Source: Cyclobacteriaceae bacterium
GTDB taxonomy: Bacteria; Bacteroidota; Bacteroidia; Cytophagales; Cyclobacteriaceae
DNA: 44,168 bases
Assembly (NCBI GenBank): GCA_016787605.1
Contig: JAEUUE010000062.1
Span: 1-44,168 of the forward strand
Direction of reading: 5' to 3'
The translations under genes were made by a program, and so were the position numbers. Numbering within the stretch: the first letter of the stretch is position 1; every line of letters starts with the position of its first letter. Of the stretch, positions 1-44,168 are shown one piece after another. The notes beneath the pieces are model-generated. The model saw only the letters and a program-made list of their open reading frames with translations, was not told where the DNA came from and searched no databases.

Positions 1-20
1 CCGGTTTAGTATTTGCTGCG

Positions 21-28
21 TACTTTTG
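21..28 (+). promoter_or_regulatory. -7 promoter element (TACTTTTG) of the AsmA-like gene
   Basis: TACTTTTG matches the Bacteroidota -7 consensus TAnnTTTG and ends 11 bases before the ATG at 40, implying a very short leader. The upstream context is cut by the window, so the -33 TTTG box cannot be judged. It argues against a TTG start at 13. Confidence 0.55.
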
Positions 29-39
29 CAGTGAATCCC

Positions 40-2517
40 ATGCGAACGCTGAAGAAGGTCTTCCTCTACACTTCCCTCGCCCTGGTTGTCCTTTTAGTCA
101 GCACAGTCGCCATCCTCTATCTCTATAAAGACCGGATCATCCAGCAGTTTATCCGGGAAGCCAACAAGAGCCTGGGCACGCCGATCACCATCGGGAAAAT
201 CGATGTGACGCTGCTGGACGACTTCCCGAGACTCTCCATCGTTTTCCAGGAAGTCTACATCGAAGACAGCCATCCGGGCAAATACCCCCTGCTGACGGCC
301 AAGACCGTCTCGTTCTCCCTGCACCCCTGGGACGTGTACCAGGGACGCTATGTGGTCCAGGGGTTGAAACTGAACGAAAGCGAAACCAACCTCCGGATCA
401 GCAAAGAAGGAAAAACGAACTACGCCATCGTGAAGTCCGGCGCCGGCAGCCAGGGAAGCGTGGCGTTTGACCTCAAGGACGTGAACCTCCTGAAATCCAC
501 CGTCACCTACATCGACTTGTCGGTGGTTCAGCATCACACCTTTACCAGCGAAAAACTCATCGCCACCATTCTCGCCCGGGGCGACACCTATTCCATCTCC
601 GCTGCGGGCGATCTCACCATCGGCCAGATCGGTATCGGCAAGTCCAGGTTTCTCGAAGAAAAATCATTCGACGTCACGTCGGCCCTCGAGTACGACGACC
701 TCGCCAAGACCTTGCTCATCCAGTCGAGCACGCTGGTCATCGGCGACAACCGGTTTGAGGTAAGCGGCGATTATTCCTTCAAGGAGAAGAACGTCATCGC
801 GCTGAAAATCACGGGCAAGGATACGGACGTACAATCGCTGCTTGCCCTGCTCCCCCCGGCTACGGCCAAGCGCTTCGTAAAGTACCAGAGCCGCGGGGAC
901 GTCTATTTCGACGCCACACTGACAGGGGAAATCAGCCGGCAAAGGAGCCCTTCCTTCGCAATCTCATTTGGCTTCCGCGATGTGACCCTCACGCATCCGG
1001 ATTATCAATCCAGCATCGAGAAGGTCAACCTGGAAGGCAGATTCCAGACACCCTCCCTCTCTACCTTCACCCGCGCCGAGTTGTCTCTCCAGCAGGTGAA
1101 GGCCACTTTGAATGGTACCCCGGTGACGGGGAATTTTCATCTCCGCAATTTTGAAGACCCCTACGTTCGCCTGGAATTTCACGGAGAACCCAAGGCTACC
1201 GACGTCCTCCGGTTCTTTCCTGTTACTGACCTGTCGGACGTCTCCGGCTCGCTGAGGGCGCATGTCTCACTCGAAGGACAGGTCGCCCTGCTCAAGGATA
1301 AGACGACGGCCCAACAGGTGAAAACGGAAGGAACCGTTGAGCTGGACAGCCTGAACTTCTCGTACGGCAAGCGCAAACTGCGGTTCTCCAACCTGAGCGG
1401 CGTTCTCCAGTTCAACAACAACGACCTGGCGATGAGCAATCTTCGTGGAGCGTTCGAAGCGAGCGACTTCCTGGTCAACGGTTTCTTCAAAAACATCGTT
1501 ACCTATGCCATCTTTGATAATCAACCCATCGGGATTGAAGCCGACCTGAAGTCGCGCTTCCTCGACGTCGACCGGCTCTTTGAAGTTGGATTTAGTGAAA
1601 CCGGCACCGGGCCTTATGTGTTCAGCATCTCTCCTTCGCTGAATCTCAATTTCAATTGCCTGGTGGACTCGCTTACGTTCAAAAAGTTTCACGCCAGGCA
1701 TGTTAAGGGCGATCTCCTCGTGAAGGGGCAGGTGGCCGTGAGCCGGAACATCAACCTCGAGGCCATGGGCGGATCGCTTCAGCTTTCCGGCATTGTGGAC
1801 GCCAAGAAAGCCAAGGCCATCGACCTGATCACCTCCGCCACGCTGAAAGGAATTTACCTGGATTCGCTCTTCTATATTTTTGAGAACTTCCAACAGGATT
1901 TTATCAGCCATCAGCACCTCCGGGGCACCGTCGACGCGGAGATCAGCCTGGAGGCCACACTCAATGAGGCACTGAGAATGTTTCCCGAGACCCTCATTGC
2001 CGATGCCAGCGCCCTGATCCGGAACGGCGAGCTGAATGAATTTGAACCCCTGTTTGCCCTCCATAAATACCTGGACGACGAAGGGCTGAAGCACCTGCGC
2101 TTTGCCGACCTGAAGAACGACATCCATATCGAAAACAAAACGGTCTTTATTCCGCAAATGGAGATCCGCAGCAATGTGACTACCCTGGCGCTCAGCGGCA
2201 CGCATGGCTTCGACAAGAAAATCGACTACCGGATTATCGCCCCGCTGCGCAACAAGAAGAAGATTGACCCGGACGAAGCGTTTGGCGCCATCGAAAGCGA
2301 TTTGCAGGGCCGATCAAAGGTCTACCTCAAGATCACTGGCACCACCGATAACTACAAGGTTCAATACGACCAGGTCGCCGTTCGCAAGAAAATCGCCAGC
2401 GACATTAAGAAAGAGGTCCAGGAACTCAAGGAGGCCTTCCGGCTGAAGGGCAAGAAAAAGAAAAAGGAGCTGGAGCTTCAAAAAGACGACTATTTCGACT
2501 GGGAGGAGAAGAAGTAA
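40..2517 (+). CDS. AsmA-like inner-membrane-anchored envelope protein
   Basis: Protein of 825 residues starting at ATG 40 (MRTLKKVF). A single N-terminal membrane segment (about residues 6-28) is followed by a very long beta-rich periplasmic region of alternating short hydrophobic strands, the pattern of AsmA/TamB-like proteins. Residues about 640-760 resemble the AsmA C-terminal region, with a 'RNGELNEFEPLF' stretch and a later 'SGTHGFDKKIDYRI' strand pair. AsmA-family proteins are thought to bridge the periplasm and move phospholipids toward the outer membrane; that role is family knowledge, not visible here. The C-terminus is a highly charged Lys/Glu tail (KGKKKKKELELQ) that may be coiled or cytosol-like and is odd for a periplasmic end. 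The ubiA-type gene follows after 32 bases with its own -7-like element. Confidence 0.8.
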   Translation: MRTLKKVFLYTSLALVVLLVSTVAILYLYKDRIIQQFIREANKSLGTPITIGKIDVTLLDDFPRLSIVFQEVYIEDSHPGKYPLLTAKTVSFSLHPWDVYQGRYVVQGLKLNESETNLRISKEGKTNYAIVKSGAGSQGSVAFDLKDVNLLKSTVTYIDLSVVQHHTFTSEKLIATILARGDTYSISAAGDLTIGQIGIGKSRFLEEKSFDVTSALEYDDLAKTLLIQSSTLVIGDNRFEVSGDYSFKEKNVIALKITGKDTDVQSLLALLPPATAKRFVKYQSRGDVYFDATLTGEISRQRSPSFAISFGFRDVTLTHPDYQSSIEKVNLEGRFQTPSLSTFTRAELSLQQVKATLNGTPVTGNFHLRNFEDPYVRLEFHGEPKATDVLRFFPVTDLSDVSGSLRAHVSLEGQVALLKDKTTAQQVKTEGTVELDSLNFSYGKRKLRFSNLSGVLQFNNNDLAMSNLRGAFEASDFLVNGFFKNIVTYAIFDNQPIGIEADLKSRFLDVDRLFEVGFSETGTGPYVFSISPSLNLNFNCLVDSLTFKKFHARHVKGDLLVKGQVAVSRNINLEAMGGSLQLSGIVDAKKAKAIDLITSATLKGIYLDSLFYIFENFQQDFISHQHLRGTVDAEISLEATLNEALRMFPETLIADASALIRNGELNEFEPLFALHKYLDDEGLKHLRFADLKNDIHIENKTVFIPQMEIRSNVTTLALSGTHGFDKKIDYRIIAPLRNKKKIDPDEAFGAIESDLQGRSKVYLKITGTTDNYKVQYDQVAVRKKIASDIKKEVQELKEAFRLKGKKKKKELELQKDDYFDWEEKK

Positions 2518-2537
2518 CCAACTTCTCCACACCTGCG

Positions 2538-2545
2538 TACCTTTA
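2538..2545 (+). promoter_or_regulatory. Candidate -7 element (TACCTTTA) of the UbiA-family gene
   Basis: TACCTTTA differs from TAnnTTTG only in its last base and ends 4 bases before the ATG at 2550. Such proximity would give an almost leaderless mRNA. No clear -33 TTTG was identified. Confidence 0.35.
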
Positions 2546-2549
2546 TCCT

Positions 2550-3383
2550 ATGGTCCCCCTCCAGGCACTGATTCGGCTTACCCGGCTTTGGAACCTCCTG
2601 ATCATCGGGCTGGCCCAGTATTGCACCGCAAGGTTTCTCATCAGCCAAGAGCTCTGGAAGGACCCGCAATTGTTCCTGTTGTCCGTTTCCACTATACTCA
2701 TCGCTGCCGGCGGATACAGCATCAACGATTACTATGATGTCAAGATCGACCTGATCAACAAGCCCGAGCGGGTCGTGGTGGGTAAAACACTCTCGCGACG
2801 GACGGTGCTCTTGCTTCATTCGGTCCTCACGCTGACGGGGATTGGGCTCGGGTTTCTCCTCTCCTGGCGGATCGGTCTCGTGCATTTAACCGCCGGCTTT
2901 TTGCTTTGGCTGTACTCCAACGCCCTCAAGCGAGAGCCCTTCATTGGCAATCTGACCGTTGCCTTGCTCACGGGGCTGGCCATCTTTTCGGTTCAACTCG
3001 TCTATCCCGGCTGGAAGGCCACCATTTCCGTCTACAGTCTCTTCGCCTTTTTTATCACCCTGGTCCGCGAAATCATCAAAGACATGGAAGACCTCCGGGG
3101 CGACAATACGTTTGGCTGCCGCACGCTGCCCATCGTCTGGGGCATCCGGGCGACCAAGGTGTTTATCTATGCACTCCTGGTACTTTTTGCAGCAACCGTG
3201 GTGATCATTCACCAGGTCGTCACCCCGCTGCCCGTCCTGTTTTTCGTGGGTTTCCTGCTTCTGCCCATGGGCATTCTCGTCATCTGGCTCATCCGTGCCG
3301 ATACCCGGAAAGACTACTACTGGCTTAGCCAATTCAGTAAAATGATCATGCTGGCGGGAATTTTCAGTATGGCCTTCCTTTAG
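2550..3383 (+). CDS. UbiA-family prenyltransferase
   Basis: Protein of 277 residues with about eight to nine hydrophobic segments. The first aspartate-rich motif is NDYYDVKID (N59, D60, D63, D67), followed by KPERV, the hallmark of UbiA prenyltransferases. The second is KDMEDLRGD (D178, D181, D185), which binds the Mg-diphosphate of the prenyl donor. The family transfers a polyprenyl or geranylgeranyl group onto an aromatic or glycerol-phosphate acceptor in the membrane. Bacteroidota relatives are often labelled geranylgeranylglycerol-phosphate geranylgeranyltransferase, but the acceptor cannot be read from sequence. No menaquinone gene is adjacent, so a MenA role is not supported. purN follows after 14 bases. 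Confidence 0.85.
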   Translation: MVPLQALIRLTRLWNLLIIGLAQYCTARFLISQELWKDPQLFLLSVSTILIAAGGYSINDYYDVKIDLINKPERVVVGKTLSRRTVLLLHSVLTLTGIGLGFLLSWRIGLVHLTAGFLLWLYSNALKREPFIGNLTVALLTGLAIFSVQLVYPGWKATISVYSLFAFFITLVREIIKDMEDLRGDNTFGCRTLPIVWGIRATKVFIYALLVLFAATVVIIHQVVTPLPVLFFVGFLLLPMGILVIWLIRADTRKDYYWLSQFSKMIMLAGIFSMAFL

Positions 3384-3397
3384 GCTATCTTGATGCC

Positions 3398-3985
3398 GTG
3401 AACAAACCCCGCGTACGTCTCGCCCTGTTTGCCTCCGGCAATGGCACCAATGCGGAAGCCATCATGAATCACTTCCGCCATCATCCCGAAGTGGAAGTGA
3501 TCCTGCTGTTGAGCAACAACCCGGAGGCCTTTGCCCTGGAGCGCGCCAAGAAATTCCAGGTGAAGACCAGTGTATTCACCCGGCAGGAATTCCGGGATGG
3601 GCACGTTCTTCAGCAACTGAAGGAGGCCGGGGCTACCCATATTGTGCTGGCTGGTTTTCTTTGGTTAATCCCCGCCGAGTTGATTTCCGCCTTTCGTGAT
3701 CACATCGTCAACATTCATCCCGCCTTGCTTCCGAAGTTCGGCGGAAAAGGCATGTATGGCTCCCGGGTTCACGAGGCGGTGAAAGCCGCTGGTGACACCC
3801 AAACCGGCATCACCATCCATCTCGTCAATGAGCGTTACGATGAAGGCCGCATTCTTTTCCAGGCCGAGTGCGAGGTATTGTCATCCGACACGCCGGATAC
3901 CATCGCGGCTAAAGTCCACGCATTGGAATACAAGCACTACCCCACCGTGATCGAGCAGTGGTGCCTGCGCCGTCAGCCCTCATAG
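3398..3985 (+). CDS. purN: Phosphoribosylglycinamide formyltransferase
   Basis: 195 residues, GTG start just after the prenyltransferase stop. PurN transfers a formyl group from 10-formyl-tetrahydrofolate to GAR, the third step of purine synthesis. The N-terminus has the ribose-phosphate-binding 'FASGNGTNAEAI' loop (residues 11-22). The catalytic set is visible as N105 and H107 in NIHPALLPKF and D148 in YDEGRI, matching Asn-His-Asp of E. coli PurN. 'GKGMYGSRVHEAV' is also typical. Length is normal. There is no ATG near the N-terminus, so the GTG start is firm. purH, a later purine gene, lies 12 kb away on the other strand, so the pathway is not clustered. Confidence 0.95.
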   Translation: MNKPRVRLALFASGNGTNAEAIMNHFRHHPEVEVILLLSNNPEAFALERAKKFQVKTSVFTRQEFRDGHVLQQLKEAGATHIVLAGFLWLIPAELISAFRDHIVNIHPALLPKFGGKGMYGSRVHEAVKAAGDTQTGITIHLVNERYDEGRILFQAECEVLSSDTPDTIAAKVHALEYKHYPTVIEQWCLRRQPS

Positions 3986-4007
3986 AATCAACAACCTAAC
4001 CTCACCC

Positions 4008-4871
4008 ATGCAAGCCTCCCTCCTGACCACCGTGATCATGCCGCTCGCACTGGGTGTCATCATGCTCGGCCTGGGACTTTCCCTTACCCTGGACGATTTC
4101 CGCAGGGTCGCCAAGTACCCGAAGGCCATCACGATCGCCCTGTTCTGTCAAATGATGCTGTTGCCGGCCTTGTGCTTTTTGCTGGCCATTGCCTTTCGCA
4201 TGCCTCCGGAACTCGCCGTGGGCATTATGTTGCTGGCGGCCTCCCCCGGCGGGCCCACCGCCAATCTTTACAGTCATTTATCCAATGGCGACGTTGCCCT
4301 CAATATTACCCTGACCGCGGTCAACAGTTTCTTGACCCTCTTCAGCATGCCCTTCATCGTTAATCTTTCACTCGACTTCTTCATGGACTCGGGGGAATAC
4401 CTCCCCATGCAGTTCCGGAAAGTGATGGAGGTGTTTGCCATCGTGCTGGTGCCGGTAGCCCTGGGGATGGTAATCCGGAATTGGGCTCCGCGGTTTGCTG
4501 ACAAAATGGGTAAGCCGGTCAAGATACTTTCGGCGCTATTCCTGGCGCTGGTGATAATCCTGATCACCATCAGCGAACGTCATACGGTGGCCACGTTCGC
4601 TGTCCGGCTGGGCGGACCCATCCTGGCCTTTAATGTGCTGAGCATGGTAGTGGGATATTTTCTGCCGCGGCTTTTCCGGATTGAAAAGAAACAAGCCATT
4701 GCCATCGGCATGGAGATCGGGCTGCACAACGGCACCCTGGCCATCTACATCGCGCTGAACGTGATGCATAACCCGACGGCTTCTTTGCCGGCGGCGGCCT
4801 ATGGCTTGCTCATGTTCTTCACTGCCGCCATATTCGGCATGCTGGTGAATCTCAAGAAGCAGCAGGCATAA
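4008..4871 (+). CDS. Bile acid:sodium symporter (BASS) family transporter
   Basis: 287-residue polytopic membrane protein with roughly nine to ten hydrophobic helices and no signal peptide. The motif ASPGGPTANLY (residues 78-88) and the later 'EIGLHNGTLAIYIALNV' segment fit the two crossed, broken helices that form the sodium and substrate site of BASS/SBF transporters. The family imports organic anions (bile acids, pantoate, pyruvate and others) with sodium, and the substrate here is unknown. It is convergent with the homogentisate dioxygenase unit, with only 35 bases between its stop and the small protein gene on the other strand. A link to aromatic catabolism is possible but unsupported. 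Confidence 0.85.
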   Translation: MQASLLTTVIMPLALGVIMLGLGLSLTLDDFRRVAKYPKAITIALFCQMMLLPALCFLLAIAFRMPPELAVGIMLLAASPGGPTANLYSHLSNGDVALNITLTAVNSFLTLFSMPFIVNLSLDFFMDSGEYLPMQFRKVMEVFAIVLVPVALGMVIRNWAPRFADKMGKPVKILSALFLALVIILITISERHTVATFAVRLGGPILAFNVLSMVVGYFLPRLFRIEKKQAIAIGMEIGLHNGTLAIYIALNVMHNPTASLPAAAYGLLMFFTAAIFGMLVNLKKQQA

Positions 4872-4906
4872 TCTTCCAGGAAATCGAGGATTGCTCGACG
4901 AGGCAA

Positions 4907-5053
4907 CTAATCCAGCGCATTCGTCGTCACCCAATAGCGCCAGGCCACGATGGCCTTCTCCCACTTCTTCAGCTTGGTGAGGTCTTTCTTGCTCATCCGC
5001 GGCACGAACCAGCGGTTGAAGAGCGCCAGGAATTTGAAGACAGCTTTTTTCAT
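4907..5053 (-). CDS. 48-residue basic, Trp-rich small protein downstream of hmgA
   Basis: Short ORF: ATG at 5053-5051, TAG at 4909-4907. It begins MKKAVFKFLALFNRWF, continues with a Lys-rich middle (KKDLTKLKKWEKA) and ends AWRYWVTTNALD. It has 12 Lys/Arg and four Trp (15, 31, 38, 41) and is probably an amphipathic, membrane- or protein-binding helix pair. The hmgA stop lies 2 bases upstream, so the two are almost certainly cotranscribed and probably translationally coupled. From memory, flavobacterial genomes carry similar ~50-residue proteins beside hmgA, sometimes labelled 'SsrA-binding protein', which this is not (SmpB is about 150 residues). Function unknown. The codon pattern and Bacteroidota-like C-terminus make me think it is real. 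Confidence 0.7.
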   Translation of the reverse strand: MKKAVFKFLALFNRWFVPRMSKKDLTKLKKWEKAIVAWRYWVTTNALD

Positions 5054-5055
5054 CT

Positions 5056-6246
5056 TCAGGGTGTATTGATCTCGTTGAACCCGTCTGCCGCGTCGGTCCA
5101 GCTCATCGGGTAGTTCGCATCAACGAACTCCTTCGCGTCCGTAGTCAGGTACAGGGGCTTGAAGGTGTCCAGCATGACCGCCAGCTCCTTTGTCTCTTTG
5201 GCGCCAATACTTTTTTCCACCGTACCCGGGTGCGGTCCGTGGGGCAATCCCCCGGGGTGGAGTGTGAAGGATCCCCGTTCGATACCCCGGCGACTCATGA
5301 AATTGCCCTCCGCATAATACAACACCTCATCGCTGTCGATGTTGCTGTGGTTGTAGGGCGCCGGGATGGCCAGCGGGTGGTAGTCGAACAAGCGCGGCAC
5401 AAACGAACAGATGACATAGTTGTGACCCTCAAAGGTCTGGTGCACGGGCGGGGGCTGGTGAATGCGGCCGGTGATCGGCTCGAATTCATGAATGGAAAAA
5501 GCGTAAGGCCACAAGAACCCATCCCAACCGATGATATCCAGCGGGCTGTAGTCGTAGAGGTATTGATGCAAGTGGCCCTGCTTCTTGATTTTTACGAGGA
5601 ACTCTCCCTTTGAGGTGTCGGTCACCAATTCCTGGGGCGGGCGGATGTCGCGCTCACAGTACGGCGAGTGTTCCAGGAGCTGACCGAGCCGGTTCCTGTA
5701 TCGTTTCACCGTCTCCACCGGCGAAGCACTTTCGATGATCAGGAGGCGAAGAGGACCCTCGTTGAATTCGATCTTGTAGATGACGGTCCTCGGAATAACC
5801 ACATAATCACCCTGCCGGAATTCCAGCACGCCAAACTGGGAGATCACTTTACCGCTGCCGTCATGGACAAAGAGCACTTCGTCGCCTTCGGCATTCTTAT
5901 AGAAATAGTCCATCTTCCGCTGCTTGGGCGTGCAGATGGCCATCGAACAGTCGTTGTTCATGAGCAACACCTTCCGGGCTGAGAGAAAATCATCGCCGGT
6001 CACACCCACCTTGGACGTATTCAGGTGCGTCTGACGGAGCCCGTAGTTCTCCAGGATCTTCGGCCCATAGGGAACCGGCTGACCCAGTGACTTGATCCGG
6101 GTAGGGGGATTGATGTGATACAGGATGGAATAGATGCCGGAAAAGCCTTCCGAGCTGACCACTTCTTCTTTATAGAGCGATCCATCCGGCTGGGGAAACT
6201 GGATGTGTCTTTTGGAGGGAATTTTCCCAAGTCGATGATAAAACAT
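5056..6246 (-). CDS. hmgA: Homogentisate 1,2-dioxygenase
   Basis: 396 residues. The enzyme opens the ring of homogentisate to maleylacetoacetate in tyrosine and phenylalanine catabolism, using Fe(II) in a cupin fold. Family segments visible are 'GFSGIYSILYHINPPT' near residue 34, 'IPRTVIYKI', 'HQPPPVHQTFEG' near 263-274, 'YNHSNIDSDEVLYYAEG' (H300, E307 likely iron ligands) and 'HPGGLPHGPHPG' (H336 likely ligand). It is shorter than the ~440-residue eukaryotic enzyme but normal for the Bacteroidota type. No hppD or fumarylacetoacetase gene is in the window. The 48-residue protein gene follows 2 bases after the stop. A TAACTTGG sequence about 30 bases upstream of the ATG may be its -7 element. 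Confidence 0.93.
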   Translation of the reverse strand: MFYHRLGKIPSKRHIQFPQPDGSLYKEEVVSSEGFSGIYSILYHINPPTRIKSLGQPVPYGPKILENYGLRQTHLNTSKVGVTGDDFLSARKVLLMNNDCSMAICTPKQRKMDYFYKNAEGDEVLFVHDGSGKVISQFGVLEFRQGDYVVIPRTVIYKIEFNEGPLRLLIIESASPVETVKRYRNRLGQLLEHSPYCERDIRPPQELVTDTSKGEFLVKIKKQGHLHQYLYDYSPLDIIGWDGFLWPYAFSIHEFEPITGRIHQPPPVHQTFEGHNYVICSFVPRLFDYHPLAIPAPYNHSNIDSDEVLYYAEGNFMSRRGIERGSFTLHPGGLPHGPHPGTVEKSIGAKETKELAVMLDTFKPLYLTTDAKEFVDANYPMSWTDAADGFNEINTP

Positions 6247-6311
6247 GATCTGGCACTTCTGATTACGAAAGCCAAGTTAGGAATTTCCCCAATGCCTGCT
6301 ACGAGGCCCGC

Positions 6312-7937
6312 TTACATCCTGGACCGGTTCAGGTCCGGGATACGGTCGAACAATTGCAGGGCCTGCTGCAACACCTCATTGGTCTCATTAAAGATCGGGT
6401 AGAACCCGTCGTTGCCCCAGATTCTCCGGGCAATCTGCGCCTTGACATTGGTTTTGAAAACACTCTTGTGCCTCCGCAAATCTTCCCAATTCGGGTCGAC
6501 CCCGTTCCGCTTTCCTACTTTGGTCAATTGCTCGAGCATCGCATCAGAGACTTCAAACTTCCGGATAAAGGCGGGCAATCCCATCCGGGTCAACACCTGC
6601 CGGTTTTCATTGGAGTACGTGAAGGTGTACTCCTGGATGGACTGCGTGATGTACAGATCATTCAGGTAATGGCTATTCTGCGTCGTATCCAGCGGCACGA
6701 AATAGTCAGGCATGATGCCTCCGCCACCATAGACGGTGCGTCCGCCGGCCGTCTGGTACTTTAACGAATCGCTGAAGTGGATGCTGTCGGCGTGGAAGAA
6801 CTCGCCGCGGCGAAAACGCCGGGAAATATCACGGGAGTATTCTTCGGGGTTGCCATACGGCTTCTGAATGGACCGGCCGCTGGGGGTATAGTATCGCGAA
6901 ATGGTGAGCCGGAGTTCCGACCCGTCGCTGAGATCAAAATTGGTTTGCACCAGGCCTTTCCCGAACGTCCTCCGGCCCACGACCAGGGCCCGGTCGTTGT
7001 CCTGCATGGCGCCGGCCACGATTTCCGAAGCCGAGGCGCTGCCTTCGTTGACGAGCACAATCACGTCGCCTTGCTCAAAATCTCCCTTGCCCGTGGCGTT
7101 GGCATCCGAGTCGTACCGCCCATCCTTTCCCTTGGTAAAGACGATCTTACGTCCTTCCGTGAGAAATTCATCAGCCATTTCAATAGCCTGGTTCATGTAA
7201 CCTCCGGGGTTACCCTGCAGGTCGAGGATCAGTTTCTTCATGCCCTGGCGACGCAGCGTATCCATGGCTTGCTTGAACTCTTCAAACGTGGAGAGCGTAA
7301 AACGATTGACTTTGATATACCCGATATCCGGGGTTAACATATACTGGGCGTCTACCGACAACTGGGGAATCTTGTCCCTGACCACGGTAAACTTCAGGGG
7401 CTCCCGCTCATCCCTGCGGATGATTTCCAGTTTGGCTTCTGTTCCCTTGGGCCCCTTGAGCAGCTTGAATACCTGGTTATTGGTGAGCCCGATGCTGGCG
7501 ATGACTTTATCACCCACTTTGACAATCTTGTCGCCCGGTCGGATGCCTACGGCTTCGGAAGGCCCTCCGCTGATCGCGGATACCACGACGAGGGTATCCC
7601 GGAAGATGTTGAACTCAATCCCGATTCCTTCAAAGTTGCCCTGCAGGTCTTCATCGACTTCCGTCCGCTCGCTGAGGGGGAAATAGGCCGAGTGCGGATC
7701 GAGTTTTTCCAGCATATGCGAAATGGCCTCATCGACCAGGCGACCGGTTTTGGCCGTGTCGACATACTCATCCTGGATAAGGCTAAGCACTTCCCGAAGC
7801 TTCCGGATATCCTCACCGCTCTCCGTAGTACCCACCGGCTTGGTGTCGAGGCTGGCACCGATCAATACGCCGGCGGCCAGGCCGATGCCCAGTACGATGG
7901 GGAGGGCAATTTGTCTCGGACTATTGTGTTTTTCCAT
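6312..7937 (-). CDS. S41 C-terminal processing peptidase with PDZ domain
   Basis: 541 residues. An N-terminal membrane anchor or signal (about 10-28) places it in the periplasm. A PDZ domain covers about 95-185 (GIGIEFN, GIRPGDKIVKVGD), and the S41 protease core follows. The Ser/Lys dyad is S302 in GSASASEI and K327 in RTFGKGLVQ; the 25-residue spacing matches the CtpA/D1-processing family. 'LDLQGNPGGYMNQA' (239-251) is the usual substrate-binding strand. Such proteases trim C-termini of envelope proteins or degrade misfolded ones. The C-terminal ~170 residues are the extension usual in Bacteroidota carboxy-terminal proteases. It is divergent from ruvX across 130 bases and followed by hmgA 65 bases downstream, probably a separate unit. 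Confidence 0.92.
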   Translation of the reverse strand: MEKHNSPRQIALPIVLGIGLAAGVLIGASLDTKPVGTTESGEDIRKLREVLSLIQDEYVDTAKTGRLVDEAISHMLEKLDPHSAYFPLSERTEVDEDLQGNFEGIGIEFNIFRDTLVVVSAISGGPSEAVGIRPGDKIVKVGDKVIASIGLTNNQVFKLLKGPKGTEAKLEIIRRDEREPLKFTVVRDKIPQLSVDAQYMLTPDIGYIKVNRFTLSTFEEFKQAMDTLRRQGMKKLILDLQGNPGGYMNQAIEMADEFLTEGRKIVFTKGKDGRYDSDANATGKGDFEQGDVIVLVNEGSASASEIVAGAMQDNDRALVVGRRTFGKGLVQTNFDLSDGSELRLTISRYYTPSGRSIQKPYGNPEEYSRDISRRFRRGEFFHADSIHFSDSLKYQTAGGRTVYGGGGIMPDYFVPLDTTQNSHYLNDLYITQSIQEYTFTYSNENRQVLTRMGLPAFIRKFEVSDAMLEQLTKVGKRNGVDPNWEDLRRHKSVFKTNVKAQIARRIWGNDGFYPIFNETNEVLQQALQLFDRIPDLNRSRM

Positions 7938-8052
7938 TTACTGACTGGTAACTTCTACCCTAGAACGTCAAAGATCGGGCAAAGTTCAGATACACAAAAA
8001 CGAGTGATTTTGCCCGGCCGGGCGCCCATGGTGGCGTCGGAGAGGTCTTCGC

Positions 8053-8060
8053 TATCTTTG
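8053..8060 (+). promoter_or_regulatory. -7 promoter element (TATCTTTG) of ruvX
   Basis: Exact TAnnTTTG match ending 7 bases before the ruvX ATG, inside the 130-base divergent region between the protease gene and ruvX. On the other strand GATCTTTG (top-strand 7969-7976) may serve the protease gene but lacks the initial T of the box. No other structure is obvious in this gap. Confidence 0.55.
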
Positions 8061-8067
8061 GGCCTCC

Positions 8068-8481
8068 ATGGGCAGAATTCTCGCTATTGATTTGGGATTG
8101 AAACGAACGGGGCTGGCGGTTACCGACCCGCTGAAGATCATCGCCACTGCCCTGGAGACGGTAGAAACCCGGGACCTGCTTGCCTACCTGAAGTCCTACA
8201 TGGCCAGGGAAAGCGTTGAGCGGATTGTGCTTGGATTCCCCCGGCGGCTGAACAACGAGGACACGGAAATGACTCCTCATGTCCGCCAGATGGAGAGCAC
8301 CCTCCGCGCCCAGTTCCCTGATCTCCCGGTGAACCTTGTCGACGAGCGTTTTACCAGCAGCATGGCCCAACGCGCCATGATTGAAGGTGGGATGAAGAAA
8401 AAAGACCGCCGGGTGAAAGGCAACGTGGACAAGATCAGCGCCGTTCTCATCCTCCAGTCGTGGCTGGAATCGGCAAAATGA
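8068..8481 (+). CDS. ruvX: Holliday junction resolvase-like / pre-16S rRNA nuclease (YqgF family)
   Basis: 137 residues, the normal size. An RNase H-like fold is indicated by ILAIDLGLKRTGLA (D8), VDERFTS (E93) and NVDKISAVLILQSWL (D121), which together make the acidic metal-binding site of YqgF/RuvX proteins. E. coli YqgF is needed for 16S rRNA 5'-end maturation; nuclease activity on Holliday junctions was the original proposal. Followed 38 bases later by def, which has its own -7 element, so the two may be expressed separately although they are frequent neighbours in Bacteroidota. Confidence 0.92.
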   Translation: MGRILAIDLGLKRTGLAVTDPLKIIATALETVETRDLLAYLKSYMARESVERIVLGFPRRLNNEDTEMTPHVRQMESTLRAQFPDLPVNLVDERFTSSMAQRAMIEGGMKKKDRRVKGNVDKISAVLILQSWLESAK

Positions 8482-8492
8482 GGGATGTTCGC

Positions 8493-8500
8493 TACCTTTG
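8493..8500 (+). promoter_or_regulatory. -7 promoter element (TACCTTTG) of def
   Basis: Exact TAnnTTTG match in the 38-base gap between ruvX and def, ending 19 bases before the def ATG. It suggests def has a promoter of its own. Confidence 0.5.
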
Positions 8501-8519
8501 CGGGTGAATTTCCATTCTC

Positions 8520-9080
8520 ATGGTCTACCCGATCGTTGTTTACGGTGATCCCATCCTGCGGAAGCGCGCAACAGACATCCCGCGCGATTTCCCTGCGCTC
8601 CCCCAATTGATCCAGGACATGTTCGACACCATGTATGCGGCGCACGGCATCGGGCTTGCCGCCCCCCAGATCGGGAAAAGCATCCGGCTCTTTGTGGTGG
8701 ACGCGACCACGCTCGAAGAAGAAGAGGAGGACATGTCAGGTTTCAAGAAAGTCTTCATCAACCCTGAATTGGTCGACGAACTGGGCAACAAGTGGGCCTT
8801 TGAAGAGGGGTGCCTGAGCATCCCCAACATCCGGGAGAATGTGACCCGCCAGGAGACGGTTCGCATCCGTTATTTTGATGAAGGGTGGAATGCCCGCGAG
8901 GAGGAATATTCCGGCATCAAGGCCCGCATCATCCAGCACGAGTATGATCACCTCGACGGGAAGCTGTTCATCGATTACCTCTCCCCGCTTAAGAAACGCA
9001 TGCTCAAGGGCAAGCTCACCAACATCAGCAAGGGAGACGTGGATACCGAATACCGGATCCTTGCACCCCTGAGGAAGTAG
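8520..9080 (+). CDS. def: Peptide deformylase
   Basis: 186 residues. Removes the formyl group from the N-terminal methionine of new proteins. All three family motifs are intact: GIGLAAPQ (43-50), EEGCLS (95-100) and HEYDH (140-144). C98, H140 and H144 bind the metal and E141 is the catalytic base. A short acidic insertion (LEEEEEDMSG, about 65-74) lies in the loop before the second motif, and the C-terminus extends past the core as in Gram-negative type enzymes. It is convergent with the ferredoxin gene, with 6 bases between the stops. Confidence 0.96.
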   Translation: MVYPIVVYGDPILRKRATDIPRDFPALPQLIQDMFDTMYAAHGIGLAAPQIGKSIRLFVVDATTLEEEEEDMSGFKKVFINPELVDELGNKWAFEEGCLSIPNIRENVTRQETVRIRYFDEGWNAREEEYSGIKARIIQHEYDHLDGKLFIDYLSPLKKRMLKGKLTNISKGDVDTEYRILAPLRK

Positions 9081-9086
9081 GTTTTT

Positions 9087-9410
9087 TCAATCGGTATAGT
9101 TCAGGTGGGGAAGCTTGGAGTCATCCGGAACACGGATGACCAGATTTGCCGTGACTACCGCCTGGCACGCCAATCGTTCATCTTCCCTCAAAAGTCCGGC
9201 CTTGCGGTATTTCTGCTCAGCCGGGGTAACAGGGCCGAGGGAGTCGCCTCCCTGGAGGACTTTCATCCGACACGTGGTGCATCGACCCTTGGCGCCGCAG
9301 GCATGCATCCAGTCGATTTGGTGTTCCTGGAGGTGACGAAGTACCGGCCAATCCGGCCGGGTAACCGGCACTTCTTTTTGTCCGAGGTTTTCTATGACTA
9401 TCTTTACCAT
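9087..9410 (-). CDS. 2Fe-2S ferredoxin (adrenodoxin/plant-type fold)
   Basis: 107 residues. Cluster ligands C38, C44, C47 and C82 sit in the pattern C-x5-C-x2-C-x34-C (ACGAKGRCTTCRMK and RLACQ), the standard 2Fe-2S ferredoxin arrangement. It carries electrons in the cytoplasm; the partner is unknown and no reductase is adjacent. 'PDWPVLRHLQEHQIDWMHACG' resembles Bacteroidota ferredoxins that precede the cluster with a Trp. Divergent from the proline-linker gene, with only 28 bases between start codons, so their promoters must overlap. Confidence 0.9.
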   Translation of the reverse strand: MVKIVIENLGQKEVPVTRPDWPVLRHLQEHQIDWMHACGAKGRCTTCRMKVLQGGDSLGPVTPAEQKYRKAGLLREDERLACQAVVTANLVIRVPDDSKLPHLNYTD

Positions 9411-9419
9411 CGCTCCCGA

Positions 9420-9429
9420 AAGCTAGCTT
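9420..9429. promoter_or_regulatory. Palindrome AAGCTAGCTT carrying two back-to-back -7-like elements
   Basis: The 28-base gap between the divergent ferredoxin and proline-linker genes holds a perfect 10-base palindrome. Read on the plus strand it gives TAGCTTCT, on the minus strand TAGCTTTC, both close to TAnnTTTG. Two RNA polymerases could not occupy it together, so the two genes may be mutually exclusive or share a regulator. Promoter identity is inferred from motif only. Confidence 0.4.
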
Positions 9430-9438
9430 CTATAAGTC

Positions 9439-10599
9439 ATGGATGAAAAAATCAGCGTAAAAGCACTGGAAGACTATAGTGATGACTACGCCTCGAAGGT
9501 AGCCGCTTCTTTTTTCTCCCAAAAAGACAAAATCTCGGGCCCCGAAATCCTGCAGCTGTGCGACATCCAGCAGATCAACCTGTTTGTTATTCGCGAGCTG
9601 CTGAAGGCCTGGAAGCACGAAACCCAGAAACTCCGGTCGCCCTATTTTGATTATACGGCTCCCCAGGTGGCGGAAGCGCTGACCAAGTTTCACAACCTGC
9701 TTTCCAACCACATCGCAATCTCCAGGGAAAATTTCCAGCCACTCCTCAAGAAAGCCGTCTCGCAGACCTTGTACCTGGTCCTGAACCCGTATGATTTCTA
9801 CTCCGTCACGCTGACCAACCAGGGTGACCCGATCAGGCTGGACGAACTCCGAAACGAGATCAAGTACATTCGCATCAACCGGGTTCCCCTCGACAGGCTG
9901 CTGGCCGACCTGGAGCAAAAGAAGAAGCAAACCATCCCCGGGAATGAAGCCTTTGCATCCCTGGACCATATCCTGGAAGAAGTGAACTTCACGCCCGAGG
10001 ATGTGGAAGAACACCTGGCCAAATTCTCATCGGTGGTGCCGTTAACGCTGGAGAGTCTTTATGAACAATTGGAAGAACCGAGTCCGTCCGTGATTCCTCC
10101 GGCACCCCCCGTTGAACAAGAGGCCGTACCAGCTCCCCCTGCAGAACAGAAGGAGAAACCTGCACCGCCCATAGAACAAAAGGAAAAACCCGCACCACCT
10201 CCCGAAGTTAAAGGGAAAGCTGCCTCGCCCGTCGAACCGGTGGCACCTCCCGCTAAACCCTCACCGGCTCCTGAGAGCCCTGCCAAGCCGGAAGGCAAGA
10301 AGACAGCCTCGCAAATTCCGCTCTACGACCAGCAACCGGGAAAAGGCACCACCCTGGCGGAAAATTTCCAGAAGCGCAGGAAAATCAAAGACAGCCTCAC
10401 GATCAATCAGAAATTCATGTTCACCAAGATTCTCTTCAACGGTGACTTTGAACTCTTTTCTGCGGCGGTCGAGCGATTGGATGAGCTGGACAATCTCAAC
10501 CAGGCCAAAAACTACCTGAGCAACAACTACGGGGAATGGAACCCGGAAAGCGAAGAGTACCAGGAATTCATGGAAATCGTGGAGCGTCGGTTCTCCTGA
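9439..10599 (+). CDS. Uncharacterised protein: helical N-domain, Pro-rich linker, conserved C-terminal domain
   Basis: 386 residues with no signal peptide or membrane segment. Residues 1-210 look like a mostly helical soluble domain. Residues 213-288 are a low-complexity linker with imperfect 'EQKEKPAPP' repeats. Residues about 300-386 form a compact domain beginning LAENFQKRRKIKDSLTINQK and containing 'KILFNGDFELFSAAVERLD' and an end 'FMEIVERRFS'. From memory, Bacteroidota hypothetical proteins often end in this 'FNGD...A...L......ERRF' module after a low-complexity linker, so it is a recurring but unnamed domain. Function unknown; a cytoplasmic scaffold with two domains on a flexible tether is a reasonable guess only. 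Convergent with rodA, 25 bases apart. Confidence 0.8.
   Translation: MDEKISVKALEDYSDDYASKVAASFFSQKDKISGPEILQLCDIQQINLFVIRELLKAWKHETQKLRSPYFDYTAPQVAEALTKFHNLLSNHIAISRENFQPLLKKAVSQTLYLVLNPYDFYSVTLTNQGDPIRLDELRNEIKYIRINRVPLDRLLADLEQKKKQTIPGNEAFASLDHILEEVNFTPEDVEEHLAKFSSVVPLTLESLYEQLEEPSPSVIPPAPPVEQEAVPAPPAEQKEKPAPPIEQKEKPAPPPEVKGKAASPVEPVAPPAKPSPAPESPAKPEGKKTASQIPLYDQQPGKGTTLAENFQKRRKIKDSLTINQKFMFTKILFNGDFELFSAAVERLDELDNLNQAKNYLSNNYGEWNPESEEYQEFMEIVERRFS
10075..10302 (+). repeat. In-frame Pro/Glu/Lys low-complexity repeat tract
   Basis: Encodes residues 213-288 of the preceding uncharacterised protein. Nine-residue units of the type EQKEKPAPP recur with spacing of ten residues, and their DNA copies (gaacaaaaggaaaaacccgc-like) are near-identical. 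It is expected to be disordered and prone to length variation between strains. Confidence 0.6.
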
Positions 10600-10624
10600 T
10601 CACTCATCCTGCACTACCCGCGCA

Positions 10625-11896
10625 TCAGATCCGCTGAAGCATCTGGCCCCGATGGGCGTCAATCTTTAAGAGAATAAACAACAGGGCGGTAAAGGCCCAC
10701 AGCGAGGAGCCTCCATAGCTGAAGAACGGCAGCGGAATGCCGATGACCGGGAACAAGCCCACCGTCATGCCAATATTGACCGCAAAGTGGAAAAAGAAAA
10801 TCGCCGCCACGCTGTAGGCATACGAGCGGGCAAACCGGTTTTTCTGGCGCTCCCCGAGGTAGAGGATTCGCAAAAGAAGGGCGACAAACAGGCCGATCAC
10901 GATTACGCTTCCGAGCCATCCCTCCTCCTCGCCAATGGTACAGAAGATAAAGTCAGTGCTCTGCTCGGGCACGAAGTCAAATTTCGTTTGCGTCCCCTGG
11001 AGGAATCCCTTGCCGGCAAAGCCGCCGCTTCCGATGGCAATCTTCGACTGCGTAACGTTCCAGCCATAGCCGAGCGGATCGGCATCCGGGTTGATCAGCG
11101 CCTTGATCCGGTTCTGCTGGTGGGGCTTGAGCACATCCGTGATTACGTAATCGACACTCTCGATGACACCCATAATCAGCAGGCCGCCAACAACCAACAA
11201 GGCGATGCGTCTGAACTTTTTTCTGCCCATCACGATCAGGATGGTCACCACGATGGCAATTGCCCCGTGCAGGTACCACTGATTGGGGACCAGCAACGTC
11301 AGGATAAACAGCGCCGCTGCACAAACGCCCACGATAATCAGGAAGGGAGACATTCCCTCGCGGAAGAAAACGATCAGAAAACTGGAGAATACCAGCGCTG
11401 TGCCGGTATCCTTCTGAAGGAGAATCAGCGCCATCGGCAACCCAATCAAGGCAAACAAGATGGCCTGGTTGCGCATATTGTCCATCCGGAAACCCACGGA
11501 TCCCATGTACTTGGCAACTGCCAGGGCCGTGGCAAACTTGGCAAACTCTGAAGGCTGAACACCAAACGAACCGATCCCGATCCAGGCCCGGTTGCCGCCC
11601 ACCTCTTTACCAAAGAAAGGCATGACCAGCAGGATGACCATCAGCAGGCCGTAAACGATGTAAGCAACGGCATCATAGAAGCGTACATCAATGATGATGA
11701 TCCCCAGGATGATTACCAGGGATGCGCCAATAAAGAGAAGCTGTCTCCCGGAATTGAGCGAGAGGGTGAAAATGGATTGACCCACACTTTCGTCATAGCC
11801 TACCGCGTAGATGTTCAGCCATCCCAGGATCACCATTAAGCCATACAGGCCGATGGTGAGCCAATCGAGGTTGCCCGATATATTCTCCTGTCTCAT
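10625..11896 (-). CDS. rodA: Rod-shape SEDS peptidoglycan glycosyltransferase RodA
   Basis: 423-residue membrane protein with about ten helices. SEDS family segments are visible: 'GWLNIYAVGYD' near the N-terminus, 'PSEFAKFATALAVAKYMG', 'LQKDTGTALVF' and near the C-terminus 'IGIPLPFFSYGGSS'. RodA polymerises glycan strands for side-wall growth together with PBP2 (mrdA), whose gene overlaps it by 4 bases (ATGA), giving translational coupling and probably equal amounts. It is the last gene of the mreBCD-mrdA-rodA unit. No terminator hairpin is visible in the 25 bases before the convergent neighbour. Confidence 0.94.
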   Translation of the reverse strand: MRQENISGNLDWLTIGLYGLMVILGWLNIYAVGYDESVGQSIFTLSLNSGRQLLFIGASLVIILGIIIIDVRFYDAVAYIVYGLLMVILLVMPFFGKEVGGNRAWIGIGSFGVQPSEFAKFATALAVAKYMGSVGFRMDNMRNQAILFALIGLPMALILLQKDTGTALVFSSFLIVFFREGMSPFLIIVGVCAAALFILTLLVPNQWYLHGAIAIVVTILIVMGRKKFRRIALLVVGGLLIMGVIESVDYVITDVLKPHQQNRIKALINPDADPLGYGWNVTQSKIAIGSGGFAGKGFLQGTQTKFDFVPEQSTDFIFCTIGEEEGWLGSVIVIGLFVALLLRILYLGERQKNRFARSYAYSVAAIFFFHFAVNIGMTVGLFPVIGIPLPFFSYGGSSLWAFTALLFILLKIDAHRGQMLQRI

Positions 11897-13722
11897 TGCG
11901 GCTTGGGATCTTCAAAATGACCGGCAAGAACATACTGCTCGATATGGGGACGCTTCGTTCCGCCAAACAAATACTTCTCAATCATCAGGGAGGCGATGGA
12001 AGCGGCGGCTCGTGCCCCCTGCCCGGCATCCTCAACATATACCGAGACCGCAATGCGCGGGTTCACCCGCGGCGCGAAGGCTATGAATACGCTATGATCA
12101 AAGAGCGGAGGGTTGTTCTCCACGGTACCCGTCTTGCCGCACACAATAACATCCTTCAGCCGCGCGCGGTACTGACCCGTGCCGGATTCCACCACGGCCT
12201 GCATGGCATCGGCAGCAATCCGAAAATAGGAGGAGTCTATAGAGGTATAATGACGCTCGCGGTACTTGGGCAGCGGCAACCTAGCGTTGCCAATGGCCTT
12301 GACAATGTGGGGGGTATAGTAAAAGCCCTTGTTGGCCACCGTGGCCGCAAAGTTGGCCATTTGGATGGGGACGACGAGATTTTCGCCCTCACCGATAGCA
12401 ATGGAGTAGATATTGGAGAATTTCCAGGGCCGATTCCGGTACGCCACGTCGTAGTAGGCCGGGGAGGGAATCAGCCCGCTCTTCTCGTTGGGAAGATCTA
12501 TGCCCAGCGGGCTTCCAAAGCCGAAGCTGGTGATGTGCTTGTTCCACTCCGCCAATCCTATGCGCGTGTCTTCGTAGGGATCATTGACTTTACCCTGGTT
12601 GAGCATCCGGCGAAGGACCTGGTGGAAATACGGATTACAAGAGTTGGCAATCGCTCCACGGAGGTCTTCATTGCTATGCGCTCCATGGCAGTTGATAATG
12701 GTACGGTCACACCGGATCCGGGTCTCCGGGGTAATCACACCTTCCTGAAGTGCCGTCATGGCCTGGGCAATCTTGAAGATGGACCCGGGGCGATATTGAG
12801 CCATCAACGGCCGGTTGAACAGCGGCTTCAGGCTGTCGGAACTGATCAGCTTGAAATTTGAACTGTACTTTCTTCCGGTGAGCAGGTTGGGATCATACGA
12901 CGGACCGGATACGAGCGCCAATATCTCCCCGGTGGCCGGTTCGATGGCGACAATACTGCCTGCCTTCCCCTTCATGAGAAACTCTCCGTAGAGCTGAAGA
13001 TCCAGGTCGATGCCCGTCACCAGGTCCTCGCCGGGGACGGAAAGCGTATCGTAGGCTCCATTCTCTACCGAGCCCTGGATGATGCCCTTGACATTCCTCA
13101 ATTTGAAGCGAACGCCCCGGGTACCCCGAAGTTTCTCTTCGTAAAAGGCTTCGATGCCGCTTTGCCCGATATAGTCTCCTTGCTTGTAGATTCCTGTCTT
13201 ATTCGCCTCGAGCTGGGATTTGCTGATTTCACTGACGTACCCCAGCGCATTGGCCAACGCGGGAGTCGTGTAAGCCCGCGTCGTTCGGGCCAACACGTAG
13301 AAACCGGGAAATTCATCGAGGTAATCCTGCACGCGGGCAAAATCCACATTGCTCAGTTGGTCGAGAAACAACGTGGGCTTATACGGGGAGAATTCCTTTC
13401 GGGCCTTCATGGCCTTAAAGGTGGCCCGCAACTCTTCCCTCGACATTCCGAACACGCGACAGAACTTCGCGCTGTCGAAATCGGTGACGTCCTTCAGGAG
13501 CACTTCCAATTTGTATTCCGGCGTATTGTAGACGATCAGTTTGCCGTTGCGGTCGGTAATCAGGCCGCGCACAGGATACTCCGTTTGCCGGATGATGGCA
13601 TTGCTGTCTGCCATCTGCGCATACCGGTTGTCCAATACCTGGATAAAGAAGAGCTTGATCGCGAAGACAATCCCCGTGACAATGATTAACAGTTGAAATA
13701 TTTCCTTCCTGCCTTCGTTCAT
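11893..13722 (-). CDS. mrdA: Penicillin-binding protein 2 (class B transpeptidase)
   Basis: 609 residues. One N-terminal membrane anchor (about 8-30), a pedestal/dimerisation domain (about 45-230) and a transpeptidase domain. Active-site motifs are S314-x-x-K317 (RPGSIFKIAQ), S361-C-N363 (IANSCNPYF) and K530-T-G-T533 (VCGKTGTVENN). It crosslinks peptidoglycan during elongation with RodA. Its start overlaps the mreD stop by 4 bases and its stop overlaps the rodA start by 4 bases. Confidence 0.95.
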   Translation of the reverse strand: MNEGRKEIFQLLIIVTGIVFAIKLFFIQVLDNRYAQMADSNAIIRQTEYPVRGLITDRNGKLIVYNTPEYKLEVLLKDVTDFDSAKFCRVFGMSREELRATFKAMKARKEFSPYKPTLFLDQLSNVDFARVQDYLDEFPGFYVLARTTRAYTTPALANALGYVSEISKSQLEANKTGIYKQGDYIGQSGIEAFYEEKLRGTRGVRFKLRNVKGIIQGSVENGAYDTLSVPGEDLVTGIDLDLQLYGEFLMKGKAGSIVAIEPATGEILALVSGPSYDPNLLTGRKYSSNFKLISSDSLKPLFNRPLMAQYRPGSIFKIAQAMTALQEGVITPETRIRCDRTIINCHGAHSNEDLRGAIANSCNPYFHQVLRRMLNQGKVNDPYEDTRIGLAEWNKHITSFGFGSPLGIDLPNEKSGLIPSPAYYDVAYRNRPWKFSNIYSIAIGEGENLVVPIQMANFAATVANKGFYYTPHIVKAIGNARLPLPKYRERHYTSIDSSYFRIAADAMQAVVESGTGQYRARLKDVIVCGKTGTVENNPPLFDHSVFIAFAPRVNPRIAVSVYVEDAGQGARAAASIASLMIEKYLFGGTKRPHIEQYVLAGHFEDPKPQ

Positions 13723-14231
13723 CGCCTGCGTCGAAAAGAGAAATACTGAAACAACAGGATGACGGTCATGGTAAAGAGGAGGCTAGTCATCACTTTAGAC
13801 ATGGTAAACCAGAAGATCCCGAACCCGCCGGCCTCCGCAAAGAACAAAACCGCGTGATGGACGAATACCAGCGGAATCGAATAGACCATGAACCATTGCA
13901 GGCCATTTACGGCCAGCGTGGGCCCCTGGCCGGCATCGTAGCCACCCTGCGGGGTGATGGTTGCCAGCCAATAATTTCGGAGGTAAGCGACCAGGACCAG
14001 GCTCAGGGCATGAAGCCCGAGGCTGTCGTAGAAGATATCGATGAAGAACCCGAGGAGAAACCCCGTAAACATCAGGATAATCGGGTTGGTCTCTATTGGC
14101 AACAGCAGGATGAACGCTACGTACAGGAAGCAAAACGCCGTATCGAAAAGCACCAATTGCCGGAACAGCATGACCTGTGCCAACAGGTACAATACGAAGT
14201 ACAGGGAATGGAGGATAGTTTCTCGGTTCAT
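13719..14231 (-). CDS. mreD: Rod shape-determining protein MreD
   Basis: 170 residues, about five hydrophobic helices and few conserved polar positions ('LPIETNPIILMFTGFLLGFFIDIFYDSLGLH' region is typical in spacing). MreD is the small membrane partner of MreC in the elongasome. Identification relies on size, topology and its position between mreC and mrdA. It overlaps both by 4 bases (ATGA). Confidence 0.85.
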   Translation of the reverse strand: MNRETILHSLYFVLYLLAQVMLFRQLVLFDTAFCFLYVAFILLLPIETNPIILMFTGFLLGFFIDIFYDSLGLHALSLVLVAYLRNYWLATITPQGGYDAGQGPTLAVNGLQWFMVYSIPLVFVHHAVLFFAEAGGFGIFWFTMSKVMTSLLFTMTVILLFQYFSFRRRR

Positions 14232-15049
14232 CGCTCTCCGTAAGTAACTTGTTCCAGCGAATCCTGCTCCTGCTTCAATAGACTCTTGATCACCTTCACG
14301 TAGGCCAGCCGGCGGAAATCCTGGGCGAGTTCCACCCGGATATCAAAAAACTGCGCCTCCTTTTTAAGATCTACCTCGCGAACGATGCCTACGAGGACCC
14401 CTTCCGGGAACACCGCATTGTAGCCAGAAGTGACCACGGTGTCGCCCGGCTGGGGCTGAACATGCCGGGGAATATACAGCAAGTTGACCATGCGCGGGTC
14501 GGTGCCATCCCATTGGGCCGTCCCGAAGTTTCCGGTGCGCTTCAATACGCTCGACACCTGCTCATCGGTATTCAGCAACGATGTCACCACGGCGAAGTGC
14601 TCACTTACTGACTTCACCTTTCCCACGGCACCGGCCGTTGAAACCACGGCCATGCCAGGCTCCAATCCTGCGCTGGAGCCCCGGTTGATGGTGATGTGAT
14701 TCTTGAATTGCGCCACCGTGTTATTCACCACCCGGGCGCTGACATAATCAAATCGCAACACGGTATCCAGCGTATGCCGCAAATCACCCCCCTGCGCCAA
14801 CTGCTCCACCAGCGTTCTCAGGCCCGCGTTTTCCTCTGCGAGTTCCCGGTTGACTTCAGCCAGGGAAAAGTATTGACGCGTGCGCTCGGAGAAGCCAATC
14901 ACGGCCGCCGCGAAGCTATTGGCTGAATTGAAAAACTTCGTGTTCTGGTACTGGCTGTTTTCTACCCACAGCCAGGCACACAACACTTCTAGAAACAGGA
15001 ACGTAAGAAAGGCCCGGTAGTAGTAAAGAAAGTTGAGAAGACGCAGCAT
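14228..15049 (-). CDS. mreC: Rod shape-determining protein MreC
   Basis: 273 residues. A short cytoplasmic N-terminus, one membrane helix (about 14-30), a coiled coil (about 60-90, 'VNRELAEENAGLRTLVEQL') and a periplasmic beta-barrel domain containing 'INRGSSAGLEPGMAVVS' and 'VVTSGYNAVFPEGVLVG' motifs seen in MreC. MreC links MreB filaments to PBP2/RodA. Its start lies 4 bases after the mreB stop. Confidence 0.93.
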   Translation of the reverse strand: MLRLLNFLYYYRAFLTFLFLEVLCAWLWVENSQYQNTKFFNSANSFAAAVIGFSERTRQYFSLAEVNRELAEENAGLRTLVEQLAQGGDLRHTLDTVLRFDYVSARVVNNTVAQFKNHITINRGSSAGLEPGMAVVSTAGAVGKVKSVSEHFAVVTSLLNTDEQVSSVLKRTGNFGTAQWDGTDPRMVNLLYIPRHVQPQPGDTVVTSGYNAVFPEGVLVGIVREVDLKKEAQFFDIRVELAQDFRRLAYVKVIKSLLKQEQDSLEQVTYGER

Positions 15050-15053
15050 TGCA

Positions 15054-16079
15054 TCAGGTCATCAATACTTTGCGGAAGTGCTCCAGGTTTTTCAGCGCCG
15101 CACCGGTGCCCCGCACCACCGCGCGAAGCGGGTCGTCAGCGACATGGACGGAAAGTTTTGTCTTCAGGGAAAGCCGCTTGTCCAGACCGCGGAGCAGCGC
15201 ACCGCCGCCGGTCAGGTAAATGCCGCGCTCATAGATATCGGCCGACAGTTCGGGGGGAGAAAGCTCCAGCGCCTTCAAGACCGCCTCTTCCAGCTTGGAG
15301 ATGGACTTATCCAGCGCGAAGGCAATCTCACTGTAGGAAATCTTGATGGTTTTCGGAATACCGGTCATCAGGTCGCGGCCCCGGATTTCGTAGTCGTCCG
15401 GGCCGTCGTCCAGCTCGGTGAGCGCGGAGCCCACTTCGATTTTGACGCGCTCGGCGGTTCGTTCGCCAATCAGCAGGTTGTGCTGACGACGCATGTAGTC
15501 AAGGATATCCCGGTTGAATGTGTCGCCGGCGATGCGGATGGATTGGTCGCAGACAATGCCCGACAACGCGATGACCGCGATGTCCGTCGTTCCGCCGCCG
15601 ATATCCACGATCATGTTGCCCACCGGCTGCTCAATGTCGATCCCGATGCCGATGGCGGCCGCTATGGGCTCGTGGATCATGTACACCTCTTTCGCGTTGG
15701 CATGCTCTGCGCTGTCGCGCACGGCACGCTTCTCCACTTCCGTAATGGCCGAGGGGATGCAGATCACCATGCGCAACGACGGCGGAAAGAGTCGCTTCCC
15801 GGTGTCGATCATCTTGATCATGCCCCGGATCATCATCTCCGCCGCATGGAAGTCGGCAATAACCCCTTCTTTCAGCGGACGAATCGTCTTGATATTCTCG
15901 TGCGTCTTCTCGTGCATCTGCATGGCCTCACGACCGATCGCGAGTACTTTGCCATTCAGCTTGTCCAAGGCAATGATGGACGGCTCGTCGACAACCACTT
16001 TGTCCTTATGGATGATCAATGTATTGGCAGTTCCAAGATCAATGGCGATGTCGCTGGTGAAAAAGTCAAATAGGCCCAT
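15054..16079 (-). CDS. mreB: Rod shape-determining protein MreB (bacterial actin)
   Basis: 341 residues. Actin-fold ATP-binding motifs are clear: 'IAIDLGTANTLI' (phosphate 1), 'GNMIVDIGGGTTDIAV' (phosphate 2) and 'GIYLTGGGALLRGLD' (adenosine). 'VCIPSAITEVEKRAV' is also typical. It forms membrane-bound filaments that orient side-wall synthesis. It is the first gene of the five-gene shape cluster and is preceded by an unusually good Shine-Dalgarno sequence and a TAATTTCG -7-like element. Confidence 0.97.
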   Translation of the reverse strand: MGLFDFFTSDIAIDLGTANTLIIHKDKVVVDEPSIIALDKLNGKVLAIGREAMQMHEKTHENIKTIRPLKEGVIADFHAAEMMIRGMIKMIDTGKRLFPPSLRMVICIPSAITEVEKRAVRDSAEHANAKEVYMIHEPIAAAIGIGIDIEQPVGNMIVDIGGGTTDIAVIALSGIVCDQSIRIAGDTFNRDILDYMRRQHNLLIGERTAERVKIEVGSALTELDDGPDDYEIRGRDLMTGIPKTIKISYSEIAFALDKSISKLEEAVLKALELSPPELSADIYERGIYLTGGGALLRGLDKRLSLKTKLSVHVADDPLRAVVRGTGAALKNLEHFRKVLMT

Positions 16080-16090
16080 GGGCAGAAATT

Positions 16091-16097
16091 CCTCCTT
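16091..16097 (-). promoter_or_regulatory. Strong Shine-Dalgarno (AAGGAGG) before mreB
   Basis: The minus strand reads AAGGAGG with 11 bases to the mreB ATG. Bacteroidota generally make little use of Shine-Dalgarno pairing and most starts here show none, so this one stands out and could help set high MreB output relative to MreC/MreD. Confidence 0.5.
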
Positions 16098-16150
16098 AAA
16101 TCAGGTTAAAGTGCCTCGAAATTACAGAAATAATCAGGTCAAATACAGGT

Positions 16151-17677
16151 TCAGTGCTTAAAATGGCGGTAGCCGGTAAACACCATCGCCATGTTGTGGT
16201 CGTCGCAAAAGGAGATGGAGTCTTTGTCTTTGATGGAGCCGCCCGGTTGAATGACGGCCCGGATTCCATGGGCGTGGGCGATCTCGACGCAGTCGGGAAA
16301 CGGGAAGAAGGCATCGGAGGCCATCACCGCCCCGTCCAGGCTGAAGCCGAAGGCCTTGGCCTTTTCAATAGCCTGCTTCAGGGCGTCTACACGACTGGTT
16401 TGGCCCACCCCGCTCGCCAGCAATTGCCCATCCACGGCCAAAACAATGGTGTTTGACTTGGTATGCTTGCAAACCTTGCTGGCAAAAAGCAGGGCATTCA
16501 CTTCCTGCGGCGTGGGGGCCTTCCGGGTGACTACCTTCAAGTCAGCGGCCTCATCCGTTTTCCAATCCACCTCCTGTTCAATTAACCCGTTCAGCAAGGA
16601 TTTCACCTGCTTGCGGCGCACCAGGGGCTGTTTCTGATGAAGCAGAATCCGGTTTTTCTTGGCCCGGAGAAGTTCCAGTGCAGCCGCATCAAAACCGGGC
16701 GCCACCAGGATTTCAAAGAAAAGGCTATTCATCGCCTCCGCGGCGGACAGATCGATCGGTCGGTTGGTGGCCAGAACTCCGCCAAAAGCAGACACCGGGT
16801 CAGCCTGGAGGGCCTTCTGGTAGGCCTCCGCTACGGTTGCCCCGACGGCAACTCCACACGCATTGGTGTGCTTAATGATGACGAACGCTGGCTGGTCCTT
16901 GAACTCCTGCACCAGGTCCACCGCGGCATCGACATCCACCAGGTTATTGTAAGAAAGCTCCTTGCCATTCAGTTGCTCGAAGAGCTCATGGAGATTGCCG
17001 TAGAACACCCCCTTCTGGTGAGGGTTTTCCCCATACCGGAGGGGCAGAGCCGACTCGTAACTGGACTTGTAGACGGGTAATTCCCCCTCCTTGTTGAAGT
17101 AGCCGAAGATGGCCGTGTCATAATGAGAGGTGATGTTAAAGGCCTGTGCCGCAAACCGCCTCCGGGTGGCAAGATCGGATTGGGCGCCTTGGGACTCCAG
17201 CACAGCCAGCAGCTCGGTATACTGCCGGCGTGAGGCCACGATCAGAACATCATCAAAGTTCTTGGCGGCTCCCCGGATCAGCGATATCCCCCCGATATCA
17301 ATCTTCTCAATGATTTCCTCCTCGTTTCCGCCGCCGGCCACCGTCTCTTCAAAGGGATAAAGATCGACGATGACCAGGTCAATGGGCCCGATCTTGAATT
17401 CCGAGGCCTGTTTCTGGTCGCCCGCATCGTTACGACGGAACAGGATTCCGCCAAACACGGCCGGATGAAGCGTTTTGACCCGGCCGCCGAAGATGCTGGG
17501 ATAACCGGTCAGTTTTTCGACTGGAACCACCGGGTAGCCCAGCTTTTCAATGAACTGCTGTGTGCCGCCGGTGGAAACGAATTCCACGCCCGCTTTGCCC
17601 AGTGCATGAATGATGGGCTCGAGATGGTCTTTGTAATAAACGGAAATAAGGGCGCGGGTGATGGGCTTCGTACTCAT
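16151..17677 (-). CDS. purH: Bifunctional AICAR transformylase / IMP cyclohydrolase
   Basis: 508 residues. The N-terminal IMP cyclohydrolase (MGS-like) domain covers about 1-195 ('VEFVSTGGTQQFIEKLG', 'GGRVKTLHPAVFGGIL', 'VDLYPFEETVAGG'). The C-terminal AICAR transformylase domain has 'LRYGENPHQKGVFYG' and the catalytic Lys-His of 'IIKHTNACGVAVG'. It performs the last two steps of IMP synthesis. It sits 71 bases upstream of mreB; the -7-like element and Shine-Dalgarno in that gap suggest mreB is not purely dependent on readthrough. Its own promoter overlaps 17694-17701. Confidence 0.96.
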   Translation of the reverse strand: MSTKPITRALISVYYKDHLEPIIHALGKAGVEFVSTGGTQQFIEKLGYPVVPVEKLTGYPSIFGGRVKTLHPAVFGGILFRRNDAGDQKQASEFKIGPIDLVIVDLYPFEETVAGGGNEEEIIEKIDIGGISLIRGAAKNFDDVLIVASRRQYTELLAVLESQGAQSDLATRRRFAAQAFNITSHYDTAIFGYFNKEGELPVYKSSYESALPLRYGENPHQKGVFYGNLHELFEQLNGKELSYNNLVDVDAAVDLVQEFKDQPAFVIIKHTNACGVAVGATVAEAYQKALQADPVSAFGGVLATNRPIDLSAAEAMNSLFFEILVAPGFDAAALELLRAKKNRILLHQKQPLVRRKQVKSLLNGLIEQEVDWKTDEAADLKVVTRKAPTPQEVNALLFASKVCKHTKSNTIVLAVDGQLLASGVGQTSRVDALKQAIEKAKAFGFSLDGAVMASDAFFPFPDCVEIAHAHGIRAVIQPGGSIKDKDSISFCDDHNMAMVFTGYRHFKH

Positions 17678-17693
17678 GGCGTGGATTGAGCGG

Positions 17694-17701
17694 CAAAAGT
17701 A
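17694..17701 (-). promoter_or_regulatory. -7 promoter element (TACTTTTG) of purH
   Basis: Top strand CAAAAGTA reads TACTTTTG on the minus strand, an exact TAnnTTTG match 16 bases before the purH ATG. Confidence 0.5.
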
Positions 17702-17746
17702 AGGCTTAGCCTTAAGAATGGCAGGGCCGCGTGACTATTAAAATCG

Positions 17747-18541
17747 CTAGTCCAGCCGGAAGTTGTCGGCATCCAGGTACGCCGGGAACCGATCGCGATG
17801 TTCCCGGAGTTTGGCCGCGTCGAGGACAACCGTTTGCAGGGTTTCCTCCTCATCCCCCGACCAAATCACTTGTCCGCGTGGCTCGATCACAGCCGAATGA
17901 CCGTTGTAGATGGTTCCCTTGGGATCCGGACCCACACGGTTCACGCCCGCGACATAGGCCAGGTTTTCAATGGCCCGGGCCTTCAGGAGGGTATCCCATG
18001 CAAAAACCCTTGGCTGCGGCCAGTTAGCCACATAAACCAGCAGGTCATACGCCATTCTCTTTTCATCCGCGATATAGTGATTTCGGCTCCACACCGGGAA
18101 TCGCAGGTCATAGCAGACCAGGGGGCAAATTCTCCAGCCTTTCCACGACTCGACCAGCCGGGTTGCTCCACCCGAAAAGACGAGGTGCTCTTCGGCCATC
18201 CGGAAAAGGTGGCGTTTGTCATAATGAAACATCCGGCCACCGGGCTCCATCCAAATCAACCGGTTGAAGTACCGCGATGATTCCTGGACAATAATGCTCC
18301 CCAGGATAAGCGCTCCGGTCTGATCGGCCATCTGGCGCATCCAACGTGTGGTCTGCAGGTTCATGGCCTCGGCAACCGGCGATGCGTTCATGGTGAACCC
18401 CGTGGTGAACATCTCGGGCAACAGGATGACATCGGTCTGCTGCTTGATGGTCCAGATTTTCTCTTCCAGCATGGCGCGATTGGCCACCGGGTCTTCCCAA
18501 TGAAGCGGGGTTTGAATCAGGGTAATGCGCAGGTCGTTCAT
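17747..18541 (-). CDS. Nitrilase-superfamily amidase, omega-amidase (YafV/Nit2-like)
   Basis: 264 residues. The Glu-Lys-Cys triad is E43 (LLPEMF), K109 (HYDKRHLF) and C143 (LVCYDLRFPVW). 'TTGFTMN' and the 'YDKRHLFRMAEEH' segment point to the omega-amidase/YafV branch, which hydrolyses alpha-ketoglutaramate and alpha-ketosuccinamate. Its ATG lies 2 bases after the stop of the aminotransferase gene, so the two are one transcript. A glutamine-dependent transaminase makes alpha-ketoglutaramate, which this enzyme would hydrolyse to 2-oxoglutarate and ammonia, pulling the transamination forward. That coupling is known for mammalian and plant pairs; here it is inferred from the gene order. Confidence 0.87.
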   Translation of the reverse strand: MNDLRITLIQTPLHWEDPVANRAMLEEKIWTIKQQTDVILLPEMFTTGFTMNASPVAEAMNLQTTRWMRQMADQTGALILGSIIVQESSRYFNRLIWMEPGGRMFHYDKRHLFRMAEEHLVFSGGATRLVESWKGWRICPLVCYDLRFPVWSRNHYIADEKRMAYDLLVYVANWPQPRVFAWDTLLKARAIENLAYVAGVNRVGPDPKGTIYNGHSAVIEPRGQVIWSGDEEETLQTVVLDAAKLREHRDRFPAYLDADNFRLD

Positions 18542-18543
18542 GA

Positions 18544-19686
18544 TCAGAGTGCGCGTAAAATTCTGCCGGCCGCCGCCAGCGTTTCCTCTTTCTTGGCAAA
18601 GCAGAACCTCAGCAGCCGGTCATCCTGCCCGCTGTGATAAAAAACGGACACCGGTATGGACGCCACTTTGTGCACCCGGGTCAGCCATTCGGCCATTTCC
18701 ATTTCCGGCTTGTCGGCAATGGACCGGTAGGAAAGTAATTGGAAATAACTCCCGTGACAAGGTAACGCCTCAAACGACGAGCCTTTGATCTGATCGAGGA
18801 AGAAGTCTCTCTTCTCCTGGTAGAATTCTCCCAGCGCAAGAAAATGACTGGGTTCCTTCATGTAGGCCGCCAACGCATGCTGGATCGGGGTGTTGACGCT
18901 GAAGGTGATGAACTGGTGTGCCTTCCGAATCTCCTGCGTCAGCGCCGGCGCCGCCACGGTATAGCCAATCTTCCAACCTGTGGCGTGAAACGTCTTGCCG
19001 AATGAAAAGACGGCTACTGCACGGTCCATGAGCTTGGGATACTTCAACACGCTCTCGTGGGGCAAGTCGTCAAAAATGATCCGCTCATAGACTTCATCGC
19101 TGAGCACAATTAAATCATGTTCCAGGGCGATGGCCTCCAGGGCCTGGAGATCTGGTGCTGACAGGACTGCTCCGCTGGGATTGTGCGGGGTGTTGATGAG
19201 AATCATCCGCGTTTCCCTGCGAACGTGGGATCGAACTTCTTCCCAATCGATCTTGAAGTCAGGGCCCGACAAGCTGATGGGTACGGGGACGCCGCCGTTG
19301 AGCCGGATGGCCGGGCTATAGGAGTCGTAAGAGGGATCAAACAAAATCACTTCGTCACCCGGTCCGACCAATGCCGCAATGGTCGAAAACAACGCCTCCG
19401 TTCCTCCTGCCGTGATGGTCACTTCGGTGTCGGGGTCCACCGGCCTTTGGTAGGTCGACGTCACCGTCTTCGCAATCACCTCCCGCAACGCAGGCACCCC
19501 CGGCATCGGGGCGTACTGGTTGTGCCCCGCCTTCAGGTTGTCATGAATCCGGGAGACCAGCTCTTCCGAAACGGGGAAATCCGGGAACCCCTGCGAGAGA
19601 TTAATGGCCCCTTCTTCCAGGGCCATTTTCGACATGACCGAGAAGATCGAGGTGCCTATGCCAGGAAGGCGGGAGTGAATATTCAA
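18544..19686 (-). CDS. Class I PLP aminotransferase, methionine/glutamine transaminase type
   Basis: 380 residues from a TTG start at 19686 (MNIHSRLPGIGTSIFSVM), chosen because family members begin a few residues before 'LP..GTSIF'. The reading frame stays open about 80 codons further upstream but that part runs into the divergent tdk gene and is not protein-like. PLP contacts are N168 (NTPHNPSGAVL), D197 and Y200 (LSDEVYERI), with K231 (SFGKTFHATGWKIG) as Schiff-base lysine. 'INLSQGFPDFP' near residue 28 marks the YbdL/kynurenine-aminotransferase branch that prefers methionine, glutamine or aromatic amino acids. It is probably in methionine salvage or keto-acid repair with the omega-amidase. 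-7-like sequences lie at 19692-19713. Confidence 0.88.
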   Translation of the reverse strand: MNIHSRLPGIGTSIFSVMSKMALEEGAINLSQGFPDFPVSEELVSRIHDNLKAGHNQYAPMPGVPALREVIAKTVTSTYQRPVDPDTEVTITAGGTEALFSTIAALVGPGDEVILFDPSYDSYSPAIRLNGGVPVPISLSGPDFKIDWEEVRSHVRRETRMILINTPHNPSGAVLSAPDLQALEAIALEHDLIVLSDEVYERIIFDDLPHESVLKYPKLMDRAVAVFSFGKTFHATGWKIGYTVAAPALTQEIRKAHQFITFSVNTPIQHALAAYMKEPSHFLALGEFYQEKRDFFLDQIKGSSFEALPCHGSYFQLLSYRSIADKPEMEMAEWLTRVHKVASIPVSVFYHSGQDDRLLRFCFAKKEETLAAAGRILRAL

Positions 19687-19762
19687 GCGAAAAAAGGTAT
19701 ACCAACAAATGTATCGATTCGCCCTGAATCTGGATGACGACAATTGCCGTAACTTGGACACC

Positions 19763-20365
19763 ATGTTTCTCGAACCCCGACTAGAAACCCGCGAGCGTGA
19801 TGGCCGATCCGGCTGGATCGAGGTGATCTGCGGATCCATGTTTTCGGGGAAAACCGAGGAACTCATCCGGCGGCTGACCCGGGCGCTGATCGCCAAGCAG
19901 AAAGTCGAAATTTTCAAACCCAAGCTGGACACGCGCTACCACGAGGAGAAGATCGTGTCTCACGCCGCCCGCGAAATCCGGTCGACGCCGGTCGACTTTG
20001 CTACGGACATCCTCTTGCTGGCCGGCGATTGCGACGTGGTGGGTATCGACGAGGCGCAGTTCTTTGATCCCGCCATCGTCGACGTCTGCAATGACCTGGC
20101 CAATTCGGGCAAGCGGGTTATTGTGGCCGGACTGGATATGGACTTCGAAGGACGCCCGTTTGGCCCGATGCCCAACCTCCTGGCGGTGGCCGAATTCGTC
20201 ACCAAAGTGCACGCCATCTGCAGCCAGACCGGCGACATGGCTTCGTACTCTTTCCGGCTGGGGGATGATGATGCCCAGGTGATGTTGGGCGAGAAGGACA
20301 AATACGAAGCCCGCAGCCGCAAAGCTTTCTTTGAAGGCATGAAGAAGCGCCGCAAGAAAAACTAA
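19763..20365 (+). CDS. tdk: Thymidine kinase, type II
   Basis: 200 residues from ATG 19763; a TAACTTGG -7-like element ends 5 bases before it. The P-loop is GSMFSGKT (24-31), the catalytic Glu is in GIDEAQFF (E97), and 'GLDMDFEGRPFGP' is typical. It phosphorylates thymidine for salvage. Type II enzymes usually carry a structural zinc held by four cysteines. Here only C153 of the first pair remains (CSQT instead of CxxC), and the C-terminal pair is replaced in 'YEARSRKAFF', so the zinc site appears lost. From memory, other Bacteroidota enzymes share this, so it is more likely a lineage trait than a defect. recO follows after 13 bases. Confidence 0.93.
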   Translation: MFLEPRLETRERDGRSGWIEVICGSMFSGKTEELIRRLTRALIAKQKVEIFKPKLDTRYHEEKIVSHAAREIRSTPVDFATDILLLAGDCDVVGIDEAQFFDPAIVDVCNDLANSGKRVIVAGLDMDFEGRPFGPMPNLLAVAEFVTKVHAICSQTGDMASYSFRLGDDDAQVMLGEKDKYEARSRKAFFEGMKKRRKKN

Positions 20366-20378
20366 CAGCAGGAAGAGC

Positions 20379-21041
20379 ATGCTGTACAAAACGCGCGGTA
20401 TCGTTTTTCGCTACGTCAAATACGGCGACACCTCCATTATTGTCACCATATTCACTGACCAGTTTGGGCTGCAGGCTTATCTTGTCAACGGGGTGCGGAG
20501 CCGTTCGGGGCGTGGCATGATTTCTCTTTACCAGCCGCTCACCTTGCTGGACCTGGTGGTTTACCACCGCGAAAACGCCAATCTCCTGCGCATCAAGGAA
20601 GCGAAGTGCCTTCACGCCTACCAGCACATCCACCAGGATATCCGCAAAACCACCATTGCGCTTTTCCTTCACGAGATACTCAACAAGGCGGTGAAGGATC
20701 AAAGCAACACCGAATCCATTTTCGATTTCCTTATGCGCTCATTCATTTCCCTGGATCAGCTAGAAGGAATCGAAAATTTTCACCTGCAGTTTCTCATCCA
20801 GTTGAGCCGGCACCTGGGCTTTGGGGCGCATGAGACCCGTGAAGTGCTGGAGGGAAGCACCTCGCCCGACGAAGAAGCGGCGCTCCGGCAATTGCTGGAC
20901 ACCGGGTTTGAGTCTCCCCCTGATATCCCCTACTCCATGCGCAAACACCTCCTTGACCAACTGCTCTCCTTTTATTACCGGCATATTGAAGGGATGCCCC
21001 AGATCCGTTCAATAGACGTGCTGAAGGAAATTCTGCGTTAA
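20379..21041 (+). CDS. recO: DNA repair protein RecO
   Basis: 220 residues. An N-terminal OB fold ('KTRGIVFRYVKYGDTSIIVTIFT', 'GLQAYLVNGVRS') is followed by a helical C-terminal domain ('LQFLIQLSRHLGFGAHET'). RecO loads RecA onto SSB-coated DNA with RecR in recombinational repair. The four-cysteine zinc motif seen in some RecO proteins is absent. The THUMP methyltransferase gene starts 8 bases after the stop, so the two are probably cotranscribed with tdk upstream. Confidence 0.9.
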   Translation: MLYKTRGIVFRYVKYGDTSIIVTIFTDQFGLQAYLVNGVRSRSGRGMISLYQPLTLLDLVVYHRENANLLRIKEAKCLHAYQHIHQDIRKTTIALFLHEILNKAVKDQSNTESIFDFLMRSFISLDQLEGIENFHLQFLIQLSRHLGFGAHETREVLEGSTSPDEEAALRQLLDTGFESPPDIPYSMRKHLLDQLLSFYYRHIEGMPQIRSIDVLKEILR

Positions 21042-21049
21042 TTCACTGC

Positions 21050-22237
21050 GTGAATCCGTTTACCACACGAGCCCGCATCATCATCACCTGCAACAAGCGG
21101 CTGGCCCCGTTTCTTGCGCAAGAGGTGGACGAACTGGGCTTCGCCCTTCAGCGCAAGTTTCAGACCGGTGTCGAAGTGGAAGGAACCCTGGAGGACTGCA
21201 TCCGGCTCAATCTCAACCTGCGTTGCGCCAGCCAGGTGCTGTACTCCCTTAAGAAGTTCCGCGCCGACCGTCCGGAAGACGTGTATGTGAACGTGGGCAA
21301 GGTGCCGTGGGAAAAGCTGATTGACAACAAGGGCTACTTCTCTGTAACAAGCACGGTGGATCACTTCACGGTGAACAACAACCTGTTTGTCAACGTCAAG
21401 GTCAAAGATGCGATCGTAGACCGCATGCGCGACGCCACCGGTTCGCGGCCCGACTCCGGACCGGACCTGGGACAGACCGTCGTTCACCTGTTTTGGAAGG
21501 AGGACCACGCCGAAATCTTCATCGACTCCTCCGGTCACACACTGGCTAAGCATGGGTACCGCAAGATTCCCGGGAAGGCGCCCATGCTGGAGGCCCTGGC
21601 CAGCGCGGTAATCCTTGCCACAAAATGGGATCGCCAGGCCCCTTTCGTCAATCCCATGTGCGGCTCGGGTACACTCGCGATCGAAGCCCTGCTGATCGCC
21701 ACGAACCGACGGCCCGGCTTGTTCCGCTCTAACTACGGGTTTATGCACGTCGCCGGGTATCGAAACGAGATGTATGCCCGGGAACGACAACGCCTGGACG
21801 AACAGATCCGTGAGGTACCCGGACTCCTGGCCATTGCCACCGACAACCGACAGGACGCGATTGACATCACCGTCGTGAACGCCAAGGCGGCCGGCGTAGA
21901 GTCGATGCTCCGGTGCCAGGTCTGCGATTTTGCAGAAACCGAAATCCCGGAGACTCCCGGCGTCATCTGCATCAACCCGGAATACGGCGAGCGCATGGGC
22001 GAAATCGCTGAACTGGAAGGAACCTACAAGCGGATTGGCGATTTCCTCAAACAAAAAGCGAAGGGATACCTGAGTTACATCTATACCGGCAACCTGGACT
22101 TGGCCAAGAAAATCGGACTGAAAGCCAGTCGCCGGATAGAATTCTACAGCGCCAAGCTGGATTGCCGTTTACTGGAGTATGAATTGTATGCCGGAACCCG
22201 CCGTACGGAACAGAAGGAGTCAGCTCAGGAAAGCTGA
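21050..22237 (+). CDS. THUMP-domain class I SAM-dependent RNA methyltransferase
   Basis: 395 residues, GTG start (MNPFTTRARIIITC). A THUMP RNA-binding domain covers about 45-165. A Rossmann methyltransferase domain has the SAM loop 'NPMCGSGTLAIEALL' and the catalytic loop 'INPEYGERMGE', where RlmL/TrmN-like enzymes normally read NPPYGER. The second proline is glutamate, as I recall for Bacteroidota relatives. Related enzymes make m2G in 23S rRNA or tRNA; the target here is not certain. The 3' end overlaps the convergent response regulator gene by 13 bases. Confidence 0.88.
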   Translation: MNPFTTRARIIITCNKRLAPFLAQEVDELGFALQRKFQTGVEVEGTLEDCIRLNLNLRCASQVLYSLKKFRADRPEDVYVNVGKVPWEKLIDNKGYFSVTSTVDHFTVNNNLFVNVKVKDAIVDRMRDATGSRPDSGPDLGQTVVHLFWKEDHAEIFIDSSGHTLAKHGYRKIPGKAPMLEALASAVILATKWDRQAPFVNPMCGSGTLAIEALLIATNRRPGLFRSNYGFMHVAGYRNEMYARERQRLDEQIREVPGLLAIATDNRQDAIDITVVNAKAAGVESMLRCQVCDFAETEIPETPGVICINPEYGERMGEIAELEGTYKRIGDFLKQKAKGYLSYIYTGNLDLAKKIGLKASRRIEFYSAKLDCRLLEYELYAGTRRTEQKESAQES

Positions 22238-22920
22238 TTACTTCGTTTTTCCTCCAGGCGAAAACCCACGCCGTGGTAGTTGACAATCTCCAGCGACGGA
22301 TCATCCTTGAGGTACTTGCGCAGTTTTGAAATGAAGACATCCAGGCTGCGCCCTACGAAATAATCATCGTTACCCCACACCCGCTGAAGGATCTCTTCCC
22401 GCTTCAGCACGCGGTCGCGGTGGCGGCAAAGCATGCCGAGAACATCGGCCTCCTTCTGGGTGAGCACTTTGTCACCGGCAGCATGGTGCAAGGTGAGGTT
22501 TCGCGGATCAAACTGGTAAGCACCCAATGACATCACGTCGTCAGACGGCGTGGATGCCGTACGCCGAAGGAACACCTCTATGCGAAGCACCAGCTCTTCC
22601 ATGCTGAAGGGCTTGACGAGGTAATCATCGCCCCCGGCGCTAAATCCCGAAATCTTGTCTTCCAGCATCGACTTGGCGGTGAGAAAAAGTATCGGGACAG
22701 AGGCATTCGACTTGCGGATATCCTGGGCCAGGGTGAATCCATCCTTCCGGGGAAGCATGACGTCGAGGAGGCACACATCGAACGGGCTGCCGAGGAATGC
22801 CTCGAGACCGGCCACCCCGTCGGTGCGCCAGGTCACGTCAAACCCGCGGGCCGCAAGACCATCGCGGATCACATACCCGAGTGCGGGATCGTCTTCAACC
22901 AGCAAAACTTTGCGACTCAT
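22225..22920 (-). CDS. OmpR/PhoB-family response regulator
   Basis: 231 residues. The receiver domain (1-118) has the acidic pocket E9/D10/D11, phosphoacceptor D53 (LLDVMLP), T81 and K103 (YLVKPFS). The winged-helix DNA-binding domain covers about 128-225 ('LTQKEADVLGMLCRHRDRVLKREEIL', 'VDVFISKLRKYL'-like recognition helix). It is encoded immediately after its kinase with a 4-base overlap (ATGA) and is its obvious partner. The targets are unknown; the divergent DUF1573 gene is a candidate. Confidence 0.95.
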   Translation of the reverse strand: MSRKVLLVEDDPALGYVIRDGLAARGFDVTWRTDGVAGLEAFLGSPFDVCLLDVMLPRKDGFTLAQDIRKSNASVPILFLTAKSMLEDKISGFSAGGDDYLVKPFSMEELVLRIEVFLRRTASTPSDDVMSLGAYQFDPRNLTLHHAAGDKVLTQKEADVLGMLCRHRDRVLKREEILQRVWGNDDYFVGRSLDVFISKLRKYLKDDPSLEIVNYHGVGFRLEEKRSNQLS

Positions 22921-24185
22921 TTCGACGGGGCCAGGGGCAAGATAACATGAAATGTACTTCCCTGTCCCGGGGCGCTTTCCACCCGAATCCGGCCCCGATG
23001 CCTGGTAATGATCTCCTTCACGTAGCTAAGGCCCAGGCCAAAACCCTTTACGTTATGCACATTGCCGGTAGGCACGCGGTAGAACTTGTCGAAGATTCTA
23101 TTTTGCTCGGAGGGCTTCATGCCGATTCCATTGTCGATCACCGCCACTTCGAGGTGATGCGGGTCGGGGTTGCTGGTCTGGATGTGTACGTGTGGCCTGA
23201 CCTGGCAGTACTTGATCGCATTGTCGAGCAAATTGTAGAACACATTGGAGAGATGCAGGCGATCGGCTGACACGTGGAAGGTTGATGCGCTCAAGTCCTG
23301 TTGAATTTCCCCATCCAGCCCAACGGACCGGCTGCGAACGACGTCTTCGATCAGGGCGTGCACATCCAAATTCTCCTTCTTCAGTCCGATGTCTTCGCGG
23401 TCCAGCTCAGCTACCTGGAGTACGCGCTCTACCTGCTGCCGCAGTCGTTGATTTTCGTTCTCAATGATGGTCGCATAGTTGAGAAGGCGATCCGGCGTCT
23501 GGGTGATATTGGGCTCGCGAAGCACCTTGGCAGAAATGGCAATGGTAGAAATAGGAGTCTTGAACTCATGCGTCATGTTGTTAATGAAATCCTTCTGGAT
23601 CTCCGACAAACGACGCTGCTTGAGGATGACAAAAAGGGTATACCCGAAAAAGAAGATGACCACCAGGGTTACGGCCGAAGAGAATCCCCAGATACCCATT
23701 TGGCTGATGAGGTTGGCCTCCAGGTAGGGGAACTGTACGGCAAAGTAATAGCCATCGGTTCCCAGCTTTGGCGTCTCGGGGAATTGACCCACCGACCGGA
23801 TGTTGCCCGGCGAAATGTAGTTCCCTCCCACCATGCACTTCTCTGCGCAGTCGTAGATGCCATACTCAAAGCCGGCCGTGACGTTGCGATTCTTGAATTC
23901 GTTGACCAGCAAAAACTCCAGCACGCTGGATTCTACGGGTCCGTTGACATGCACAATAAAATAATTGGAGGATATCTGTTCCACCGGGTTAGTGGCAGGC
24001 AATGGCGTCTTATTGATGGCATGCAGGCTCCGGGCGACAGTATTCAGCGCCGTATTGACGTCGCGGTAAAACTGGTTTTCCCGGATGTCAAAAGCCCTCC
24101 GCACCCAATAGATCTGGGTCACGGTTATCCCGGCGATACTGATAACAGCCAGGATGATCACAAATCGTAAGGTCGAGCGGCTCAC
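22917..24185 (-). CDS. Two-component sensor histidine kinase with periplasmic sensor
   Basis: 422 residues from GTG 24185. The frame is open 11 codons further up, but that stretch is the promoter (TACTTTTG at 24190-24197). Membrane helices lie at about 6-28 and 166-188, enclosing a periplasmic sensor of about 135 residues that carries a CxxxC pair (C113, C117 in YDCAEKCMVGG). The kinase core has H206 in NNMTHEFKTP, the N box 'FYNLLDNAIKY', DNGIGM and GFGLGLSYV. No HAMP domain is evident between TM2 and the dimerisation helix. The signal is unknown. Confidence 0.93.
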   Translation of the reverse strand: MSRSTLRFVIILAVISIAGITVTQIYWVRRAFDIRENQFYRDVNTALNTVARSLHAINKTPLPATNPVEQISSNYFIVHVNGPVESSVLEFLLVNEFKNRNVTAGFEYGIYDCAEKCMVGGNYISPGNIRSVGQFPETPKLGTDGYYFAVQFPYLEANLISQMGIWGFSSAVTLVVIFFFGYTLFVILKQRRLSEIQKDFINNMTHEFKTPISTIAISAKVLREPNITQTPDRLLNYATIIENENQRLRQQVERVLQVAELDREDIGLKKENLDVHALIEDVVRSRSVGLDGEIQQDLSASTFHVSADRLHLSNVFYNLLDNAIKYCQVRPHVHIQTSNPDPHHLEVAVIDNGIGMKPSEQNRIFDKFYRVPTGNVHNVKGFGLGLSYVKEIITRHRGRIRVESAPGQGSTFHVILPLAPSK

Positions 24186-24189
24186 CCTG

Positions 24190-24197
24190 CAAAAGTA
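24190..24197 (-). promoter_or_regulatory. -7 promoter element (TACTTTTG) of the sensor kinase operon
   Basis: The minus strand reads TACTTTTGC only 4 bases before the GTG start at 24185, implying a leaderless or nearly leaderless mRNA. If transcription starts the usual 5-7 bases after the element, a slightly later GTG inside the first membrane helix is possible instead. Confidence 0.45.
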
Positions 24198-24287
24198 AGG
24201 CGTATTCCCCGCCGCCAACCCGGGTTAACAAGTCGTTAACAAGGTTTAGGAGCTTCTTAACACGCTGGCGCGGCATTTGATGCGATG

Positions 24288-24319
24288 TTTGTACCGTTCG
24301 AACAGACCCCGTAATTTTA
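24288..24319 (+). promoter_or_regulatory. Promoter of the DUF1573 gene (TTTG, 20-base spacer, TAATTTTA)
   Basis: TTTG at 24288-24291 and TAATTTTA at 24312-24319 are 20 bases apart, fitting the Bacteroidota -33/-7 layout. The ATG is at 24341 after an A-rich leader (AAACAAAGGAAAA). The 155-base divergent region to the kinase gene holds nothing else I recognise. Confidence 0.5.
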
Positions 24320-24340
24320 TAACCTCTAAACAAAGGAAAA

Positions 24341-24748
24341 ATGAAAAGCCTCATGTTCATCGCCGCGCTGGTTTTGGTATCCCAGGTCAGCTTCGGCCAA
24401 GCCGCTGCCGCTCCCAAAGCGGATTATGCTGTTGCCACGGTGGATAACCCCGTGCACGATTTCGGCAAGATCAAGCAAAATGTACCGGTGACCCACGAGT
24501 TTACTTTCGTGAATAAAGGCAAAGTGCCTATGATCATCACCAACGCACAACCCTCCTGCGGCTGTACGGTACCTTCCTGGACGAAGGAGCCCATTCCTCC
24601 GGGCGGGACTGGATCCGTTAAAGCCACTTTCAATGCTGTGGCTGTGGGAACTTTTGACAAATCCGTTACGGTGACGGCCAACGTGGAAGGCGGCGTGATC
24701 ATGCTTCGCATTCGCGGAGAGGTTCTCGCACCGGTTCCTAACGAGTAA
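24341..24748 (+). CDS. Secreted DUF1573-domain protein
   Basis: 135 residues with an N-terminal signal peptide (about 1-19, cleavage near SFGQ-AAAA). The single Ig-like DUF1573 domain shows 'HDFGKIKQN' and 'TNAQPSCGCTVPSW', the usual FG.I and SCGCT signatures, and 'PGGTGSVKATFN'. Such proteins are abundant envelope or secreted proteins of Bacteroidota and planctomycetes with no settled function. A single-gene transcript is implied by its own promoter and a strong terminator. Divergent from the two-component system. Confidence 0.88.
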   Translation: MKSLMFIAALVLVSQVSFGQAAAAPKADYAVATVDNPVHDFGKIKQNVPVTHEFTFVNKGKVPMIITNAQPSCGCTVPSWTKEPIPPGGTGSVKATFNAVAVGTFDKSVTVTANVEGGVIMLRIRGEVLAPVPNE

Positions 24749-24774
24749 AGTAAGCCCTGCGCAGATAAATAAAG

Positions 24775-24801
24775 AAGGCCGGAGTGATCCGGCCTTTTTT
24801 T
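24775..24801 (+). terminator. Rho-independent terminator after the DUF1573 gene
   Basis: An 8-bp stem AAGGCCGG/CCGGCCTT with a 6-base loop (AGTGAT) is followed by a run of T, 26 bases after the stop codon. It is the clearest intrinsic terminator in the window. It ends just before the stop of the convergent DUF1080 gene, so it may also serve that gene (its A-rich upstream side gives a U tract on the other strand). Confidence 0.85.
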
Positions 24802-24815
24802 GTGCTCAGGCTCCT

Positions 24816-25559
24816 CTACAGTTCCCTTACCCAAATGTTCCGGTAACTGACGGCATCGCCGTGATCCTGCAGGAGGATGGCGGCTTTACCATGTGCCTCG
24901 GCCACCGGCAAGCCCTGATAGACCGAAGGGCCCATCACCGGAACATGGTTGTGGATGAGCACGCCGTTGTGAAATACCGTGACGTACGCCGGAACCATGA
25001 GCGTTCCTTTCTCGCTGAACCGGGGTGCAGTAAAAACAATATCGTAGCTCTGCCATTCGCCGGGCTTTCGACTGGCATTGACCATCGGGATATGTTGTTT
25101 GTATAGGGCTCCGGCCTGGCCGTTGGCATACGTTTCGTTTTGATAGCTGTCGAGCACCTGCACCTCGTAACGTTCCTGCAGGTAAACGCCACTGTTGCCG
25201 CGGTTCTGTCCCTCACCTGTTGCCTCCGATGGTGTACGCCATTCGATATGAAGCTGCACATCCCCAAATTCCCGCTTCGTCTTGATGCCTCCCGTGTTGC
25301 GCTGAACGGTCATCGCGCCCTCGGCCACCTTCCATTTGGCTTCTCCGCCACGGGCGGATACCCATTGACTGAGGTCCTTTCCGTCGAACAGAACGATCGC
25401 ATCGGACGGCGGCAGACTGAAAGACGGAGATGCCGACACTACAGGCACCGGCTTCCATACTTCGGTTGGTTTGGGGTCAAGCTTTTCCCTCCATTCATCC
25501 TGGGCCTGGACTTGCGCTGTCCATGCAACGGACAATAGAACTAACACCAAATGCTTCAT
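24816..25559 (-). CDS. Secreted DUF1080 (3-keto-disaccharide hydrolase-like) protein
   Basis: 247 residues with a signal peptide (about 1-19, VQAQ-DEW). The DUF1080 jelly-roll domain shows '[14 protein letters not shown]', '[13 protein letters not shown]', '[20 protein letters not shown]' and '[12 protein letters not shown]'. Some DUF1080 members hydrolyse 3-keto-glycosides made by flavin-dependent oxidoreductases; others are only assumed to act on glycans. It acts outside the inner membrane. No sugar oxidoreductase is adjacent. About 46 bases separate it from the DUF2520 gene upstream. Confidence 0.88.
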
Positions 25560-25605
25560 ATAACACGGTTAATTTCTCGCTGAAAACAAATTACAAAAAA
25601 AGGGC

Positions 25606-26388
25606 CTAACCCTCCTCCCCGTAGGTATCGACAATGTGCTGGCTGATGATCCTGTAGATCTCGGCCACTTGTTCGTCTTCCTGGAGAAATTCCATATGCC
25701 GATCCAGCACTTCCAGGTCGCCGCGAAACGCAGGTCCTGTTTGTGATTGTTCCGGCCCCACCTGCAGGGCTTTGCTGATGGTTTCCTGGATAAGGGGCTT
25801 GACCAAATCGAACTCCAGGCCATTGGCCTTCAGGATGCTTTTGGCAATGGCCAGCATGTGGTTGGGAAAATTGGAGGCGAAAACAGCAGCCACATGAAGC
25901 GCCTTGCGCTCCTCGGACGTTGTCTTCCTGACCTGGTGACTCAGCGTGCGGGCGAGCGCCATAAGCAACCGCTCCGATTCTTCCGTGGAGCATTCTACAA
26001 AGAGTGGAATCGTTTTGAAATCCACCCGCTTGGCCTTGCTGAACGTCTGAAGGGGATAAAGCACCCCCGTATGGGTCGCCGCCGCATACTGCAGCACGCT
26101 CAACGGCTGCCCGCCGGAGCAATGGATGAGCAGCGCGTTATCCGGCAGCACGATGTTCATGGCCACCTGCTCGATGGCATCATCCGACGTCGCAATTACG
26201 AACAGGCGGGATTTACTCGTTGAAAAATCCAACGACGCTTTCACGTCGGCCTGGTAAAGACGCTCCGTCAGGGCTTCGGCGTGGCGCGGGTTTCGGCTAT
26301 AGACTTCGCGTACCACGTACCCGGCGTTGTCCAGGGCTGGCGCCAGGTGCCAGGCGAGGTTGCCGGCTCCGATGAATGAGACATCCAT
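25606..26388 (-). CDS. DUF2520 Rossmann-fold oxidoreductase-like protein
   Basis: 260 residues. The N-terminal Rossmann domain begins VSFIGAGNLAWHLAPAL (GxGxxA nucleotide loop near 7-12). The C-terminal helical DUF2520 domain contains 'LHVAAVFASNFPNHMLAIA' and 'FDLVKPLIQETISKAL'. It resembles 6-phosphogluconate/pyrroline-5-carboxylate reductase-type dehydrogenases and probably uses NAD(P) or related cofactors; the substrate is unknown. Its ATG lies 1 base after the cysteine desulfurase stop (TGAcATG), giving strong translational coupling. Confidence 0.88.
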   Translation of the reverse strand: MDVSFIGAGNLAWHLAPALDNAGYVVREVYSRNPRHAEALTERLYQADVKASLDFSTSKSRLFVIATSDDAIEQVAMNIVLPDNALLIHCSGGQPLSVLQYAAATHTGVLYPLQTFSKAKRVDFKTIPLFVECSTEESERLLMALARTLSHQVRKTTSEERKALHVAAVFASNFPNHMLAIAKSILKANGLEFDLVKPLIQETISKALQVGPEQSQTGPAFRGDLEVLDRHMEFLQEDEQVAEIYRIISQHIVDTYGEEG

Positions 26389-26389
26389 G

Positions 26390-27529
26390 TCAGACCGGAA
26401 CCCGGCAGATTTCGGCCAGCTTGGTCACTGCAAAATCGATGTCCTCCGGCTTGTTGTACTTGCTGAAGGAAAAGCGTACCGCTCCCCGTTTCGACTGAGG
26501 ATACAAGGCGCCAAGCACGTGTGATCCCGTGGAAGCGCCGCTGCTGCATGCGCTGCCGCCGGAGGCCGAGATTCCCTGGAGATCCAGGTTAAACAGCAGC
26601 ATGTCGTTTTCCTCCGATTCGGGCACCGACACATTGAGTACCGTATACAGGCTGCGGTCCAGGTTCGCGGAGTCGCCGTGGAAGGAAACCCCCGGCAACT
26701 GGTCGCGCAGTTTGTCAATCATCCTCGACTTCAACCCCCGGATGTAATTGGCGTGCGCATCCATGTCGCGATAGGCAATCTCCAGCGCCTTGGCCAGCCC
26801 GATGATGCCGTATACGTTTTCCGTACCTCCACGCATGTTGCGCTCCTGGGCTCCACCGTGAATGAACTGGGCAATCTTGTGATCCTTCTGGATGTACATG
26901 AAGCCCACTCCTTTGGGGCCATGGAACTTATGGGCACCCGCCGTCATCCCGCACACATACAGTTCCTTCATGTTGTGGCGGTAGTGCCCCATGGTCTGAA
27001 CTGTATCCGACTGGAAGAAGGCGTTGTAGGTCCTGGAGAGTTCGCCCACGCGTTTGATGTCGAGAAGGTTGCCGATCTCGTTGTTGGCATGCATGAGGGA
27101 GATCAGCGCTTTGGGGTTTTCCTTCAGCAACTGCTCCAGGTGGTTCAAATCGACATGACCCTTTTCATCCAGGTGAACATGGTGAAGCTGGATATGTCCT
27201 TCCTTCTCCATGATCTCCAGTGTGTGCTTCACCGCGTGGTGCTCGATGGGAGAAGTAATGGCGTGCTTCAACCCGTAGGTATGAATGCTGGAAACGATCA
27301 GGGCATTATCGGCCTCGGTGCCGCCGGAGGTGAAGATAATCTCACCGGGTGTGCACTGCAGCAATTCGGCGACTTTCTTGCGTGATGACTCAATGGCTGC
27401 CCTCACTTTGCGGCCGTGAGCGTGCGTGGAGGAAGGGTTTCCAAAGTCTTCCAGGAGGAAGGGTTTCATGGCCTCAAACACCTCCGGATCGAGGGGGGTG
27501 GTGGCGGCATTGTCGAGGTATACGCGCAT
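26390..27529 (-). CDS. Cysteine desulfurase (NifS/IscS family)
   Basis: 379 residues from ATG 27529 (MRVYLDNAATTPLDP). The open frame runs 21 codons further but those encode the inverted-repeat element. PLP lysine K201 is in AGAHKFHGPKG and the persulfide cysteine C328 in GGSACSSGAST. It takes sulfur from cysteine for Fe-S clusters or thio-tRNA. The active cysteine loop 'SACSSGA' and length fit group I (IscS/NifS) rather than SufS. No IscU or SufE-like gene is adjacent, so the specific sulfur acceptor is not indicated. Confidence 0.92.
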   Translation of the reverse strand: MRVYLDNAATTPLDPEVFEAMKPFLLEDFGNPSSTHAHGRKVRAAIESSRKKVAELLQCTPGEIIFTSGGTEADNALIVSSIHTYGLKHAITSPIEHHAVKHTLEIMEKEGHIQLHHVHLDEKGHVDLNHLEQLLKENPKALISLMHANNEIGNLLDIKRVGELSRTYNAFFQSDTVQTMGHYRHNMKELYVCGMTAGAHKFHGPKGVGFMYIQKDHKIAQFIHGGAQERNMRGGTENVYGIIGLAKALEIAYRDMDAHANYIRGLKSRMIDKLRDQLPGVSFHGDSANLDRSLYTVLNVSVPESEENDMLLFNLDLQGISASGGSACSSGASTGSHVLGALYPQSKRGAVRFSFSKYNKPEDIDFAVTKLAEICRVPV

Positions 27530-27547
27530 GGGCGCAAATTTAATTTC

Positions 27548-27616
27548 AATTCGTGATAATTCGTGCAATTCGTGGCAATACTGGCTAGCCACTAATTACA
27601 CGAATGGACACGAATT
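27548..27616. repeat. AATTCGTG-type inverted repeat filling the glmM/cysteine desulfurase gap
   Basis: Two 29-base arms (27548-27576 and 27588-27616) are inverted copies matching at 24 of 29 positions around an 11-base centre containing the palindrome GGCTAGCC. Each arm is three tandem copies of the (A)ATTCGTG word. The right arm runs into the glmM stop codon (27617-27615). The RNA could fold into a long hairpin, but there is no U run, so it is not a standard terminator. From memory, similar ATTCGTG/CACGAAT words recur between genes in many environmental genomes, which suggests a dispersed repeat family. Confidence 0.75.
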
Positions 27617-29003
27617 AGGCACTTGTGACCTGCTTGATATCGGCCATAAGCCGGTTGGCGAGGGCTGCCGCCTTGGCTTCACTTTGCGACTCGGCATAGA
27701 TGCGGATGATCGGCTCAGTATTGGATTTGCGCAGGTGGACCCACTCCTTTTCCTTTTCGAAATCGATCTTGACCCCATCGGAGGTATTGATGCGCTCCGC
27801 GGCGTATTTGGTCTTTATGGCATCCAGCACCCGATCCACGTTGATTTCCGGGGTCAGTTCAATCTTGTTCTTGGAAATAAAATAAGGCGGGTAAGATGCG
27901 CGCAATTCAGAGGCCTTCTTGCCCGTACGGGCCAGGTGTGAAAGAAACAGGGCAATGCCGATGAGGGCATCGCGGCCATAGTGGAGGTCGGGAACGATAA
28001 TGCCCCCGTTGCCTTCGCCGCCGATAACCGCCTTCGTTTCCTTCATGGCCGTTACGACATTGACTTCGCCCACTGCGGCTGCCGTGTATTTTCCGCCAGC
28101 CTTTTCCGTTACGTCGCGCAACGCACGCGATGAAGACAGGTTGGAAACGGTGTTGCCTTTCTTCCGGCTCAGCACATAGTCTGCCACAGCCACCAACGTA
28201 TACTCTTCACCAAACGGTTTACCGTCTTCCTGCACGAGAGCCAGCCGGTCTACATCCGGATCCACGACGATGCCCAGGTCGTATTTACCCCTCTTCACTT
28301 CCTGGCAGATCACCTTAATGTTCTCCGGCAAAGGCTCCGGGTTGTGCGGGAATTTGCCCGTCGGCTCACCGTAGAGGACTTTGACTTTAGAAGCGCCAAG
28401 CGCCTTGAGCAAAGCCGGTACAGCAATGCCCCCGGTCGAGTTCACCGCATCTACCACTACGCTGAACTTTGCCTTGCGGATTGCCTTTACATCGACAAGT
28501 TTATGTTTAAGAATCAGGTCAATGTGTTTCCTGATATAGTCGTCGCGCCGGACATAGGATCCGAGAGCGAGTACTTCGGCAAAGGAAAACGATTCTTTCG
28601 CCGCAAGGTCCAGCACTTCCTGTCCATCGGCTGAAGAAATGAATTCTCCTTTCTCATTCAGGAGCTTGAGTGCATTCCACTGAATGGGATTATGGCTGGC
28701 GGTGAGAATAATTCCTCCCCCGGCTTTCTCGCGAGGCACAGCAATCTCCACGGTGGGTGTGGTCGAGAGGCCGAGGTCTACGACATCCAGTCCCAGTCCC
28801 TGGAGTGTGGACGATACCAGTGAGCTGACCATCTCGCCGGAGATCCGGGCATCGCGGCCGATGACCACCTTCTTTCCCTTGCGCGCCTTGATCCACGTGC
28901 CGAAAGCCGCGGCGTATTTGACGACATCAACAGGAGTGAGCGCGTCGCCGGGGGCGCCGCCAATGGTGCCGCGGATGCCGGAGATTGATTTTATTAATGT
29001 CAA
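27615..29003 (-). CDS. glmM: Phosphoglucosamine mutase (phosphohexomutase family)
   Basis: 462 residues. TTG start: family proteins begin 'M.LIKSISGIRGTIGG', which matches exactly, and there is no upstream ATG in frame. The phosphoserine S103 is in GIILTASHNPIQWN, the Mg-binding loop is DPDVDR (D248, D250, D252), the sugar loop is GGEGNGG and the phosphate loop is 'RKSNTEPIIRIYAES'. GlmM converts glucosamine-6-P to glucosamine-1-P for cell-wall and LPS precursors; phosphomannomutase activity cannot be excluded. The gene ends inside the inverted repeat and follows the secreted orphan by 29 bases. Confidence 0.88.
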   Translation of the reverse strand: MTLIKSISGIRGTIGGAPGDALTPVDVVKYAAAFGTWIKARKGKKVVIGRDARISGEMVSSLVSSTLQGLGLDVVDLGLSTTPTVEIAVPREKAGGGIILTASHNPIQWNALKLLNEKGEFISSADGQEVLDLAAKESFSFAEVLALGSYVRRDDYIRKHIDLILKHKLVDVKAIRKAKFSVVVDAVNSTGGIAVPALLKALGASKVKVLYGEPTGKFPHNPEPLPENIKVICQEVKRGKYDLGIVVDPDVDRLALVQEDGKPFGEEYTLVAVADYVLSRKKGNTVSNLSSSRALRDVTEKAGGKYTAAAVGEVNVVTAMKETKAVIGGEGNGGIIVPDLHYGRDALIGIALFLSHLARTGKKASELRASYPPYFISKNKIELTPEINVDRVLDAIKTKYAAERINTSDGVKIDFEKEKEWVHLRKSNTEPIIRIYAESQSEAKAAALANRLMADIKQVTSA

Positions 29004-29032
29004 CGACCTAACGTTTTGAACCGCACTGCTAA

Positions 29033-30358
29033 CTATTTCCAGATCGTAATAGAATTCCTGGCATCATCAAATTCAAGAACAAACGCCGCCCCTTTTGAAT
29101 AGAAGGTCGTCGTATTCTCGATCTTCAGTTTTCTCTCGCCGAATAACTGATCCAAGAGAATTTGCCTCTTGGTGGGCCCCGGATCCTGGTCGACTATCTC
29201 AAGCGACACCGGGTTAAGAAAAAGGTTAAGGTAAACATACTCGTACTGCTGACGTTCACCTTTGGAGCTGTAGTCGCCGTAAGAAATCTTCACATTGGAA
29301 TCGTTGACCGGCCACGCTTGAATCCATGGCCTAAACCTTGTAATCAGTGACAACTTCTCCTTCTCACTTTCTTCCTTTCGGAAAACCTCATTGTTTCTTC
29401 CAAATATCCCAGTTTCACAGAGCTTACCTTTCAGCATCGGGGCGCCGGGTTCGTCCGTTGAAAAGGATTTCAAAACCTTCAGCGTATTCATATCCATAAT
29501 GTCAATCTTTGCTCCACGTTCATCGATCTCATACAAAAGCATCGATTCCCCGAATGGAAAAAAGTCGAACTTTCCTCTTGTCCCGGGGGGGATCATAGTT
29601 CGCGTATTGATCGTCGGAGGATTTGTCAACGGAAATTCATGCAGGCTTAACATCCCTCCCTTCTCCGTCGCCCCGGTACTCCTGGAGGCTATCATTATCT
29701 TCCCGTTTCGGATAAATACCTTCTGATTCGGGATTGAAGGGCTGATTTCTGACTGCGCTTGCGGAACTACTACGGACTCGGATAAGGACAATAGCTGTTC
29801 TTTTTGCACAGGGAAATCAAAAACCTCGATGTTGAACTCCTTGATTCTCCGGATTCGGATCCTTGATGGCTTCTTGATTGTTGAAATCGTATAGTTGATG
29901 CCTCCTTCGCTGAAGATAACCCTGTCGCGCTCCCCGTCCATATTCACGTCCATTATTCCCGATATGGATATCCCCTCCTTATCTACTTTGAAAATAGTAA
30001 CCTTCCCGTCCGGAATGTCCATAAATCCCTCCCGGTGTGCAGCGATAAGAAAATAGAAATCTCCGGCATACCCAATTCCCTTGACGTTCATCGAATACGG
30101 CAGCGCAATTTTGCGCGGTTTGAATAACCCGTCGCGTGGGAATACCAGGTAGGACTTATAGACCTTTGCTTCGTAGCCGGTTGCCTTGTTGTGCTGGATG
30201 TAGTGAATGACCAACTCATTGTTCTCCGTACCCAACAACTGAATTTGCCTGGGGTTCAGACTCTCGTCCTCCCATTCAAAGGCTTTGTCTTGTGCGCAGG
30301 AAGTCCGATAGCTGGTCAGAATCACCAGCATCAGAACAAAGGCTGATGCAATTCTCAT
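29033..30358 (-). CDS. Secreted protein of unknown function, AT-richer than its neighbours
   Basis: 441 residues with a signal peptide (about 1-22, TSCA-QDK). The rest is beta-rich with regularly spaced strands ('KVYKSYLVFPRDG', 'GKVTIFKVDKEGISI', 'GKIMIASRS'), reminiscent of a beta-propeller but with no repeat clear enough to name. No catalytic motif is seen. GC counted by eye in several 60-base lines is about 38-52%, against about 57% in glmM, which suggests recent acquisition or relaxed constraint. It overlaps the upstream 80-residue membrane protein gene by 4 bases (ATGA), so both are translated together. glmM may be transcribed by readthrough. Confidence 0.75.
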   Translation of the reverse strand: MRIASAFVLMLVILTSYRTSCAQDKAFEWEDESLNPRQIQLLGTENNELVIHYIQHNKATGYEAKVYKSYLVFPRDGLFKPRKIALPYSMNVKGIGYAGDFYFLIAAHREGFMDIPDGKVTIFKVDKEGISISGIMDVNMDGERDRVIFSEGGINYTISTIKKPSRIRIRRIKEFNIEVFDFPVQKEQLLSLSESVVVPQAQSEISPSIPNQKVFIRNGKIMIASRSTGATEKGGMLSLHEFPLTNPPTINTRTMIPPGTRGKFDFFPFGESMLLYEIDERGAKIDIMDMNTLKVLKSFSTDEPGAPMLKGKLCETGIFGRNNEVFRKEESEKEKLSLITRFRPWIQAWPVNDSNVKISYGDYSSKGERQQYEYVYLNLFLNPVSLEIVDQDPGPTKRQILLDQLFGERKLKIENTTTFYSKGAAFVLEFDDARNSITIWK

Positions 30359-30597
30359 TTGGTCTTTATTTCTGGGAGCGGTGATATCAACTCGTCTTTC
30401 TTATCCGAGTTGGGACATGATTCCCCTTCCCCAATGGTCTTGCCGCAATACCCGCATACGATCCCTTCCTTGGCCAGGAATGGGCTCTGCGTGGCGCAGG
30501 TGCCCCGGAACTCGCCGTTCTTGACAAAAAACAGCCGCACCGACATGAGGGCGAAAAAGAGGGCGAAAACGCCGAGGGCAAACAGGAACGTCATCAT
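30355..30597 (-). CDS. Small cysteine-rich membrane protein, NqrM/DUF539-like
   Basis: 80 residues. One N-terminal membrane helix (about 2-20) is followed by 'GTCATQSPF' and 'VCGYCGKTIGEGESCPN', giving four cysteines (CxnCxxCxnC) on the exposed side. This layout resembles NqrM (needed for Fe or Fe-S maturation of Na+-translocating NADH:quinone reductase) and small 'membrane or secreted protein' families of Bacteroidota. No nqr genes are in the window, so the role is uncertain. TAACTTTG at top-strand 30645-30652 is a likely promoter. It is coupled to the secreted orphan downstream. Confidence 0.7.
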   Translation of the reverse strand: MMTFLFALGVFALFFALMSVRLFFVKNGEFRGTCATQSPFLAKEGIVCGYCGKTIGEGESCPNSDKKDELISPLPEIKTK

Positions 30598-30644
30598 ACT
30601 AAGCTACTATTTGGAATGACGAAGGACTAACCGGAACTTGGGCT

Positions 30645-30652
30645 CAAAGTTA
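30645..30652 (-). promoter_or_regulatory. -7 promoter element (TAACTTTG) of the small membrane protein gene
   Basis: Top strand CAAAGTTA reads TAACTTTG on the minus strand, an exact consensus match 47 bases before the ATG, in the divergent gap toward mazG. Confidence 0.45.
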
Positions 30653-30690
30653 AAGCAAAAACAGTCGCGATGCCTGTTAAGTTTCCTGCT

Positions 30691-31503
30691 ATGAAAAAAC
30701 CCCTTTCCGCCCCTGACCCCCACCGCGAAGCTAAGCTCAAGGCCTTTGACCGCCTGCTTACCGTTATGAACGAATTGCGGGAGAATTGCCCGTGGGACAA
30801 AAAGCAGACCTGGGAGACCCTTCGGCATCTCACCGTGGAAGAGACCTACGAACTCTCCGACGCCATTTTGGACAACGACGTACAAGAGGTGAAGAAAGAG
30901 CTCGGCGATCTCATGCTCCATAATGTCTTCTATGCCCGGATTGCCGAAGAGAAGGACCAATTCAACATCGCCGACGTGCTGAACGCCATCTGCGACAAAC
31001 TCGTAGAGCGTCACCCTCACGTGTACGGCGACGTGGTCGCCAATGATGAGGCGACCGTCAAAGCCAATTGGGAGAAGATCAAACTAAAAACAGGCAACAA
31101 GAGCGTGCTGGAAGGGGTGCCCACTTCCCTGCCGGCCCTGGTGAAGGCGATTCGCATCCAGGACAAAGCGCGCGGCGTTGGATTCGACTGGGAGAAAAAA
31201 GAACAGGTCTGGGAGAAGGTAGAGGAAGAAATGGCCGAATTCAAAAAAGAGTTCCGGCCAGACCAGGGCGCGCCCACGGATATGGCACGCGTTCAATCAG
31301 AGTTCGGCGACCTGCTCTTCTCGCTGGTCAACTATGCCCGCTTTATCAACATCGATCCCGAAGAAGCGCTCGAACGCACCAACAAGAAATTCATCCGCCG
31401 GTTTCAATATCTCGAAACGGAGTCAGCGAAAGACGGCAAGAAGCTGGGTGAAATGACGCTCGCCGAGATGGATGAGTACTGGGAACGAGCCAAGACCCTG
31501 TAA
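30691..31503 (+). CDS. mazG: Nucleoside triphosphate pyrophosphohydrolase MazG
   Basis: 270 residues from ATG 30691; an in-frame ATG at 30670 would add 7 residues. I prefer the later one because TAAGTTTC, a -7-like box, lies between them at 30678-30685. Two tandem MazG domains are visible: the first with 'CPWDKKQTWETLRHLTVEETYEL' and 'KKELGDLMLHNVFY', the second with 'VEEEMAEFKKEF' and 'EFGDLLFSLVNYAR'. The EExxE...ExxD metal sites are intact in both. It hydrolyses NTPs, including aberrant ones, to NMP and pyrophosphate. It is convergent with the amidoligase cluster, with 5 bases between stops. Confidence 0.94.
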   Translation: MKKPLSAPDPHREAKLKAFDRLLTVMNELRENCPWDKKQTWETLRHLTVEETYELSDAILDNDVQEVKKELGDLMLHNVFYARIAEEKDQFNIADVLNAICDKLVERHPHVYGDVVANDEATVKANWEKIKLKTGNKSVLEGVPTSLPALVKAIRIQDKARGVGFDWEKKEQVWEKVEEEMAEFKKEFRPDQGAPTDMARVQSEFGDLLFSLVNYARFINIDPEEALERTNKKFIRRFQYLETESAKDGKKLGEMTLAEMDEYWERAKTL

Positions 31504-31508
31504 ATAAA

Positions 31509-32699
31509 TCATGGCTCAAAGAAGCACACCGATCCGCCTACCCACGTCTTGTCTTTGTTGTACTTCACCCCGATCATTTCGCCGCGGCTGAGGCGGGCCA
31601 GGTTGGTGACGAGTCGGGGCCGGGCTGCATTAGGCTCCCACAAATAGAGCAATCGAATTTCCACTTTCACCAGTCCATCCGGGGCCTGCACTACGGGCAG
31701 GTACTGCACCTTGCGTTGAAGCATGAAATTAGATCGCTCGTAATCGGGGATCCGCTCGATGTCATCCGGTGTCACATGAAATACTACCCCGCTGCCGGAA
31801 AAAGAGAATAAGGGTTTGAGTACATAGTTCTCGAGATCCGGAGGGAACTGCCGGAACTCAGACAGGAACCGGCACTCCGGGATGTACCGGCTCTTGATCA
31901 TCGGCATGGTGTATTTGCTGATGCGGAAAAACCAGTTGGGGTGGCCGGCCCACTCCACGTCTACGTCTTCCGTCAGGTTGAAATCCAGCTTGAGGTCGGT
32001 GCGCTTCACCAGTTCGTCGAAGATGACGCGGTTATAGATTCGCTTGATTTCAATCGACTGACCGTCCCTGGGGTAGTACAACTTGTTGCCCTTTCGGGTG
32101 ACATCGCCGATGTGTACGGCAGTAATGCCCGTCATCACTTCCGTCGCCAGGAAATCTACGGCCGTGTTTTGCTTCATCGGTTCGATCTCCAGGAGGATCA
32201 CTTCGCGGGGATCGTGCTCGTTGAGAAGGACCCGCTTAAGCAGGTCGCGATACTCCGTTGACGAAAGACCAAAGTGGCTTTGCATGGCAGCTGGGACCGC
32301 AAAATGTTCGCGGTATTTCGCCGAAAGCACATCCTGCCAGCCGAAAAGCGAGGGGAAACCCTGCATCTCGATCAGTCGCGGCTCAGGCATCCCGTCGATG
32401 TCGACGACGCCAAAGTCCAGGGCGAGGAAAAGTGACCGCTCGGTCTCGCGGGGTACGCGCAGTTTGGGAGGGATGGCCTTCTCAGTCAGCGCCTTGAAAT
32501 CGGGCCGAACCAGGAAATCAATTATGTCATCGCCTGCCTGGCGCAACCGGGTCTCAAAGTCCTTCCCTACAAAGACCGGGGTCTCGGCAACGCGAAACGT
32601 TATTTCACGCCCGTACAGGCTGTTGAGGTCCCGGAGAAAGTTCTGATATTTCGGCTCCGAAAATGCCTGGTTATACGCCTTTCGAATCGAGGGAATCAT
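31509..32699 (-). CDS. ATP-grasp-like protein of uncertain subfamily (last gene of amidoligase cluster)
   Basis: 396 residues, no signal or membrane segment. The C-terminal half has 'ENYVLKPLFSFSGSGVVF', which looks like an ATP-grasp glycine-rich loop after a Lys-Pro strand, then 'VEIRLLYLW' and 'LARLSRGEMIGVKYN', where the metal/ATP residues would lie. The middle has 'EIKRIYNRVIFDEL', reminiscent of glutathionylspermidine-synthase/circularly permuted ATP-grasp proteins. The N-terminal 160 residues are not recognised. If the fold is right, it would form an amide bond with ATP. Its ATG overlaps the amidotransferase stop by 4 bases, so the two proteins are made together and may form a complex. 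Confidence 0.6.
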   Translation of the reverse strand: MIPSIRKAYNQAFSEPKYQNFLRDLNSLYGREITFRVAETPVFVGKDFETRLRQAGDDIIDFLVRPDFKALTEKAIPPKLRVPRETERSLFLALDFGVVDIDGMPEPRLIEMQGFPSLFGWQDVLSAKYREHFAVPAAMQSHFGLSSTEYRDLLKRVLLNEHDPREVILLEIEPMKQNTAVDFLATEVMTGITAVHIGDVTRKGNKLYYPRDGQSIEIKRIYNRVIFDELVKRTDLKLDFNLTEDVDVEWAGHPNWFFRISKYTMPMIKSRYIPECRFLSEFRQFPPDLENYVLKPLFSFSGSGVVFHVTPDDIERIPDYERSNFMLQRKVQYLPVVQAPDGLVKVEIRLLYLWEPNAARPRLVTNLARLSRGEMIGVKYNKDKTWVGGSVCFFEP

Positions 32700-33535
32700 G
32701 AGGCCACCTCCGTAAGTTTATGTCGAAGCGCCTGCATGAGGAATCTCGGTAAAACCGTGTTGTGGGTGAGCATGATTTTGTCGGGATCCGTGAGGTGCTC
32801 CAGCATGTCCCAGTACTTCTTTTCTCCAAATTTATCGATCACCAGCTTCTTCTTGTCGTCGCGCAACAAGTACATGCGCATGCCGCTGGCATCGGCTTCG
32901 GGATGAAACTGCGTTCCGAAAAAGGCGTCGTCAAACCGGATGGCCATAACCGCCCGCTCGAGTTTTACGTGAGGCCGGTGCTTCTCAATGCATAGGACTG
33001 ATCCCCCGCCGGCTTCGATTTTGTCCAGGTCGGGTTGCGTCAATTGGTAGTCGCGCGAATCAACCACCCAGAACGGATCATCGAGAGACCGCAACAGGGG
33101 GTCATGCTGGCCGGCGTCCGTCTTATGGCAGGGCATGACGCCGAATGAGGTGCTCTTGCGCTTGGACACGTGGCCCAGCCCGTAATAACGGCAGAAGACC
33201 TGGAAGGAGTGACAGATCAGGAACACGTGCTTGGGCTTGTCCGGTTTGGCCCGGTTGTGGCGCTTGATGGACTCCATCAGGGCAAAATAGCGCTGCTCCC
33301 AAAGCGACCCGGCGCTGTCCAGCGGGCTGCCCGGCCCACCGGTGGAGATGTACGCATCGTAATCCGTTCCCGGCACCTCGGCGCTTCCCCGTACATCAAA
33401 GACGTCGTACGCGATGCTTTTATGGATGTCGACCGCGAAGGCTTCAATGATTTCACGGATTCCCCGCATGCCTTCGTTGGCCGTGCCCTCGTACATGTCG
33501 AGGATGGCAATGCGGATGGTTTTGGAGGAACTCAA
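32696..33535 (-). CDS. Class I glutamine amidotransferase-like protein
   Basis: 279 residues from a TTG start; the first ATG lies inside the first beta strand (ILDMYEG), and the promoter TATCTTTG sits 16 bases upstream of the TTG. The GATase core carries 'ISTGGPGSP' (oxyanion strand), nucleophile C108 in FLICHSFQVF and H211/E213 in GTQFHPEAD, so the catalytic triad is complete. The nucleophile elbow ICHSFQ differs from the usual GICxGxQ. The last ~60 residues extend beyond the core. It could feed ammonia to the partner ligase or hydrolyse gamma-glutamyl bonds; the genomic pairing favours the former, by inference only. Confidence 0.8.
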   Translation of the reverse strand: MSSSKTIRIAILDMYEGTANEGMRGIREIIEAFAVDIHKSIAYDVFDVRGSAEVPGTDYDAYISTGGPGSPLDSAGSLWEQRYFALMESIKRHNRAKPDKPKHVFLICHSFQVFCRYYGLGHVSKRKSTSFGVMPCHKTDAGQHDPLLRSLDDPFWVVDSRDYQLTQPDLDKIEAGGGSVLCIEKHRPHVKLERAVMAIRFDDAFFGTQFHPEADASGMRMYLLRDDKKKLVIDKFGEKKYWDMLEHLTDPDKIMLTHNTVLPRFLMQALRHKLTEVAS

Positions 33536-33551
33536 CGGGTTGGTTTCTTAC

Positions 33552-33559
33552 CAAAGATA
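33552..33559 (-). promoter_or_regulatory. -7 promoter element (TATCTTTG) internal to the amidoligase cluster
   Basis: Top strand CAAAGATA reads TATCTTTG on the minus strand, an exact match lying in the 34-base gap after the carboxylate-amine ligase stop. It would let the amidotransferase/ATP-grasp-like pair be expressed apart from the upstream genes. Confidence 0.5.
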
Positions 33560-33569
33560 CGAAGGCGCA

Positions 33570-34667
33570 TCAGCACCCTTTCAACGTTTCCTCCACAATG
33601 TAGTCGACCACGGCGGAAAGGCTGCGGGTCTGTTCAAATACGGCCAATTGCCGGTCGGCGCCGGTGCCTTCCGACAGAATATTTTCCACCGTCTTTAACG
33701 CCTGGCGGCTGCCCAGTTCATCCACCACATCGTCCACAAATTCCAGCAACTCGTGGATCAACACGCGGGTGTCTACCTCCACCTGCTTGCCAAAATCGAT
33801 AAGCTTTCCGTCGATACCGTAGCGCGAGGCTCTCCACTTGTTTTCATTGATGAGCGCCCGGTGATACATGATGAAGCTCATGTTCTTCTGCCGCAGCTTG
33901 TACAGCTTCGCTACCACGGCCTGAAACAGGGCGGCGATGGCAATCGACTCGTCGACTCGCATCGGCACGTCGCAGATCCTGAATTCGATGGTATCGAAGA
34001 ACGGATGGACGCGGACATCCCACCAGATCTTCTTCGCATTATCGATACAGCCCGTCTTGATGAGCAGGTTGACGTAGTTCTTGTAGTCATCCCAATCGAC
34101 GAACTCGTCCGGGATTCCCGTCCGGGGGAATTTGTCGAAGACTTTCGTGCGAAATGATTTAAACCCGGTATTGCGGGCTTCCCAAAAAGGTGAATTGCAC
34201 GACAGCGCGTAGATATGGGGAAGGAAATAGCGCGCCGTGTTCATGATGTGGATGGCGGTATTCTTGTCCGAAATCCCCACGTGCACATGCAGTCCGAAGA
34301 TCAGATTGGAGCGTGCTGCTTCCTGCATTTCGTTCACAATGGCATCATAGCGCGGGTTGGGTGTAATGAGTTGCTGCGACCAGTGTGAAAAGGGGTGCGT
34401 GCCGGAGGCGCCGATCCGGAAGCCCAGGCTGGAGGCAATCTCGGCAACTCCGCGCCGGAGGCGGACCATGTCGGCCCGGGCTTCATCCGCATTGCGGCAG
34501 ATGCCGGAGCCCACTTCCACTACGGCCTGGTGCATCTCTGCTTTCACCTGGTCGTTGAGCACTTTGGAGGCCACCTCGACGATCTTCTGGTCATGCGACG
34601 CAAGCTCCCGGGTCATCGGGCTCACGACCATGTACTCCTCCTCTACCCCAAGGGTAAACTTTTCCAT
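33570..34667 (-). CDS. GCS2-family carboxylate-amine ligase (YbdK-like)
   Basis: 365 residues from ATG 34667 (MEKFTLGVEEEY); an upstream extension of the open frame overlaps the ATP-grasp gene and is discarded. Family motifs are GVEEEY (7-12), EMHQAVVEVGSG (44-55), ASGTHPFSHW (87-96), GLHVHVGI (125-132) and TIEFRICD (226-233). These enzymes share the glutamine-synthetase-like fold and join an amino acid's carboxylate to an amine using ATP; E. coli YbdK has weak glutamate-cysteine ligase activity. The natural substrate here is unknown. The gene starts 5 bases after the ATP-grasp stop, so they are one transcript. Confidence 0.9.
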   Translation of the reverse strand: MEKFTLGVEEEYMVVSPMTRELASHDQKIVEVASKVLNDQVKAEMHQAVVEVGSGICRNADEARADMVRLRRGVAEIASSLGFRIGASGTHPFSHWSQQLITPNPRYDAIVNEMQEAARSNLIFGLHVHVGISDKNTAIHIMNTARYFLPHIYALSCNSPFWEARNTGFKSFRTKVFDKFPRTGIPDEFVDWDDYKNYVNLLIKTGCIDNAKKIWWDVRVHPFFDTIEFRICDVPMRVDESIAIAALFQAVVAKLYKLRQKNMSFIMYHRALINENKWRASRYGIDGKLIDFGKQVEVDTRVLIHELLEFVDDVVDELGSRQALKTVENILSEGTGADRQLAVFEQTRSLSAVVDYIVEETLKGC

Positions 34668-34672
34668 GACGC

Positions 34673-35683
34673 TTATTTCTTTTTCGCCGGTGCTTTGGCC
34701 GCCTTGGTTGCGGGTGCCGCTTGGGTGGCTGAGGAAAGGAATCGCGACACCCCGTCGGAGACGTAAGTGCCCCAGGTCAGGTTGTCTTTGCCCGGCTGAT
34801 GCATCCGGGCGCGCTCTACTGCCATCTTGGCTGCATGCTCCACCACCCACTCAAAGTTTTCCTGCCCTACGGAAGTTACCTCCGCATCCGGAGCAGGGTT
34901 GCAGAAATCGATGGCGTAGGGAATGCCGTCGCGAACAGCCATTTCCACGGTATTGAAGTCATAGCCGAGCGCCTCGTTCAGGAGGAGCACGTAGTCATGC
35001 ACCTTCTTCAACATCTTTTCAGAGGCAGGGCCTTTGTTCACTGCGTAACGAAGATGATGGGGATTGCGCGGTTCGTATTGCATGATCCGGACGTACTTGC
35101 GTCCGAGGCAATAGCAGCGGAAATAATCTTCAAAGACTATTTCTTCCTGCAGCATCATCACCAGTTGAGCCGTCTGCCGGTACGCTTCAAAGAATTCATC
35201 CGGTCCGCGGAGCTTGTACACGCTTTTCCAGCCGCCGCCGGCATGGGGTTTCATATAGGCCGGCCAGCCGATGTAGGCAAATACCTGCTCCCAGCTTAAC
35301 GGGAACTTCAGGTTACTGAACGAGGCATCCGACGTGTCGGTGGGTCTTTCGTGGGAAGGAAGGATGACCGTCTTGGGCACGGGCACACCGAGTTTTACGG
35401 CCAGCGCGTTGTTAAAGAACTTCTCGTCGGCGCTCCACCAGAAGGGATTATTGATGACCGCCGTGCCGGTGCTGGCTGCATTCTTGAGATAGGCGCGGTA
35501 AAAGGGAACGTCCTGGGAAATGCGGTCGATGATCACATCATAACCACAGGGTGCGCCCTGCTCCACCACATCCACTTTTACAGGTTCGGCGCTGATGTCT
35601 TTCAGCCCCATTTTGTTGATCCGCTCCACGAAGGCCTCCGGGAACGAGCGCTCCATACCGTGCAATACGCCGATTTTCTTCAT
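34673..35683 (-). CDS. ATP-grasp ligase with Lys/Ala-rich C-terminal tail
   Basis: 336 residues. ATP-grasp features are 'WPAYMKPHAGGGWKSVYKL' (ATP-binding Lys and glycine loop, about 140-158), 'LQEEIVFEDYFRCYCLG', and the metal triad E247 (FNTVEMAVRDG), D259 and N262 (AIDFCNPAPD). The N-terminal 80 residues form a preATP-grasp domain like D-Ala-D-Ala ligase or RimK. Residues 318-336 are a basic tail (TKAAKAPAKKK), unlike the rest and similar to histone H1 tails. It probably ligates an amino acid or acyl acceptor. It is 36 bases downstream of the alpha/beta hydrolase gene and 5 bases upstream of the carboxylate-amine ligase gene. Confidence 0.85.
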   Translation of the reverse strand: MKKIGVLHGMERSFPEAFVERINKMGLKDISAEPVKVDVVEQGAPCGYDVIIDRISQDVPFYRAYLKNAASTGTAVINNPFWWSADEKFFNNALAVKLGVPVPKTVILPSHERPTDTSDASFSNLKFPLSWEQVFAYIGWPAYMKPHAGGGWKSVYKLRGPDEFFEAYRQTAQLVMMLQEEIVFEDYFRCYCLGRKYVRIMQYEPRNPHHLRYAVNKGPASEKMLKKVHDYVLLLNEALGYDFNTVEMAVRDGIPYAIDFCNPAPDAEVTSVGQENFEWVVEHAAKMAVERARMHQPGKDNLTWGTYVSDGVSRFLSSATQAAPATKAAKAPAKKK

Positions 35684-35719
35684 GACTTTCTGGGTTAGGT
35701 TCTGTCGATCTTCCAGGCC

Positions 35720-36661
35720 TCAATTTGGCAACAGCCCAATGAGGGTATCCTGGAATTTGATCGGTTCTGTAAGGTTAAGACTATGGCCCGAATTTGTAAA
35801 CCAAATCAATTCCTTTTTTTGAGCCATCACCGATCGATAGTAGGCTTCCGTAATCGTTGACGAAGCCTGCCGGTCTTCGCGCCCCACGAAAAAATAGACC
35901 GGGCAGTGCAATTTGGGCAACGTTTCAAACAGGTTGATGCCGCACGCTTCACGGTACAAGGCAAACCACTTTTCGCTCCACTTCAGGACGTATGCCCTTG
36001 AGACGGGATCCTTCCCGGCAAAGATCGCGAGCCATTTGCGGTGAAGATAGAGCTCGTCCGGGGCTTGAAAAGGAACCTTCACCTGCGACAGCTCCCGGAT
36101 TGCCTCTTCCTTGTTCCCCTGAGTTGCTTTCTCCTGCAGCCAGGCTAACGTCTGGCGCTCGCTTTCCCATTGCTGGATCATCGGGGCAACAGCCACGCAC
36201 GCCGAAAGCCATTCCGGGTGCAGGTCTGCGACACGCAACGCCAGGAAGCCACCCCAGGAATGCCCCACGATGAAGATCTTGTCGCGGCCAAAACGCTTTC
36301 GTAGGTAATCGACCATCTCCGATGCATCCGACTCCATGACAGAAACGGACACCGGAACAGGAGACGAATTCAGGCGAGCCGTTTTCCCGCTCTCGCGCTG
36401 ATCCCACTGAACCACCACAAAATGCCGCTGGAGTTTCCGGGTAAATTTTTCGGCGTAGCCCATCACGGAATTACCAGGTCCTCCATGAAGGAAGAGAAGG
36501 ACGGGAAGCGTGTCCTGGGCGCCCCGGATTTGAATCCATTGCTTGATGTTCCCGATGGTAACCGCCTCGGCAACATCAATGGGTTTTGCCTGCAGCGGCG
36601 CCGAGACCGAGAGCCATACGGTCAAAAGAAGAGGAATGTATGGGCGACCGCCACCGGTCAT
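35720..36661 (-). CDS. Exported alpha/beta hydrolase, proline iminopeptidase-like
   Basis: 313 residues with a hydrophobic signal peptide (about 8-25, LQAK). The alpha/beta hydrolase core has the oxyanion HGGPG (59-63), 'VVQWDQRESGK' (proline iminopeptidase/S33 signature), nucleophile S135 in VGHSWGG, an acid in 'GREDRQ' and the catalytic His in NSGHSLN. S33 members remove N-terminal proline or hydrolyse small amides and esters. The signal sends it to the periplasm, unlike the neighbouring cytosolic ligases, so it may process product or substrate outside. Its ATG directly follows the esterase stop (TAAATG). Confidence 0.87.
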   Translation of the reverse strand: MTGGGRPYIPLLLTVWLSVSAPLQAKPIDVAEAVTIGNIKQWIQIRGAQDTLPVLLFLHGGPGNSVMGYAEKFTRKLQRHFVVVQWDQRESGKTARLNSSPVPVSVSVMESDASEMVDYLRKRFGRDKIFIVGHSWGGFLALRVADLHPEWLSACVAVAPMIQQWESERQTLAWLQEKATQGNKEEAIRELSQVKVPFQAPDELYLHRKWLAIFAGKDPVSRAYVLKWSEKWFALYREACGINLFETLPKLHCPVYFFVGREDRQASSTITEAYYRSVMAQKKELIWFTNSGHSLNLTEPIKFQDTLIGLLPN

Positions 36662-37369
36662 TTACCTGATCAGGGAAAGGTAGTGCGGGAACATCTGCCG
36701 CCATGCCGGCCAGTCGTGCGGCGCATCCTGGCGAACATCAAGCCAATGGGGTATGCCTTTGTGGCGGAGTATGGCCGCCATCTTCTCATTGGCATCCCAG
36801 CACATGTCATGCGTGCCTGTGCCCAGCACCACAAACATGTCGGCGAAGAAGGGATTCTGCGCGTGGGGGATAAAATCGGGAGGGTTATTGAAGTAAACGT
36901 TGTCGTCGTAGTACCCGTCGAGCTGGCCCTTGATGTCGAACGCAGCGCCCATGTTGAACACATACTTGACGACCTCCGGGTGCCGGAAGGCAAAGTTGGT
37001 GGCGTGATAGCCACCAAAACTGCAGCCCGCCGTTGCGATCCGGTTCACCCCGGTCTCGCGCTGCATCAGCGGTACCAGCTCCGTGAGCAAGTACTGGTCG
37101 TACCAGATATGGTTCATCACCCGCTGGGCCGGATGGATGCTGCGATTATACCAGCTCAGTGAATCGATTCCATCGGGACAGTAGATCTTGACCAGCCCCT
37201 CATCCACAAACCAAGCGACACTGTCAAGCAGTTTGAAATCCTTGTTCTCGTAGAATCGCCCCATGGACGTAGGAAACAACATCACCGGGTATCCCCGGGT
37301 GCCGAACGCCAGAACTTCCATTTCGCGGTTGAAGCTGGTGGAGTACCAGCGGTGATAGTGTTCGTACAT
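36662..37369 (-). CDS. Esterase-like alpha/beta hydrolase (COG4947-type)
   Basis: 235 residues, no signal peptide. The nucleophile S117 is in TAGCSFGGYH, the acid is possibly D188 (GTGTHDMCW), and the histidine H218 is in APHDWPAWRQMFP. It resembles a small esterase family often described only as 'esterase'. It begins MYEHYHRWYSTSFNREMEV, a terse start typical of that family. It is the first gene of the minus-strand cluster and divergent from another esterase across 68 bases. The presence of two esterases at the head of an amide-ligase cluster suggests a substrate-release or thio/oxyester step, by inference. Confidence 0.78.
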   Translation of the reverse strand: MYEHYHRWYSTSFNREMEVLAFGTRGYPVMLFPTSMGRFYENKDFKLLDSVAWFVDEGLVKIYCPDGIDSLSWYNRSIHPAQRVMNHIWYDQYLLTELVPLMQRETGVNRIATAGCSFGGYHATNFAFRHPEVVKYVFNMGAAFDIKGQLDGYYDDNVYFNNPPDFIPHAQNPFFADMFVVLGTGTHDMCWDANEKMAAILRHKGIPHWLDVRQDAPHDWPAWRQMFPHYLSLIR

Positions 37370-37418
37370 GAAAGCGGGTATAGGTGGCTCCGCTGAGGTA
37401 AGTTAGGTTGCGATCGTC

Positions 37419-37426
37419 TATTTTTG
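37419..37426 (+). promoter_or_regulatory. -7 promoter element (TATTTTTG) of the divergent esterase gene
   Basis: Exact TAnnTTTG match ending 11 bases before the ATG at 37438. The same 68-base gap must also hold the promoter of the minus-strand cluster, perhaps TAACTTAC on the minus strand (top-strand about 37400-37407), a weaker match. Confidence 0.5.
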
Positions 37427-37437
37427 CAAGCACGCTC

Positions 37438-38289
37438 ATGGAACAATCCCCGCTGGCACAGCCAATCACCGATCCGCAGGTCCCTGCCTATGCGTACCAG
37501 GCAGAAAAGCTCTCCGGGATCTACACGAAGATCCTCCAGCGCCATGTGGAAGTGGAAATTTTTACCCCGCCCGACCTGGACAGAAGCAAAACCTATCCCC
37601 TCCTGGTGCTGAATGACGGGCAGGATAGTGAGAAGGTGAGGGTCAAATCAACAGTGGAGAAACTTGTCAGCGAAGATGCCATTCCGGCCATTATTGTGGC
37701 CGGAATCACAGCCGGCGATCGCATGCAGGAGTATGGGGTGGCTTACAGGCATGACTACCACGGGCGCGGAAAACACGCCAAAGCCTATAGTGAGTACCTC
37801 ATCAAGGAACTGATACCCTACCTCGATTACCGGTACCCCACCGCCACGACGGCCAGCCAACGGGCCATTGCGGGTTACTCCCTGGGTGGATTGTCAGCCA
37901 TGGACATTGCCTGGAATCACCCCAACCAGTTCGGCAAAGTGGGCGTATTCAGCGGATCCTTCTGGTGGCGAAAACGGGACTCCGGAAGTTTTTTCTACTC
38001 CGACTATCGGGACCGGCTCATGCATCTGCAGGTTCGTCGCGGTCGCCTGAAACCGGGAATGAAATTCTGGTTCCAGACCGGCACCCTCGACGAGGACAGT
38101 GACCGAAACAAGAATGGCGTGATCGATTCCATCGACGATACACTCGACCTGATCACCGAACTTACCCGGAAAGGCTACCGCCCCTTCCATGACATCCAAT
38201 ACCTTGAAATCAAAGACGGACGCCACGACCAGGAAACCTGGGCAGAGGCCATGCCTCACTTTCTGAAATGGGCGTTCGGAAACGGCTGA
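37438..38289 (+). CDS. Esterase family protein (enterochelin esterase/Fes-like fold)
   Basis: 283 residues from ATG 37438. Alpha/beta hydrolase with nucleophile S148 in IAGYSLGGLSAM, 'LLVLNDGQD' (acidic strand common to this family) and a His near 'DGRHDQETW'. It also contains an EF-hand-like loop, DSDRNKNGVIDSIDD, where D, N, N and D could bind calcium. The family (esterase/feruloyl-esterase/enterochelin-esterase) covers diverse hydrolases. No signal peptide is seen, so it is cytosolic. It lies at the head of a divergent unit with a HAD hydrolase gene 2 bases downstream, and faces the amidoligase cluster, suggesting shared regulation. Confidence 0.83.
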   Translation: MEQSPLAQPITDPQVPAYAYQAEKLSGIYTKILQRHVEVEIFTPPDLDRSKTYPLLVLNDGQDSEKVRVKSTVEKLVSEDAIPAIIVAGITAGDRMQEYGVAYRHDYHGRGKHAKAYSEYLIKELIPYLDYRYPTATTASQRAIAGYSLGGLSAMDIAWNHPNQFGKVGVFSGSFWWRKRDSGSFFYSDYRDRLMHLQVRRGRLKPGMKFWFQTGTLDEDSDRNKNGVIDSIDDTLDLITELTRKGYRPFHDIQYLEIKDGRHDQETWAEAMPHFLKWAFGNG

Positions 38290-38291
38290 CC

Positions 38292-38918
38292 ATGAAACAA
38301 AAGGACGTCGTCATATTTGATCTGGGGGGAGTCCTTATTGATTGGAATCCACGGTACCTTTATCGAAAGATTTTCACCACCGAAGAAGAGATCACCTGGT
38401 TCCTGGAAAATGTTTGCACGTCCGAGTGGAATGAACGGCAGGACGGCGGCCGATCTTTTGAGGAGGCGACCCACGAATTGATCAGCCGATTTCCCGATCA
38501 TGCTCCCGCCATCCACGCGTGGTACAGCCGTTGGGAAGAAACCATCGGGGGGCCTATTGCAGGAACCGTGGATGTGCTGCGCGCCCTTCGGGACCAGCGA
38601 AAGCATCGTCTCTACGCCCTTACCAACTGGTCGGCCGAGACTTTTCCCTGGGCCCGTCAAAACTTTGATTTCCTGCAGTGGTTCGAAGGAATCGTGGTGA
38701 GCGGAGAAGAAAAAACACTCAAGCCTCACCCGGAATTCTACCGGATCCTGCTGGACCGCTACCGCGTACATCCGGCCACTGCCGTCTTCATCGATGATAA
38801 TCCTAAAAATGTTGAGGGTGCGCGTGCCGTCGGCATTGACGGAATTCATTTCAGGAGTCCGGAACAACTCCGTGCTGAACTGGCCGAACGGGGGATCTTA
38901 GGCGGGCTCCAGGATTGA
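38292..38918 (+). CDS. HAD-superfamily hydrolase
   Basis: 208 residues from ATG 38292, 2 bases after the esterase stop. HAD motif I is FDLGGVLIDW (nucleophile D10; the second Asp is replaced by Gly, common in this branch), motif II is ALTNWS, motif III Lys is in EKTLKPHPEFY and motif IV is FIDDNPKNVEGA. It most resembles YihX-like phosphatases or dehalogenase-type members. A phosphorylated intermediate of the neighbouring cluster is a possible substrate but unsupported. Its 3' end overlaps the convergent amine oxidase gene by 21 bases. Confidence 0.88.
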   Translation: MKQKDVVIFDLGGVLIDWNPRYLYRKIFTTEEEITWFLENVCTSEWNERQDGGRSFEEATHELISRFPDHAPAIHAWYSRWEETIGGPIAGTVDVLRALRDQRKHRLYALTNWSAETFPWARQNFDFLQWFEGIVVSGEEKTLKPHPEFYRILLDRYRVHPATAVFIDDNPKNVEGARAVGIDGIHFRSPEQLRAELAERGILGGLQD

Positions 38919-40361
38919 TTTAACCACTTCCTCCGCGCATCGCTCGGCGGAGGCCATGGCACCGTTGATCATGCCTGCGTTACCCGTGATATCGGTGGCC
39001 TCTCCTGCAAAAAACAACTTGCCATTGATGGGTTGCCCAATATTTTTCCGGTCTTGATTGGTGGCACCGGGAAGGGGGTAGGAATATCCGCCCAGGATAT
39101 ACTCCCTGGTTGTCCAGTCTTCCTTTACCCAGATAGGATCCGTCTCCGTACTGGTCGACGGATCAAATTTGCGCCGGACAAACTGCGTGCCCTGCCCGCC
39201 ATACAATACGTCGAGGTCGGCCAGGATCTGGTTGATTGCCGATTCGCCCAGCGATGAGTAGGCTAAGGCCTTTGCTCCGTTGACCGTGATCTGAAGGGTG
39301 GCATTGAAGGTGCTTCGGCTAAGACCGACGCTCATGAACTCAGGCACATTGCCCGACCCGAAAATGAATCCCGTTGTCTCGCCCCAGAAGTTGCGTTTGA
39401 ATTCTACAATCGCCCGGAAGGAAGCACCCATGCCAATCTTGGCCAGTGAACCGGTATGCGTTGACGGCAATGCCGGGCTGAAGTTTATTCCGCCGCCCTT
39501 AAGCACGCTCACGGGGACCGTGACAATGACCTTATCGGCCTGGTAGGTGGCTCCGTCGCCTGCCGTGAGTACGATTGGATTGGCACTGTAATCAATGGAG
39601 GCAATGGGTGTATTGAGTTTCACGCTTGGCTGCACGCCGATGAAGCGGGAAATCAGAAGTTCCTGGAGTGGATTGCCTGTGAGCACGAGAATTTTTCCAT
39701 CACCGGTCCGCAGCGCCTCCTCCTCCCCGATGCCGCCTGCCCCGGCCAGCTCGTTGTCGGCCCCGTAGGCATTGCCGATCATTCCGTTCAGCAAACTGTG
39801 GGCACGCGAGCCCACGCCTGCCGCAACAACCGCCTGTTGAACGCTCTGTCCGCTTCCCGCCAGGCTTGACAAGCTCTGCCGGAACGCCATGGCCGCCGCG
39901 AAGTCAGGATCACTGCCCCAGTCGGCAGCCGACTTCGCTGTATTGTCCATGACGAAGTGGTTCGCCGAGGAGGGAAACTCCGTGGTGCGTAGACCATATA
40001 CCTGGACAATCTTTCCCAACGTAGAGTCGGTTCCGATATAGGTGTCGGCACCGAGTTCAAGGGGAAAGTCCGAACTCATTAACGGGCTGTTGGGGTATGC
40101 CTCTGCCGGCTGATTGCGCAGGGATTTTACGCGTCCGCCAATCTGGTTGCCGGCTTCATACACAGTCACTTTGATCCCTTTAGAACGGAGAATATCGGCC
40201 ACATAAAGACCCGCGGCACCGGCCCCAATGATGGCTACCGATCCCGAGTAATTTACTTCCGGACCGGGATCGGCCGGGGCACATCGAGAAAGGAAACCGG
40301 GAATGAGCCACGAACCCGCGACTCCCATCCCCAATTGCCGTATGGCTTTTCTTCGTTTCAA
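38898..40361 (-). CDS. Flavin amine oxidase with Tat-like signal
   Basis: 487 residues from a TTG start. The N-terminus MKRRKAIRQLGMGVAGSW has a twin-arginine pattern and hydrophobic stretch, suggesting folded export with bound FAD. FAD motifs are 'SVAIIGAGAAGLYVADIL' (about 41-58) and 'YEAGNQIGGRVKS' (GG.R), and near the C-terminus 'KLFFAGEATD' followed by 'GMINGAMASAER'. The family oxidises amines to aldehydes, ammonia and peroxide; the substrate here is unknown. A TATCTTTC -7-like element lies at top-strand 40375-40382. Confidence 0.88.
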   Translation of the reverse strand: MKRRKAIRQLGMGVAGSWLIPGFLSRCAPADPGPEVNYSGSVAIIGAGAAGLYVADILRSKGIKVTVYEAGNQIGGRVKSLRNQPAEAYPNSPLMSSDFPLELGADTYIGTDSTLGKIVQVYGLRTTEFPSSANHFVMDNTAKSAADWGSDPDFAAAMAFRQSLSSLAGSGQSVQQAVVAAGVGSRAHSLLNGMIGNAYGADNELAGAGGIGEEEALRTGDGKILVLTGNPLQELLISRFIGVQPSVKLNTPIASIDYSANPIVLTAGDGATYQADKVIVTVPVSVLKGGGINFSPALPSTHTGSLAKIGMGASFRAIVEFKRNFWGETTGFIFGSGNVPEFMSVGLSRSTFNATLQITVNGAKALAYSSLGESAINQILADLDVLYGGQGTQFVRRKFDPSTSTETDPIWVKEDWTTREYILGGYSYPLPGATNQDRKNIGQPINGKLFFAGEATDITGNAGMINGAMASAERCAEEVVKSILEPA

Positions 40362-40374
40362 TAGAATAGGCTTG

Positions 40375-40382
40375 GAAAGATA
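40375..40382 (-). promoter_or_regulatory. -7-like element (TATCTTTC) of the amine oxidase gene
   Basis: Top strand GAAAGATA reads TATCTTTC on the minus strand, one base off TAnnTTTG, 13 bases before the TTG start. It supports the TTG as true start. The 96-base divergent gap also holds TACCTTGC (40438-40445) for the forward kinase gene. Confidence 0.4.
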
Positions 40383-40457
40383 CGGACTGCGCCTGGCTTA
40401 CGGAAATGGCGATGAATCTGCTCATCCAATTTCTGAGTACCTTGCCTTCCCCGCATC

Positions 40458-41009
40458 ATGAAAGCATTTCATCAGGATAATTCTGCCGGGCCCAAAATTG
40501 TAACCGTTGTGGGTCCGGAATGCACCGGAAAAACCGACCTGTCCACCTTTTTGGCCGCCCATTTCCAAACCGTTTGGGTTCCTGAGTACGCGCGCGCCTA
40601 CCTTAACAAACTCAACCACCCCTACGACGTGGCCGACTTGACCAAGATAGCCCATGGGCAGGTGCGCCTGGAAGAGGAATGGATGTCCGATGCCCGGCGG
40701 GTGTTGATCTGTGACACCAATTTGCTGGTCATCAAGATCTGGAGCGAAGCGAAATATGGCTCATGCGACCCCGAAATTCTACGCCTCCACCAAAGCCGCC
40801 GTTATGACTTGCTTCTCCTGACCCACACCGATGTGCCCTGGGAAAACGATCCGCAGCGGGAGCATCCGGACAAGCGCGAGCACTTTATGGGACTCTATCG
40901 TGACGAGGTGTACGCTTCCGGAGTTCCGGTGGTGGAAATTTCCGGCGACCGGGCGGCGCGGCAAGCCAAGGCCATAGACGCCATTCAGAAACTCCTCGAC
41001 CGTCCATGA
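40458..41009 (+). CDS. NadR-like P-loop nucleoside kinase/ATPase
   Basis: 183 residues. The Walker A is GPECTGKT (19-26), where NadR relatives usually read GPESTGKT. 'WVPEYARAYLNK' and 'LICDTNLLVIKIWSEAKYG' are typical of the ribosylnicotinamide-kinase domain of NadR and of Bacteroidota 'ATP-binding protein/nicotinamide-nucleotide adenylyltransferase' kinases. The adenylyltransferase domain is absent. A role in phosphorylating nicotinamide riboside is the best guess. Its stop overlaps the MFS gene start by 4 bases, so kinase and transporter are coupled, consistent with import followed by phosphorylation. Confidence 0.82.
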   Translation: MKAFHQDNSAGPKIVTVVGPECTGKTDLSTFLAAHFQTVWVPEYARAYLNKLNHPYDVADLTKIAHGQVRLEEEWMSDARRVLICDTNLLVIKIWSEAKYGSCDPEILRLHQSRRYDLLLLTHTDVPWENDPQREHPDKREHFMGLYRDEVYASGVPVVEISGDRAARQAKAIDAIQKLLDRP

Positions 41010-42235
41010 GCAGTCCGTATGCGGCGATGAAAATCCCGGACTTCCGGCGGTTTATCATGGCCCGCTTCTGCATCACCCTGGCCATCCAGATCCAGGCGGT
41101 GGTGGTAGGCTGGCAGGTGTACGAGATTACCAAAGATCCACTGTCCCTGGGACTGATCGGGCTGGCGGAGGCGATTCCCTCCATTGCGGTCTCGCTTTAT
41201 GCCGGACACGTGGCCGATGTGGCCTCCCGTAAACGGATCATTTTGCTGACGGTATCGACCCTGGTATTCTGCTCGGTCTCGCTGCTTTTGTTCACGACAG
41301 ACCCGGGGAGCTTTCTGCTGAACTACGGCGTGCTTCCCATCTACACGGTCATTTTCATCAGCGGTATTGCCCGGGGCTTCATTACCCCGGCGATATTCTC
41401 CTTCATGCCCCAACTTGTCCCGAGGGAATTGTATCAAAACGCCATCTCCTGGAACAGCACGCTGTGGGAAACCGCCTCCATCGGCGGGCCTCCCTTGGGC
41501 GGTTTGCTTTATGGATTCTTTGGCATCACTACGGCCTACGCCGTCGATGTGGCTCTCACCTGCCTGGGGCTTGCCCTGGTGATCTCCGTCGCAGATCGAC
41601 CGCTGCCTCCGTCCACTGACGAGCAGGGGATCGTAGAGAAGATCAAAGCTGGCCTGCAGTTTGTCTTCCGAAGCCGGATCATACTCAGCGCGATCAGCCT
41701 GGATCTGTTTGCCGTGCTTTTCGGGGGTGCGGTGGCGTTGCTTCCCATTTTTGCCCACGACATACTTCATGTCGGGGAAGTCGGATTTGGCGTGCTGCGT
41801 TCGGCGCCGGGCATCGGCGCGTTACTTACGGCCCTTTACCTTACCTATCATCCAATCCGAAAACACATGGGTGTCATTCTACTGGTGGCTGTGGCCGGAT
41901 TTGGTGTTTGCATGATCGGCTTCGCGCTGTCCACCAACTTCTGGCTGTCGATGGGCGTTCTGGCGGTAAGCGGGGCGTTCGATTCGGTGAGTGTCATCAT
42001 TCGCGGAACCTTGCTGCAGACCCTTACGCCCGAAAACATGAAGGGCCGCGTTTCGGCGGTCAATAACATCTTTATCGGATCCTCGAATGAAATCGGTGCC
42101 TTTGAATCCGGCGTGGCCGCCCGGTTACTGGGCGTTATTCCTTCGGTGGTGTTTGGGGGCATCATGACCCTCCTCGTAGTGGCCACCACGGCCTGGAAAG
42201 CGCCCGAGCTGCGAAAGTTGCAGGAAGTGAAATAG
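41006..42235 (+). CDS. MFS transporter (EntS/MFS_3 type)
   Basis: 409 residues, about ten to twelve hydrophobic helices. 'GHVADVASRKRIILLT' between helices 2 and 3 is the MFS motif A (GxxaDxxsRkr). The topology resembles the EntS-like MFS_3 group of exporters, though direction is unknown. It overlaps the NadR-like kinase gene by 4 bases and is followed by a DUF2721 gene after 17 bases. Confidence 0.88.
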   Translation: MSSPYAAMKIPDFRRFIMARFCITLAIQIQAVVVGWQVYEITKDPLSLGLIGLAEAIPSIAVSLYAGHVADVASRKRIILLTVSTLVFCSVSLLLFTTDPGSFLLNYGVLPIYTVIFISGIARGFITPAIFSFMPQLVPRELYQNAISWNSTLWETASIGGPPLGGLLYGFFGITTAYAVDVALTCLGLALVISVADRPLPPSTDEQGIVEKIKAGLQFVFRSRIILSAISLDLFAVLFGGAVALLPIFAHDILHVGEVGFGVLRSAPGIGALLTALYLTYHPIRKHMGVILLVAVAGFGVCMIGFALSTNFWLSMGVLAVSGAFDSVSVIIRGTLLQTLTPENMKGRVSAVNNIFIGSSNEIGAFESGVAARLLGVIPSVVFGGIMTLLVVATTAWKAPELRKLQEVK

Positions 42236-42252
42236 GTTTATGACCTTTGATC

Positions 42253-42648
42253 ATGGACATGTCAATCAACACCCCGGCCATCCTTTTCCCGGCCATCTCC
42301 CTGATGATGCTGGCTTACACTAACCGTTTTCTCGCCCTGGCCACCCTCATCCGGAAGCTTTATGCCACCTACCAGGAGTCCGAAAAAGACCGCCCGGTAC
42401 TTCGGGAGCAAATCCGCAATCTTAGGCAGCGCCTTAACCTCATCCGTCATATGCAGGCGAGCGGCGTGCTGAGTTTCTTCCTTTGCGTAGTCTGCATGCT
42501 CCTGTTCTATATGGAGCTGAGTGGCTGGGCGGTGTCGCTCTTTGCGCTAAGCCTGCTGTGCCTGCTCTACTCCCTGGCCCTGTCCCTTCGGGAGATTTTC
42601 ATCAGCACCCGCGCCCTTGAAATTGCCCTGCGGGACATGGAAGAGTAG
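42253..42648 (+). CDS. DUF2721-family membrane protein
   Basis: 131 residues from ATG 42253 (a TTG at 42247 and an ATG at 42259 are alternatives). An N-terminal hydrophobic segment, a charged amphipathic stretch (LREQIRNLRQRLNLIRHM) and two further helices match DUF2721 proteins, whose function is unknown. It probably belongs to the kinase-MFS transcript, since only 17 bases separate it from the MFS stop. Confidence 0.75.
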   Translation: MDMSINTPAILFPAISLMMLAYTNRFLALATLIRKLYATYQESEKDRPVLREQIRNLRQRLNLIRHMQASGVLSFFLCVVCMLLFYMELSGWAVSLFALSLLCLLYSLALSLREIFISTRALEIALRDMEE

Positions 42649-42723
42649 ACAAACACCGTCTGTCCCATTTTCTTTTAGCCGCGCGGAGGAAATCCCTACC
42701 TTCCTTCTGAAAAATCCGCGCTT

Positions 42724-44013
42724 ATGACTACCCGTCGCAAATTCTTCCAGAAGTCGATCGCCCTGGCCGGCGCCGCTTCGCTGACGTCACTCTCGGCACA
42801 CGCCAAAGCCGACGACCTGGCAGACGCCTTGTTGGAACTCAATGAACTTGCCCCTGATGTCGCCGCAGGTGACGAAGATCTCTGGGCGCGCATGGCGCAG
42901 GCCTATACGGTCTCTCCTAACATTCTCAACCTCAACAACGGAGGAGTCAGCCCCCAGCCCAAAGTGGTGCAAGACGCCGTTGACCGCTACTACCACCTGA
43001 GCAATGAGGGACCCACCTATTACATGTGGCAGATTCTCGACCGCGGCCGGGAAGCCGTACGGCGCAAACTGGCCGACCTGGCCGGCGTATCACCGGATGA
43101 GGTGGCCATCAATCGCAACACGACCGAAGCGCTCGGCACCTTCACCTGGGGTATTGATATGAAGCGCGGAGACGAGATTGTGATGACCAAGCAGGACTAC
43201 CCCAACATGATTCATGCCTGGAAGCAGCGTGAACTGCGTGAAGGCGTGAAGATCAACTGGATCAACCTGAATCTGCCGATCGACAACGATGAAGTGGTGG
43301 TGAATGCCTATATCAATGCCACGACTTCCAAAACCAGGATCTGGCACATCACCCACCTGGTGACATGGACCGGGCAGATTTTTCCGGCGGCGAAACTGTG
43401 CGCGGAGGCACGCAAACGTGGCATCATCAGTATCGTCGATGCCGCCCATTCCTTTGCCCACCTCGATTTCAAAGTCAATGACCTGGGCTGTGACTACTTT
43501 GGCACCAGCCTCCACAAATGGCTATGCGCCCCATTCGGCACAGGCATGATGTATGTCCAAAAAGATCGCATCGCCGGTACCTGGCCTATTTTTCCCACTG
43601 ATAAACCACAAAGTGCCGATATCCGGAAGTTCGAGGCTTTGGGAACGCGCTCCTTTGCACCGGAGCAGGCGATTGGCCAAGCCATCGACTTTCACAACGC
43701 CATCGGCAGCCGGCGGAAACAGGAGCGGCTTCACTACCTGAAAACCTACTGGTGCAATGCCGTTGTAAAGAATCCTCGCGTAAAGCTCCATATTTCCCTA
43801 AAGCCGGAATACTCCTGTGCCCTCGGTACCTTCAGCATCGACGGAATACCGCCGGGCGATATCGTGTCCAAGCTATTCGCCGACTATCACATCCACACCA
43901 CCGGGATCGTGTGGGAAAATGTTAGCGCCGTCCGTGTGACGCCTCACGTGTACACGACCACCAAAGACCTGGACCGGCTCATTGAAGCGGTGGGTAAGAT
44001 TGTGGCTTCCTGA
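42724..44013 (+). CDS. Tat-exported class V PLP aminotransferase-fold protein
   Basis: 429 residues. The N-terminus MTTRRKFFQKSIALAG has a twin-arginine RRKFF followed by a hydrophobic stretch and SAHA, so export of the folded enzyme is likely. The class V core shows 'NNGGVSPQPKVV', 'INRNTTEALGTF', D239 (SIVDAAHSFAH) and Schiff-base K265 (GTSLHKWLCAPFG). It resembles isopenicillin-N epimerase/cysteine desulfurase-like proteins of unknown substrate. A TACCTTCC -7-like element is at 42697-42704. The penicillin-acylase-family gene follows 33 bases later. Confidence 0.88.
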   Translation: MTTRRKFFQKSIALAGAASLTSLSAHAKADDLADALLELNELAPDVAAGDEDLWARMAQAYTVSPNILNLNNGGVSPQPKVVQDAVDRYYHLSNEGPTYYMWQILDRGREAVRRKLADLAGVSPDEVAINRNTTEALGTFTWGIDMKRGDEIVMTKQDYPNMIHAWKQRELREGVKINWINLNLPIDNDEVVVNAYINATTSKTRIWHITHLVTWTGQIFPAAKLCAEARKRGIISIVDAAHSFAHLDFKVNDLGCDYFGTSLHKWLCAPFGTGMMYVQKDRIAGTWPIFPTDKPQSADIRKFEALGTRSFAPEQAIGQAIDFHNAIGSRRKQERLHYLKTYWCNAVVKNPRVKLHISLKPEYSCALGTFSIDGIPPGDIVSKLFADYHIHTTGIVWENVSAVRVTPHVYTTTKDLDRLIEAVGKIVAS

Positions 44014-44046
44014 AAAACAATCCGTCCGACTTCTAACTTCTTTCCC

Positions 44047-44168
44047 ATGAAAAAATTGGCCCCCTTGCTCTGGGTATTGGCCGGCATCGTATCGTGCTGC
44101 TCCACCCATAACCCCCATCAATTGCAGGTGCAAGGACTCCAGGAGCCCGTAGAAGTGCTTCGAGACTC
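44047..44168 (+). CDS. Penicillin acylase family lipoprotein, 5' fragment
   Basis: Runs off the window end after 40 codons. MKKLAPLLWVLAGIVSCC is a lipoprotein signal with a cysteine at the lipobox. 'QVQGLQEPVEVLRD' resembles the conserved N-terminal segment of penicillin/acyl-homoserine-lactone acylases, which reads V.GL..PVEI.RD..GVPHI. These N-terminal-nucleophile enzymes hydrolyse amide side chains in the periplasm. A TAACTTCT -7-like sequence (44034-44041) precedes the ATG. The call rests on one short motif. Confidence 0.6.
   Translation, partial: MKKLAPLLWVLAGIVSCCSTHNPHQLQVQGLQEPVEVLRD

Follow-up and report, generated by a model that had tools for sequence, protein, structure and literature searches.

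A compact cluster of predicted amide-bond-forming ligases and hydrolases lies within the window, the whole 44,168-nucleotide stretch of Cyclobacteriaceae DNA that was analysed. We put at roughly 60% the probability that this cluster directs a cytosolic, non-ribosomal route to a small peptide or peptide-amine, probably of gamma-glutamyl type, accompanied by hydrolytic trimming and not by a supply of ammonia. Operons mixing ATP-grasp proteins, GCS2-like ligases and peptidases were reportedly described by Iyer and colleagues in Mol BioSyst in 2009. The enzyme families are known, and we found no description of this particular combination in a literature search that covered mostly titles and the beginnings of abstracts. 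Nor is the gene set described in the covered portions of PMC12568646, PMC4431377, PMC6282198, PMC7947786, PMC2922099 and PMC8939145. The absence of an assigned product, remarked on in a preliminary description of this DNA, holds for the literature searched.

All seven open reading frames, six on the minus strand and one on the plus strand, were recovered at their reported positions between 31509 and 38289 (Table 1). Their tight packing is also as previously described, with a 4-bp overlap of AG1 and GAT, a 5-bp gap between AG2 and GCS2, and a stop that abuts a start at the ABH1/EST2 junction (36661/36662). The listed GTG start of GCS2 at 34850 is a mechanical open-reading-frame call; in an alignment of 21 sequences the homologues begin near MEKFTLGVEEEYM, and the start was placed at 34667. 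A Bacteroidetes-type promoter pattern gave 0 matches within the window. Regarding the family assignments made earlier, those of GCS2, the glutamine amidotransferase and the three hydrolases stand above profile cut-offs, whereas neither ATP-grasp protein exceeds a Pfam cut-off and both are instead backed by predicted fold.

Table 1. Genes of the cluster, with positions in the window, strand and basis of assignment
Gene	Assignment	Positions	Strand	Basis
AG1	ATP-grasp ligase by predicted fold	31509..32699	-	AlphaFold2 + Foldseek
GAT	class I glutamine amidotransferase-like	32696..33535	-	Pfam PF00117 over cut-off
GCS2	YbdK/PRK13515-type carboxylate-amine ligase	33570..34667	-	NCBIfam NF010039; start by homology
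AG2	RimK/LysX/D-Ala-D-Ala-ligase-like ATP-grasp ligase	34673..35683	-	AlphaFold2 + Foldseek
ABH1	alpha/beta hydrolase, 313 aa	35720..36661	-	PF00561 E 1.5e-21
EST2	esterase-like alpha/beta hydrolase	36662..37369	-	PF00756 over cut-off
EST3	esterase-like hydrolase, divergently transcribed	37408..38289	+	PF00756 E 1e-32

AG1 matches no Pfam family over cut-off (a sub-threshold match is unrelated) and no NCBIfam model. We modelled it with AlphaFold2 (pLDDT 93) and compared the model with the PDB using Foldseek. At E<=0.001 all 20 matching chains (13 entries) come from the glutathione synthetase and GspS/TryS group or from its relatives, Cp1B for example, with a best E of 4e-13 and moderate TM-scores by query of 0.42-0.61. 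Yeast glutathione synthetase, E. coli GspS and a putative GspS are among the nearest solved folds. AG1 is accordingly predicted to be an ATP-grasp protein with the eukaryotic glutathione synthetase/glutathionylspermidine synthase fold and is a candidate peptide-amine ligase. It shares this predicted fold and the motif order D...E-x-[N/Q] plus YV-KP with the GspS-type ATP-grasps (glutathione, glutathionylspermidine and trypanothione synthetases, YgiC and YjfC), but it has no amidase domain and no family-level sequence match to them. E. coli YgiC gives a weak profile match (E 0.021), and comparison with a Gss/YgiC/YjfC profile is also weak (probability 38% over 54 columns). Residues D95 and E111 are invariant in our alignment. 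A by-eye alignment places Gln113 where Gss/YgiC/YjfC have the Asn of E-x-N and shows no Arg two residues before D95, where these proteins have R-x-D. We counted these two motif departures, the moderate TM-scores and the weak comparison with the Gss/YgiC/YjfC profile against the pathway reading. The AG1 family is large, with at least 591 places, and no Pfam or NCBIfam entry recognises it; the present analysis supplies a fold prediction for it and a type of reaction that can be tested.

The second ATP-grasp protein, AG2, similarly has no Pfam match over cut-off and matches the RimK-type model TIGR00768 weakly (E 9e-7, 28.5 bits), below its cut-off of 143.4 bits. Its AlphaFold2 model (pLDDT 82.8) best matches PsnB, ArgX and Ddl (E 1e-13 to 1e-12, TM-score by query 0.5-0.6), and we assign it by predicted fold as a putative ligase of the RimK/LysX/Ddl type. 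AG2 thus shares a predicted fold with LysX/ArgX, RimK and the D-Ala-D-Ala ligases, although it differs from them in its sub-threshold TIGR00768 score and in that no carrier gene was seen in the neighbourhoods examined. For GCS2 the family match has an E of 3e-63; the protein reaches 539.6 bits against the NF010039 (PRK13515) equivalog cut-off of 371, and it matches PDB 1tt4 and 1r8g (YbdK) at E 3e-49 and 4e-47. In contrast to the YbdK/PRK13515 ligases that it resembles, the cluster enzyme is embedded among multiple ligases.

We then counted partner genes within 10 kb of 80 database copies of AG1, a sample made up of its closest relatives with several per genus. GAT was present near 77 of the 80, GCS2 near 68, AG2 near 59 and EST2 near 54, and the order EST2-AG2-GCS2-GAT-AG1 was found at 52 loci. 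This five-gene order is kept in Flavobacterium, Chitinophaga, Hymenobacter, Dyadobacter and other genera, while the outer flanking genes MazG, orf441 and PGM occur at 0/80. The earlier proposal that the amidoligase genes act as a unit is supported, with conservation reaching beyond Cytophagales, and the suggested check for loss of the neighbourhood outside close strains revealed conservation across several genera. GAT and AG1 alone remain at seven loci and AG1 alone at two, some of which are short contigs. Distance correlations of the five genes over 54 loci (0.77-0.93) were calculated without an outside control gene and mean no more than shared descent.

Among 296 Bacteroidota genomes AG1 occurs in 92 and AG2 in 107, and the two occur together in 88 compared with 33 expected by a statistic that ignores phylogeny. 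In 42 picked AG1-positive genomes GCS2 was found in 40, and AG1 and AG2 lay on separate contigs in 28 and >20 kb apart in 3, with 10 of these 31 cases possibly reflecting contig breaks. Based on this excess co-occurrence of AG1 and AG2, which are often unlinked, and on the presence of GCS2 in nearly all picked genomes, we conclude that the core consists of the three ligases. The three-ligase set has been gained or lost largely together, even inside one genus.

The fold of AG1 is also what would be expected of a cryptic glutathione- or glutathionylspermidine-type route, in which GCS2 would form gamma-glutamyl-cysteine or a relative and AG1, as a divergent glutathione synthetase or GspS, would finish a thiol peptide or its polyamine conjugate. 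Consistent with such a route, GCS2 belongs to glutamate-cysteine ligase family 2, RefSeq annotates YgiC as a peptide--spermidine ligase, and YgiC is named peptidylpolyamine synthetase in the covered part of PMC12568646. The best GshB match in the genome of the window reaches 68.7 bits against a cut-off of 299.05, which we counted in favour of a cryptic route and which rejects canonical glutathione synthesis in this genome. However, this explanation leaves AG2, the commoner of the two ATP-grasps among the 296 genomes, without a role, and AG1 departs from the Gss/YgiC/YjfC motif residues. The survey in PMC6282198, in the part covered, further predicts bacillithiol-type thiols in Bacteroidetes and lists other groups as the gshA-B carriers. 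We consider a glutathione-type route rather unlikely.

GAT scores 32.9 bits against the PF00117 cut-off of 22.8, shows a weak likeness to MetA, and carries a candidate Cys108-His211-Glu213 triad that is invariant in 25/25 aligned sequences. The preliminary description raised the idea of ammonia transfer, by which GAT would supply one ligase with ammonia for a terminal amide. The class I family, the invariant triad and the location near AG1 at 77 of the 80 closest loci (median gap 23 bp) fit this idea. It is weakened, however, because GAT is missing from 31 of 40 picked genomes in which the ligase trio is complete and because an M29 aminopeptidase-like gene takes the GAT slot in four genomes (three genera), a peptidase that would not be expected to donate glutamine ammonia. 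GAT was found in 10 of the 42 picked AG1-positive genomes, most of them divergent, which contrasts with the near-universal GCS2; GAT and AG1 are each found without the other in some genomes. Taken together, ammonia transfer appears improbable. The M29-like replacement, along with an M17 leucyl aminopeptidase and a further ATP-grasp as neighbours at 11 loci (mostly Flavobacterium), points to peptide-bond chemistry. The 31 three-ligase genomes without GAT were also counted against the pathway reading, as were the seven loci with GAT and AG1 only and the two with AG1 only.

AG1 can likewise be replaced. In 6/6 AG1-less loci fetched, another, circularly permuted ATP-grasp lies between AG2 and GAT, and this substitute retains both the Arg of R-x-D and the Asn of E-x-N. 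Because profile-profile comparison gives low probabilities (1.7% with AG1 and 6.6% with Gss/YgiC/YjfC), kinship of AG1 and its substitute is based on their shared pointer to PDB 3n6x. These natural swaps constrain the possible role of each part.

All three alpha/beta hydrolases exceed Pfam cut-offs. EST2 contains GCSFGG and HDW motifs, its candidate residues Ser117 and His218 are invariant in 21/21 sequences, and no signal peptide was seen by eye. EST3 is upstream and divergent at 39/80 AG1 loci, and an EST3-type gene is downstream of AG1 at 11/80. ABH1, whose N terminus looks signal-peptide-like by eye, is present at just 6/80 loci and is thus a local, lineage-specific extra, so that the earlier picture, with all seven genes in one unit and part of the process in the periplasm, is not supported.

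For the proposed peptide or peptide-amine pathway, we infer the order of steps, the substrates, the product and a hydrolytic role of GAT as follows. GCS2 would join the gamma-carboxylate of glutamate to an amine or amino acid, and AG2, working like RimK, LysX or Ddl, would attach a second residue. The growing peptide would then have its carboxylate activated by AG1 and amidated with a further amino acid or a (poly)amine, as in the reactions of glutathione synthetase and glutathionylspermidine synthase. GAT, or the M29-type aminopeptidase in its place, may hydrolyse amides for trimming, editing or recycling, and EST2 and EST3 may process precursors or products that carry ester links or acyl groups. 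The E-64 and dapdiamide pathways, as covered in PMC12568646, likewise build amide bonds stepwise without an NRPS, using stand-alone ligases to form pseudopeptides with amines, and the fungal ligase Cp1B (9cjn) is among the fold matches of AG1. The E-64 route adds an adenylating amide synthetase and an Fe/2-oxoglutarate oxygenase (same source, part covered), whereas Pfam searches detect neither among the seven cluster proteins.

Among the best fold matches of AG2 are PsnB, a graspetide ligase, LysW-bound ArgX and RpsF-bound RimK. These would also suit a RimK-like or graspetide-like system in which ATP-grasps extend a protein or ribosomal peptide by residues that peptidases take off again, but no precursor or carrier gene recurs among open reading frames of 70-100 aa or more and characterised GCS2 and GS/GspS enzymes use small substrates, making such tagging or protein modification quite unlikely. 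A role in anti-phage defence was rejected with PADLOC, whose models matched 0/7 cluster proteins, a result that we counted in favour of the pathway reading.

The presence of the three-ligase pathway in about a third of the Bacteroidota genomes sampled makes it a good candidate for producing an overlooked shared metabolite. We give low odds to a specific form of this idea, that about a third of Bacteroidota (the 92/296 with AG1) share an undescribed gamma-glutamyl peptide-amine doing the work of glutathione or glutathionylspermidine and made by three ligases with exchangeable parts, in which a second GspS-fold ligase would replace AG1 and mostly GCS2 while an M29 peptidase would replace GAT.

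Plasmid-borne spread was rejected, as single-sequence tblastn (E<=1e-3) gave no match to AG1 or AG2 in 72,556 plasmid records. EST2 relatives occur in 14 of these records. Four of the 14 stretches were inspected: one is unannotated, in that of Thiodictyon no ATP-grasp is annotated within 8 kb, and those of Peptoclostridium and Pararhizobium have an ATP-grasp directly upstream. This upstream ATP-grasp belongs to another family and is a distant relative (21-22% identity) of one in flavobacteria.

The amidoligase cluster is a conserved and apparently uncharacterised pathway assembled from known enzyme families. It comprises two ATP-grasp ligases (AG1, AG2), a carboxylate-amine ligase (GCS2), a class I glutamine amidotransferase-like protein (GAT) and three alpha/beta hydrolases (ABH1, EST2, EST3). 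The preliminary description is correct on the seven ORFs and the distances between them, and its GCS2, amidotransferase-like and hydrolase assignments are backed by Pfam and NCBIfam. AG1 is a ligase family that neither database recognises, the only Pfam match being sub-threshold and unrelated. By its listed start, a same-strand HAD-family gene overlaps the last 22 bp of EST3 (38268-38289).

Cluster genes in the window and a second amidoligase locus (L173) in the same genome
Feature	Position	Strand	Support
AG1	31509-32699	-	ORF
GAT	32696-33535	-	PF00117, 32.9 bits (cut-off 22.8)
GCS2	33570-34667	-	NCBIfam NF010039, 539.6 bits (cut-off 371)
AG2	34673-35683	-	weak RimK/LysX-type NCBIfam matches, best E 9e-7, under cut-off
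ABH1	35720-36661	-	hydrolase, Pfam/NCBIfam
EST2	36662-37369	-	hydrolase, Pfam/NCBIfam
EST3	37408-38289	+	hydrolase, Pfam/NCBIfam
237-aa ORF	within L173:6193-9635		C39-peptidase-like look, by eye
482-aa RimK-like ATP-grasp	within L173:6193-9635		by eye
414-aa second GCS2 homologue	within L173:6193-9635		

Of 39 genomes taken as relatives and searched for AG1, the window's own among them, 22 carry it. A scan of named genomes with the AG1 alignment gave at least 591 confirmed relatives, and we took the best 80 loci, all presumably Bacteroidota by their source names, for locus analysis; 65 have the full 10 kb upstream, and several come from the same genus and are therefore not independent. By profile search, GAT is in 77, GCS2 in 68, AG2 in 59, EST2 in 54 and EST3 in 50, with median gaps of 23 to 59 bp between cluster genes. 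The order EST2-AG2-GCS2-GAT-AG1 occurs in 52/80, with a divergent EST3 upstream in 34, an EST3-type gene downstream of AG1 in 11 and neither in 7. GAT-AG1 stands alone in seven loci and AG1 in two; three have AG2 and GAT but no GCS2. When control genes were sought in these 80 loci by tblastn (>80 bits), the outer flanks MazG, orf441 and PGM were found in none, HAD in 8, an amine oxidase in 2 and ABH1 in only 6. ABH1 and the flanks thus lie outside the conserved unit, and the seven-gene set first proposed is not supported.

Among 296 Bacteroidota genomes, each at least 90% complete, AG1 (E<=1e-3) occurs in 92 and AG2 (E<=1e-20) in 107, with both in 88 against 33 expected (Fisher p 1e-50, kinship ignored). 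Four genomes have AG1 without AG2, one of them (G085) by a 24-residue edge match, and 19 the reverse. In one genus (g24), three of eight genomes listed carry AG1 (G179, G191, G254), two of these with AG2, and the other five lack both. We also picked 57 mostly divergent genomes by hand, 42 with AG1 and AG2 and 15 with AG2 only. GCS2 (E<=1e-60) was found in 40/42 and 4/15 respectively, GAT (E<=1e-15) in 10/42 and 11/15. AG1 and AG2 are unlinked in 31 of the 42, on different contigs in 28 (in 10 of which either gene is <6 kb from a contig start, so that a contig break is possible) and >20 kb apart in three. Since co-occurrence persists despite this frequent non-linkage, the three ligases tend to travel together.

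Two positions show part swaps. In all six AG1-less loci fetched (L162-L167, drawn from the 19 AG1-less genomes), a ligase-like protein of ~450 aa is flanked by AG2 and GAT, with EST2 upstream in L163 and L166. A profile built from five of the six found this substitute in no other locus of 144 searched. It passes the CP_ATPgrasp_2 cut-off in two of three copies scanned and keeps R-x-D and E-x-N. Its profile hits PDB 3n6x (E 4e-9), an entry for a putative glutathionylspermidine synthase that the predicted AG1 model also matches (E 2e-12). In the GAT slot, L135, L142 and L143 carry a 339-aa protein between GCS2 and AG1 that matches Peptidase_M29 (E 5e-15 to 9e-18; the L142 copy also AmpS, E 4e-5), and by coordinates G287, from the same genus as L135's genome, has such a gene in that position. 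Of the 57 picked genomes, five have a strong M29-like match (E<=1e-150), and none of these five has GAT; one of them, G244, carries the gene away from AG1. G291, G169 and G073 each give a weaker hit (E 1e-31 to 1e-35), and the last two also have GAT. In 11 loci, mostly Flavobacterium, there is an M17 leucyl aminopeptidase nearby, together with one more ATP-grasp (two loci scanned).

The AG1 model (pLDDT 93) matches 20 chains from 13 entries at E<=0.001 (TM-score by query 0.42-0.61), all eukaryotic-type glutathione synthetases, GspS, trypanothione synthetase, nematode relatives or Cp1B. Compared with the E. coli GspS-type proteins Gss, YgiC and YjfC, AG1 retains D95 and E111, has Gln113 in place of Asn and lacks the Arg of R-x-D; the profile comparison is weak (38%, 54 columns). 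The AG2 model (pLDDT 82.8) matches PsnB, ArgX/LysX, Ddl and RimK among the best 50 of 521 matches at E<=0.001. Its Lys/Ala-rich C-terminal tail (34673-34750) is very variable in length and missing from other alignment members. GAT C108, H211 and E213 are invariant in 25/25 sequences, EST2 S117 and H218 in 21/21. These folds and residues are best explained by stepwise formation of amide bonds, which would yield a small peptide or peptide-amine and would be accompanied by hydrolytic trimming; whatever we say of substrates we infer. PMC12568646 has YgiC and YjfC acting on peptide and spermidine, to which their RefSeq names likewise point. A glutathione-like product would be unexpected, since PMC6282198 attributes bacillithiol-type thiols to Bacteroidetes and lists one actinobacterium, Cyanobacteria, Proteobacteria and Eukarya as carrying gshA-B. 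No GshB over cut-off was found in the window's genome.

EST3 (37408-38289) has a conserved stretch, DE-x-x-DR-x-x-x-G-x-ID-x-I-x-D, with by eye the look of a calcium-binding loop; D228, E229, D232, G237, I239, D240 and D244 are invariant in 18/18 aligned sequences.

The same genome holds a second, tightly spaced amidoligase locus on contig C124 (L173) and, on contig C12 (L174:7371-9259), a RimK-like ATP-grasp adjoining an ORF that by eye is AstE/AspA-like and deacylase-type. Of three annotated plasmids with EST2 relatives, one (L127) has no EST2/ATP-grasp pairing; on those of Peptoclostridium and Pararhizobium (L125:6788-8753, L128:6828-8756) the relative comes immediately after an ATP-grasp_4 ligase from a different family, which suggests that in several phyla hydrolases of the EST2 type are paired with ATP-grasps.
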